Shown: piece by piece, positions 1-64,000 of the stretch
Layout: the number at the start of each line of letters is the position of its first letter
Numbering within the stretch: position 1 is the stretch's first letter
From: Nautilus pompilius
Lineage: Eukaryota; Mollusca; Cephalopoda; Nautilida; Nautilidae
Assembly (NCBI GenBank): GCA_018389105.1
Contig: JACATO010002134.1
Coordinates: 346,001 to 410,000 of the forward strand
Direction of reading: 5' to 3'
Length of the DNA: 64,000 bases
Notes under the pieces: model-generated
Database searches by the model: none
Told to the model about the DNA's origin: nothing
What the model saw: the letters and a program-made list of their open reading frames with translations, nothing else
Translations under genes and position numbers: made by a program

Positions 1-2486
1 CTGAGTTGACGCAAATTCTCTTATTATCCTTTTGTTCTAACAGAGAACGAGCAGGAAACATTTAGGGATTTTAAAAATGCTCAAAAACCTGCCCAGCATT
101 TTGCCACTTACTTTGCTGGCATCTAATTTTTTTTTTTTTTTTGTTTTTTTTAAATCTAAACAATCGCAGCTTCTTATAGCCGTCGCCTTGTATCGAAATG
201 GCGCCGTGAAAACCGATAGTCGATAGCGAGATCTGAACGGCGAACTGCTGTCGGTTTTTTTCTCCACCTCTGGCCGGCTCTTGTCACTTTCTCGCGAATG
301 ACGCAATGACGGGGCGGCCTATCGAATTTGACAGTCATTAGACGTGTCTAATGAATAAATAAGTCAAAAAAGAGGTAATCAGACGAGAGTTATTCAATAA
401 ATCGATCGGCAAATTGTTTCGGTTCGTTTTGCTGTCGGTGCTTTTCTTGACGTGATTACGACGAGTTGGGGGGGAAGGAGAAGGAAGAGGGTTCGTGATT
501 AACATCGGCCGGGTGGGGTTAGGGTGGGACTGCGTTTACCCCGCCCCTGTCCCTGTCTGGCGCTGACTGGTTGACAGGTTTGTTTACCTGTTTTTACAGA
601 CGACTCCACGTGGATAATCGAAGAAAATTCAGGTGGGGGATTTTATTCCGAGCCACCAGGAGTCGTTCTGACACCTAAGCCAGTAGCTTCTGAGAACAGT
701 CATGGAACCGGAATTCATCCGTTCCCTTATCCTTCGTATATGTATACACAATCGTCAATAACAAAACGTAATATATATATAATAAACAAAAGACTTTTTT
801 ATGCATAGTTCCTTACAATATATAGTCCCTGTTTTTGTTTTTTTTTACTAAATATAAGGGCTTGGGTCGAAAATTGTCGGAAAACGAGCAGTGAATTCTG
901 GGAAATGTTAGGAGACAGGTCGTAGTCTGGAATTATTACTTTTTAAAGTAAGTTTTACGAAATATGTACTTTCCGTAGGCAAAGGTGACGCATAACAACA
1001 ACAACAACAACAACAACAAAAAGAATTAAAAGGAAAAAAAAAAAAAAAATTCTTGTTTTAAATCCGTGAGGCGACCGTTTTATACTTAAACGAGCGCTTC
1101 CGGAAATTGAAAACGAGGCCTAACAGTACTCGTCGGTTTGCTTCCCTTAGCAGACGGGCCAAGACGGGTAGAGGCGTCTCCATCTTCATTCGGTCGGAGA
1201 GTTCAAAATATGCCTTTACGTTACGCGCAGGTCGTCAGTTTGGAAACGAATATCTGCAGCGAGAAGTTCCCAGCGGAAGGTCTCGCCGGTATAACCAGGG
1301 GCAGTTTGATGGTCGTCTCGCCTCTAAATGGGGTGGGGTGGGGTGGATCCACAGCGGCTAATGCAAAGCCTATGAAACCGCCGTTGGCCTGTTTCCTGGG
1401 TCGTTTCGCACTATTTCCACTGATGACCTTCGCTGATAGCGTTCCACCGATTTATGATTATGTTACAGAAGAAACGTTTCTCAACGTTATGGGCGTGTGG
1501 ATGGCTTACTTAGCCGGTCTGAAAACGTGTTCTCTGGCAATTTTAATTATTCAACGAAAAAGGAAAGAAAAACGTACCTGACCGTTCCAGCTCCTCAATA
1601 ACATTTAAGAAAAAGTATATGCAGAACTACATTAAATGAAAGTTTTATTATTATGGCTTTGAATATTCTGTTCAGTATAATTCTCGACTGATTCTTGAAA
1701 AACAGTGCTTGACTAGTTCTGGCATTTCACTGTTCTTCTATTTAATACTGGAGATAAACCAAGGTCCTATTTGTTTGATGTTTTGGTTAATTACTTCTAG
1801 AATTCTTTTAGACTCATTAATCTTCAAAATGCTTTGCTCTCTGCGTATAGAGCCTTCAGTAATCCAAAGTATTCGTTTTCCTCAGCCGCCTCTTCTTGGA
1901 CTCTTCCTTTACTGTGAAGCGATCGTATTTCCCATTTTAATAATTCTAGATTATTTTAGTGTTAAATTTCATTTTAATTATGCTGTTCATTTTAGGGCTT
2001 ATCTACGCCCATCAGTTTCCACACTTCTGGTATTAATGGAAAAACCCTTTGTGTTCACGTTCAGACCCGTTGTCGGTACTACGAGACTGGAGACTGAATC
2101 CTGCTGTACTCGGGCCGAGGGGTATCCATATTGAGATGATGTAGCTTCTGAAAAGCTGTTCTCAAAACGAGAGACCTGATGAGCCCACAACGCAAGAAAC
2201 CTTCGTATAACGTTTGGGAGATGACTTTAACATGTAAATCGTTAATATATATATATATACACGAAAAACTCCTGAAGATTTAAATGCCTTTCTTTCGCTA
2301 CATAGAATGTAACAGTTTTTTTTTCCTTTAATCGTACACTTAGATACGTTTCTTTGGATCCCGCCACTGCTGTGAAAGTTACGTATTTTTTCCACCAGGG
2401 GAGAAGCGATACACAGAAGTTAAAAATGGCGGCTATGAGTCTTGACCAATATCTGGATTTCGCTGATTGAAATTTAACATCGCATA
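1..2486. other. Unassigned non-coding stretch
   Basis: I recognise no gene here. The stretch holds homopolymer runs, a (CAA)n tract and short AT microsatellites. A 147-codon open frame at 1138-1581 (+) has no motif I recognise and a composition typical of chance frames. A pyrimidine tract ending in AG near 599 followed by a GTGGGG about 35 bases later could mimic a tiny exon, but nothing supports it. Confidence 0.5.
994..1020. repeat. (CAA)n microsatellite
   Basis: Nine uninterrupted CAA/ACA-phase trinucleotides are read directly, followed shortly by an A-rich run. Confidence 0.95.
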
Positions 2487-3006
2487 TTGAATATGCACGG
2501 ACACTCACTTGTCGATGAGAGTAGTGTAAGAGACGGAGTTTATCGTTTGGAAAGCTTGGAAACTACCTTCGCGACGGCTGCAATAGCTGTCGGTGAAAAC
2601 AACATCCAGGCGGTTGATAGATTGGCACGTGAAGATCGATGCATCACGCGGCGCGGGTTGATGGATCGTCTCGGTATCGGCGATCATGACGCAGAGATGA
2701 ATGTCGATTACCCTGGTTACTGTAAAGTTAAACGAATCTCGCAAGGGCCTCAAAACACCACAGGCCATTGGACGAATCAGATGGGCCTTGTGCTTCCGCA
2801 TCCTGCACACGGCCCAGATTTGGCATCCTCATCTCTTCAGTCCTCCGAAGGACGGTCCCCCCCCCACGAACAGCGCCGTGAGGGATGCTGTCCATCGACG
2901 GCTGCTTAACAAAACCACATCCTCTCACCATAACGATGTGCTGCCTTGGTTCTGCACACTAGTGAAAGCGTGTACAGACCGTGACGGTGACCATCTGGAA
3001 ATGTAA
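2487..3006 (+). pseudogene. Internally deleted mariner transposase
   Basis: The frame from 2487 contains a segment like the helix-turn-helix part of mariner transposases (NNIQAVDRLAREDRCITRR, then GIG and YCKV). It then jumps directly to the C-terminal catalytic part (QMGLVLPHPAHGPDLA). A frameshift at the run of C around 2860 moves the tail to another frame (AVRDAVHRRLL, ending CTDRDGDHLEM, stop at 3004-3006). Mariner transposases are about 345 residues; here the whole middle, with the first two catalytic aspartates, is missing. The position of the third aspartate (family SPDLAPSD) reads PDLASSS, so it is also lost. I did not find convincing terminal inverted repeats. It is a dead fragment, unlike the mariner at 20.9 kb in detail, so probably from another mariner subfamily. 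Confidence 0.75.
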
Positions 3007-5418
3007 CTGTACAGAGAAAGCTTCTCCGGTGTTTCTGCTCAGCTTTTGTTAGTTAGCAGTCACGGAGAAATCCCACAGGAGGGCGTCACTTTAGGACATC
3101 TCTCGTGCTCTTTAGCGAAACAAGTCACCAGTTTGCTTTTAGCCGGACACCCTGCGATCTCACGTTAGTTCTGGAGAAGCACCTGGTGAAACACTACGCC
3201 AGATGTGCTGGGAAGTTTTGGAAACATTCCGAGTTGTCCGCTTTTACTCCGCGAAAAACATTGTCCGGTCATTCATTTGATCATCTTAATAAATATACAA
3301 TGTTAACGTTTGCAGAACGACCAATCACCGCCTGAATCTCTGTCTCCGTCCCCACATTTAAAATTTTGTTTTTTTTTTTTTGCTTTTCCGTACAAAAGCC
3401 AGGCCGTTATTCTGGCATCCCACGGAAGAGAGCACGTCCATGGTCTACATGTACGGGGGAGCGTCGTCTCTGGAAATGGGCCCCCAGAGAGTAAAGTCGG
3501 GTGTCTTTTAAATTAGCTGCTAGCGCCGAGGGCACCTGATTCTCGGTACACTGGCAGAACTGCATCTGGTTAGTCTGTACTCCGCACCGCCGTCGATCAT
3601 TTGCTGGCTGTAAGTGCCTTGCATTGAATAACTCTCCTGCTTAAGGGAGGAAGGAATAACTAAACAGCGTTGTTATGGACTTCCGGTCCCTCTCACTGCA
3701 CGCGCCTTGCACGGTGAAATGCCAAGAATTTCCTGTAGCTGTTGCAATTTTGACATCACTGAAACAGCTTAATACGTTACGGCTTTCGACTGGAGCCATT
3801 GATGACAAGTGGGAAACAAAGGCCGTCGTCAGCTCGCCTGGTATGATATACATATTCACAGGCCTCCTGTACTTTAGATGTCAGTATTCTTCACAGACAA
3901 GTGGAAAATCGGATCTGCTAAAATGTTGTCCCGGTTTCTGACTTGGCGTGTTCACAACCATCTGTCAAGCCGATGAATTCAGAAAGACGGCGTGAAACGG
4001 GTCCTGGCATCTATTGATAGACGTCTAGGTTACGTTGGATGCTTCTCCATCCCAGCTTGAGAAGTGCGGGAATGCACCGCGTTTGCCACCAGCCCCCCGA
4101 AGCCCCGATGAATTCGGACGTTAAACCTGTTGAGCATTTAAGGGAGGCTACTGATGGAAGAAATAAAAGGCAAACGGGGCACGACAAACCCTTTCAGAAA
4201 TAAACCAAAGAAGTGACTGCAAACTTTATGGAAAACCCTGTGACTAGATCACCGTTGATTATCTGATAGATTTCACGCCCGGACACCTGCAGAGGTGCGC
4301 GATGTCCTCCCACCAGACGCAGAAAATAACCGACCCGACATGTACTGCACTTTCACTGTGCGCAGATATTATGGTGTTCACTCTCCGAGGGCAGCCATCT
4401 GTAAGTAATCTGTTAAGTCAATAAGTTTAATTATTTCGAGTCATCCACCACGGTGAGTAAGACATCTCTTGGAAACAAACATAAAGCTCTCATCACTCAA
4501 CACCTCATTAAATTACTTCCAGCTTTTACTGATACTAGAGTCAAAGCGCCTTCCCCACCAGTCAACTATACTAATCCACTCAGTTATGAACACTTGGGCA
4601 TTAATGTTTTTCCGAAGAGTTTTGACACTTGCTCATAAAAACAAACTCCGGGCTGCTTTTCTTGGGCTCTTTGTCGCTGCTGGGCGGGCGGTTCCTAACT
4701 ATCTATGCCCAGTGTGGGGAAACGAAAACCTTCACTCTGACGGCATCTTAACTCTTTTGATACCAGAAATTCTAAAAAAAAACTAGACCGGGGGGATAAG
4801 GGAATGAGCAGATTCCATACTACAGAAATTGTTTCCCGGTTATTAGTTTCCCCGGGCTAGCATCGTGCAATTAAAAGAAGCAGTTTTTAGTTTAATCCGC
4901 TTAAGTCATTGAACAGATAACAATAACCCGTGTCGTTAAAAATATCACATATTCAAACGTGATCCGCTCATCGGAGCGTGAATTCTTTGACCTCAAGACT
5001 TTCACTCGCCCCTTGGCTCCTCTTCATACATTTCAAACAAGAAAAACATCCAATCGGAATCTCCTAAATAAGAGACCTGCCGTCTATAATTCAAGCTTTT
5101 AACCTCTTTTCTGACAGATTCCCTGACCCACGGCCTTCCCGATTAACGCGCTGAAATATATTGGAACAGTTCGAACTCTGGTCCTCGAGAATCCCTCGGA
5201 ACCCACAACAGCACAGGGTGGCGCGCTAGAACCACCGAACTGCTGAGACTGAAGGGCAGGGTTCGGGGAACCACTCTGAGATGGCTTCTTTTCGCTCTTC
5301 AACGCCAGCCAGCCCGCGTGAGTTTCCTCCTGCATCTAAAAATAAAAGAGTTCTCATAGATACTCCTGCTAGATCGATGGAAATCAGTGCACAGCGAGCT
5401 GACCTCAGGTTCCGGTGT

Positions 5419-5423
5419 CTCTG

Positions 5424-5459
<36 letters not shown>
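5419..5459. repeat. (CT)n(CA)n compound microsatellite
   Basis: An uninterrupted CT run passes directly into a CA run. Confidence 0.95.
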
Positions 5460-6686
5460 GAACGCCGCCTAGTGTTCCGGATCCAGATCTACGATAACGG
5501 TCTAGTGTAGCAGGAAGTCAGTAACAAGAAAGGCGCTATTAACACTAATAAATCAGCCTGTTTCCCGACGACTGAAGGAGGGAGACCCGCCAGGACACCT
5601 CTAACCTCACTGTGTTAAACGAGAAAGCAATACCGAGGACTTGAAAATGCATTCCCTAAGCCCTCATATCGCTCTAATCCCACGTGTTCAGCACATTGAC
5701 AACACACGTGCCGAAGTAGTCCTTCCGGGTTGGGCTGTAAGTAAGGTAAAACCATGTGCGGTATCCGGGGGGGGGTTGAAGAACGAATATTCATTATAAA
5801 CGACTTGCGGTGGTGGGATAAACGCGAGGCGGGAGGGAGGAGGTTCGATCGTCTAGGAGTCGTCTCCCTTCGGAAAGGACCGCAGTTCGGACGGGACAAG
5901 ACGAGAAGACACCGACAGCTGGTGAACCGATACCACCTACCGCACTTGGCTGCTGGGGACCGCGAACGAACCCGAACCGCTTCTGTTGACGCAGCAGTAT
6001 CGGATCACGTGTAGTACCACACGCTACGGATCCTCTGACGTAACTCGCGGCGCCGGGGCTTCAAACCTCCCACCTTAACAGGAAAGTCGGGCTCTTTATT
6101 AGCGATGTTCCCCGCCCGAGTGGTTAATCCGAGCATATAAGGTAACAGAAACGTGTCTGCCGTCCCCGATTACACACCCGCATGTCTCTGTAAACAACCT
6201 TTCCCAGAACGAGGTTTTAGGAGCTGCCCGATGACCTTCCCCTTTATCGACTGCGCGATTGGCGCGGACTTCGTAATAAACAAATGTGATGCTCAGCTCG
6301 ACAATGAAGACAAAATACATATGTCCGGCTCCTGGGCAGAGGCCGCGTTGAGGCGAGTATGTGCCGAGTAATAAATTGTGACCCGGCTACATTTATTACG
6401 TGGAACATTAATGGGATTGCAACCGCATTACTGTTAGTTATTTAATGGCGTGTGCCCATACACACGAGCGATTATTGTCGCTTCATGCCCTGACATTTAC
6501 TGTTGGCCGCCGGCATCGGGGGTTTCTCGCCTACCAGCTGGATGATTGTCGCGAGAGTATAGCCAAAGTTTCCTCCATGATTGCTTAACACGCACGGTAC
6601 ACAATTGGGCAGTCACCGCGTTATGTCCGACCGGTGTCGTGAAACGTCGAGAAGGCGGGAATAGTCAACACGCGGCGAATTCGAAC

Positions 6687-6729
<43 letters not shown>

Positions 6730-6762
6730 TAATAATAATAATAATAATATCATTATTATTAT
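6687..6762. repeat. (AAT)n with inverted ATT tail
   Basis: More than 20 AAT/ATA-phase units are followed by a short ATT-phase run after ATC, so the tract is partly self-complementary. AAT tracts often mark SINE tails, but no SINE body is recognisable on its left. Confidence 0.9.
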
Positions 6763-8909
6763 ATGTAATGATAAACTATCTGTCATTAAAAAAGAGGAAA
6801 AGAAAAGTCATGGGCATATTTTCATTAATGGCGACTCTCATGGGGTCAAGTTGCAAGCCAAATACATAGACAGAGAGATAACTACCGTAATTTAGTATCG
6901 CAGTACATAAGAAAATTGGAGAAAATAAGTGAGTCTGCAAAAAATTTAGACGTAAAAATTGAAACCCACCGGTTGCAAGCTGTTGGTTTTTGGAATCTTC
7001 GCCTCGAGGCGTCGTGACAAGTAATAATATGTCCGCTGATACGAACTGTAGAAGAATTGGCTGATATGCCTTCGAAGCAAATTAAGAAATATCTGCTGTC
7101 GCAATCAACCGTCTGTTCTTCAGAATGCTGACTTTCGAGAGTAGAAGTGCCACTTACTGACAGAAATACAGCGTCCATACATCAGGGGAAAAGTTTCAGA
7201 CTTGGCAGGCAAACCTGTTTTAGTATTGATTCACAATGAAACTTTAAAATTGCCTAAGGTCGCTGGCTAGAATGCCACTGCTTATTAATTCGCAGTGGCT
7301 TTTGGCCAGTACAGTTTTCAGAGGATTTTTACAAAACTGATATTTAATGATAATACCGGAGTAAGAGTATTTAAAATTTTTTAAAATATTTTCATTCTGA
7401 GTATGCTAATTATGTGTTGTTTGCACCGTAAGCAACTGTTTCCATATAAATATTTAATTTGTTTGAATTTTAATATGATCGAAAAGAGGTATATCCTAGG
7501 TTTACTTTGATTAAATAAATGTATGTCACTAATATCTGTTCGTAAGAACTATGAAAGAAGTGATTTAATTGCGCGTTTCCTCCCGATATTCATGGAAACC
7601 CACGAGAACAGAAGACTTGCGATACCCACTTGAACTGTTCAGCTGTCCTCGTGAATACACCGGATGTGCGACCAAATAACTAGAAATGGTTTTTCGAAGA
7701 AACATCAAGCAAACAGCAAAAAGACGGGTAAGGGGAAAGATAAAACAAGATAGAAGAAAAACTACTACGCAGGTTTCCGAGAGCTGCAAGAGGGTAAAGA
7801 GGACATCATTGGTTCCCAGACAGTAAGAAATGTACTGCCCGACGGCCGGAAGAAACAACGCATTCAGCAGTGAGAGAAATGGCGCAAAATGGCTACAGTA
7901 TGAAAAGGGACGGTCAACTTGAGGAATAGTATATGTTACATGCATGGAAAATGAAAGTTTTACGTTGCTACTTTTCCCATAAATCATATCACTGAATCCA
8001 TTGGTCAGACACCACAAGGTTACTTTTCATCCTTAAAATGTTTTTCAGGTTTTGGAGGCTCTGGCATGGAGCTTGGTTTTACAGGGGCTACTCAAAGGTA
8101 AAAGAGGGCATCTGATTGGTTGGCGACAAAAACACTAATTAAAAAAAATAATAATAGATTTTTTTTTTGTAACTCTGATTATTCTCCACTTAATTATATT
8201 ACATTTATATTTAACTATTTAACTAACACAGGATTGTAAGCGAATATAAATCGCATTTAGACAAAACGTACACTAATATACTTACTGATATTCCAAAGCG
8301 GTTTGTGTAGCCCGTAGATTCCAGTGCCCAACGGTCTTATCCATCACTGAACGACACGTTGGAGATTAATATTTTCCCATTTATTTATACCTACTCAACT
8401 AAATCTACATCACTATACTGGAAACCCCCCCAAAGTTCTGGGAACGAAGTAAATGGGACCCTTAAATGGACATTTAAAGTTAGCACGACGAACGGAATAA
8501 ATGGTGATTAGATGAGAGACTTCACTTTCCAAAGTGACGGATTTCGTTCTTGTTTTATTTAATGTGCACGAGAGAATAAATTAATTTTGACCAACAGATT
8601 AAATAAGTCATTTTAATGAACAGAACAGCCTTTTAAATTGCCCACGCAAAGTGAAAGTAAAGTAATAGGTGGCTAGTTAAAGTATTAAAAAAACAGTGAT
8701 TATTAGTTGCAGAAATATTTTTTCTTGGAGATTCTGCTTCAAATCTATTAAAAGTGTAGTATGGGAAATACATACGGAAACACAGAGCACACAAAAGATA
8801 TATATATATATAAATAATGAGTAGTTGCAAATGAAGAGATGTATATAATACATGCACAATACATTTTTACAGTAAATATACAAAAGCAAGATGAATATGT
8901 TTACAGTGC

Positions 8910-9560
8910 ATTAGTCTTTGCCATGTAAGCTCTGTGCACCATCTGGAGCATGACACCTTGTTTCCATGCTTCCATACAGGTAATCAATGTGTGGATGTGG
9001 AATTCTGTTCCAAATATAACCTCATTTAGCCTCAATGATGTTCATATTAGGATTCTGTGCAGGCTAAGACGCCTCTGTAAGTGTCCCATTAACTCTTCCA
9101 GATAACTTTCCACCACGGCGGCTGTGTGCTTGGGTGGGGGTCGCTGTCGTGTTGGAAAATGAATTTCCGCCCAGTGAGATGTTTTCCAGAAGGAATAGCG
9201 CGAAAGACGAGAACCTGCCTGTACCCGTCGGCAGTCAGAAGACCTTCGATTTATGCAAATCTCCGACGCCTCGGGCTGATATGTATTCCAACACTGGTAA
9301 TGATCTACCTACACGCTTCACAGTAGATATTATGCATTCACTGTTGTACTGTTTCCCCGTCACACCTTCAAACCGACTGCCGTTGATTATTGCCAGACAA
9401 TTCAAACTTGGACTCATATGTATGGAGCACCTTCTTCCAGGCTTCGTTGCCTCCATGCTTCATTTCAGCCTCTCGGGCAGCCGCGCATCCACTGCGACCC
9501 CTGTGCACTAATGTGTATCCAAACGTTAACCCCCGAACGTGCTCAGAGTCCTGCACACAA
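8910..9560 (-). pseudogene. Tc1-like transposase fossil
   Basis: Read on the minus strand, fragments of a Tc1-family DD34E transposase appear in the right order: GCAAARE and WKKVLHTYESKFELSGNN (family VLWTDESKFEL), ECII.TVK, then VLEYISARGVGDLHK, YRQVLVFRAIPSGKHLTG, FQHDSDPHPS (family FQQDNDPKHT) and PAQNPNMNIIEA (family QSPDLNIIEA). Several frameshifts and stops separate them. The first catalytic aspartate is replaced (TDES to TYES); the second Asp and the Glu remain. The family protein is about 340 residues and excises and reinserts its element at TA sites; this copy cannot. Terminal repeats were not identified, and the N-terminal DNA-binding half is poorly preserved. Confidence 0.8.
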
Positions 9561-11396
9561 CTCCTTGCCGAAATCTTCCGTAATCATTAGTCTTCACATC
9601 TAAAACTCTGATTCCTATACACTTGTCCCGCGATGTTTTCTTCCCAGGGTCCATAGTATTCACTACACCTTCACCACAATGCAACGATATCACTGCCCAT
9701 GCTATTTTTGCAGACGTGGCACTTTCTGATTGATTGCGTGACAACCAGTCGCAGTGTACTATACCAACACGTGACTGTAATTAGGGAGCATTTCATTTTT
9801 ACGCCTGAGATGCACATTCTATACTTGTCAGTTTATCCTCTGTTTCCAAAATTATCTCCAATACTTTATGTTGACAAATTTTTCTATATTATGTTCTTAA
9901 TTTTTACTTTAAACGTTTTGGTAAAGACGTGTGTGTGTTTTCATCGTTTTGCCTCCACCCTAATGTTCAAGTGGACTTTTCCCTTATGCCAGCTTCTGAA
10001 CTTGGCATAGATGTCAGACCGCGTCGCCATTCTTTGCCTCATGGATGCCATGCCCATATTTAGCATGTTTTGTTTTTTTTATCGCCGCAACGTAATATTC
10101 TGGTCTCTTTATGTATGCGCAATACTGTTACATCAACAAGTTCTCATTCCCAGGTTGTGTACTAAGTGCGTTCATGCGACCTGTTTATGCATTCCTGAAC
10201 CTCCGCGTCAACTGTTCTTGATTACTAACATAGCTCATCCTTACCTGACAGGTCATCCGCGGACGTCTGACTGTCACCGGTCACTGCTCCATACCTTTCC
10301 CTTCAGACCCGCCCACCTCCCTTTTTGACGGTACTGCTTTAAATTTCAAACTTAAGTTTGTCATCAGCTCCGTCTACAAAATGATCGCATTTCGTTCTCG
10401 AATTTTAAACTCCATCTTCGAGAATCTCCACTCATTACTGAACATTGCCGGCAGCTGCCGGTACTTTCAAAGACTGGCATTACCATAGCAATGAATAATC
10501 CACAAAAAAAAACAACAACTAAAGAAAGTATTCGGTTTCTTTGCTGCAGTTTATTTTCGACCTTGACCTTTATGAACCCACCAAGTAGAACTTGTCTTCG
10601 CTTTCTTTGCTGCTGGTGTTTCTCTAGGTACGCATCACCTCATTGCTTCCTATTTTTGTCTAGGCAGGCTTGCAGAGGATCCAGTCCCCTCCAACATGGA
10701 ACTATAATCTGCGCCCAACAGCGTGGGATCGATCGATCGCTTGCCCGGCCGCGTGAGAAGAGAAAATCGTTTGAAAAATCACTTCGCGAAGAATACAAAC
10801 AAAAGAATCCTTCAGGCGATTATCACTTCTAACGGTCAAGTGTAGAATTCCGAGATTAGAATTAATATCGAATAAACGTGTACACATTCCACCGTCTCAA
10901 AGTTTGTTGCCGGTAAGTAGCCGTCGCTGTCGTTTTGTTTTTCTGAAGATTTATTCCGAAACAGAACCTCGCACCTGCCGGCCTAGTGATCGTGTCCATC
11001 TTGTACACGACGTTTACCGGATATTTGCTGCCTCGTTAAAGACGTCACCCGTATTACATTCGATGACGCGGTGAGGGGAGCCGCTCGTTTAGAGATGGAC
11101 TTTGCCCTGCCGCCATTTTACTCGCGCTGGCGTATTTGTGGGAAATGGCCGCTGACCACGCGAGTTCTCGCTCTTCTCACACGAGAAACCTGTGAGGTTT
11201 TGAAGTTATTTACCGCGAAATATTTCACATTTTTTTTCTTCTTTCCCCGGCTGGGAGAAGCAAATGACAACAGTTTGGAAACAAAACATGAAACGATGCG
11301 GAAAACATTATTAAAAAAAGTGAAAGTGATAAAAAAAATAATTGAAAAGCAGCTGGTTAGTCACTAAACGTATACATTATTATAATTAGTTGTATC
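9561..11396. other. Unassigned non-coding stretch
   Basis: No gene recognised. Short frames at 9699-10010, 10011-10328 and 10491-10832 (+) lack motifs. A YY1-like CCGCCATTTT occurs at about 11111-11120. The last bases are the left flank of the hAT element that follows. Confidence 0.5.
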
Positions 11397-12845
11397 CAGT
11401 GGCGGGTTTAGGCATAAGCTAAAACAAGCTGCGGCTTAGGGGGCCTCACAATTTCGCAAGGGGGCCTCGAAAATGTGAGAAGACGTGCAAAAATGTGTGA
11501 ACGAGGCCCGAAGAACTGCTACCTTGGTGCGGGAAAACACCATGACGGAAAAAAAAATCGCCATTAACCCTTTCCGCGGCGGTGTTACATTTCAGAAACA
11601 TCTATATTTTTTAGATGTGATTTAATTGTCAGTGCGAGCGGATAGGGGACCGTCCGGCAGAGATGTACAGAAATATTGAGAGCATGAACCTTCTCTATCT
11701 TTATATCGTTGTGCATAACATTAGTATACATTTTGTTGCGGCCGTGAAAACAACAACGTAAGTTTATTTCCATATATTTATTTTACTAATTAACTTAAAT
11801 AATTTAAATTTAGTGTTTAGCTTTCTTTTATAATGCTATTTGAATAATAGCAGGAAAAATCTAAAATATTAACGTTTTATTATAGTTACGTTTATTTATA
11901 TGGTATTCCCAAGATGGATCACTGTCGTAATAGCGTTGCCATATAGGATATTTTACATGAATTTTTGGAGGGTAGGCTTTCCATTCATGATATGTTTTAT
12001 TATACTTTATTTACTTATAAATTTATTTAAAAGGTACACTGAAGGAACTGTTTCCGAGTTTAGCATAGTAATAAATAAACTTGTAAACCTATGGGCTATA
12101 ACCTTATATTTTATACTATAATTTTGTTCAGTTAATTCAACCATCGCATAATTTAAGTTTAATAATAATGTATAATTATGTTTAATTGTCTTATGATGTT
12201 TCATTCATCTAGTGTTCCCTAATGTGGAAGCAATATTACGACTATTCTTATGTCTGATGGTAACAGATTGTTCAGGAGAAAGGTCATTTTCACAGCTAAA
12301 GAGAATAAAAAATGAACTGAGAACAACCGTGTCTCAAGAAAAACTGTCTGCACTTAGCATCATGTGCATATAAAGCGATAAGCTGCGTAGCATACCATCT
12401 GAGGACACAATTCCTGAATTTGTTTTTTGGAAATCAAGAAAGAAAATGTTTTAAGTTGTATCTAATATTATTTTTCTGATTTCGCAAACAAATTCATTAT
12501 TACTTATATTAATAAAAGTGATCCTGATTACTTATTTTGTCAGCATTTTGTATATATATTAATGTATGTTAAAATTATTTTAAAAATTAGATTTAAGTAT
12601 TGTTTCCAGGGTATACTATATTATATTCTATGATAGAGATCAAGCCAACCAAATGACAAATATGTGATCAGTAAATGCATTCATTTGAAAATAATTGGTA
12701 TTTTTCACTTTAAATGCCTTGCTATTATATAATTAAAAGGCATATATGTTTTCAATTTTTGTGAGACCTTCTGGTGTAATTTTTTAACAAGGGGCCTCCA
12801 AGCCTTATATAGCTTAAGGCCTCACCAAGTCTAAATCCGGCACTG
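11397..12845 (+). mobile_element. hAT-superfamily element with TIRs and 8-bp TSD
   Basis: The left end begins CAGTGGCGGGTTTAGGC and the right end, read on the minus strand, begins CAGTGCCGGATTTAGAC, giving imperfect inverted repeats of about 17 bases (14 matches). The flanking 8-mers are gttgtatc on the left and gttgtatt on the right, a 7/8 target-site duplication of the length hAT transposases make. Near both ends lies a similar GGGGCCTC motif. The element is about 1.45 kb, too short for a full hAT gene, and only the C-terminal transposase part can be read inside. The internal sequence is AT-rich. It is a non-autonomous or decayed copy. Confidence 0.85.
12215..12373 (+). pseudogene. hAT transposase C-terminal dimerisation domain remnant
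   Basis: A 52-codon stretch ending at a stop reads FPNVEAILRLFLCLMVTD, then CSGERSFSQLKRIKNELR and TVSQEKLSALSIM. This matches the hAT C-terminal dimerisation region, whose hallmark is A-ER-FS-LK-IK--LRS-M-Q-RL--L. In intact proteins this region mediates multimerisation of the transposase. No upstream RNase-H-like catalytic fold is readable between the left TIR and this point, so the copy is inactive. The sense agrees with the enclosing element. The relatives I recognise are the ZMYM-type hAT transposases. Confidence 0.8.
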
Positions 12846-14354
12846 GTTGTATTATTAATTTTGTTGCCTTTTAGAATTTAAATTTTGAAATTCTAAGAAA
12901 ATAACATTTTACTGACAGTAATTCGTTCATTTTCCAGCAAATTTAATAGTTTCTTCCTGGTTTGTGATTAATAAAAAGATTCGAAAATTTATTTTACTGC
13001 TGAACATTTTCCTACCTCATCAGTTTAAAGCGCAAGTGTCCATAATTATTTCATATTTATGCAACATTTTAAAATAACCATTAATAAGATTTTAACTTCA
13101 TAGGATAAACATTTTGTAAAAGCGTGACTTCTGAGTAAAAGAGTTCCTTTCGGGGAGGCAACAAAAACTTTTCAAAAATATCTTTACGCTCAAATCGTAT
13201 GGTTATAGGAAGCCGTGTTGTTATCACCCATTAAGGGGCATTCCTCCAAAATTAGAGCAATCTCCAGCGACGTCAGCACAATCTCAGAGACCATTTCACT
13301 ACAAAGCGGAACCTTCCGTTTTGATGCCATGCAGTCGGCCTTCCCTATAAAACTTTAGCTAGGACTAAATGAATAGGAATAAGCTTCCGGAACACATCTG
13401 CCCAGAATACCATCGTAGGGCAAGCAGAAAATTACAGAAAAGTTAAGAAAATTCTAACGAGGCTGAGAACTCAATCTGATCCGTGACGAACCGGCGCCAG
13501 TAGCAGGAGATGTAGAGAGACTGTGAAGAGAAATTAATGTATTTATACAGACTTCCACCATCAACAGCAAACAAAAACAAACAAACGGCTCTGCTTCTGT
13601 TACTGTGTATATTTGGCATCGCCTTTTGCTGTTACTTTTCACTCTGCTAATTAAAATTTCGAAAACTCTGAGTGGACAAAAAAAACTGAGCACTAATGGC
13701 CAATGGCAATTCTTGTTTATAGTACTTTTAAATAAGGGTTTTTAGTTTAACGCTCTGAAGAGTGAATTTCAGTTCTTATCTCTGCCAACCCTCACACGCA
13801 CGGAGGCTCTACGGCCTCCATGTTTTATTTGGAAAAAGCATTTCCAGGATTAATTTATTCCGACCTGAAGCATCACGATTCCTTGTCAGCAAAACAGTCC
13901 CAATTCACAATTCAATTACGTAAAAACGATCAGGATTCGACGGCAGCTCGGCAGCGCTGTCAGGTGTTTTGTATTACTGGCTGTTGTTTTCGCATCCATT
14001 CCCGTATTTTTTTTCCTATCCTGTTGCCGGGGTGACAGGAAGGGTAATTTCATGTTCCGACGAATAGAATGGAGGAGAAGGACCGAGCCATTCCAGCTTC
14101 TTTTCATACAATCACAAAGAAAAGAATCGATATTTCAGATGCATGGAAGCATTCATTTGTAGGAATAAAAATGCTTTTCTCCATCCGATGATGATGATGA
14201 GGGTTAGGGTGGTGTTCTGTTCTCTGAGTCGTGTCCAGAGTGCTGGCTGGCTCCGTTGGTGGGAGAGATTCGGCCATTGGTGCGCGGGTTCGGGAACCAC
14301 GTTGATATAAGAAGTACGATTAATAACGATCTTAAAGTAACCTGCGCAGCGAAT
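12846..14354. other. Unassigned non-coding stretch
   Basis: AT-rich sequence without a recognisable gene. Open frames at 13454-13693 (-) and 13820-14035 (+) carry no motif. Confidence 0.5.
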
Positions 14355-14576
14355 CTTCTCTCTCCATCTCTCTCCACCTCTCTCTCTGTACTGACGTCAC
14401 CTCTCTCTATGTACTGACGTCATATCTCTGTAGTGACGTCTCCCTGTCTGTACTGACGTCATATCTCTCTCCCTCTCTGTACTGACATCATCTCTCTATA
14501 GTGACGTCATATCTCTCTATGTACTGACGTCATATCTCTCTCCCTCTCTCTGTACTGACGTAATCTCTGTAGTGAC

Positions 14577-14632
<56 letters not shown>
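14355..14632. repeat. CT-rich array with TGACGTCA palindromes
   Basis: CT dinucleotide runs are broken every 20-35 bases by (A)CTGACGTCA or AGTGACGTCA. I count six perfect TGACGTCA octamers and three one-base variants (TGACGTCT, TGACATCA, TGACGTAA), ending in a pure CT run of about 50 bases. TGACGTCA is the full cAMP-response element bound by CREB/ATF bZIP dimers; any regulatory role here is inference. Confidence 0.9.
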
Positions 14633-14634
<2 letters not shown>

Positions 14635-15529
14635 GACTCTTATCCAGGGGAAAAAAATTAAGGACGCCTCTCAGAGGTAGGCAGAGAATAACTAATCCCT
14701 CCAGCTCCCAGCCGCGGAAACAAATAAGGTAGCAGATGGAGTTAATGTGCGAGGCAGTTGTGCGTGCAGCGTTTTAATGAATTATAGAACGACCTTTAAA
14801 CTTCCCTGGTCGGTTGGCAAAACAAAAAAGTGAATCGGTACAGAGAAACGAACTGCGGGTGTTGACTTGTTTTAATCTATCAAAAAACACACGCAAACGG
14901 CTTTACATCCAATATTCTATATCGCGATATTAACTGTGGCGACAAGTAGACATTAGAAAACAGAACTCTTCTAAATATCGGTAATCAATCGATGTTTTTT
15001 CCGCGTGGTTTTGTCGGTTTAACAATTAAAAGTGTTAATATTCTATTAGTAGTTGCAGAGAAGGTGGTGACTCAGTGTAGTTTTTTTAAAAAAGAATCAT
15101 TGACCGATGACACAAAATCATTCCAGGAAGATATGGACAGTGAGGACTAGATGACCCCACTCACTTGAGAGCAAATACAGTCATTTAATGAATTATTCCG
15201 AGTAGCTTTATTATTGATAATTCTTTTGTACTGAAAATAATAGTAAAAATGCTAAACGTTTACAACCCAGGACAGGTTGGTCCAACTGCCCCGCCCCTAC
15301 TGAGGGTCAGATTACCAATTTGCCGATGGAGGGGCCTTGTGATTTTGTTTCCGTAGGAGGAAACGTTCAGGTAGATGAAGAAAATCATTTTACCTGACAT
15401 CATTTTTTTTTACATTTATAGCACAACCTCAAATGAGTGCAACAAAAATATAATGGAGAAGTTTGCTTTAAATTGGTTATTATGCAACAATCACAAAAAT
15501 TCATTAACAATTAATGAGACAACCATACA
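14633..15529. other. Unassigned non-coding stretch
   Basis: No gene seen. The segment at 14690-14820 has several ATTA/TAAT-type sites and little low-complexity sequence. The right part runs into the hAT fossil. Confidence 0.45.
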
Positions 15530-17000
15530 ATTTATCTTTGACTAAGTTTGCAGCATCAATGGAGATGCTCAATGTAGTGAGCCTGAGAGTGGAAACTAGT
15601 ATTTCATTGGTGATTCTGCTCCTTTGTTCATGAATTTATATGGTTCATTGTTGTTGAGAAGATACTTTCACAAAGGTAAGTATCTCCAAACATCAAAAGA
15701 ATTTTCAATCCAATGTAACACAATCTTTGGGGGGGGCAATCTCTGGGAATCATTTTCCAAAATCCTTCACATGAAATTGGCTATTTGCTTGGAAAAAATA
15801 TATCGGTCTGTATCTTACACAGTTCCATTTGATACTGGCTTGACTCTTCCTCTATTTTCACAACCACAGAATTATCGAACAGACACAAGCTGTTGCTTAT
15901 TTTCTGAAAGTCTTTTTAACCTGATGTTAAATTAATTTGAAGTTCAAAAATTATTTTCTCAAACTCTCTGAAACAAACTTCCTCAAATTTCCATGGTAGC
16001 TCTTTACAAGAGGGGAAATGCTCATGGTTGTTTTCTTGAATAAAGCATTTCAATATATCTAGTTTTCTTCAAAATCCGTGAATGTGACCAATCATGTTTG
16101 GCCTTTTCCTTGGAGGCAAAGGTTCAGTGTGCTAAGGTAAACAATGATGTCAGTCAAAAGACCAGTGTGCAGAGAATCAATGTCTTGCAAGTCCTCTTCA
16201 AAATTAAGTGATAACTTTGACCCGACCATTAAAATATGGTTCTATCTTTCTTAAGAGCAAAGAACTTGATAAGATTTTCCCAGCACTTATCCATCAAATT
16301 GTGTAACAAAGGATATCTGTGTGTCTGCCTGAACTTCATAAAGGGATAAGCTAAGCCTTTTCTGTCTTTGAGCACAGATGCTTCCTTCTATCATATTTAT
16401 AATTTTAACAACAATAAATCTGAGGAATTTGCCACAGTCTCTCTCCTGGTAAATGATATAATGAAAAAGAAAGCTCCCAATGCCATTTTGTCTCAGAAAA
16501 CCAGCTAAATCTTTTCTTTACTAGAACCATTAGTAACAATACAGGTGCATATGTATATTTTCAAGTACATTTGAAAAAGTGTTGTAAATGACAGAACTTT
16601 TCGTTATTGTTCACAACTCAACAAAATCCAATTGTTCTTGAATGTCAAAAACTGTTGTCAATTGTTCTTATGACAATTATAAGCTGATATGAATAAGTGA
16701 TATCACCACTTTCGTCCACAACAAACAATTTTCAATGAATGCCTTCAGCTTATTCTGAACAAGAGCATTCATTTCCACAACACATCTTCCTACTGCTTGG
16801 TATGATGAAAATGGCATACTTTCAGAATTGTTTGCCATCTTTTGTCTCCAAAACCTTAAGTCATTTAAAGTAGAGAATTCTTAATTATTCCACCATCCTT
16901 GAAGACTTTCTTACTTACTTACCAATTACAAGGCTGACGTCATAAAATATCATCAAACTTTGTCTGAGCAGTTTTAGATTTACAAAAAGTTTGTTTCTGT
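15530..17000 (-). pseudogene. hAT transposase fossil, GTF2IRD2/ZBED5/FAM200-like
   Basis: On the minus strand a decayed hAT transposase can be followed over about 1.4 kb in several frames. In order: ALVIGK.VSKKVFKDGG (an N-terminal helix region), a region around VVEMNALVQNKLKAF, LSTLNLCLQGKGQTWL, EHFPSCKELP, NSLCLFDNSVV, YQMELCKIQTD, then FGDTYLCESIFS and SRITNEILVSTLRLTT. The last two match the C-terminal dimerisation region of the group that includes the vertebrate domesticated genes GTF2IRD2, ZBED5 and FAM200 (family FGSTYLCEQ-FS and RSRLT-EHL---LRI-TT). Multiple stops and frameshifts make it a pseudogene. No BED zinc finger or terminal repeats were found. A gene domesticated intact is excluded by the stops. 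Confidence 0.75.
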
Positions 17001-17409
17001 TTAAAAAGCTTTTTTTCACATCAGATACTATTGTTGCTCACCTGTATAGTTCCTATTGTGGCGAGTATGATAGTGATGATTGATGCTGTATTCTTTGAAG
17101 ACAGCAAACACATGCAGGCACACAAGACGTTGGGTTTCCCACAAACAAATAGCCGCACTTCTATTTTGTTTCTTTCTTCTTCGATCACTGATTTCATAAG
17201 AGTGGGATGTGTTGTACTGTCGTTATCCGCACTCTGGCCAAGTGCATCCGTCTTCAGCAGTGCTTTATTCTTCTGACTTTTCCTTGTCATAGGAGACTTG
17301 CCTCTGTCATGGCTATAGAGCATCCCCCCTCCTTGGTTCCTCTGTCTGAGTGCCTACACAAGCCACTCCCACGCAGCAACTGGAGCAATGCCAGTAAAGT
17401 ACCTCGCTG
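17001..17409. other. Unassigned; ambiguous overlapping frames
   Basis: Two antiparallel frames (17031-17276 + and 17021-17323 -) occupy this stretch. Neither has a recognised domain. It could be the upstream continuation of the hAT fossil, which I cannot confirm. Confidence 0.35.
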
Positions 17410-17605
17410 GAGAGTCACAACAATGTGCCAGCAGCGGGAATTGAACCCGCGACCCTTAGGTCCTGAAGCCAACACGCTCACCACAATGTGCCGGCAGCGG
17501 GAATTGAACCCGGGACCCTTACGTCCTGAAGCCAACACGCTCGCCACAATGTGCCGGCAGCGGGAATTGAACTCGGGACCCTTAGGTCCTGAAGCCAGCC
17601 ACATT
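17410..17605 (-). repeat. Three tandem tRNA-like (SINE head) units, 63-bp period
   Basis: Three units repeat at an exact 63-bp spacing: the minus-strand B-box-like GGTTCAATTCC lies at 17437-17447 and 17500-17510, with AGTTCAATTCC at 17563-17573. The first has a perfect T-arm stem (GCGGG, loop TTCAATT, CCCGC). Upstream of each is an A-box-like TGGYGAGCGTG. Units two and three carry TGCCGGCA, a self-complementary octamer that could serve as both acceptor strands for neighbouring units. The anticodon arm does not pair well, so these are not functional tRNA genes but look tRNA-derived. Confidence 0.65.
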
Positions 17606-19718
17606 GCCTGGCCACTCCTGTTTCGTTTGAAATTCTGATTCAGCTGTCTTAGTCAAAACCATTATAAGCAGTGTCCACGAAAGTGAGATTACTGATAATT
17701 AACATTGAACTAACAATAAAAGCCACTCTGAAGCGTCGGTCCTTTGTGGCAGTTTTAAAAAAAAACTCGCTTGCAGAATTTCACAGGTGAAGGAAGAGTT
17801 ATCATCAACGAGAAAGGAGAGTTGTGTCAATCCAAATGGCAAATTGATTGCACTCACTGTTCTCAGGTACATGTTAAGCACATGCTTGCTACAAATCCAC
17901 AATCAACATCAGACAAGGAAAGTAACAGTGCTTGCACCGACAATGTGAGAAAACAAGGATTCCAGCATGAACAGTCGCCAGCACCAACTGAGATTTGTAA
18001 GCTTGTGTGATGCGCGATACATTCAACAAGATACGAGTGATTGCACGTCCAGCAGCTCACGGACACTGAGTGTTCCCAATTGAAGTGCAAAGCTGATGGA
18101 ACAGTCCGTGATCTCAAGCATTGTTCGTTTAACCAACCAAATATAACCAGACAAGTCTGCTGGAGTGGGGGGATCCTAATCTAAAACAATAAACATAGTG
18201 TATAAAAATAGCCAGTGTTTTTGTTCTTCAGTTGATTGGGAAGTAAACGATCTCACCTGTCGAAACACCTTTCCACTCCCCCCCCCTTTCTCGTCCCGCG
18301 GTCCGCCAGTTGGACCAGCCCGGTTCGGGCTAAAATTTGAAAGCATCTGTGAAAGTGATGACGTCTTCCTAAAACTTTGATCTGACGAAGAAAGAAAGAC
18401 GAGAAACGGATAGTTATCTAATCTAAGAATTAAATTTAATTAGTTCTCTCAGTAAAGAGAGACAAAAAGAAGGCTAAGCATTTCCGCCAGGGTAAAGAAT
18501 CATTTACCGAAACGATCTTTCAAATGGGTTGCATCTACTTCTAATTATATATATGTTTGCCTTCATTAATTAGTTCAAATTACCCAAAACCAAGTGAAAG
18601 TAAAGAAATATTTACTAACCTTATGAGCAGGTTTAGATATTTTTAACCAACTCCTCACTTTTTCCTTGATGATAATTGAAAAGTTAAAGACGACTACAGC
18701 TCTGTTAACACCAGATAGATTTAAATAACCCAGCTGATAATCCTCTCAAACCTCTACAGTTTAAACTAATCAGAGACAAATTTTAGAATCATTCTACATA
18801 ATCTAGAAGTTTAAAAAATTACACGTAGAATACTTTGAACTTCTACAAAAACTTAATATGCCTTTTGTCAAACTATAACTTGTGAAGCCTATTAAAGCTG
18901 CTCTCTAAGACCATAGATACTTTGCTACTTCAGAACCCGCGTGATAAGATCGTGATATCGCACTTGGTGCTAAATAGCTGGCACTTCATATATAAAAGTG
19001 GCCATGGTTGCGGATTATCCACCTGAATAACTTATCGTGAGATACTTCGATGAAGAAAGCTCTTATTTCGTACTCAAGCCAAACATTCATGAATAGAATA
19101 TGTCGACAAGTCAAATCAGAGCGCGATGTAAATAGAAGGACACGTGGTGTGTGTGTGTGTGTGTGTGTGTGTGTCGTGTTCTCGGGCCGTTACTATTCAT
19201 TGGTCGTGCCACCTTTGGTGAGGTCAAGAAACATTTAAAAAATACAAAAAAAACAAACTATCTGAACTAGATTTTCTGCTGAAGAACGATTTGCAATCTC
19301 GGAATTAGCCGCCCCCCCCTTTCCAGACGGTAGCTGGTCGAACAAACAGGAGACGACTTCATGACTTTCAGCTAAACCGACGTCCGCGTGTTTAACATGT
19401 TGCTGACGCGGAAGAAGAACTAAAAGAAATGTGACCTAGAGTTTTGCTGAAAACTAAAGATCGGGGAAAGGTGGTGTGTGTGTGGGGGGGGGGGTAACAG
19501 GTTAATCGATAGATTTTTAAAGATTGAATACTAAGCATGAGAGTATAACTGTGTCGAGCAACAGTTATTTTAATCGAAGTACATCGATTTTAATGCGATA
19601 TGCGTCAGTCTTCTCGGTTTTCGATAGAAATCTTGGAACGAAACTCGCGGAAATCTCAGATGTGGGAGAAAACCGGCGTTATCTCTGGCTGGAGAGGAGA
19701 AGCTACGCCAGAGAGGTG
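17606..19718. other. Unassigned non-coding stretch
   Basis: No gene recognised. Frames at 17771-18010 (+) and 17863-18117 (-) overlap antiparallel and have no motif. AT-rich sequence dominates 18400-18950. A TG microsatellite lies at 19147-19174, and a G run near 19483. Confidence 0.5.
19147..19174. repeat. (TG)n microsatellite
   Basis: About 14 uninterrupted TG units. Confidence 0.95.
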
Positions 19719-19812
19719 CGTCAAATCGAGTTGACCTGGACTGGGATTCGAACTCAGGCCCTCGAACACGGCAGTCTGGTAGACTAACCACCAGTACACC
19801 GTGCCCTGCTAC
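19719..19812 (-). repeat. tRNA-derived SINE head
   Basis: On the minus strand an A-box-like TGGTGGTTAGT (19783-19793) is followed about 30 bases later by a good B-box, GAGTTCGAATCCC (19743-19755). The spacing is that of tRNA genes and their SINEs, but the arms do not form a complete cloverleaf and the 3' acceptor is not matched. I read it as the RNA polymerase III promoter head of a SINE; the body and tail are not clearly delimited. Confidence 0.65.
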
Positions 19813-20933
19813 GCTCTGAACAAACACAACCTTTATCGCATTCTGTATCGGTGTCCAGGATTATTTTCATTATGAACAGGATCCCTTGGATCGTGTAGAA
19901 TTCGAAGTTTGGTTTCTTTCTACTTTTTAGTCAACTCCTATTAAAGGCGAAATGTGGTCATCAAGTTGGTGTATCGTTTTCTGTCAGTGCGTCATTTCCA
20001 CACACACACACACTATATATATATGGAGAGACTTGGCTTTTATGTCAGTTCTGTCCTTCAGACACGGGCAGTGATTAAACAGAAATGACTTTTTCCATTC
20101 GACCAAAACGTAGGTTTACTCCTCTGGCCGTGTATTTCTTTAAGAACTCTGATACTGGATTACTTCTAGCTACCCCTTAAATCATGCAATTTTCTAACGT
20201 GACATTAATGATCTAAGAGTAACTGTATTAGTTAAAGTTTTAAGTAGTTTTCATCCGACAAGGAAAAGCCATTTTTGCTTTATTAATTTCGCTAGATGGT
20301 TTTCTGTTACTAGGTTTTGAGCAAGTGACATATATGTGATCTTCAAGACGAGGAGAGCTCGATGTAACATTGAGGCTCTGAATTAGCTAATTGATCGAGA
20401 GAGGAAAAAATCCGGAGTTTTTTTTTGACATAATTAAAAACGACGAAATAAAACACTAATGGTAAAAAATAAATTATTATTATAACCATCAAATAAAAAA
20501 TTTAATTCGATAATTATATTAAGAAGAAAAAAAAAGACAGCGACAAAAGAGTGGTCAGGAGAGAGAGTCTGACAACATGTCTACGCTCGGTTGTCGAGTT
20601 CTCCCAAGTGCCGTAGAGACAGTGATGGGCTGAACAGAACGAACGGTTCGCAGACGAAACCCGAACCTTTTGGAAGTGCCCGCTCGCGTAGGTGTCGGGG
20701 AGTTGGGGGTAGCCAAGTGATCACGGTCGATACCTGTCTGCAAGTTTCGAGGTCGGCTACTCGAATGTCAGCTGGTAAACTCAGCATTCTCTTGTAGATT
20801 TGTTATTTTCTCGTCCAAGAAAACAAACGGACAGCAGAATTTTGGCTCTTTACCCCCAGAATGGTGTCTGGGGTTGGCACGCGCGGATTTAAGTGCCAAA
20901 AATCCTGGACGGCGCTCTGTTCCAGCAGAATTA
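19813..20933. other. Unassigned non-coding stretch
   Basis: No gene recognised. The frames at 20555-20797 overlap on both strands and show no family motif. Confidence 0.5.
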
Positions 20934-21008
20934 CCAGGCTGATACAAAAGTTTTGTCGGTTCTTTTTACCGCAATAATGAGGCTCCACATCGCTGATGAA
21001 CGTGCAGT

Positions 21009-22030
21009 TTATTGATCAGAGCAAGTTCCATTACAATCAGTACACTTCTGCCAACGAGTTACAAGCGCATTTATACCATTTTGAAATAAATCTGGATTTC
21101 TGGAATCGATAAACTGTTGGAAGGCAGTTTCAGTTGCTGCTTGGTTGGAGAAGGATTTCATATGGAGGAAGCTGTCGAGGTGTGTGAAAAGATGGTGGTC
21201 TGTGGGAGAAAGGTTTGGTGAATAGGCTGGGTGACGGAGAACTTCGTAACGTAGTGTGTTCAGTTTCTGAAGAGTCACTTTTGCAACATTAGCATGAGCA
21301 ACTTCCTGGAGCAGGATTGAGCCTCTTTGATTCACCATTGCCAGGTATTGTTTGGAGAGTTTCTGATGAACAACGTTTAATTCACGACAGTACCTTTCAA
21401 CTGTGATGGTTTCGCCAGGTTGCAAGAAGTTATAGTGGATGACAGCAGTTGCAGTCCTCCAGACAGTGACCATGACCTTCTTTGAGAGGAGGCTGGGTTT
21501 TGGAATGTAGTTAGGTGCCTTGTCTCTGTCGAGCCACTGTGCTGATCGTTTGCGATTGTCGTAAAGGATCTCTTTTTTATCACACAATGATTCGGTCAAG
21601 AAATGGGTTGTTTTTGTATCTTACGACAAGCGAAGAGCAGATCTCCAATCGATGATTTTGTTGTTGTCCATTCAACTCGTGAGACACCCAGTTGTCAAGC
21701 TTTTCCACTTGGCCGATTGCGTCAAGATGCCAGGAAACAGTCGCAGTGCTTACGTCAAACTCTCCAGCAATTTCTCGCACTGTTTTTCTTGGATTGGTTT
21801 CAGCTGAGGCTTTCAGACGGTCGTCATCGCAGCTGGAAGGACGTCCACTACGTTCCTCATCTTCGAGGCTCACATCTCCTGATCGAAACATTGCAAACCA
21901 TCGTTGTACTGTGCGCTCATCTGCTGTGTCCTCGCCCCATGATGGCTTAATGTTACGAGTTGTCTCGCTCGCTTTGTAGCCTCATTTGAACTCGTGAAGC
22001 AAAACAGCACGAAAAACTTTTCTATCCATG
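21009..22030 (-). pseudogene. Mariner transposase pseudogene (SETMAR/Hsmar1-like)
   Basis: Three frames must be joined to follow the protein. The N-terminal piece (about 21890-22030) retains VLFCF, then residues in shifted frames; a middle frame (21580-21891) begins MFRSGDVSLEDEERSGRPSS and holds the helix-turn-helix region (TVREIAGEFDVSTATVSWHL); the C-terminal frame (21009-21599) covers the catalytic domain and ends RWQKCTDCNGTCSDQ. The first catalytic Asp is kept (CDKKEILYD, family GDEKWILYD). The second is lost: the family LLHDNARPH reads LLQEVAHAN. The third is kept (SPTDHH). Frameshifts and the lost Asp show it is inactive. Closest in my knowledge is the transposase domain of human SETMAR, but that reflects the shared mariner subfamily and not the SET-domain fusion. 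Confidence 0.92.
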
Positions 22031-22126
22031 CTTCACTCAGAAGCCTGAAACAAATATCCGTTTGATGATTTTTTGAAAAGGTGAGTTTTTGCACGATGTA
22101 TGCCAAGCACGTGCTACAAAACGATA

Positions 22127-22738
22127 TAAGTCGAACCCCGCGTAATCGCGGCCCCGGTTATTCGCGGAATTTTCCTTAGAACCTAACTAATAATTGTTCG
22201 TGGAAACCCCCGCATATTCGTGGAATCGCAAATATCTTCCGCGATTCTTTTATGGCTTTTTTTCGTGGCAATATATATATTTTTTCACGCTTTTTACCGC
22301 TAAATTATTAATAACAATATAATTTACTAATTTTGTAATATAAATACTAACGTAAATTCGGCAAAATATCAATATAAAATAAATGCTATTGGCTGGAGGT
22401 TTGAAAGTAGCCAATCAGAGAGCGTTATTCATTTCTCCTCGCTGCTGATTGGCTGCTGCCCACGAGGCGCTGTCTCAGACAGATGCAGCCCAGCAGCCCC
22501 GCATCATCCCAGTTTACCCCGTGTAGCTATCTCGAGTGTTTCGCTGAGTGTTGTGTTTTTTTATTAAATTATTATTATATATTTACTTATATTGTTTATT
22601 ATATTGTACGTTATATTTTGACGTTTATAGGCATTTATAGGCATTTTTATGGACCACGTGCAATATTCGCGGTTTTTCACTCTTCGCTGGTGCTCAAGGG
22701 ACGTAACCCCCGCGAATACCGGGGGGAGAACAACTGTA
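22127..22738. mobile_element. pogo/Tigger-like MITE nested in the mariner
   Basis: The left end (AGTCGAACCCCGCG, then GGTTATTCGCGG) and the reverse complement of the right end (CAGTTGTTCTCCCCCC, then GGTATTCGCGG) form imperfect inverted repeats of the pogo/Tigger style, next to TA dinucleotides. A second, sub-terminal pair of motifs (CCCCGCATATTCGTGG and CCGCGAATATTGCACG) supports the inverted layout. The interior is AT-rich and carries no transposase. It is about 0.61 kb, so a non-autonomous element moved by a related transposase elsewhere. It lies between the mariner start region and its right TIR, so it is younger than that insertion. Confidence 0.8.
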
Positions 22739-22830
22739 TAACTCATCTACATACACCTTCACAAGCATGCAAGAAATGAACCCCAAATTAACATAATATA
22801 AAAACCGACAAAACTTTTGTAACGACCTAA

Positions 22831-25418
22831 TACCTTAAATCAGTACCCTTAAACTCAGTATCTATCCTACTATTATTAATTATTTGTAAATAGTAAGATC
22901 GATATGAAGGTGAGCAGCTTGTTTACTACAATGAAATGTAGATTGGAAGCGGTAACTAAAAGTAATCTGTTTCAGTGCCATGACTAAATTCTTTTTATTT
23001 ACTCTTGACATGGAAAGTCTATAGAAAACGAGCCAAACCACTTTCAGTACAGTTCTGTATATTTAAAATACAAATGTTGCCTTTAAAAGCCAATCCATCT
23101 GTAATTAATAAATTCTGAAATGGCAAAGCAAAAGAAAACATTATATACAAAAGCAGGAAATATTTTTTAAAAAATGGCATGATGAAATTCCCTTCTTAGT
23201 CAGACTCTGCAGCTGGCTTAAAAAGTTTGGAGTCTGTTCTGAGCACAGACTTTTTCTCCAACTATGACCCAATACAGGGTTTATGACAATACATTTTAAT
23301 TCCCCCAAATCTATGAAAAATTGTACTTGCTTTATTTTTTAAAAAAAAGTTTATACCAAACTGTTTGTAGTTCGACATTTGGTAATCACATCGGTGTGTG
23401 TGTGTGTGTGTGTCACGTGTCGCGTGATGTAGCCCGCGCTTTTACCTGCCCATATAAGCTAAGGGTGGTTTTTTTATGTATGCTCCTACCGATTACATTT
23501 GCGGTGTCTCTATGTGATGTCGCGCATCAGTTCGGGGACGCGTCTTACTCGAGTCTCGACTGCGTGCGGCGATATCTAGCAACGTCCGCGAACTGGGTGC
23601 AGGACAGCAGTCTTATGTAGTACGTGATCTTACCTGCACCACCTGTACATTTCTTGGAGGGGCTTGTCTCCATGTTCGGGCGATTTGGACAAGTAACCTC
23701 GCGTCCCGCTACAAACATTTGCTGACATTAATCGCCGTATAATGGCGAAAGGTTTATATTAAAAAAAAAAAAAAGGCCCAAAATGCCGAGACTAAATTTA
23801 AAGGCACTGAAAAATGGTATCTTTCATGGAATTTTCGTTTATATTTGTTTTTTTTTAAATAAATCTACCCGTAGTCCGAGTGTTTGATACCCTTCCTTAC
23901 TCACCATCTTTATGCATCAGCATCGAGAAAAGTCTTCGTTGTATTTGTAACCGTCTTAGAATCACCGTTCAGGTGAACTGATACTGCAAGTTACTTCTCT
24001 TAATCGCTGAATGTTATTGTTGTTTTAACGAAGTCTCTCGTTGCCCTGGGCCTTCAAGGTGCTCCCTTGCCCGGTTATCATTTTCTTTAGCATCACATAA
24101 CATCTGAATCACCCCAGATCCACCGTCTCGCACAATCACAATTTGCATTCTTTCTTCATCAACCACCGCGCTCTTCGCCGACTGATGGTCACCGAGCATA
24201 CATCAGCTTGCGATTCTCTCTCCCCCACCCTCGGCGGGTCTGATAGTAAGGGATTGCCAGTTATTAACTTCGGCAATATTTCCCTGCGCTCTACTGATCG
24301 GGGCTTCTTCGGAGCCCCTTTTTGCTGCCAGCTACCGAATCCCGCGAATGTCCGCTCGCAATTTTCTTTTTTTTTTCTCTTCTCAACCGAGGAACGTGAA
24401 GGAAGAAGAAACAGAAGAAATGATGATTGAAAATGCGAGAAATACGAGTTTCGGTCTTGAATTTTAGAACTCAGAAAACCGGGAGATAAGAAAGAAGTGC
24501 GACGACGTAGAATATCAGAAAAAAAACCGCCGGAAGTCCAGATGGCAGCGACCTCTGGCGTGTGTTTCTGCTGGCCCCGTAGTTCGAAAATACGTGCGCG
24601 TTTTTCGTATTTATTTATCGTTGTGACCTCGTCTTGTATGGGCTCTCGTTGCATTCCTCCGTCAGAGAACTTTCCCTCCAGTTATTAGCTACGAGCAACT
24701 CTATCATTTATCAGCCCGAAAACGATTTATCGCCAAAAAAATATACCAAGCACCGGCTGGAATCCAATTCCAACAAACGTAAATTCGAAATCAATTTGTC
24801 GACCGGCTCTTTTTCGAGTTTCTGCGCCTGCCCACTTCTTCTTCTTCTTCATCATTCCCCCCTCCCCCACCAATCGCTGATGGATTTCAATTAGGTGTAA
24901 ATAACTCACATCTTCTTTGATCTTTCTTGCCCCCCCCGGTTACTTTATGCGTCTGCCGATCAATTTGAGGAAAACGGAGGTGACAGATACGGCGCTGATT
25001 ACGAATCGTTCAAAGGAATCTCCGCGTAGCTCGCTTCATTGCATCCGCAGCTCTTATCACGGCTGACCGGATTCTACCGGCGGCTTTCTGACCATAAGGG
25101 ACCGTGTCACCTAAAACAATACCTATCCGGGCGAGCTGGGGCCAGAGCGGAGATCCCGCTCAAGCAGGAAATCTAAAACCAACGCAGTTCCTCACAGATT
25201 AATAGTCGTCTGCGTCATTCAGATTGCGCCAGTTCTTCAATGGAATCAAGTCAGTACTTTACTTCAAAGGAATACTTTTGATGTTTCGCCGATAGTTTGA
25301 TTCTGACTTCAAAAGTGACTTTCTCTATACTTTCCTATCAAACATGGAAATAAGGCAACCATCTTTGTGTTAGGTTACACGTGTGTATTGTGCATTTTAA
25401 TTAAATTATCATGGGAAA
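22831..25418. other. Unassigned non-coding stretch
   Basis: AT-rich left part, mixed CpG-richer right part. A TG microsatellite occurs at about 23394-23413. A 172-codon minus-strand frame (24136-24654) overlaps other frames and carries no motif I recognise; I do not call it. Confidence 0.5.
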
Positions 25419-25918
25419 CATCTCCATCTCTCCCTCTTCCCCTCTCTATCGATCTCCCCACCCCTTCATCTCTCTTTCCACGTCTCTCTCCCCCCCACCT
25501 CTCCACGTTTCTCCAGATCTCCACGTCTCTCTCTCCTCCTCTCCATCTCTCTCTCCACGTCTCTCTCTCCCCCCTCTCCATCTCTCTCTCCCCTCTCCAT
25601 CCCTCTCTCCACGTCTCTCTCCAAGTCTCTCTCTCCATCCCTCTTTCCACGTCTCTCTCCCCCCCACCTCTCCACGTTTCTCCAGATCTCCACGTCTCTC
25701 TCTCCTCCTCCTCTCCATCTCTCTCTCTCTCCTCCTCCTCTCCATCTCTCTCTCCACGTCTCTCTCCCCCCTCTCCATCCCTCTCTCCACGTCTCTCTCT
25801 CTCTCTCTCCATCCCTCTCTCCACGTCTCTCTCTCCCCCCTCTCCATCCCTCTCTCCACGTCTCTCTCCCCCCTCTCCATCTCTCTCTCTCTCTCCCCCC
25901 TCTCTCTCTCTCTCTCTC
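25419..25918. repeat. CT-rich tract with ccacgtctctctc units
   Basis: Half a kilobase of nearly pure pyrimidine on the plus strand. Irregular units of CT runs carry TCCATC, TCCACGTC and TCCAGATC. It stays open in several frames on both strands (up to 253 codons) only because it lacks stop triplets. It resembles the TGACGTCA arrays but has CACGTC instead. Confidence 0.95.
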
Positions 25919-26959
25919 ATATACAACATACACCACTCCCCACCAATATCTGTTTTCACCGAGTAGACTTAAATATCTTTAGAATAGCACAACTCGACCC
26001 TAAAACCACGCCATATCGGATCAAAAGATCGGTCGCCGCAGTAGGCGCGATAGCGAAACGTATCGGCAGCCATGAAAGGATTTATCAGTTGATTGACGTG
26101 AACGAAGCTCTGTTAATGACTCAGGCTGATGATTCGGTAGTTAAAGGCACCAGTCCAGAGCCCATGGTTTGACTTACCTTTCTGGACTGCCTTCTCCACA
26201 CCTTTTATTTACTAGCCTGCCACAAGAATTTTTCTCTCGCATCTGAAAAGTGAAGATTTCTGGTTGGGACATTTTTTCGTAGTTCCCGTCTCTGAAAAGT
26301 GGCTGCCCCCCCCATAACATTTTTGAATGCCTTTGGATGGTTGATTAGACCGACTTACTGGCGGGCCCTCTGAACAGGGATCTCCAAGCGTATTCTGCCC
26401 CTTGCTCGGAGCCGTTTTTCCTGGTTGTAACGAAAGCTCCGGGTGAAATGGAATTACCCGGAAAAAGTTCCTGTCCGCGGCTTCAGAAAGTGAAGGGTTA
26501 AGGGGGTTGGTGCTGTCTGGCTGATGCTAAGAATCGTTTTTTTTTTTTAAAGCCCTCCCCTCCCTCCCTGGCCAAGTATGACAGGTAATGCGTTAACGAG
26601 CATATAGGACACCTGGTGGAAACAGGTCGGCGGTGCTAGGCGCCATTTACCGCCCTGTGATCTAAATTGCCCGCGAATGCAACGGGTCTCTTAGAGAATC
26701 TCCCGTTTCTAGCCCGTGTCTCAGTCACCAGGGATGACTGGCCTGGTAAACTCGCCCCGACACCCTATCTTTATTTACTGACGATCGCCCATCCACGTAA
26801 GTTAAGCTCCGGCTGCCTATCACATTAGCCAAAAGTAGAGCCTCGCAGCAACAGAGTGTATCCGCGCCTTAGTTCTGATCGCGCCGCTAGTGTCGCTGCG
26901 CACTGGGTCGGTGAGCCAGGAAGAACAACGCGACCGGCGCACGCGCTCACCGAAAACGG

Positions 26960-26975
26960 CAGCGCCCCCTTGTAG
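26960..26975 (-). promoter_or_regulatory. CTCF-like motif
   Basis: Minus strand reads CTACAAGGGGGCGCTG, 14 of 16 positions equal to the bilaterian CTCF core CCACCAGGGGGCGCTG. It lies in a CpG-rich stretch. Binding is inferred from the motif alone. Confidence 0.4.
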
Positions 26976-28097
26976 CTAGTGGGCCTGCCTGCTGCGAGTC
27001 CGCATTCGCATCCGAAAGAACTCTGGGATTAAATCGCCTGGTAGTAACGAAAGACGTGTAGGGAAAATTCACCTACGTTCGCAGTGACCAGCCACGGTGA
27101 GATCTAACGAACTGGCAGAATGACTTTCCCGGCTGAAGAAATAACAATGGCGCGACAGCCTACAGATAGTTACTGGAGGACTGGATGTCGTCAGGGTTAC
27201 TGGGGAGAGAGGACGGCCGATTTGTTGCGTGGAGAGGGAGAATTACCTAAAATCACGCGGGAAAACGTGGACACGTGATTACTGCAATAACAGAAGCCGC
27301 GGTTTTACGGTCTTCGGGCTAGAGAAATTGGCCAAGAAAGGAATTTTTTTTTTTTTTTCTGGAATCGATGAAAGATGTATTAAAATAGCGATACTGTTTT
27401 GTTTTTTGTTTGTTTGTTGCTTACGATGTGAAGGGCTGGAAGATCCAAGAGCCCGGAGAGGGTTTCAGGCTTTTTCCATGCTAACGTGCACGCGAAGCTA
27501 TTCATTTCCCACATGCTAACATACAAGAAATGTCAAGTGTTTGATCAGAGGTTGGGCTGCATTACGGATGATGATGATGATGATCGTATTTTTTCAACCA
27601 TTCAGCTCGCGAATATCGCCTGGATCCTCTTATTTGGTAAAGTTCCGACCCAGCCTTTACTGCCAGTGGCCACGAATTCTACCGCGCGCCACAGAAGCAA
27701 AATCAAAGTTTGGCGTCATGGGAAGAGTTTTGGTGTGAAGAATCAAAACGTTCTCCTTAAGTTCTACTATGGTAATTGAAATTTTGCCATTAAGAGTTAA
27801 TAAAAGATTAAAATTTCAGGTGGTTGAGTTAAAGTTTAAAAATGAGGAATTAATATCCCGCCATCGTTTTGCAAAAAAAAAAAATAATAAAATTGGAATT
27901 TCGGCATCAGAATTAAATCGTTCACCGCGAGGAATCAGAATTGCGCAACCGTATTGAATGATAAGTGAGATCGAATTTTAACTAATATTCACCAATAAAC
28001 ATGTGCTTTACACGACATTTACTGTCACAGCGAAGACGTACTTTGGCTGGGGGTAATCTGCTTAGTAAGTAGAACTGATAAGTCGGTCTAGTTTGTC

Positions 28098-28112
28098 CCG
28101 CTAGATGGCAGC
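28098..28112 (+). promoter_or_regulatory. CTCF-like motif
   Basis: Plus strand reads CCGCTAGATGGCAGC, which fits the degenerate CTCF core (CCASYAGRKGGCRSY) at all but one position. Binding is inferred. Confidence 0.45.
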
Positions 28113-31100
28113 CCAGTGCGTAAGTCTCTGACCAGGAGAGCCCAGGAATACAGAGCATTTTCAGACACCATCTGCAATTAGAATAAATTAGAATAACGCG
28201 AATAGTATTTTTCTCTGTTGTTAAAACGAATCAGATGAAATTTTAAGTGAAGTGTAAACACAGACATTTTTTAAAAAAAGAATTATGTATCTTTGTATGC
28301 GCGTGAAGCTTAGTTTCCAAACGAAATTTGTTTTGGAGCTAAAAGGTATCTCATTGTGTAAATCGCATTTGTAAATATTCCTTATTATCCACTTTCCCGA
28401 GATCTTGTGCTACAAGACTGATTTACTTAAAAGCAGTTCAGATACACTCGGCTTTATTTCCATTAACGCTCTCCTGACAATTAATGGCGACGGTTAGTTA
28501 GGTTGCAAATATTTACGTTTCTATTTAAATGCTCAAGTCAGTATTTGCAATCGATATGAAATAAAATCAAGTTAGAGAATTGATTTTCTTCTTGTTCCCC
28601 CCCCCAGTTATTTGGATACCGCCGTGCGAATATTTGTACTTCAAATCAAAAACACGATATTGTATCCAATAGCAACGAAGACGAGAAAACCGCGAATAAC
28701 TGACGCACCTGCTCTGAAAACATATCCTGCTTAAGCTCAGATAATACGCAGAATCCGTTCTTTACGTTGGTAATTCAGAATTTCCAATGCACCGATCTTT
28801 ATGGGTATTGTCCTCTACATCGCGATGTTTGCAAGGAATCTTCGGATATGCAAGATTCTTTTGAAAACTAAACTAAAATAAAAAAAAAAATTGCTAACAT
28901 TTGTCCGCACGAGCGGTTACAGAACATCAACAGTGGATTAGGGCAACTTTAGGTTGATAGATTCATTGATGTATTGGGTTTTCTCACTAAATGTTTTTCT
29001 GCAGCCATTATTTTACCGTACTCTCTTCGTTCATTAGCTTTGCAATATATTGCGTTTATTCTTTGCATATTATTAGCTCATCTGTTGTAAGGTATGATTC
29101 TTATCGACTTTTTATTTATTACCTTTATTGATTATTATATATTATCGACTATATTTATACCACTATTAATATATGTTTTAAGGTATATCATTCTTATTGA
29201 CCATGACGTGTAGCATTCTCATATACTTTTAATTACATAATTTTTATGGATTTTTATGTAATCTTTCTTATTAACTTTTATATATGTGATCACTGACTGT
29301 CATACATACACATTTTTGTTACATTTTTTAGTGTACACGATTCTACAGATTCTATGACTTCATATATACTCAATCCTTATCATATTTTTATGTATAGCAT
29401 TCTTAATAACTTCCATGCCTACCATTTTATCGATTCCATTCTGGTAGACTTTGTATAGCATCCTTGCTGACTTTCATGTAAACATTCTTTTACAGTTATT
29501 CGTATGCAATGGCCCGGCGACGCAGTAGGCCAGATTATCAGTAAAAGGTTTTTACCTTCTAGTTGTACGTTAAGTCCTCTACTGACTGAAATAGGATCTA
29601 CTACAGTTTATTTCAGAGAATATCATGAACATTTGTACACCCAAACTGACCGTTTAAAGACCAATTCTGGTGATGGCAACAAGAAAGGTATATCGGAATT
29701 GTCTGATTAAGAGATGCAACTTTAAAAAAAAAAACAGAATTATTCAGCTTCCCTCCTGATGCTTGTATCTCTCACCTACTACGGTCGCCTTTAGAGGCGC
29801 CATTCTTTTCCTGAGGATACCTGACTGAACTGAACTCATCTCTTCTCAACGATCTACTTCCGTTCTGAATGCAGTTTTATTGCACAGGTTAGTCTAATTC
29901 GAATCACCGTTGTTCTACAAATATTCACTAACGCTACCCCGTCACACTTGATTATTCTTCTTCTTTTCTTTCTGTTTTTTTTAAAGGACTGCCGTTAAGT
30001 GTGAGTTTAAACTTATATACAAATAAAAGTAATCTAACCTGTCAGTTATCAGATGAAAAAAAGGGGAGATAATCGTAGGAAGAGATGAGATCAGTTTTCG
30101 TCTCACTGTTCAAAGTTAATACATTTTTTTAAAAAAAATAAAAATAAAAAACCCCTGAAATCCGATTTAATTAATTAATTAATCAAAATTTGAATTAAAA
30201 GATTCCCAAGACTTTCTTGGCTTTCCATAACAATACCCCGGCACTTACACGCGAGAATAAAGCAGCGAAAGTATCCGGATTTCTCCTGAAACTGTTTCCG
30301 GCCGCCTACGTCATTAAGCCAGCGAGACCTAAAGCCGTGACTCTCCCAAGAAGGTAAAAGGGGGCGGATTAACAGATTAACAGGAATAGTAAATCCCGAG
30401 CTGCAACCTTAATCATTCCAAAAAAAAAAAAAAAAAATACAGTCACAAAAATCGCAAAGGATTCAGAGCGATTATCCAAATATTCTGCCGATAGCTTTTG
30501 TGCGAAGCACCTCTCCGGAAAGGTGCCACGTGCGGCCCCGCGAGAGAAGATGGAGATTAAAGGAACTCCGTGTTAGCAGCAACGACGACGACGACGACGA
30601 CGAAGAGAAAATCTGTTGGCGGGGGACATGAAAACTTATCGTCTTCTGTCACCGAACGAATCTCTCTTGTAAAATCTAACCCTCGGCGGAGATGAAACAG
30701 GGATCTTAGATAAATGGAAACTAAAAATGGAAAGGAAAGAAAGAAAAAGGAGAGAGATAAAGAGAAAAATTTGTTGTTAAAAGGTAAAAAATAATAATAA
30801 CACAGAGGAGAGAGAAGTATATTTTCTATTTTCATTTATAAAATAACGGTTTATCCTTTCCTTATTTCTTCTTGCTTCCTCCTCCCAGTCTTTGTCTTAG
30901 AACTATGATGACAGTGCAGTTTGTTGGATTTTTTTTTGATAAGATGCTGGCCAGAGCAGCCATTTCATCACCTTTAATACGAATTCGAAGTACAAAATTA
31001 AACCGTACAAGAGCATGGACTGGCGTGAGCCGACCTGGCGATCCGCTTTGACCCCCCCCTTCCCGGGAGGTGAAAACTCGGACCAGGTAACTCATTTCCA

Positions 31101-31362
31101 TCTCAAGACTCGATTCCTCCGCCTGCGTCCGACCCCTGACAAGACGAACGCCACGGGTAGCGAGCGGAGATTTGTTTTGTTCCCCACTAACGCACCCCAG
31201 CCAGCCTGTAAACTGTTGTAGCAAACAAACCGGTGAGCGACGATGGGCTACCTGCGAGATTTCTGGGAAGAAGTCGTTCGGAGCCGGAGTGGGAGGTCCT
31301 GTCTCAGCAATCCGTCGACAGTCCTCGTCCGCTACGAATCCCTGAGATGCGGACAACGGAGC

Positions 31363-31800
31363 ATCTCTCCATCTCTCTCTTTATACTGATGTCATCTCTC
31401 TCTCTATATATATACTGATGTCATCTCTCTTTCTCTACTGATGTCATCTCTCTCTCTATATACTGATGTCATCTCTCTCTCTATATATATACTGATGTCA
31501 TCTCTCTCTCTCTACTGATGTCATCTCTCTCTCTATATATACTGATGTCATCTCTCTCTCTATATATACTGATGTCATCTCTCTATATATATACTGATGT
31601 CATCTCTCTTTCTCTACTGATGTCATCTCTCTCTCTATATACTGATGTCATCTCTCTCTCTATATATATACTGATGTCATCTCTCTCTACTGATGTCATC
31701 TCTCTCTCTATATATACTGATGTCATCTCTCTCTCTATATATACTGATGTCATCTCTCTATATATATACTGATGTCATCTCTCTCTCTCTCTATACTGAT

Positions 31801-31855
<55 letters not shown>

Positions 31856-31857
31856 CC
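31363..31857. repeat. CT/TA array with 17 TGATGTCA units
   Basis: Units of CT run, TATATATA run and ACTGATGTCATCTCTC repeat at about 20-40 bases. I count 17 copies of TGATGTCA and no TGACGTCA. The right end is a plain CT run of about 50 bases. The layout matches the TGACGTCA arrays elsewhere with a single C-to-T change in the central CpG. Confidence 0.92.
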
Positions 31858-32504
31858 GAAATATTCGTAAGTAGCCAGTCTTTAAAAATGTCTCTGTGGT
31901 GCATAGAACCGGTAGATGAATCAGGTCTTCCCCCTCACCCCCCCCCCACACACCCGGACCCAGGACCGGTCTCGCGCTCTTTACTCGGGATATCGTCTTG
32001 CGCGGAAGTCGATTCTGCAGTCTACTCCGAGCATGTACCGTTCCCATCTCGCTCTGCGCATCCCTTTTAATATCTTAGTCGTTCGTTTAAGAAAATGATA
32101 AATACCGACTTTCCTTAATTTTACTCCCACCTGGATGAAAGATGGGCCCGCTGACTTCATCAAACGATACAAACTCACGGATTCCTCGGGTACCTTCCGA
32201 GAAATCAATTTCGCTGCCCAGGTGCGCGTTGTGCTTCATCTTCCCTAAAAATCCGCCCTCGTCTGCTGTACAACTCGGCTTTTATATTAGATTTGTGACG
32301 GACAAGTCGTGCGTACAATTACTGCTTTTTACTTGTGAATTTATGAAGACAGCGAACCGATGCCTCCTACCCTCTCTCATCCAAATGCTCTTTTCTTTCT
32401 ATTTTTGGCGATGAAAAAGAAGAGAAAACATTAATGAAGCTACAAGTTTTCACGGATCCAGGTTTTTCCAAAAGCTCTGATAAAACAACAACAACAACAA
32501 CTTT

Positions 32505-32505
32505 A

Positions 32506-32551
<46 letters not shown>
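32505..32551. repeat. (AAT)n microsatellite
   Basis: About 15 AAT units, just right of a (CAA)n run. Confidence 0.95.
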
Positions 32552-32552
<1 letters not shown>

Positions 32553-33340
32553 CTGCCAGAATAATTTGATGCCACCCGTTTCAAGCAGTGTTTTGTACTG
32601 AAAACCTAAACACGGTTTGTAAGAACATCGGTTAGTGTTGGGGGGGAGGGGACAGTCTGGTCCAGATCGTCCGCATATGGACGACTCGCTGGTCACAGCT
32701 TCCTGTCGAGCCGTTCAAAAGGATCTATATCCGGGCTCTGTGATATTCCGGGAAGAGGTTCCAGGCCACGCCCTCGTCGTGGTGTTTACCATGCAAGCGG
32801 TGGTTGTTGTCTGAGAACTAAAGCATCTTGCTTTATCCTTCCGGAGAATGTGCTTCGCACGGCAGATGACCCTGGACACAGTCGTAGGATCGCTAGGTGA
32901 TTTTTTTTCCGCCAGTCAGGCCTCGCACCGTTCCATATTATGACGTGATAACCTCCTTATCTGACTTCCGGTTGTGGATCGCCGGACTGAGATGCCTCTC
33001 CAAGCTCCTTGTCCGCGACAGCCGACAAGTCTTCAGCGGTCCTTTAAACTTTAAAAGGCGAGGGGGGCTCCATCTCTAAAGGTGATACAAAGCTAACCCG
33101 ATCACGGCCGATCCGCCAAAGTTAACTACAGCGTTTTCGAAGTTTCGAACAGCGAGTTAATTGTTGACTGCCCGAGAACCACAAATTAAACAGAATAAAA
33201 ACTGACTTTCTCACGGAGTTATAGACACAGTTTACTTATAAAACCGTGGGAAAATTCTACAGATGCTTATTTGATACTGTATCGGTGTTAGCGTAGTTAG
33301 TAGGGGCATAAAACAGATTATTTTCTCTTCTGTTTACTCT

Positions 33341-33395
<55 letters not shown>
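33341..33395. repeat. (GA)n microsatellite
   Basis: About 27 GA units with one GG interruption. Confidence 0.95.
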
Positions 33396-33770
33396 GCTCC
33401 CACCGCCCGCGGATTTTCAGAAACAGCACGAAGTCGCGCTATCTGCCGTATAAGATGACTAAATAATCTCATCTGAGATCATTTCGATATTTCCACAACT
33501 TTTCTCTTGGGCGGCAGGCTCAGCAACGGAGGTGGCGGGCGGCATCTCTACAAGGAAGACGATCCAGAGCGGCTTCCGGTGTCAGCCGGAAAGCGTCGCC
33601 TATCCAGTGTCACGAGGGGCCCTTGGCAGGTTGGCCGAAGTACGACCTTTCGGTCATAACCTGAAATATAGGGAGATTCTGATCGGGTAAATCTCATGTC
33701 GCGATGCGCGTTTACGCTAATATTAAGTGTATGAAAATCGCCTTTTCCTCTCCTGTGTGTGAGTGTATGC

Positions 33771-33868
33771 CTGTCTGTCTGTCTGTGTGTCCCCCCGTCT
33801 CTCTGTCTGTCTGTGTGTCCCCAGTCTCTCTGTCTGTCTGTCTGTCCCCTGTCTCTCTGTGTGTATGT
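33771..33868. repeat. (TGTC)n-rich tract
   Basis: CTGTCTGTCTGTG blocks alternate with CCCCC and TCTCTCT; a degenerate tetranucleotide repeat. Confidence 0.85.
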
Positions 33869-34457
33869 GTAATATGTTATTTTTCGTGGCCCGCGCAAAC
33901 TCGATTACAGGGAGTAGAAGAGAAATAAAAAGGAAAGTTTCTGGAAATTCTGGCGGCTGTTCGGAGAGAGCTGAACGCTGATGGCGTCGTGTTTACCACG
34001 GCGCAACGACCGAGCCGAGGGCGGTATCACAAAAATCGGAATTAATGGCGAACCACGGACGAGATAGCCACAGTCGGGTCATCTAAACTCGGAGACTGGA
34101 AGTCGGAACTGAAATGTGGACCGTTCCATCTGAAACTCTTCTTTTTATTACCCCTCCCCCCAAAAATACGAAACGATCAATAATAATAACGTGTAGAATA
34201 TGATGTAAACTATAAAAAATTGGTTAAGTTTTTGGTATTGTGGTCTATAGGAACGGTGCTACTTGTGACACCCGAAGTAAAGTCCAGCCAGCAGCGGACT
34301 CTCGTACAGACTCGGGTGGGGTAGACAGAACAGCCGAGGGTCGTGGTATTCCAAAAACAGAAAATATAAAACGAAACGGAAAAGGGCGATAGTAATTAGA
34401 TTTACATGTTAAATTATAGCGTCTTTGTTTGCTAGTTTTTCTTCTGTTTTATTGCAG

Positions 34458-34497
34458 ATGAGCATCAAAGTAAAACCCAATCCCTAACGCTCTAAAG
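34458..34497 (+). other. Candidate 40-bp exon with strong splice-site matches
   Basis: A pyrimidine-rich tract ending TTTTATTGCAG (AG at 34456-34457) is followed 40 bases later by AAAG/GTAAGT (GT at 34498-34499), a full consensus 5' splice site. No transcript or neighbouring exon supports it, and the piece is out of frame length (40 is not a multiple of three). Its 3' end is the first unit of the 33-bp minisatellite. Confidence 0.25.
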
Positions 34498-34827
34498 GTA
34501 AGTAAAAACCAAATCCCTAACGCTCTAAAGGTAATTAAAAACCAAATCCCTAACGCTCTAAAGGTAAGTAAAAACCAAATCCCTAACGCTCTAAAGGTAA
34601 TTAAAAACCAAATCCCTAACGCTCTAAAGGTAATTAAAAACCAAATCCCTAACGCTCTAAAGGTAATTAAAAACCAAATCCCTAACGCTCTAAAGGTAAT
34701 TAAAAACCAAATCCCTAACGCTCTAAAGGTAATTAAAAACCAAATCCCTAACGCTCTAAAGGTAATTAAAAACCAAATCCCTAACGCTCTAAAGGTAAGT
34801 AAAAACCAAATCCCTAACGCTCTAAAG
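34478..34827. repeat. 33-bp minisatellite, 11 copies, each with a donor-like site
   Basis: The unit (CTAACGCTCTAAAGGTAATT plus an A-rich part, AAAAACCAAATCC) occurs 11 times with almost no change. After CTAAAG the units read GTAAGT (three), GTAATT (seven) or GTATTT (the last). Because 33 is a multiple of three, the minus strand stays open and would read a repeated 11-residue motif (FRALGIWFLIT). I regard that frame as a by-product. Confidence 0.95.
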
Positions 34828-37800
34828 GTATTTATCCGTGTATGTTGCTGCAAAGAAAATGCTTTGGAAAAATCACAGAAGAAAGACAGTTGTGAGTTAT
34901 CATTTACCAAATTTGGAGGAAAAGAAACCAAAACTGGAGTTATATCTCAACGTTCATAGCTTGGCTCCGAATTATCGCCTAAATCTAGTAACCAAAATGT
35001 AGCGTATGTCAGGTATGCTCGCCGTTTTCAGGAATTTCGAAGATGGCGCCGGTATGTCCCGTTGGTCCCTTAAACCCACTTTTTCACATAACTTATTTTA
35101 AAATTCACTTCCGGGGTTTCGTATCTCAAAAAAAAAAGAAGAAGAAGAAGAAGGGGGGGGGGATAACTTATCATACCTGATGTACTGCCCGGCGCAGACT
35201 CGGAAATAATCTCCTACCTGGCAAAATGGCGTCTGGTATGAAAACGAGTCATTTCTGTTTTAGCGCTCCCTCTGTCGACGACTCTTGTTTAACGATTCTC
35301 ACACTTTAGGGGATCATAAATTCTTGACAGTTTTCTCGAAAACAGGCTACTCTGCCCAAGAAGTAAACCACATTTCTTCCTCCCTCCACATTTATTGATT
35401 TGTGCCGCCGCTGTAGTCTAGCTGGTGCTTGGCGGTATAGAGACGAAGCCACTTCCCCCCGAAAGACTCTATTCGCTTTTCACTACTCACCGATTATGCG
35501 ACAGGGAGAAGGATAAATTATACATCATAAACTGTTGTTGTTGTTTGTTTTTTTTCTTGCGAGCGGCGCAAAGTCATAGAACACCACCCCGTTATATGCA
35601 CCCGTTGGTCTTCCGACGATTTATCTTCCGCGACAAAATCAATATTTCCTTTAGACGTAAGCATAATTAACGACTCATCCTAAGAGGGTATTGTCACTAA
35701 ACCCTGTGCTAAAAGTTACGCAAAATGATCCGCTGTTTGTTTCGGAGTGGAAGCCGGTGCGTGGTGGGAGAAATCTGCTGTTAGTTTAGGTTGTAAACGT
35801 TTATTTCTTTGCTTCGGTCTTTGCCAAAGATAAAAAGAAAAAGATCTTTGCTTGACGAGTCTTCTTTCTCACAACAATTAGAAGAAAGAAAAAAAAAAAC
35901 CAACAATTTTTATTATTTTTCTTTTTAACAGAAGATTCCCCCCCCCCTCTCCCAAAAAAACCTGTTCTCCCACTTTTGAGGGCAAAGCCTCGAGTTAAAA
36001 AGAACACCCCGACACCATAACGAGGCTCGTCCTCTTTTTAAAATCTATCACATGTCTGCGTCCACCGTGTTTTACCGAGCAATGCTGAGAGATTACCTCC
36101 ATCAGAATCCGAAATACATCTGTCATGTAATTATTTCTGACTGATCAATCGTCGTGGCGCTATTACTGTGTCAACAAATCAAAGCAAGAACTAGGGAACA
36201 GTAACGATTTTTTAAAATATATATTGTGCACGTGGGGAATGCCATATCTCATCGCACTCGCCCCGCCCCTCCCCCCTCCGGGACTAATAGGTGTTTGTTT
36301 CCTACACACAAATGTATCATTCAAATTGCTTCACCACAGGCTGAGTAAAATATGTGGTCTTCAGAGGAACGATCATCACTTGAGCAATGTCCGCTATGTG
36401 CCCTCTGACGTCATGTTTTCCTACTGTAATCTTGCGTCTTGCACAAGAAAGCGAAATCCTGTGAAACCGGATGCTGCATTTTGTAAATATTTGATTATAT
36501 ATTGTGACTAAATGAAAAAAAAAATTAAAGATTGTAATTAATGCATATTCATGATAACGTGTCTAACTTATTATTAGTAAAGCTGATTTTTCGGCGTTAA
36601 TCGCCAACAGCATAAAATGGCGGTCCAAGGAAGATGATTCTGTAGAACAATTTCGGATTCAATAAGCGCGGAACTTAGTTAGATGATACTCTGTGTTTCC
36701 TACAGCTTAGTTTATCTTTTGTATGCATAATTCTTAATTACAGTGTGACACGTAACGCCGCATGACTATGGACGGGGGAGGTGAGCATATGGCACACGAA
36801 ATGGGACGTGCGTCGTACTGGCTGTTTGCTAACAGCTTCACTCCTGACGCAGCACTGCGGAAAGTCGCTGGGGGGAGGGGGCGTGCGGTTCGACCCGACT
36901 CTGGCGAAGACCGCATCCGGCGTCGGGATCAGACCTGGGCAGCCAGAAGCGCTCTGGTCTTACTTACGCTTTCAGGAATCCTCGTCGGCTTTACCAGGCG
37001 CGGTCTTCGTCACCGTGGAAGACAGAATAAAGGGGAGGGAACCGGGGAAGCCCCCGAATATGCTTGCATTCTTCTGGGGCTGTCACGCCGTCCTGACTGC
37101 AAGAACTACGTGCAACAGTCCGAGAACCGTCCGCAAGAAAGGTGCCAAACTCACTCGTGACCACCTCGAGACGGTGTCGTACGAAACGTTGAGAATGTAA
37201 ATATATATATAGACGATTTCCTTTTAATGGAGACCTTCTGTCGCGTCCTCACGTTCGTACGACTGCTGATAGGCCGACACGCTCAGCGCATCTACTGTAG
37301 CCGATCCGTGAAGATGACGTAGCCTTGTCGGTACGTCCTGATGCTGTGTTGGAATGCAGGACGAGGCAGGGCTTTGTCGATGTTTCGCGATTTCTCTCTG
37401 TCTGCTTCAGCGATAAAATTTTGACGCTTCGTGGTGAGCTATACAACAGCAATCGCTTTATTGGCAGCTAATCACATTTCCCACAAACCTATAGGTCTTC
37501 TCTTGGCAGATAATACTCGTATTGCACAAAACATTGAACATGACCAAGATAAAGAAAACTTGGCAAGCAGTGCTCTCTGCATATTGGATGACACGATCAA
37601 ATCTGGTTAAGAAGACCTAGCAGACCCTTTCTCGGCAGAAGTAACTGTTAACCCACAAGTGAATATCAAGCAGTACGTGTAACAGACTTTCGAAATAAGA
37701 TAGGGAACAACAGATTTCTCAACCAACCAAGCAACCAGAGGGACCATATCCAGAGCAGCTTCGACTGTCGGCAACTTCAGATATGTTTTGTATTGGCTAC

Positions 37801-38220
37801 CCTACTTATTGTATTGCAATGTTGGATTGAGTTTAGTTACCAGCGAGTAACATATATCTGGATCTAACTGTATTAGGATTGTAATAATATCACTGCTGGA
37901 TATAATATATATTTTTGGAAGTTAAAAAAAAAAAGGAAAAAAAAAGTTATTTATATAAGGCACTGTGATTGTTGGCATGAAAGATGTCAGAAAGCGCTCG
38001 ACTGCAGGACTCTAAGACTATAGGCAGTGATATCATTGTACTGTTGTTAATATTCTGGGTTCTGGGAATGAAATAACTGGTGACAAGCGTATAGATGTCT
38101 TAGTGAAGGTTACTCAGTGCGGCTGATTGAACCCGACTTCGTGTTTCAGAAGGAGCTGTTTGCAAGGTTCTGGTGAATAGACGCGGTCGAGAAAATAAGT
38201 CCAAAATCTTCAAAAATTAT
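34828..38220. other. Unassigned non-coding stretch
   Basis: No gene recognised. Two overlapping plus-strand frames at 36762-37200 are CpG-rich; a few residues (AFFWGCHAVL) faintly recall mariner transposases but I cannot support a call. A G run and (AAG)n occur around 35130-35161. Confidence 0.45.
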
Positions 38221-39230
38221 GTTAAGTACCCAAGGATGTGTCTACGTGATGGATGATGAGCCAGTTGAGTAACCCAGGGTACGTGATAGATGACCAGCCA
38301 GTTAAGTACCCCAGGGTGTGTCTACGTGATAGATGACGAGCCAGTTGAGTTACCCAGGGTATGTTCTGTACGTGATGAATGACGAGCCAGTTAAGTACCC
38401 CAGGGTACATGATAGATGACCAGCCAGTTAAGTACCCCAGGGTGTGTCTACGTGATAGATGACGAGCCAGTTGAGTTACCCAGGGTACATGATAGATGAC
38501 CAGCCAGTTAAGTACCCCAGGGTGTGTCTACGTGATAGATGACGAGCCAGTTGAGTTACCCAGGGTACATGATAGATGACCAGCCAGTTAAGTACCCCAG
38601 GGTGTGTCTACGTGATAGATGACGAGCCAGTTGAGTTACCCAGGGTACATGATAGATGACCAGCCAGTTAAGTACCCCAGGGTGTGTCTACGTGATAGAT
38701 GACGAGCCAGTTGAGTTACCCAGGGTACATGATAGATGACCAGCCAGTTAAGTACCCCAGGGTGTGTCTACGTGATAGATGACGAGCCAGTTGAGTTACC
38801 CAGGGTACATGATAGATGACCAGCCAGTTAAGTACCCCAGGGTGTGTCTACGTGATAGATGACGAGCCAGTTGAGTTACCCAGGGTACATGATAGATGAC
38901 CAGCCAGTTAAGTACCCCAGGGTGTGTCTACGTGATAGATGACGAGCCAGTTGAGTTACCCAGGGTACATGATAGATGACCAGCCAGTTAAGTACCCCAG
39001 GGTGTGTCTACGTGATAGATGACGAGCCAGTTGAGTTACCCAGGGTATGTTCTGTACGTGATGAATGACGAGCCAGTTAAGTACCCCAGGGTACATGATA
39101 GATGACCAGCCAGTTAAGTACCCCAGGGTGTGTCTACGTGATAGATGACGAGCCAGTTGAGTAACCCAGGGTATGTTCTGTACATGATTGATGACGAGCC
39201 AGTTAAGTACCCCAGGGTACATGATAGATA
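38221..39230. repeat. 80-bp minisatellite with two related half-units
   Basis: The phrase GACGAGCCAGTTGAGTTACC recurs at 38461, 38541, 38621, 38701, 38781, 38861, 38941 and 39021, an exact 80-bp step. Each 80-mer is made of two similar 40-base halves, one with GTGATAGATGACGAGCCAGT and one with CATGATAGATGACCAGCCAG. The ends hold diverged units with GTATGTTCTGTACGTGATGA. About 12 copies in all. Confidence 0.95.
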
Positions 39231-39284
39231 ATGAGCTAGAAGAGGTCTTACGACTGACCCAGCTGCGAATTCGGGTGATAGCGT

Positions 39285-39650
39285 TTATTCAACAACAATA
39301 AGATACAAATTAACTCGAAGTGGTCTCACCGGATGTGTAGCTGACCGAAAACCTTTGGTGAGAAGAAGCAATCGATCGGCCAGGCTGAATTGGGCAGCAG
39401 ATATTAAATAGTAAACTGATCGAAACTGAATGATGCTCTTCATAGATGAATCCATGTTTAAACTGAGCAGCACAACAGCTATAATGACGAATGGAGGTAC
39501 GTCTCAGCAGGTTTTCAAAGATTTGCATAAAATCTAAGGTATGCCGACAGGTACAGGCAGGTTCTCGTGTATTATACCATTTCGTCAGGAAGACAGCTCA
39601 CAAGGAAAATTGATCTTCCGTCTCTATATAAAGCATACAACTGACACCAA
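39285..39650 (+). pseudogene. Tc1-like transposase fragment
   Basis: Plus-strand frames read TTIRYKLTRSGLTGCVADRK and PLVRRSNRSARLNWAADIK, then FIDESMFKLS (family WTDESKFEL). These are the second helix-turn-helix end, linker and first catalytic Asp of a Tc1 transposase. A jump follows to FKDLHKI and, in another frame, YRQVLVYYTISSGRQL, so about 40 residues are deleted. The C-terminal third, with the second Asp and the Glu, is absent or unreadable. Stops and shifts make it dead. It resembles the copy at 8.9-9.6 kb. Confidence 0.75.
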
Positions 39651-40382
39651 CGCACTGTACTATGTTTTAAAAAGAAACGAGTAGTCTCAAATGAACGATA
39701 GATGTATATAATACATACACAAGGCATTAATTATTACAGATAGTGCACAAAAACAATACATTGTACATATCTCTGTGTTCCCATAACTATTTCCGATACT
39801 GTTTATACGTATATTTAAGTGACGGGTCCAGCATATTTTAGAGGGGATCACACATCGAGAGAACATCCACCGCCCAGCCTCGCTCTTACTCATCTTATCT
39901 CCATGTTTTTCTCCCTATTTTTCAGGTCAACAGCATCAAGTCCACAACTGATCGATATTAAGCTTTGTTTGATCATTAACCTTATTATATCTTGACAGTT
40001 TATTAGCCTTTCCCTATACACATTAAATAACTTATTCACTTATTTTAGCTTGAACAGATTTATGTAAAGTTCTTTTTTTTTTTTCAGAGAGATTCTACTT
40101 TTGTAGCTATACAATTATTCTGAAAGAAATGCGCATATTTATTACTTTTATTAAATAAACACAAACACATCCGGGTTCTTTGTAATTGAGTTTTTAGAAA
40201 ATTCCGACTCTCTTGGAAAGTTTTCCTGCCCGGAAGGTTGATAACCGTTATATATTGTCATGATATATCAGAAGTAGAATATTTTCCGGAAAAAAAGATT
40301 TATGAAAATATTTATTTTTCGTACTAATTCTAGAAGCTATTTGTAAAAAGAAGATAGGTAAACTGCTTATATGTTGGCCTTA
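39651..40382. other. Unassigned AT-rich stretch with a dispersed repeat
   Basis: No gene. About 39680-39760 resembles 8820-8890 in the same orientation (shared AGATGTATATAATACAT and flanking matches), so it is a dispersed repeat of unknown class. The rest is AT-rich. Confidence 0.45.
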
Positions 40383-40383
40383 T

Positions 40384-40428
<45 letters not shown>

Positions 40429-42893
40429 GACGTCCTCTCTCTCTGTAATGACATCATCTCTCTATTATGACGTCCTCTTCCTCCCTGTTATGACGTCCTC
40501 TCTTTATCTGTAATGACGTCATCTCTCTATTATGACGTCCTCTTCCTCCCTGTTATGACGTCCTCTCTTTATCTGTAATGCCGTCATCTCTCTATTATGA
40601 CGTCCTCTTCCTCCCTGTTATGACGTCCTCTCTTTATCTGTAATGCCGTCATCTCTATTATGACGTCCCTTCCTCCCTGTTATGACGTCCTCTCTCTCTG
40701 TAATGCCGTCATCTCTCTATTATGACGTCCCTTCCTCCCTGTTATGACGTCCTCTCTCTCTGTAATGCCGTCATCTCTCTATTATGACGTCCTCTTCCTC
40801 CCGTTATGACGTCCTCTCTTTATCTGTAATGCCGTCATCTCTCTATTATGACGTCCTCTTCCTCCCTGTTATGACGTCCTCTCTTTATCTGTAATGACGT
40901 CATCTCTCTATTATGACGTCCTCTTCCTCCCTGTTATGACGTCCTCTCTTTATCTGTAATGACGTCATCTCTCTATTATGACGTCCCTTCCTCCCTGTTA
41001 TGACGTCCTCTCTCTCTGTAATGCCGTCATCTCTCTATTATGACGTCCTCTTCCTCCCTGTTATGACGTCCTCTCTCTCTGTAATGACGTCATCTCTCTA
41101 TTATGACGTCCCTTCCTCCCTGTTATGACGTCCTCTCTTTCTCTGTAATGACGTCATCTCTCTGTTATGACGTCCTCTCTCTGTAATGCCGTCATCTCTC
41201 TATTATGACGTCCTCTTCCTCCCTGTTATGACGTCCTCTCTTTATCTGTAATGACATCATCTCTCTATTATGACGTCCTCTTCCTCCCTGTTATGACGTC
41301 CTCTCTTTATCTGTAATGACGTCATCTCTCTATTATGACGTCCCTTCCTCCCTGTTATGACGTCTCTCTTTTCTCTGTAATGACGTCATCTCTCTGTTAT
41401 GACGTCCTCTCTCTGTAATGACGTCATCTCTCTGTTATGACGTCCTCTCTCTCTGTATTGACGTCATCTCTCTATTATGACGTCCCTTCCTCCCTGTTAT
41501 GACGTCCTCTCTCTCTGTAATGCCGTCATCTCTCTATTATGACGTCCTCTTCCTCCCTGTTATGACGTCCTCTCTCTCTGTAATGCCGTCATCTCTCTAT
41601 TATGACGTCCTCTTCCTCCCTGTTATGACGTCCTCTCTTTATCTGTAATGACGTCATCTCTCTATTATGACGTCCTCTTCCTCCCTGTTATGACGTCCTC
41701 TCTTTATCTGTAATGACGTCATCTCTCTATTATGACGTCCCTTCCTCCCTGTTATGACGTCCTCTCTTTATCTGTAATGACGTCATCTCTCTATTATGAC
41801 GTCCCTTCCTCCCTGTTATGACGTCCTCTCTTTATCTGTAATGCCGTCATCTCTCTATTATGACGTCCCTTCCTCCCTGTTATGACGTCCTCTCTTTATC
41901 TGTAATGCCGTCATCTCTCTATTATGACGTCCCTTCCTCCCTGTTATGACGTCCTCTCTCTCTGTAATGCCGTCATCTCTCTATTATGACGTCCTCTTCC
42001 TCCCTGTTATGACGTCCTCTCTTTATCTGTAATGACGTCATCTCTCTATTATGACGTCCTCTTCCTCCCTGTTATGACGTCCTCTCTTTATCTGTAATGC
42101 CGTCATCTCTCTATTATGACGTCCCTTCCTCCCTGTTATGACGTCCTCTCTTTATCTGTAATGCCGTCATCTCTCTATTATGACGTCCCTTCCTCCCTGT
42201 TATGACGTCCTCTCTTTATCTGTAATGACATCATCTCTCTATTATGACGTCCTCTCTTTATCTGTAATGCCGTCATCTCTCTATTATGACGTCCCTTCCT
42301 CCCTGTTATGACGTCCTCTCTCTCTGTAATGCCGTCATCTCTCTATTATGACGTCCTCTTCCTCCCTGTTATGACGTCCTCTCTTTATCTGTAATGACGT
42401 CATCTCTCTATTATGACGTCCTCTTCCTCCCTGTTATGACGTCCTCTCTTTATCTGTAATGACGTCATCTCTCTATTATGACGTCCCTTCCTCCCTGTTA
42501 TGACGTCCTCTCTTTCTCTGTAATGACGTCATCTCTCTGTTATGACGTCCTCTCTCTGTAATGACGTCATCTCTCTGTTATGACGTCCTCTCTCTCTGTA
42601 ATGACGTCATCTCTTTATTATGACGTCCCTTCCTCCCTGTTATGACGTCCTCTCTCTGTAATGACGTCATCTCTCTATTATGACGTCCTCTCTCTCTGTT
42701 ATGACGTCCTCTCTCTGTAATGACGTCATCTCTCTATTATAACGTCCTCTTCCGCCCTGTTATGACGTCATCTCTCTCTGTAATTGCGTCATCTCTCTAT
42801 TATGATGTCCTCTCTATGTGTTATGACGTCATCTCTCTCTGTACTGACATCATCATCATCATCTCTCTCTCTCTCTCTCCCCCTCTCTCTCTC
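40383..42893. repeat. 2.5-kb CT-rich satellite with GACGTC palindromes
   Basis: About 40 units of roughly 60-65 bases. A typical unit is TATTATGACGTCC, a TCTTCCTCCC block, TGTTATGACGTCC, a TCTCTTTATC block, then GTAATGACGTCATCTCTC. I count about 22 perfect TGACGTCA, about 16 TGCCGTCA and three TGACATCA; most units also carry two TATGACGTCC. Length variants (loss of the TTTATC block, CCTCTTCC or CCCTTCC) are shared by runs of adjacent units, as expected from unequal exchange. Confidence 0.95.
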
Positions 42894-43360
42894 ATATTAC
42901 TGGGCCCTCGAATGCAAGATAAAAAAAATAACATTTTCGTGACAGGCTCCGACTGCTGGTCATGATGTTTTTTTCAGTCACCGTTATTTACCTCTTTGTC
43001 ATCGATTCATTTGGACAATAAAAGGGGAAAGGTAAACTACTGCTAAGAACAATTACATTTTTTTTTTCTTTTGTCAAACGGCTTTTTCTCATTTTTTGTT
43101 GTTGTGACAAATCTGACTTTAAAACCAACTTTACTACATTCATGCACACATCTACACTGGCCGCCATAATCGCTGACTTATCAATAAAACATTCCGAATA
43201 TTTCATGCATAAATTAATTCATTAGTAGTGTTCATAGTTATACGTGATTAGCAAAACTTGGAAGGTCTAGAAGTATTAAAATTACTCCATTATTTTCAAA
43301 CTTTTGACATTTTATCGCAACAATTTATTTATGCTTGATAAATTATTTCATTGCTGAGGC
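42894..43360. other. Unassigned spacer between two arrays
   Basis: No gene seen. AT-rich sequence with poly-T runs; the minus-strand frame at 42988-43206 shows no motif. Confidence 0.5.
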
Positions 43361-44287
43361 TACAATTATGGCTGCTAGTGTAGGTCAGTACACATAAACA
43401 ATTAGGGCTGTCGGTGTAGGTCAGTATACATAAACAATTACGGCTGCCAGTGTAGGTCAGTATACATAAACAATTAGGGCTGTCGGTGTAGGTCAGTACA
43501 CATAAACAATTAGGGCTGTCGGTGTAGGTCAGTACACATAAACAATTACGGCTGCCAGTGTAGGTCAGTATACATAAACAATTAGGGCTGTCGGTGTAGG
43601 TCAGTACACATAAACAATTACGGCTGCCAGTGTAGGTCAGTATACATAAACAATTAGGGCTGTCGGTGTAGGTCAGTACACATAAACAATTACGGCTGCT
43701 AGTGTAGGTCAGTATACATAAACAATTAGGGCTGTCGGTGTAGGTCAGTACACATAAACAATTACGGCTGCCAGTGTAGGTCAGTATACATAAACAATTA
43801 GGGCTGTCGTTGTAGGTCAGTATACATAAACAATTACGGCTGCCAGTGTAGGTCAGTATACATAAACAATTACGGCCGCCAGTGTAGGTCAGTACACATA
43901 AACAATTACGGCCGCCAGTGTAGGTCAGTACACATAAACAATTAGGGCTGTCGGTGTAGGTCAGTACACATAAACAATTACGGCCGCCAGTGTAGGTCAG
44001 TATACATAAACAATTACGGCCGCCAGTGTAGGTCAGTACACATAAACAATTACGGCCGCCAGTGTAGGTCAGTATACATAAACAATTACGGCCGCCAGTG
44101 TAGGTCAGTACACATAAACAATTAGGGCTGTCGGTGTAGGTCAGTACACATAAACAATTACGGCCGCCAGTGTAGGTCAGTATACATAAACAATTACGGC
44201 CGCCAGTGTAGGTCAGTACACATAAACAATTACGGCCGCCAGTGTAGGTCAGTACACATAAACAATTACGGCCGCTAGTGTAGGTCA
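43361..44287. repeat. 36-bp minisatellite, about 25 copies
   Basis: The unit GTGTAGGTCAGTATACATAA followed by ACAATTACGGCTGCCA repeats about 25 times. Variants alternate: ACGGCTGCCA, ACGGCCGCCA and AGGGCTGTCG. The period is a multiple of three and the minus strand is stop-free, giving a 319-codon frame (43329-44288) of 12-residue repeats such as TYTGGRNCLCVL with two Cys each. There is no signal peptide, no unique sequence beyond a short C-terminal tail and no sign of codon-level selection visible by eye, so I annotate the repeat and not a gene. Confidence 0.93.
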
Positions 44288-44859
44288 CCTGTTTAATCTG
44301 TCTAATATTTACAACCTTCTGTCATCACGGGATACTCATAAATGACGTCACAAGCGGGTGGGTATCTAGAAGCTTAGCTAATGATGATCATATCGTGAAA
44401 GTGCAGTTCCCAACTTAAAAATCGAAAACTTGCAGTTTATCCTCTGTCGTTACGTAACTGCGCGGAAGAACACCAGGGGGGGTCATTGCTCCGCTCAACC
44501 ATTGGTGGCTGCAGAATTTTCCCAAGGGAGGAGGGAGCAACTAAATAACAAAAAATTTCGCAGAATAAACTACAGAGGGGAAATGACAAAATAACGTCAA
44601 GTGCAGGGGATGTGCCTAGCAGCGAAAGTTTGCTAACATAATAAATGTATATGAAGTGAGTTTTTTCCTATCAAAGGTATTTGATTTTTATCAATTTTTT
44701 TCACTTAGTTCACTTAGAAGTTTTCCGACGTCAGCAGGCTTCCTTTGCCATTGTTGCTGCCCGATCAGAGATCACAAAGAAAACACAACCACATCTTCTT
44801 TATTCAATACGAAGAACTGTAAACGTCTCTGGTCCAGTATCCAAATTTATCCATTATTT
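44288..44859. other. Unassigned non-coding stretch
   Basis: No gene. One isolated TGACGTCA lies at about 44343. The right part borders the 3' end of the hAT fossil; its terminal repeat was not identified. Confidence 0.45.
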
Positions 44860-46640
44860 TTTAAAATGAGATTACTGGTCGTTAGCTGTAACCTTTGCTC
44901 CATGAACACTTTTCTCTCAAAGTCCAGACTAAAAAAGGGGCGACTGCTACTGATGACCTCAAATGTTTTCATTCTTCTCATTGCGCTAAGCGACCTTTCT
45001 GCTGTGCGGGTTGTTACTGGTGATGTTAGAACAATGTGAATTGCTTGATGAATGGAAGGAAATGAATAAGTGCAGTTACTCTAACAACTCAATGGGTCCA
45101 TTTTTAAAATTTGATAGCACATTGTTCCTCCTTTATAGGCCATATCTCAAAAACAGGCGATAGTTCGTACACTTCAATTATTTTTAAAATTCGGTTTTTG
45201 AATTCTTCATGTCCAGTGTGTACCACTTGTACAGGGTGGAGACAAGAAGACAGAAATTTTCTTTACTTTCTGCAGCAAACCAGGTCTCTAATGATGAAAT
45301 GATTGAGTCCAAATATAATATAAACAATGTTTGACAAAAATATTCTTCCACGATTGAGCCACCAACGTTAAATCGTAATGTCTGCCATCTGCATTGTTTG
45401 TGGGCAGATAATTCAATATTCAACTTCTTCAACAACTGTTGAACTTTAGCGAAAGGTTTGTTGAATTGTCGTTCTGCCTTTTTCAGTGTTCACGAAACAC
45501 TTATAAGTTACTCAATATGATCATACACTTTTATGATATCAAGTTCAACAACTTGGAGAGCTTTCGTGACAGATTCTAGCATTGCCAAATAGCTAGAAAT
45601 TGCAGTCAGACAAAAGATTGACATTATATTGGTTGAAGCAAATTCTAATTGGTGCGCATCTTGTTGTGTTTTACTTGAAGCTGTAGTGGCCAATATGCTT
45701 AACTGATCAAAAATGCATTCAGGGTTGTCGGAGAAATTTCTAATACTTTTGTGTTTTGCAGCCAAACATGATTCAGACAGCAGTGGCCTATTTGAGAAAA
45801 GACATCTTCTCTTTGGACTCCACCGAAAACTTGATGATAGCTTTGATTGTACCAACTTTATTGTCCATCTCAGGTACACAATTCAAGTTGTTCAAAACCA
45901 GATTGAGTTTACAAGCAGCATAATGGCAAAGACAAAACCTTTTGGATACTTACGTTTTATTTTATTTTTGTTAGCCTCTTTCTCTCTCCCAATCGTAGAG
46001 CATCCATTGTATCCGTATAGGTCGTGTAGTCTTGCTAGATTCAAGCCAAATTTTGAACTCTGACCAACGATAATATTGGCGATAAAAGCAGCATCCAGTT
46101 CATATAGTCTTGCGAATCCAAGAAATTTCTCTCGGATAATATTTCCAGTGGTCATTGTGTTGACGAAACGTACAGCGAGTGACGATTGCTCCTTTCCAAA
46201 TATGTCAGCACTTTCATTAGCAATTATTGAAAATCCAGGTGAATTGCTTGCCTGAACCCTGATAGTTTCTTCATAGATAAATTACTTTGATTTTCTACAC
46301 AGACAAATGTCCAGCGAGCATTAGCCGGAGCATTTTCCATACGGTTTCCTAGCATCTCTTCTGATTCAACACAAAATTATACAAACTTTGAAGGTTTCCA
46401 GTTTTGCTTCCTTTACCACAAAGATCGATGTCATGTGTACAACAAAATAGGATGGAATTGTACAATATTTACGAACTGCTCCTTTTAGGTGTGTGGGGTG
46501 GAATAAGTGAGCCATGGTGAATACTGAATAACCACACAGGACAGAAACTCTATGTTTTTTTTTTTTTTGCATCCTTATTGAAATCATAATTCTCAAGAGA
46601 TAAATCACTTTTTACAAGTAGATTGTGTTTAAGATCGTCT
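44860..46640 (-). pseudogene. hAT transposase fossil, ZMYM-like group
   Basis: On the minus strand the order of a hAT transposase is preserved over about 1.8 kb in shifting frames. FSIIANESADIFGKEQSSLA (family ADETTDISGKEQLSL, first catalytic Asp region) is followed by FVNTMTTGNIIREKFLGF, a decayed GYNGCSTI (family GYDGASNM), HYAACKLNLVLNN (family HCAAH-LNLVL), SKTQQDAHQLEF, MLESVTKALQVVELDI, VEEYFCQTLFILYLDS, then SPVTTRTAERSLSAMRRMKT, the C-terminal dimerisation hallmark. Stops and frameshifts occur throughout. In the second catalytic motif the family GYDGAS Asp reads Asn. It is inactive. It differs from the GTF2IRD2-like hAT at 15.5-17.0 kb, and resembles the remnant at 12.2 kb in its C-terminal motif. 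Confidence 0.82.
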
Positions 46641-48194
46641 GTTAGTTTCAGAGATGAATTAACATGCAATTCAGTATCATCAGGGTTATCATCAGAATGA
46701 TTTAGGTTGATCACATTTAACTGCTGTTGTAATCTGGACCAGAGCTAGTGAAACTTCGTTCATAAGTTCTTGCCGCCTCCTCTGCTCCCTTCTCTGGTGT
46801 TTCTAATTTACACTTTGCTGAATTCTTCTGAATTTTTTCGAAAAAAGAGGATTAAAAAATATCTGGAACTACTACAAACGTAAACCGTACTTGACCTGAC
46901 CTGACCTGATCTGACTGATTGTCTCGGACGTCCAGAAGTTTATCTGGTCATTGACAGAGTTCTTTGTGTTTTGGCCACAATATCAGTAACTGTTGCTGCA
47001 GTTACAAGATTTGTTAGTACCTCCTAGAGATAAAGATCTGTCTACAGAATATTCTATGACTGAAAATCCTGCATTTACATAAAGAAATCCCAGATGACGT
47101 TGACCAAGTACAAAAGGATTTTGACCCACGTAATGCCTCATCTTAATTTTCCGCTGATCGTTTTAGGGATTATTACCTTCGCCGTCGTTAGGGTTACTGG
47201 TAAGAAAGCACGTGTTTGCTCACGGATAACAGGCCAGGAATAACCATTGTGATTATTATGAAAACATGGGTATATTAGCTAGTAAAATTACTAATAACAA
47301 GATGGTAGAAAGACCGAAATAACCACACTCTGCCACATTTTGAGTATAAACATCCCACATGCCTTTCGCAAAGTCTCATCGATCACAAACATTCCTCGTC
47401 CAAAAGTCTAATAATACCAAAAAATCTCTGCGCTGCAAGCGACTGAACATGAGAGAGAAGACATCTTTGCTAATAGAAGTGCCAGTACCAACAAAACGGT
47501 AAATGTGAGGATCTCGAGATGGAAATGACGAGGACGCGGGAGATGGGAACAACAGTGACGGTGCCATTTGCGAAAGGGTGGAGCACTTGGACTAGAAAGA
47601 AGACGGCAGAGGAACTTCAGTAAAGTCGAAAGTCTTCGGAAGATCTCATATTACTCAGGTAGGCATCTTCCATCAATTAAACACCGGCATTGGAATGGGC
47701 CCAAGTGGAGCGCAAAGGCGAGTACATATTGGATTTTTAAGCTATCGGAATTAAAAGAAGCCAACGCAATACTTGTAATTGTCACCTGCATTCAATAGCC
47801 GCTACTCTGCCGTGTTACGGTAAACCACTTGTTTTTAAAACCGACAAGAACTAAAACTGCGACCGGTACAGGATGTATAATTGGGCTGAAAGAATGAAAA
47901 AGGTGGGGGGTAGTGTGCCTGTTTCGATTGTTCTGAGTTTTGTTTTCTTTTTATCTATCAGTTAAAAGGTTGCAATGCGCTTAAGCATCGGAACTTTCTC
48001 GGCGATTTAACAGCCCGATGGATCGTCCGGCAGGACTGCGGTTAATAGCCAACCATGCGTGATTTCGTAAATGGTATGAAAAATAAAAATAAAAAAAAAA
48101 GAAGAAGCCACTGAAATTCCGTGGGGTAAGAGAAGTTAACGCACAGTTTTCCAAAGTCAGTAGTCGTTCACTTGGCCAGAAACATGGCTCCGTG
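46641..48194. other. Unassigned non-coding stretch
   Basis: The left 200 bases may hold the degenerate 5' part of the hAT fossil. Beyond it I see no gene; a 76-codon plus frame at 47568-47798 has no motif. Confidence 0.45.
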
Positions 48195-48270
48195 GAGAGA
48201 GGAGAGAGAGAGAGAGAGAGAGGAGAGACGAGAGAGGGAGAGAGAGAGAGAGAGCGAGAGAGAGAGAGAG

Positions 48271-48331
<61 letters not shown>

Positions 48332-48496
48332 GACGTCATAACAGAGAGAGGTGACGTCATAACACAGAGAGAGAGAGGACGTCATAACAGAGAGAGGTGA
48401 CGTCATAACACAGAGAGAGATGACGTCAGTACAGAGAGAGGTGACGTCATAACACAGAGAGAGATGACGTCAGTACAGAGAGAGAGAGAGAGAGAC
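48195..48496. repeat. GA-rich array with TGACGTCA, inverted relative to the others
   Basis: GA runs on the plus strand are interrupted by GGTGACGTCATAACA, GATGACGTCAGTACA and GGACGTCATAACA. I count five perfect TGACGTCA and two GGACGTCAT. Reverse-complemented, it reads TGTTATGACGTC-CT runs and TGTACTGACGTCA-CT runs, the same unit words as at 14.4 and 40.4 kb. Confidence 0.93.
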
Positions 48497-48885
48497 GTTT
48501 TTGCCCAGGTAAGAAATGTAGCCGCATTCTCATCTAGATTATTCTGCCCCGGCTTCAAGAAATAAATGCAAAGACGAACAGACCAACTTTTTTGCTGTTA
48601 TCTTCTTTTACCGCCACAATAATGTAACTCTTTCTCCCACCTCCCACCGGGAATTCCCTCCCCTGAAGCCTTTTGCGCGACCCCCACCAAATACTACTAA
48701 ATTTCCTGCATCTTATCAAATTAATTGAGAGTCTGGTCGCTGAAAATAACTAATTCGTTTATTTTGGAGCAAACGTCCCAAGGGGTTTACGGTGTTTAAG
48801 GTATTGATAGCTTTTGAATAAACATTTCGCCCTAACCCAGACAGATGCATATTTATACCGCTCTACGGAACGTAGGCAAACACGC

Positions 48886-48895
48886 GCATGCGCAC
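48886..48895. promoter_or_regulatory. NRF1-like palindrome GCGCATGCGC
   Basis: An exact copy of the palindromic NRF1 core. The surrounding sequence is only mildly CpG-rich and no gene starts nearby, so function is uncertain. Confidence 0.3.
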
Positions 48896-49084
48896 TCGTG
48901 GAGTCTTTGGTAGAAATTTCCTTACTTTTGCTTCTGGCCTACTGGATAATCAGCCTGAAAATCGGAGTTAATATCTTCGAGATCGGTTTGCATTATGCAT
49001 TTATTGTCAAAGATACAAAGCAATTTTTCATTAATTAACTAATTAATTAATCAATTTACCTGTTTCATTTTAATATGAATTCAG

Positions 49085-49087
<3 letters not shown>

Positions 49088-49133
<46 letters not shown>
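49088..49133. repeat. (TA)n microsatellite
   Basis: About 23 uninterrupted AT units. Confidence 0.97.
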
Positions 49134-49136
<3 letters not shown>

Positions 49137-50521
49137 TAGATTCCATTTGAATGATACTGAAAGATTGGCCTGGTTTTTCGAATGATTTCAAAGAATAAAT
49201 CTCCCATTTATTACTGATAAAGCATTCTTTGCTAAAATGAATATTAGAATATTATTATTCAGCTGTTTGTGTTTTTTTAATAGTGCCTAGAATAGCGGAT
49301 GACTGGTTTTGCGCCATTTTAAATAATAATGAAATGAAAAGCTGTCACATCTTATTTATGTCAAGTACGAATTCATACTGTTTCATTTTTTTTTTAAAAA
49401 GTAATTCAAATTAACAGAAATCAATACAAATACAGCTTGTCCCAAAAATGAAAAGTACAAAAAGTTTTTGGCATTTGCACATCCTGCTCAGTAGATCTCC
49501 AGTAGGTTTCTCACAAAGCTTATGGTGGGGAATTCCGAACACTAAAGAAGTTATCTCCAGCATCCCGCAGCTGATCTATGAAGATCTAGATAAATCTGTA
49601 TATAAACTTGACGGGTGAGAAAGGAGTTTTGGGGAAAAGAGGGAACTATGGCCGTTCTGTCACCGGCTGCCTGTTAATCAATCAATGGATTTATAGCTCA
49701 AGACATTCTGCCAAAATTTTTTTCATTCTCTAAACTAGCGGGGAGCCAACCAACAATTAAAAGCCAATTCCTCGGAGTAAGAAATCGGCGCCAATCCACG
49801 GCCGTCGCAGAAAATGATAAGACCGACCGACCGCTAGGGCCAAGGTTCCAATTCCTCAACTGGATCAAGGCGATGATTTAAAATGAAAGAACGCGAAGAG
49901 AACACCAATGATCAGAATAACAAAGCAATCGTTAAAAATTATACCCCATCAACAAAGATCACGTTCACCGGGATGAACTCGCGAAAACAATCATCAGAAT
50001 TGCATTGGCTCGAAGCAGAATAACAATGGTATTTATAATCATATTAATAGTACTGGAAATCTTTTATACTCGTCAGAATTACACCGACAGTAAACTAAAT
50101 CACGCTGAGACGGATCAGAATCGCATCAACTTAAATGAAAAAAAAAAATTGCGATGCCATTTATCGCTATGACATTGGCGCTTAGTCAGAATTACATTAA
50201 ACCAAATTAAAATCAAATTAGAGCTGAGTTAAACTGTAATGAAGCATTAGAAGTGCACCAACATCAGAAAAGTTGCATTTACAGCGAGCAAACCGAAAGT
50301 AATTAAGACGTCATCTCCGCCGATGTTCGCATTTTCACGGCATCCAAGAAGAACAGAAAGGCCGAGAAGTGGAGGCTCGCTCAGCTGCCAGTGTCGAGCG
50401 GAGATGATTGTTCTGGGATGCTGCGCACGCCCGCGCTCTCACCATCACCTCTAGCTCACAGCCCTCGTAAACGGCCTGTAACATTTGACTCCCATCATCG
50501 TCATCATAAAAAAAAACAACA

Positions 50522-50553
<32 letters not shown>

Positions 50554-50554
50554 A
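50522..50554. repeat. (CA)n microsatellite
   Basis: About 16 CA units with one TA near the end, preceded by an A run. Confidence 0.95.
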
Positions 50555-51131
50555 GAAAGAACCCAGCTCGGTAATTCCCCCCTTTTTTTTTGATATCGAA
50601 ATTGCTTCCCCTTTTATTTAAAACTATTTTACAGAAGAACTTTTCTTTTCAGAAATCGGAGAACCACCTCAGGTGACAACTCTGTTTGTAAACTGTCATT
50701 CGGCATCTTTTGCCCACAACCCACTCACCCACCCATTGTTATATATATATATAAAGGCTTTAAAAAAAAAGAAGATTCGGTCTAAAAATTAAGATTTTTA
50801 ATCAACATTTTGTAAAAGTTTTAAAATAATATCTGTTCTAGAACTGTGAGCTACGAAGAAAGAAAAAAAAAACAATAGCTTAAAGATCAGCAATATCTAT
50901 TGTGCTTGTGAGTAGAATCCAATTATATTTTAATTTCATCGTAGCTAATGCATACAGTACCCAGGCCGGCTGTGTAGTGCGGGGTAGTAAGTTGTCTGCC
51001 CTTCTCGGATATTCCCTGACACCAGGGTCACTGCTTGCTATCTAAAAGTGTGGTTGCTGTGCAGCCAGAAACTCATGCGCCCCGGTGTTCGCATATATTT
51101 TGTAATCGGCTATCTTCGGTTACGAAAGGCC

Positions 51132-51237
<106 letters not shown>

Positions 51238-53802
51238 GGCTTGACTGCGGTAATACGGGACAAATGGTGGCGCAATTCGTCAAGTCAGGCTGGCTTCTTC
51301 AGAACTCCCACGACTCCCTACTTTTGTCTTTACCATGTTTTTTTTAAATTCAGATAATAATATCAAGGGGAGCTAAGAAGGAAACCGCTGATGGCGCTCT
51401 GACTCAATCCATGGTGACGGTCACAAAATTCTGTTAAGATCAAACAATTTTTCTTAACGTAGGCGCTTCTGCTATTATTTTTTTTTCTTGCTTTCTGGAT
51501 TTCTCTCAGTCTTTACACCTGGCGAAGGTAAATGGAAAAGACGAGAATGTAGCATAAATGATTAATTTAAAACGATTGCTAATAGTTTCGAAAAGATTTT
51601 CATAAACCGATAGATATTCTGTTGTTTGGTTTTCTTTTTCTTATCTATATCCTAGTCCCCCCCCTTTTTTTCCCGCTAGCGCGCGATAGTGCGCCCTTGT
51701 TTGTTACCACAGACCTGGAAATGGGATTCCTCAGTTACAGACGACTTGTGTGATAAATTCTTAATACGTTTATTATATGTATCGCTTTCCCAGAGGAAGA
51801 CTCATAGTGAGTAAAAACAAAATTTGGGCTTTCCCCCCCTTTTTTAAATATCAGTCCTCTGCGCAGTTTTTTTAAAAAAACAGACCGAGTTATCTTAGTT
51901 CAGTTTCCTTTTAGACGAAATATGTTCTTTAAAAAGCGATGTGGCGGAAGCTGAAGATTCGATACTGTCCGCAGCCTGGACAGAAAACCCAATAATCTCA
52001 AGTGTAAGAGGGGTTGGCTTGATGTTGAGTACCGAGACCCGGGGTAGCGGATATCTTCAGAGATGCCAGTGGAAGCTTACGGAGATAATGGCACACTAGG
52101 ACAATCGGTGTTTGGCGATCCACTGCTCGTAGTGTCCTTACATACAAAATGCCCCAGCAACAAACACATAATGCACAAAGTTTTATTGCTATATCCTCTT
52201 TCTTCAACGCGGACGGATGTCGTCCTCCCCCCAAACTTCAACTCAGCACGCGCCCGACAACAAATCACTCAATCTTTCTCCCCATTCTCTCGTCAGCCTG
52301 AGCCGATTGCAAACGCGCGCTAACAGCCAAGTGTCGATTGGTCGAGTAGTTATTTACTGTTCCTGCGCCAACAGAAACAAAAAAAGAGAAAGGATGGAGA
52401 TCGTAACACCCTGCCTCACACAGCTGGACCATCTACAAATGACGCCTCATCTCGTCCCGACAACAAACATTAATAGGACTGATCGGCGCGGTACGTATGG
52501 TTCTTCTGCCAGTCTAAAGCGAAAATAAATCGATTGTTTTATGTTATTAAAATAAAAAGCAAATTTTAAGAAAACAAACAATACTTGTCTTTAGCAGATT
52601 TCACATGCTTGATGCTCTTTATCTATGTCAGAACAGAGCACGAGGTCCGCTCGCTTTTGTTCGCAGAATTATATTTAAATCCTCCATCTGTCAAATTCTA
52701 TAGCAATTTTAATAAAGCTCCAAATTGGCGTCTCTTCTCCTTGTCGTTGTCGTTGTTGTTTTTTTCCCCCCCGGATCTTCCGTAAAAGATCCGCTCAGCA
52801 CTACTACAGGGTTTTCCAAAACCGTGTTTAAAAATGTACATATATAATTGGGGTTTATAATTGTATTGGAATGTATCAAAATTTAAAAAAAAAATAAATT
52901 GCTTGGTTGGGAGGAGGGGGAGAGTGAAGGACGAACTCTCCACCTTAAGACAGATATTCTCACGGGAGGAGGAAGTTCCACCAAAGCAGGCTTACGTTGG
53001 CACAGGAAAGCTAACTCACGGGCTCTCGCGTCGAAACGTCACCTGGAAGCCCGAACAAAAGCATGGAAGAAGTTAAATAAGCTGGTTTAAATTTGCATAA
53101 TGGTGGCGGATCTGAATTCTGTTGCACAAAACGTTTATGGTTCTATCCTTCGGCTTCGTTAATAGACTCGCAGGTTGAAGACGTGGTAATGGAAAATGTT
53201 GGCACTTATGGAGCTTTCTCTAGAAGTTACCGGCATTTTCGTAATTTACTGCATTTTTTTTTTTTTTTTTGTTATTTATGATCTTTATGAATTCTGATAG
53301 AACGCCAAAAAAAAAAAAAAAAAGAAATAGGAAGAATAAGGGAGAAAAAAACAAACATGGCGCCGTCGTGCTTGGTAGCATGACAGATATGTCGGCTCGG
53401 GTTTTCTTTGGATGTTTCCGGTTGGAAACGGTAGCACCCACCCCCCCTCTTTCCTTTCTTCTGTACAGCTTGCCGAACGCCACCGACTTGGCGACGTGGT
53501 AACGCGGCCATCAAACGGAAAGCTGATGGATCGCCGAAAGTCCGGCTGGGATCAGCGAGCCAGAGAGAGAGAGGACGGAATTTAAAATATCGGCTGGCGG
53601 GACAGAAGCCTGCATCTCGGAAACGAGGCCTCTCCGAGCGCCATGGACGGAAGTAATCAGACGCATGTTCGAAACTTCAGCTGACGTATGCTACGGTTTT
53701 CCTTTTAAATCCGATGTTGCTTTTATTTTCTCAAATATATATATATATATATACCGGGGCGCCACTTTGGTTAGAGAAAGTGAAAGTACTGATTGCGTCT
53801 GG

Positions 53803-53826
53803 TTGCTGCTGCTGCTGCTGCTGCTG
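53803..53826. repeat. (CTG)n microsatellite
   Basis: Eight CTG/TGC-phase units. Confidence 0.9.
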
Positions 53827-54349
53827 ATATAGCTTCTTTTGGCGAAAGGTAACTGATCGGAAACGCAAATGACAAATACTCCGGTTTTCCCCAGAATTTA
53901 ACGAGCTGGCTGTTACCTGATGTGCGCCGTAAACAGGAACGTTACTGCGCCAATCGATCAGAATAACTGGAAATTTCATTTAAAAAAAAAAATTAAATTA
54001 ACAAATAAGCAGAAGTTTGCACGCGAATCGCAGATGTAAAATAAAATGATGAATATCGAGTAAAACCCTGGACTCTACTAATCGAGAGACCCCCCCAAAA
54101 AACTGAATAAACAGAGTTAATTTAACCCACAACAACAAAAAAAGCTTTTGTGATAACTTCCTTGCATCTTTAATTTCAAAGAGTTTCATTAAATACATAT
54201 TTAGTCTTAAATGTGCTAATAAAAAAACAACATAGGAATATTATGATATAAATTGTACGAATCTTTTAAGGATAAAACATTGGAACGTAATTCAAAACTG
54301 ACCATAAATTTTAACATATGAAGTTCCTCGACAGCATTCGATGTTTTTT

Positions 54350-54880
54350 AGTGGTGTAATAGCTAGTTTCTTTGGCCGACCCATCCTCCCGATTGAAGCT
54401 ACAGCACTTCCCTCATTCACCGGATGTCTGATGCAGTCTCGCTGCAGTGCATTCAACTCTTTTGTTCAGACTTCACGCCGTTCCGGAATGGTTCCAGATG
54501 CACGCGGTAGATGTCCAATTCGGCTAGAGAAGTCATCTCACAAATGTTCAATGGAATCTAGATCCGGCATCACGGCTGTTCTCGTGCCACTGGTCTCTGC
54601 ATTATCGTCCAAGAAGATGAACTGATTACTTCGTGCAAATGTTACAGCAACAGTCTGAAGACTTCATGCGGGTAGCGTTGACCTATAACAGTTTCATCCA
54701 GGAGAATAAGTTCACTTTCGTGGTCATGTGCTGCAGCATCACCACCATACACAAATCGGTCCATTGATAACATATCACGGTCAGCCTTACGTTAGTTTTG
54801 TTTTCGCCAACCACATAAACGACCATCAGCAGAATGAAGGTCAGTAGTCCGCCTACTCCAAGTCCGTGTTGCTGCTGCGT
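54350..54880 (-). pseudogene. Tc1-like transposase fossil
   Basis: Minus-strand frames give TTDLHSADGRLCGWRKQN (family DGR--VWR), DRFVYGG, LDETVIGQRYPHEVFRLL (family NGQRYIDEVLRP-), NQFIFLDDNAETSGT (family FMDDNARPHTA, second catalytic Asp kept) and MPDLDSIEHL (family SPDLNPIEHVWD, catalytic Glu kept). The tail reads ALQRDCIRHPVNEG and GRMGRP. Between the DDNA block and the PDL block about 15 residues are deleted, so the D-to-E spacing is broken. The N-terminal half is unrecognisable. It belongs to a different Tc1 clade from the copies at 9 and 39 kb, judging by DDNA and SIEH in place of DSDP and IIEA. Confidence 0.78.
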
Positions 54881-55655
54881 CACACCCTCGTTGTTTGGTA
54901 TCCTCATTATGGGAAGATTTGTGACGGATTTTATACCATATTTCATAATTGTGATACAAATTTACATTCACTTTACAGCGGCGTAACCTTGGCGGACACC
55001 CACCCACCCACCCATCCAGAAACAAAGAACCAGATTCATGGCAACAGAATTGTCATATTACAGGGTTCGTGCAGAAGAACAGCTGACAGATCATGCGACA
55101 TCTTTTACAATAACCAAGGTGGCTGTAAATAACTATGAAAGAAATCTCACAGAACGTGTTCCTGTATCGATGTGTTTGGTGTATGGGGTAGCATATGTCC
55201 AAACTGTAATCTACAACTCAATTCTTTTTCTTTTCTTCGCCAGTGTGGTGAAGCTGCTTGCAGACGTCGAGTTGCGGATAAAAGAAACCGGTTTTAAGCT
55301 GAATTGTGATCCTGGAATAGACGGAAGCGCAGGCCGGCTGGAGGGCTGCCGACCGTCGTTTGAAGGGGTGAAGCGGTGGTTGACGAGGGTAACTTCTTGT
55401 TCGTGGTTCCAGGTTTTGGCACAACCGGAACAGAAACCCATCCACACTGCTAGGTTTTCTGTATGGCCAAGGCATTGTGTACATTAAGTGTTTCCTCTGC
55501 TCTGACCCGGAGACGACACGGTACTAGATCCGATTATTCGCAGCTGTACCCTTTATTACCCGCGAAGTCTAACGCTCGATAATACGACGTTGTCTACAAA
55601 ACCAACAAAAGAATTGAGAGTGCGGCCATTTTGACTTATTAGGTTTGTCCGATGT

Positions 55656-55664
55656 AAAATGGCG
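55656..55664 (+). promoter_or_regulatory. YY1-like AAAATGGCG
   Basis: Matches the YY1 core AANATGGCG, often found just downstream of transcription starts. It lies 220 bases before an NRF1-like palindrome. Confidence 0.25.
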
Positions 55665-55877
55665 CAGCGGTGCACATCAATGACTTCTCGAAGGAAATGG
55701 CAGCATCATCTTGAAAAGTACCACCGCGAGGATGCTTCTGGCTCTATCGATTGTCATGCATCACCGCCATTCCAGTGCTAGCATTTTTTAATGGCTCCGA
55801 GCCGGTGGCTGTCCTTTATGAAGGAAACGGGCAGCTGGATGCTAAAACGTCTGGAATGTGACCGCTCGCGAGACGTA

Positions 55878-55887
55878 GCGCATGCGC
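55878..55887. promoter_or_regulatory. NRF1-like palindrome GCGCATGCGC
   Basis: Exact NRF1 palindrome in a CpG-rich patch. A CAG/GTATGT donor-like site follows near 55896-55903. Together with the YY1-like site this could mark a CpG promoter and first exon, but no coding sequence supports it. Confidence 0.3.
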
Positions 55888-56185
55888 GTTGTCGGCAGGT
55901 ATGTGGACAACGTTACCTCGCATGCGTAACGGATCCGCGAACTACCTCATCTTTACTCCTGTACTCTAGGAGACGTCCGAACGAAGTTCTCACAGGAAAC
56001 TCTGCGATTAAATGGTAAATCTGACGCCGGGTACTTCCAAGAATCCATCTGCTCATAAAGATGGGAAAATTGCACCTTCCCCCCCTCCCCTCATCTTAGA
56101 AAGATTAGCTAATTGTCGAAAATATTTCTTTATGGCTCTCTCTTTCTGGCTCCCCTCGTTCTTTTTCTCCCCCTCTTTAACCCCC

Positions 56186-56242
56186 TCCCCTCTCTCTCTT
56201 TCTGTACTGACGTCATCTCTCTCTCTCTCTCTCTTTCTCTCT
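56186..56242. repeat. Short CT tract with one TGACGTCA
   Basis: CT runs on either side of CTGTACTGACGTCATCTC, the same word as in the larger arrays. Confidence 0.9.
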
Positions 56243-58254
56243 AAAAAAAAATTCAAGCCAATAGAATTTTAATCTATTACTTGGACAAAATATCCCAAAC
56301 TCATTCTAGCGCTATTAACAACAAGATAAAAAAAAACACATGGAGACTAAATGTATCTGATCGGGGTTGTGGTATAACAAGCATAATTATGAAGGTATAC
56401 GCCAGATTTTCAACCTGATGAAACCGGTTAGATTTGGAATGGTTACTTTTAATCTTTAACTCTGGGAGAAAAAAATGTTATTCCGTAAATTTTGTTATTG
56501 ACGACAAAAGGCCATCGTGTGTTTGTTTTTGTGCGCAGGGCTGCCCGGTGAAAGTCTGAGAAACGGGTGTACGAAGGGAACTGATTAATGTTCGTTAACA
56601 AAACAGCAATAATAATGCAGTTATCTAACTTGGAGTCAAGGGAGACAAATGCGCCTACATACTGTAAGAATCTTACTTCAAACGACGCACAACCGAGCCC
56701 CAGTTCTTTGCCATTCCCTCAGAAAGTGAAGTTTAATCGAATCCACGGCAAGGAAATAAAAAGCGAAATATATCTGATTTTTTTTTTTACTGAAATATTA
56801 ATGATGTGAAAATGAAAAAGAAAGGAAGAAAAGCGGGCAAATATGACTTCCTGGGCGTCGTTTCTTGAAATAATCAAATAGGATCGAGAAAGGGCGCCGG
56901 AAGTACGTTAAAGAGAGAATTATTGATCTTTTGTAAGAAATAAAAGGGTCATTAATGCAAATGGACGAAATTCATCTGTATTTTCGTCGTTAATGGCTGG
57001 CATAAAGAACCAGAACACCATCTTTATATGCAATTTGCAAGACATTAACTTGGTCATTAAAGATGAGCATTACTTTAGGTCTAGTGAAATGTTTTTTCTA
57101 CAGATTTCATAACAGTGATAACATTTTCCTCAAATCATTAACCCTTCGTATGCCACGCACGTTTCACCTCCCTAACACCGCCTAGCGTCAGCCTAGAATT
57201 ACCGATTAGTATTTGTGTTCAACTGACTTGTATTTAATTAATCCACTCGTAATGCAAAACAAGTGGGTTAAGAGAGATATATGGATTTGTCGTCATAAAC
57301 AGTTACATTAATAATGAAGGTACTATGAGCCCCAGCCCCGAGATTTTAAAAGTATTGGAATCCAAATGCATCCCAGGCGGCATAGGGAGGGTTAAAAGTT
57401 ACTGAAATTATAATATATCGTAATTTTTAAAGGCTCTTAGCTTGAATGTGGAATCCGAACTGCTTTTATAAGACTTGTATGACTTGTATTTAATCAAGAA
57501 CTTCCGATTTCTCTGTTCAAAGTGGATATTAGTGACCTTTTTAATTTGGAAAATAGGAAAAGCTTTCGGAATTTCGATTTGTTACATTTGACTGAAAAAA
57601 ATGAGTCAAAATGTTTTAAAAAAGAAAGAAAGAAAAACGTTTGGAAAATGATTATTGACATTCAAAAGAGAAAAACCAAAAACAAAACAGGACGACATTT
57701 AGATTTCCGAATTATCGCATTTTCTGTGTTTTTTTTTGGTCTGACACAGATTATGGATGATTCTGTAAATATGACGGAAAGTTGATTTAATGTCTCCCCA
57801 TCTTTGAACGGGAAAGAAGTCGATAACTTGTCCGACGAGGTGTAATATGGATGTATGCATGCGTGCTTATTTATTTGAGGAAGACAGTAGGTTCATCTTC
57901 GGAATGGAAGAAGAGTTTTCCCGAAGGCCCCGGCGGCGGTGGTGTAAAGAAACTTCATTCATGTTCAGGTGTGGCCGGATTAAGGGGGGAAAAAGCAACT
58001 GCCAGAAACGCCGCTGAAATTCCCTAGACAGCTTTAAAATAGAAGCACAACTCCCTAGGAGCTCGTTTCCCGCCATGCTGCGGTGGGCGGTAAGAGCTTC
58101 CGTTTGGATCCAATGAGAATGGCGGGCACCTAACCTCTTTCAGCTGTCGGTTTCTTATCGAGACCGATGTTTCAAATAAGATTCAGGCTCAAGGGCAGAG
58201 AGACTTTAAACACTTGGCGCCTGAATGAGCGTTTTCTAGGTAAGAGAGAGAGGC

Positions 58255-58585
58255 AGGGATTTATTTATTCGCCAAAACCACCCAGCGGTAGAGATCCTGG
58301 GCGGGAGAGGTTCAAATCCTCTGTCTGCTAATAGCTCTGCGTCTCAGATAATATCGAAACTGACTCACAGATTCCTGAGCGAGGGAAAACCCTCACCTGT
58401 CTCAACCCTAATTCACTCAGATCAAGCTGTTCCTAAATACTAACAATGTTCAGTAATTACCTGGCATAACGCGACTTGCTTTACGGCTGTATCTTAAAGG
58501 ACAGCGCGTGCATTCAGGTACCTTTCGGTCTTCCTGCTCCTCCCCATCATCAACAAATAAACCAATAATAATAATAATAATAATG
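58255..58585 (+). repeat. tRNA-derived SINE with (AAT)n tail
   Basis: A tRNA-like head (AGCGGTAGAGATCC as A-box-like, GGTTCAAATCC at 58309-58319 as B-box) is followed by a body without coding capacity and ends in ACCAATAATAATAATAATAA. This is the architecture of a Pol III-driven SINE. The head resembles tRNAs ending the T stem in CTGTCTGC. Target duplications were not delimited. Confidence 0.7.
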
Positions 58586-60147
58586 CTGATGACCAAAACC
58601 CAATTAGTGGATCATGGTTGCTAGGTTCAAAGGATGGCATATATTTATATATTTTTTATCTTTAGTCCCTTCTGATTCAGCCTCCGCAAACTCCACACGC
58701 GAGGTATTGTGAGGCGGTTCCAAACGGAACAAAAATGACGGGATTTCCCCGGATTTGTATTCTTGCAATATGGTCATTTACGACATGGATCACATAATCT
58801 CACAGACATATATAACGTACAATCGGAGATCACTGAAGGTATTTAGCTGCACTGAAGTAGTAGTGTGACAACATACGACAGCTGGTAACGCAACAGATGT
58901 TTGTCTAGCGCTCGGCAGAGTTTCTGGAAAGATGCTATTTCCGGTTCAAATTAAACACTGATACGTGGAGAAAGACGAAAACTTCCTGGATAAAAACTGA
59001 TAATTGTTTGTGGCTGAAAATCCTTCCTTTCTATCCTCACTTATGTCCCCCCGCACAAAATTCTCTAGAAAGCCGTTTTCTTTCTTTAAAATTCTTCAGT
59101 GGGAAATGTGTCTGCATCAGACAAAGATTCATGGAGAAACCAGAGAAACGAAGCCATTCTGCCCTGGACAAGTGCAGATCCTGAAAGATTGCGTTTGTAG
59201 ATGTTCATTTTTGACCGCATCCCGACTATCTGCATCTGCTTTTTTTAATAATGGAATATTTTCATGTTGATCGAAACAGCATTTAATACTTGGGATTTTA
59301 CCAAAACCTTTGAGCAAGTTCTTTCTATTTCTTCACAGCATCTTTCAGGACCACTGCTATACTACACCGTATGCAATGCCTCCATCCTATTGCACTTGCC
59401 GTTCGTATGGACTTTGCTGTCTTGCATTCATAGCCAGGCTATATTTTGCTCGTGAGTACTGTTTTATCCCCAGAGAAGAAAATGGTACATCATTGGACTT
59501 TCGTATGCGTCAGTCCTATCACCTGCGACACCTGAAGTGCAGTTATCCTAACAGTCGACTTTGTATTCTGCGTTTTTTTTCTCTATTTCAACTTGGAATC
59601 TAAACAGTGCCAATCACATTAATGGCGCCGTGCAGGGATAGCGGGAATAAAACTATAAACATTGCATTTGACTTGAATATTCATTCTCCTAGTTACTACT
59701 TAAGAATGGAAACGAACAGCAGTGATTCCGAAGTCAGTGTGATCCCATGGGCTGTCTGAAATTTCCAGAAGGTTGGTCGTTCTAGGATCTTTTGAATATT
59801 TCAATAAGTGTGAAAACCAGTGCCAACCTTCTTCAGCAGCCACAACCACGACATCCCGGGGCCATTAACTCAACAGCCTATCATTACAAAATACCGAGAG
59901 ACACTATCGCAACACTGGCAAAGGAGACAAAACGAATTTAACTGAATGAAATAGATGCGAGTGGACTCACCCGAAATCTTCTTTCAGCAGCCCTAAGCAA
60001 AATAGCTGCCTCAAGAAGAATGTCTAAAACTTAAAAACAGAAGTTGTCTTTTCGTCTGACTGTCAACTACCTCCCTTTTAAAACCTTTTTCTTTCTGCTA
60101 ACCCGAAGTTGCTACGATATTATTTTCCTGCCTTGCTGTCGATCACC

Positions 60148-60148
60148 C

Positions 60149-60213
<65 letters not shown>
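60148..60213. repeat. (CA)n microsatellite
   Basis: About 30 CA units, with one early GC. Confidence 0.97.
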
Positions 60214-60216
<3 letters not shown>

Positions 60217-60544
60217 GAGGTATTACAGGATTACAGGTAGGCGTGGCCGAGAGTTTTCTTAGGTAACTTCCGACTGGCTTCCATCCTGATCGCTAGGCCG
60301 GTCCAACCCCACATCCATTCCTTAGATCTCTAAAACCAGGGCGGGGTCGGGGTATTCAATGATCAGCGGAGAATAAGTAAAAATGGAAATGAAAAAAAAA
60401 ACGAAACTCCAAAATATGTTTTGCTTTTTTTTTTTTGGATTTATTCCATCAACGATAAAATAAAATCTCTATGTAGGTAAACCTGTGTATATAGAAACTG
60501 AACAGGATGAAGTAAAGCATAACAGTCTCACGTCTGTGCGCTTG

Positions 60545-60559
60545 ACGCCAGAGGGCGGT
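60545..60559 (+). promoter_or_regulatory. CTCF-like motif
   Basis: ACGCCAGAGGGCGGT equals the CTCF core CCACCAGAGGGCGCT at 12 of 15 positions, including the whole CCAGAGGGCG block. Binding is inferred. Confidence 0.35.
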
Positions 60560-60690
60560 ACAAAAAAAAAAAAAAGAAAAAAGTCTTAATGTTGCGCAAT
60601 TTGAAAAAAAAAATTATTAAAATAAATAATTAATTAAATATTTTATCCTTGATCTATGTCGTTCAATTATACTTAATTATTTTCATTATC

Positions 60691-60793
60691 TTCTCTCTCT
60701 CTCTCTCCATCTCTCTCTCTCTCTCTCCATCTCCATCTCTCTCTCTCACTCTCTCTCTCCATCTCTCTCTCTCCATCTCTCTCTCTCTCTCTC
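60691..60793. repeat. CT-rich microsatellite
   Basis: CT runs broken by CCATCTC and CACTC; no TGACGTCA. Confidence 0.95.
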
Positions 60794-62294
60794 ATTTTTT
60801 TTTTTTAAATTTGTTGATGTTGCCTTTGTTATGCGACAAAACAATGGTAGGTATTTCCTGATTGTTGATATTCCAGTTGGCGGGAGCCCGGAGTGTACGT
60901 AACCACTGTCTAAGTCAGGGTTATTACTGTTGCTCGGTATAAATTCAACTCGAAGACAAATTGTTTCCTCACGAAAAGAAAGCGACAAAATCCCACTTAG
61001 GTCTAAAAGCCTGTGCCCGACGGAGTTTTTTTTTAATGAAAATTCTAACTTTCCAGTAAATGTCAACTTTTAGCGGTAAACCGTGCGTGGAGACGGACTT
61101 TACTAAGCTTTACTCTGTCCGTAAATACGAGATGGATATCCAGTGGGTACTGATGCTTAAAACTAAGCAACGCGTTGCTGGTTGCGCGAGACTTGTTCTT
61201 GCATGACCACAATCGGAGGGGGAAAAATTCCTAAACTCGGCGTTCACATTACAATGTGGGCGACAGTAAATCCCGTTTAAATGCCGTGTGAAGACAGCCT
61301 TTTGTTTCCTTAATTCAGTCACTAAAAGAAGAGAAAACAACAAGCGATGATTACATTTTGCATCCAAGAGCCTCTTTCCGATTTATGCCCGGTAAGGTTA
61401 ATGAGGTACTGACGGTGTATTGAAGGTGGTGGAGTACCAGTGGCGAATCTAAATCTCCGGTATTCCACCTTTTGGTGGCAGTCCAGATTTCTCCCTCTCT
61501 CCCAGCCAGCACGAGCCCGAGACATTCAGAATTAGCGTCCGACAGATCGCCGTACGACAGGACAGATACGGACCGCGGAGAGCTTTCGTTCTTTCCGTGT
61601 GATGACAGTGATCAACGTTACGCCACGAAACCTTCCAGCCGCTTTGTGATGACGACGGAACTCAACCCTATAAAAACCGATCGCCAGAGAAGGCGAGATT
61701 TTACGTTAATACCTTTGTAGTTCTTTTCTTTTACATCGCGATGCTGTCTGCTCAAGAAGAGCGATTTCTGTGGAAACCATTTCTGAACATCGTTCGCTGC
61801 AGTCTTCACCGGCCCGTACTTAGAAACCAGTGTATTAGTCTAAAACTTTAGGCAGGTTTTGGCTTGTATATCAAAACATCAATATATAGATTAAAGAGTA
61901 CGGTGAACGATATACAAAATGCCAAATTGTACCGGAGATTTGGCTGACTGATATAAACCAAATCAGCGGTTTTAGGTTTCCGGTCGATTATGCTTTCCAC
62001 AAACTCTCCAGGGATGAAAATGTTTAGCCTGTTGTCTGATACTCTCCACGTCAACCATCCTTGTATTTAAGAATTGTATTTTCGAACATGTGTTTCCTCC
62101 GGAAAGAGAGCCAAGGTTGCCAAATGTAGCCAGTTATCTTTCCCTGACTTTTTATTTCATGATCTCCAGCGTCAGGTTTTGAATTTATGAAAGAGTTAAT
62201 CACCTAAATAGAGTTTAGCGTCAAACGCCACTAGTGTTTTTATTTAACTAAAGTTTTAATTGTATAATCCATCTAAAAGCTTACTCAGTTCCCC

Positions 62295-62403
62295 ATCTCT
62301 CTCTCTCTATGTAACGTCATCTCGGTCATCTCTCCTCTGTAACGTCATCTCTCTCTCTCTCTCTCTCTCCATCTCACTCTTTTCCCCCATCTCTCTCTCT
62401 TTC
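62295..62403. repeat. CT tract with two TAACGTCA words
   Basis: CT runs are broken twice by TGTAACGTCATCTC, one base from the TGACGTCA core of the other arrays, and followed by CCATCTC runs. Confidence 0.9.
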
Positions 62404-63357
62404 AGCTATATAAAATATTTTTTTATAAATACAATTAAAATCGTTCTCTTAACAAAACCAAACCGAGGAAGGAGGCAGCAATCTCCCCTCCAACAGCAAA
62501 CAAGAAACCGAAAGGATTTTCATCGGTCTGACTACACTCTTAATATAGCAATAACCAGCACAAAGACGCAATTTCAGAATACCTGCTTCAGTAAATAGCA
62601 TGGGCACTTTTAACTCGGAGCCCAACTAACAATGTCGCTTTCACACTAGAAGGGGCTCAGCGTGAGACTTTCTAAAAAGGTTCTGCGAAACTGCATTAAT
62701 TATATTACTGAAATACAACGAAAGTAGTAACCTGCCAAGTTTGCAGAACGCTAATCTAATGTTTTTAAACTATTTGATAGAAGCAAAGTTTAATTATGAA
62801 AAAAACCAAAAAAAAAGGTGATAATTAAGAATAATCTACGACATCTATAAGATGCGATATTGCAAAGCAATTGGAAAACGACCTTTGGGGAGTTAACGAA
62901 TTACTGTCGGCAAGCGTTATCACAGCCAGGTGCATCTTTCATAATGTCAATCGTTTCTTGTTTTCACGAGCTAAATCAAACGAATTTTTGGCAGGAAATC
63001 CCTTACAATGGCTGTCATGATGCGGAATAGGAATGGTAATGAACAGCAAAATTAGCTCACAAGCAATTTTTTTGGATCTGCGTAGTTACGGACAAGGTAC
63101 GTAATGACTATACGACGTCATGGTTGCCTTTGGAGCTTCAGTAAATGATGCGAAAGATCTAGAACGGAAAATATCCGTTCGCTTATCCTTTACACCCTTG
63201 GGATTAACAGCGAGGATTTTAGCAGTAAATTAATACTTGAGATAATCAAGATGAATACCATGACCTTATATCGATAGGCGGCCATCTAGAAATAACGTCG
63301 TTTTCTGATAATAAATTTCCGTAGAGAATCCTCGATTATTGGAATGCAGTGGAAATC

Positions 63358-63359
<2 letters not shown>

Positions 63360-63427
<68 letters not shown>

Positions 63428-63460
63428 GCACACACACACACGCGCGCGCGCGCACACACA
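63360..63460. repeat. (CA)n(CG)n purine-pyrimidine alternating tract
   Basis: About 100 bases of alternating purine and pyrimidine: CA runs, one CCA slip near 63391, then CACGCACG and a CGCGCGCGCG block. Such sequence is the best known kind for Z-DNA. It ends 33 bases before the stop codon of the galactosyltransferase, in its 3' untranslated region or flank. Confidence 0.95.
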
Positions 63461-63493
63461 GAGGAAACGGTCGTTAGTGATGTTCAGCGTTGG

Positions 63494-64000
63494 CTAGTGA
63501 GAAGAACGTCTCACGTGATCCTGCAAGGACGCCAGAGTTGTCGTGGAGTTTGCGCGTTCTGGAAGCAGGCCCAACCTCACTTTGATCTTTCTCCAAAGTT
63601 CGAACATGCTGTTGGATCCGTGGACGTGGTAGAAAACCAACGAGTGGGTCGCGTCCTTGGAGAACCGGTCGAGGACTCTGGCCGAGTCGAGCACGTAGGC
63701 GGAGTTAAAGCGCGTGTGCTTGACGCCGACTGCCTTCAAGATAATGCCCGTGACGTACACATCGTCCACCCAGAAAAACGGAGTGTGCGAAGACGCCTCG
63801 AGTATCTGGTGCGCCATGTCAGGGCTCATGATGAAAGCGGAACCGGAACAATATGGCGGGTACGTCTCGCTCGAAAACTCTTTGCGGGTGACGAACCACT
63901 TGCTCCTTTTGTCTCTGATCACGCGCATCCTGTTCCAGACGTTGCACAGGATGAACTTGCTCTGTCCGAATTTAAACCTCCGTAGGTCCGACAGCTGCTT
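63494..64000 (-). CDS. Beta-1,3-galactosyltransferase family (GT31), C-terminal part
   Basis: The minus-strand frame is open from the window edge (64000) to a TAG at 63494-63496, giving the last 168 residues; the start lies outside. Hallmarks of GT31 appear in order: RDKRSKW (family SKW before the acceptor loop), YPPYCSGSAFIMS (family YP-YCSG-GYV-S), then VDDVYVTGI, the EDV motif that holds the catalytic base Asp, and FYHVH near the C terminus. Family members are Golgi type II membrane proteins of about 300-420 residues that transfer galactose (or N-acetylglucosamine or N-acetylgalactosamine) in beta-1,3 linkage from UDP-sugar onto glycans; the membrane anchor and DXD motif would lie upstream, outside the window. 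The motif Glu is Asp here (DDV). The tail ends ERANSTTTLASLQDHVRRSSH. Which donor or acceptor it uses cannot be told. The plus-strand frame 63344-63985 is its shadow. Confidence 0.93.
   Translation of the reverse strand, partial: KQLSDLRRFKFGQSKFILCNVWNRMRVIRDKRSKWFVTRKEFSSETYPPYCSGSAFIMSPDMAHQILEASSHTPFFWVDDVYVTGIILKAVGVKHTRFNSAYVLDSARVLDRFSKDATHSLVFYHVHGSNSMFELWRKIKVRLGLLPERANSTTTLASLQDHVRRSSH

Follow-up and report, generated by a model that had tools for sequence, protein, structure and literature searches.

Dispersed satellite arrays in which one repeat has entered another are known from the euchromatic satellites of Drosophila, such as the 1.688 and Rsp-like families on the X chromosome. 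Their spread is reportedly ascribed, in the primary study of the X-linked satellites, to local exchange and circular DNA. A close described case is that of the Rsp-like satellite entering 1.688 arrays (PMC7919458). The Nautilus family analyzed here shares with these satellites its dispersed arrays and the entry of one repeat into another, but its host tract is a CT microsatellite, its word units are spaced approximately 17–25 bp apart, and both species and sequence are unrelated; euchromatic location is a feature of the Drosophila satellites, and the comparison drawn here is one of array organization.

Two further systems bear a likeness to this family. The core of its word is identical to that of the CRE/ATF site and of the fission-yeast M26 hotspot (ATGACGT), although the octamer shows no special conservation here and the likeness is one of sequence. 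In fission yeast, ATGACGT constitutes the ade6-M26 hotspot bound by Atf1-Pcr1 (PMC9775316), and in budding yeast three tandem M26 copies (ATGACGTCAT) raised recombination approximately 4-fold (PMC3534124). Interrupted or compound microsatellites and minisatellites resemble the family in their mostly 2-bp linker steps, local expansion and private higher-order repeats; here, however, one and the same interruption recurs at thousands of places that are not allelic, and several loci can have a multi-word haplotype in common. Literature searches yielded no paper that combines cephalopods, Nautilus, satellite DNA and tandem repeats, nothing relevant on cephalopods and CRE among the matches listed, and no such repeat among the matches listed for TGACGTCA with satellites; TACTGACGTCAT appeared only in the context of a vaccine paper, and GACGTCATCTCTCT was not found.

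Within the 64-kb window, i.e., the whole stretch of DNA analyzed, the CRE octamer TGACGTCA occurs 37 times. Thirty-four of these copies lie inside CT-rich arrays at 14.4, 40.4–42.9, 48.4 (minus strand) and 56.2 kb, and the three isolated ones, at 16935, 36406 and 44343, have no CT arrays around them. In 100 dinucleotide shuffles, 0.68 copies were expected (SD 0.80, maximum 4) and none reached 37, which agrees with the estimate of about one chance copy per 64 kb made in an earlier, sequence-only reading of this DNA. The octamer counts of that reading (22 in the main array, 6 at 14 kb, 5 at 48 kb and 1 at 56 kb) were reproduced as well, and the variant relatives that it had placed near 31363 and 62295 correspond to TGATGTCA and TAACGTCA, respectively. 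The arrays and loci of the window are as follows:

14355–14632, plus strand: 14 kb array, made of GTACTGACGTCAT(A) words, with 6 exact TGACGTCA (14392–14573) and a terminal (TC)25
31363–31855, plus strand: 31 kb array of 17 words, with TGATGTCA in 17 of 17 (31387–31797) and a terminal long CT tract
40384–42893, plus strand: main array of 116 words, with a spacing of 17–23 bp, an approximately 65-bp three-word higher-order repeat and CT tracts on either side
48195–48496, minus strand: 48 kb array, with 5 exact TGACGTCA (48352–48465), 2 TGACGTCC and a long CT tract 3'
56186–56242, plus strand: 56 kb locus, with one exact GTACTGACGTCAT within a CT tract and TGACGTCA at 56208
62295–62369, plus strand: 62 kb locus, with two degenerate GTAACGTCAT words in a CT tract and TAACGTCA at 62312 and 62340

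The 116 words of the main array, a count that covers the searched forms and leaves out words more distant from the core, carry 70 TGACGTCC, 22 TGACGTCA, 16 TGCCGTCA and 8 other octamers, so that TGACGTCA is a minority form there. In the 31 kb array, the octamer has been lost in all words (0 of 17 full sites). The TAACGTCA form at 62 kb is best read as a GTACTGACGTCAT from which CTG would have been deleted, leaving GTA joined to ACGTCAT. A separate CT-rich array at 25418–25918 of the window is composed of CCACGTC words with zero TGACGTCA; it may be distantly related to the family, or may be a CT array that carries ACGT independently.

The word shared by the arrays is longer than the octamer and consists of GTACTGACGTCAT embedded in CT; along the CT strand, the arrays inspected repeat the module (CT)n-GTACTGACGTCAT(A)-(CT)n. 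The exact 13-mer was present 208 times and in 34 out of 40 loci, 33 of the 40 having been found via the word itself or via likeness to the 14 kb array, while CTCC replaces GTAC 5' of the octamer in 12 loci. With respect to the CT strand, the word always points the same way in the copies that could be classed. A total of 176 copies of TACTGACGTCAT had CT flanks and none had GA flanks; 57 fell between the thresholds, and the 20 inspected among these were all located in CT arrays. The inverted arrangement TCTCTATGACGTCAGTAC had one occurrence genome-wide, a count that refers to TCTCTATGACGTCAGTAC alone; the matching forward 18-mer is TCTCTGTACTGACGTCAT.

The genome searched comprised 727.6 Mb (~728 Mb) in 2,558 contigs. 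It contained 27,722 exact matches to TGACGTCATCTCTC (14,324 + 13,398) compared to 5 for the reversed control, and 3,741 matches to the variant TGATGTCATCTCTC compared to 8 for its control, i.e., a ratio of approximately 7:1 between the CpG form (TGACGTCATCTCTC) and the TpG form (TGATGTCATCTCTC) in context. The sequence-only reading had proposed to count the octamer against a control and inside versus outside CT arrays. TGACGTCA was found 93,914 times genome-wide and the reversed palindrome ACTGCAGT 19,528 times, and a 170 kb sample (the window plus 11 other stretches) held 48 TGACGTCA in a CT/GA context and 4 outside. Among the 11 non-window stretches, TGACGTCA was present in one, L025. Perfect CT/GA tracts of at least 20 bp formed 9 merged loci in the 170 kb, 4 of them without the word. 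The 17-base word also gave 5 matches in a viral and 2 in a prokaryote collection, by estimate no excess over chance.

From contig C1, which carries 72 copies at 22 loci, we roughly extrapolated a number of about 8,500 arrays genome-wide; the figure is a rough one because the loci are unevenly spread, 17 of the 22 on C1 being located inside 335 kb (p = 0.0004). Tandem arrays of one sequence family lie at many non-allelic loci, and the dispersed satellite family proposed from the window is borne out at the genome-wide level, with copies on either strand and in numbers well beyond chance.

With regard to array growth, word spacings below 40 bp were analyzed in 28 arrays without the main one, where 232 were odd and 28 even, with peaks at 17, 21, 23 and 25; in the main array, 97 were odd and 16 even. 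This bias indicates that linkers change mostly by 2-bp (CT) steps. A fixed 21-bp helical phasing was rejected, as spacings of 17, 19, 21, 23, 25 and on were observed. Two of the higher-order patterns tested were private: the main array's 36-bp word, with 15 copies, and the pattern of L040, with 5, were each confined to one array, indicating that not every array spreads. The view that the window does not represent one local expansion stands for the word, which is dispersed, and does not stand for this 36-bp higher-order word, all 15 genome copies of which belong to the main array.

Multi-word haplotypes gave a divided picture, two of those tested being private to one array and two common to non-allelic arrays. 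Exact two-word segments of 27–63 bp were common to 25 of 378 array pairs, with the main array left out. The 31-bp haplotype TGACGTCATATCTCTCCTGACGTCATCTCTC was present in 64 copies at 35 loci on 19 contigs and on both strands, and its loci formed 29 pairs at a distance of 300 kb or less (17 of the 29 same-strand) compared to 0.49 expected at random. Contig C1 is biased for this haplotype, because it was found there; without C1, 14 such pairs were counted against 0.33 expected. For the comparison variant TGATGTCATCTCTC, the first 100 of its 3,741 places gave 21 pairs versus 17.8 expected from density and, at 100 kb, 14 versus 5.9, and the haplotype clustering may be due in part to the fact that the family loci are themselves clustered. 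Array similarity was 0.196 within contigs and 0.123 between them (label permutation, p = 0.013), and neighbouring arrays shared variants more than distant ones did, as expected of a dispersed satellite family. Clusters of the shared haplotype lie at the start of C1 (7.9–263 kb) and near the end of C356 (1.62–2.06 Mb of 2,083,311 bases), as if both contigs were neighbours on one chromosome.

A 30-mer haplotype was restricted to three loci, C1:23.8k(+), C1:262.9k(-) and C356:1810k(-), the C1 pair lying 239 kb apart. In all three, the shared part starts after a CT tract and CT tracts bound the locus. The 5' outer flanks differ in 3 of 3, and the 3' outer flanks differ between the two C1 loci.

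The sequences surrounding the arrays bear on how the word came to be dispersed. Fifty-six flanks of at least 80 bp (out of 58 possible) from 29 arrays, 22 of which had been picked via exact 14-mer matches on contigs C1 and C2, shared with one another only matches of 16 and 24 bp, with the called ends being imprecise for a few arrays. Similarly, when 70-bp flanks were taken from 7 arrays, all 14 matched themselves alone genome-wide, and when positions 13700–15300 of the window were used as a query, all 96 non-self matches fell at query 654–950, the array part (with 40 scored among 2,590 candidates). In 27 loci, direct or inverted repeats on the two sides of the array, sought as target-site duplications and inverted ends, showed no excess, and an empty-site search using joined flanks matched the loci themselves only. 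A transposon or SINE that carries the CT-word array as an internal or terminal part would fit a word dispersed on both strands in tens of thousands of copies, and the window does hold a transposase remnant and a tRNA-like repeat; however, with single-copy flanks, no shared flanking element and neither target-site duplications nor terminal inverted repeats in the sampled arrays, we regard such a carrier as very improbable. Large segmental duplications, which would bring arrays to neighbouring places and account for the regional clustering of haplotype-sharing arrays, were likewise sought in sampled arrays and not found. Within clusters, the 18 flanks compared, from 10 loci of which 9 have the shared haplotype, are unrelated apart from short matches of 40 bp (78% identity) and 52 bp (81%), and the clusters contain both orientations, which makes this explanation highly improbable. 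Finally, the word could have arisen repeatedly by mutation within CT tracts, which are common here, and word variants do exist. Such a convergent origin is scarcely conceivable given the fixed orientation and an exact 13-mer in 34 of 40 loci (even though the word itself or likeness to the 14 kb array had led to 33 of these), and the exact 27–63 bp two-word segments shared between loci, as well as multi-word haplotypes common to loci with unrelated flanks, would be hard to obtain in this way.

The fixed orientation, the CT boundaries, the absence of a carrier and the local, both-strand clustering of haplotypes point instead to short segments having been copied into CT tracts. We therefore consider it probable that the family is a dispersed satellite which has grown by slippage and unequal exchange and of which short word-plus-CT segments have been copied into further CT tracts, chiefly close by. 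The pattern comes from the data themselves, whereas we infer the enzymology: arrays would grow through slippage and unequal exchange, and a new locus would be founded when ectopic conversion or template switching places a copy of a short piece of an array in a further CT tract. The homology for this step would come from the CT tracts, and near targets would be favoured by their proximity in cis; another route, for example circular DNA, may do the copying instead. The copying itself would be read from the pattern within one assembly, in which no empty site or allele was seen. If so, the family would offer a natural system for satellites that colonize a genome without an evident transposon, and the shared haplotypes would serve as tags for the source and distance of each copied array segment.

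The presence of the full octamer raised the question of whether the arrays are maintained for protein binding, and the sequence-only reading had suggested that they could act as enhancers or as a bZIP sink. According to this proposal, the CRE octamers would be kept by selection for CREB/ATF factors, and several observations are in line with it: there are approximately 94,000 full CRE octamers genome-wide, the CpG form prevails over the TpG form by about 7:1 in context, single variants occur on average in 3.6 of 40 loci per octamer position compared to 5.0 of 40 per GTAC position, and the window has a CpG observed/expected ratio of 0.95, suggesting that many sites may be unmethylated and bindable. 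However, the octamer positions are kept no better than the adjacent T-3 and A-2, which show single variants in 1 of 40 loci each against 0 to 7 of 40 at the octamer positions (plain counts, no significance test) and which vary least, one octamer position excepted. Thus, the consensus octamer is present, but octamer-specific constraint was not found across the 40 loci. Moreover, full sites make up 22 of 116 words in the main array and 0 of 17 in the 31 kb array, and spacings follow mostly 2-bp steps rather than one fixed protein phasing. Since the two arrays are mostly or wholly without full sites, and the neighbouring TA is kept equally well, selection for CREB/ATF binding is not supported and this function appears unlikely. 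Decay at CpG was also considered and rejected: of the two CpG positions in the word, one is variable in 3 and the other in 7 of the 40 loci, which does not clearly exceed the variation at the remaining positions. Together with the CpG ratio of 0.95, this makes heavy germline methylation of the arrays seem unlikely. Tens of thousands of full CRE octamers represent a burden for any CREB/ATF factor in this genome.

A related possibility, akin to the suggestion of the sequence-only reading that the palindrome may help the repeat to spread, is that the heptamer ATGACGT matters, and that ATF/CREB-type binding at this M26-type motif would promote breaks leading to expansion and ectopic copying. Read along the GA strand, the common word is ATGACGTCAGTAC and includes the heptamer, which is present on either strand in 202 of 323 words of the 28 arrays without the main one; in the main array, 92 of 115 words still have it, compared to 22 with the full octamer. 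On the other side, the 31 kb array, one of these 28, has expanded though the heptamer is in 0 of its 17 words, single positions of the heptamer show variants in anything from 0 to 10 of the 40 loci and are therefore not specially kept, and the 7-bp motif had no significant association to breaks across the budding yeast genome (PMC3534124). We thus consider the hotspot explanation to be quite unlikely. Its strongest form, in which the CRE/M26 core is the engine of the spread, deserves very little credence: a germline ATF/CREB-type factor would open chromatin and provoke breaks at word-bearing CT tracts, CT-homologous repair would copy the word nearby, and a self-propagating, transposase-free hotspot repeat would thereby have seeded the approximately 8,500 arrays. 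The retention of the heptamer over the octamer in the main array is in line with this idea, and the CT-word arrays make the notion of a self-spreading hotspot motif testable. Under the segment-copying explanation that we favour, the CRE octamer would be a passenger and any bZIP binding a by-product.

Whether minisatellites in general are associated with ACGT cores was examined as well. Such cores were present in 10 of 24 arrays compared to 2.6 expected, and the association was dismissed, because outside the family the values were 5 of 18 versus about 1.9, by estimate not significant. One stretch, L023 (G000:C1570:50001-60000), contains two inverted arrays at 3358–3857 and 6823–7175 of an unrelated 37-bp minisatellite, CGACGTCATGTGATTACGTTATAGACGAGGCTGTAAT, that includes the hexamer palindrome GACGTCAT.

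Several other repeats and insertions were recorded. The genome contains at least 117 nuclear COX1-like mitochondrial fragments on many contigs (e.g., C112:262789-263529). Within the window, positions 17415–17597 comprise approximately three tandem 63-bp tRNA-like copies, of which 17426–17495 passes the Rfam tRNA cut-off, and the remnant of a Mariner-type transposase (Transposase_1, HTH_48), which reads in two overlapping frames, is located at 21009–21981 on the minus strand. Minisatellites lie at 34472–34834 (33 bp), 38243–39229 (40/80 bp) and 43362–44287 (36 bp), the last of which reads on the minus strand as a stop-free frame of 330 residues.
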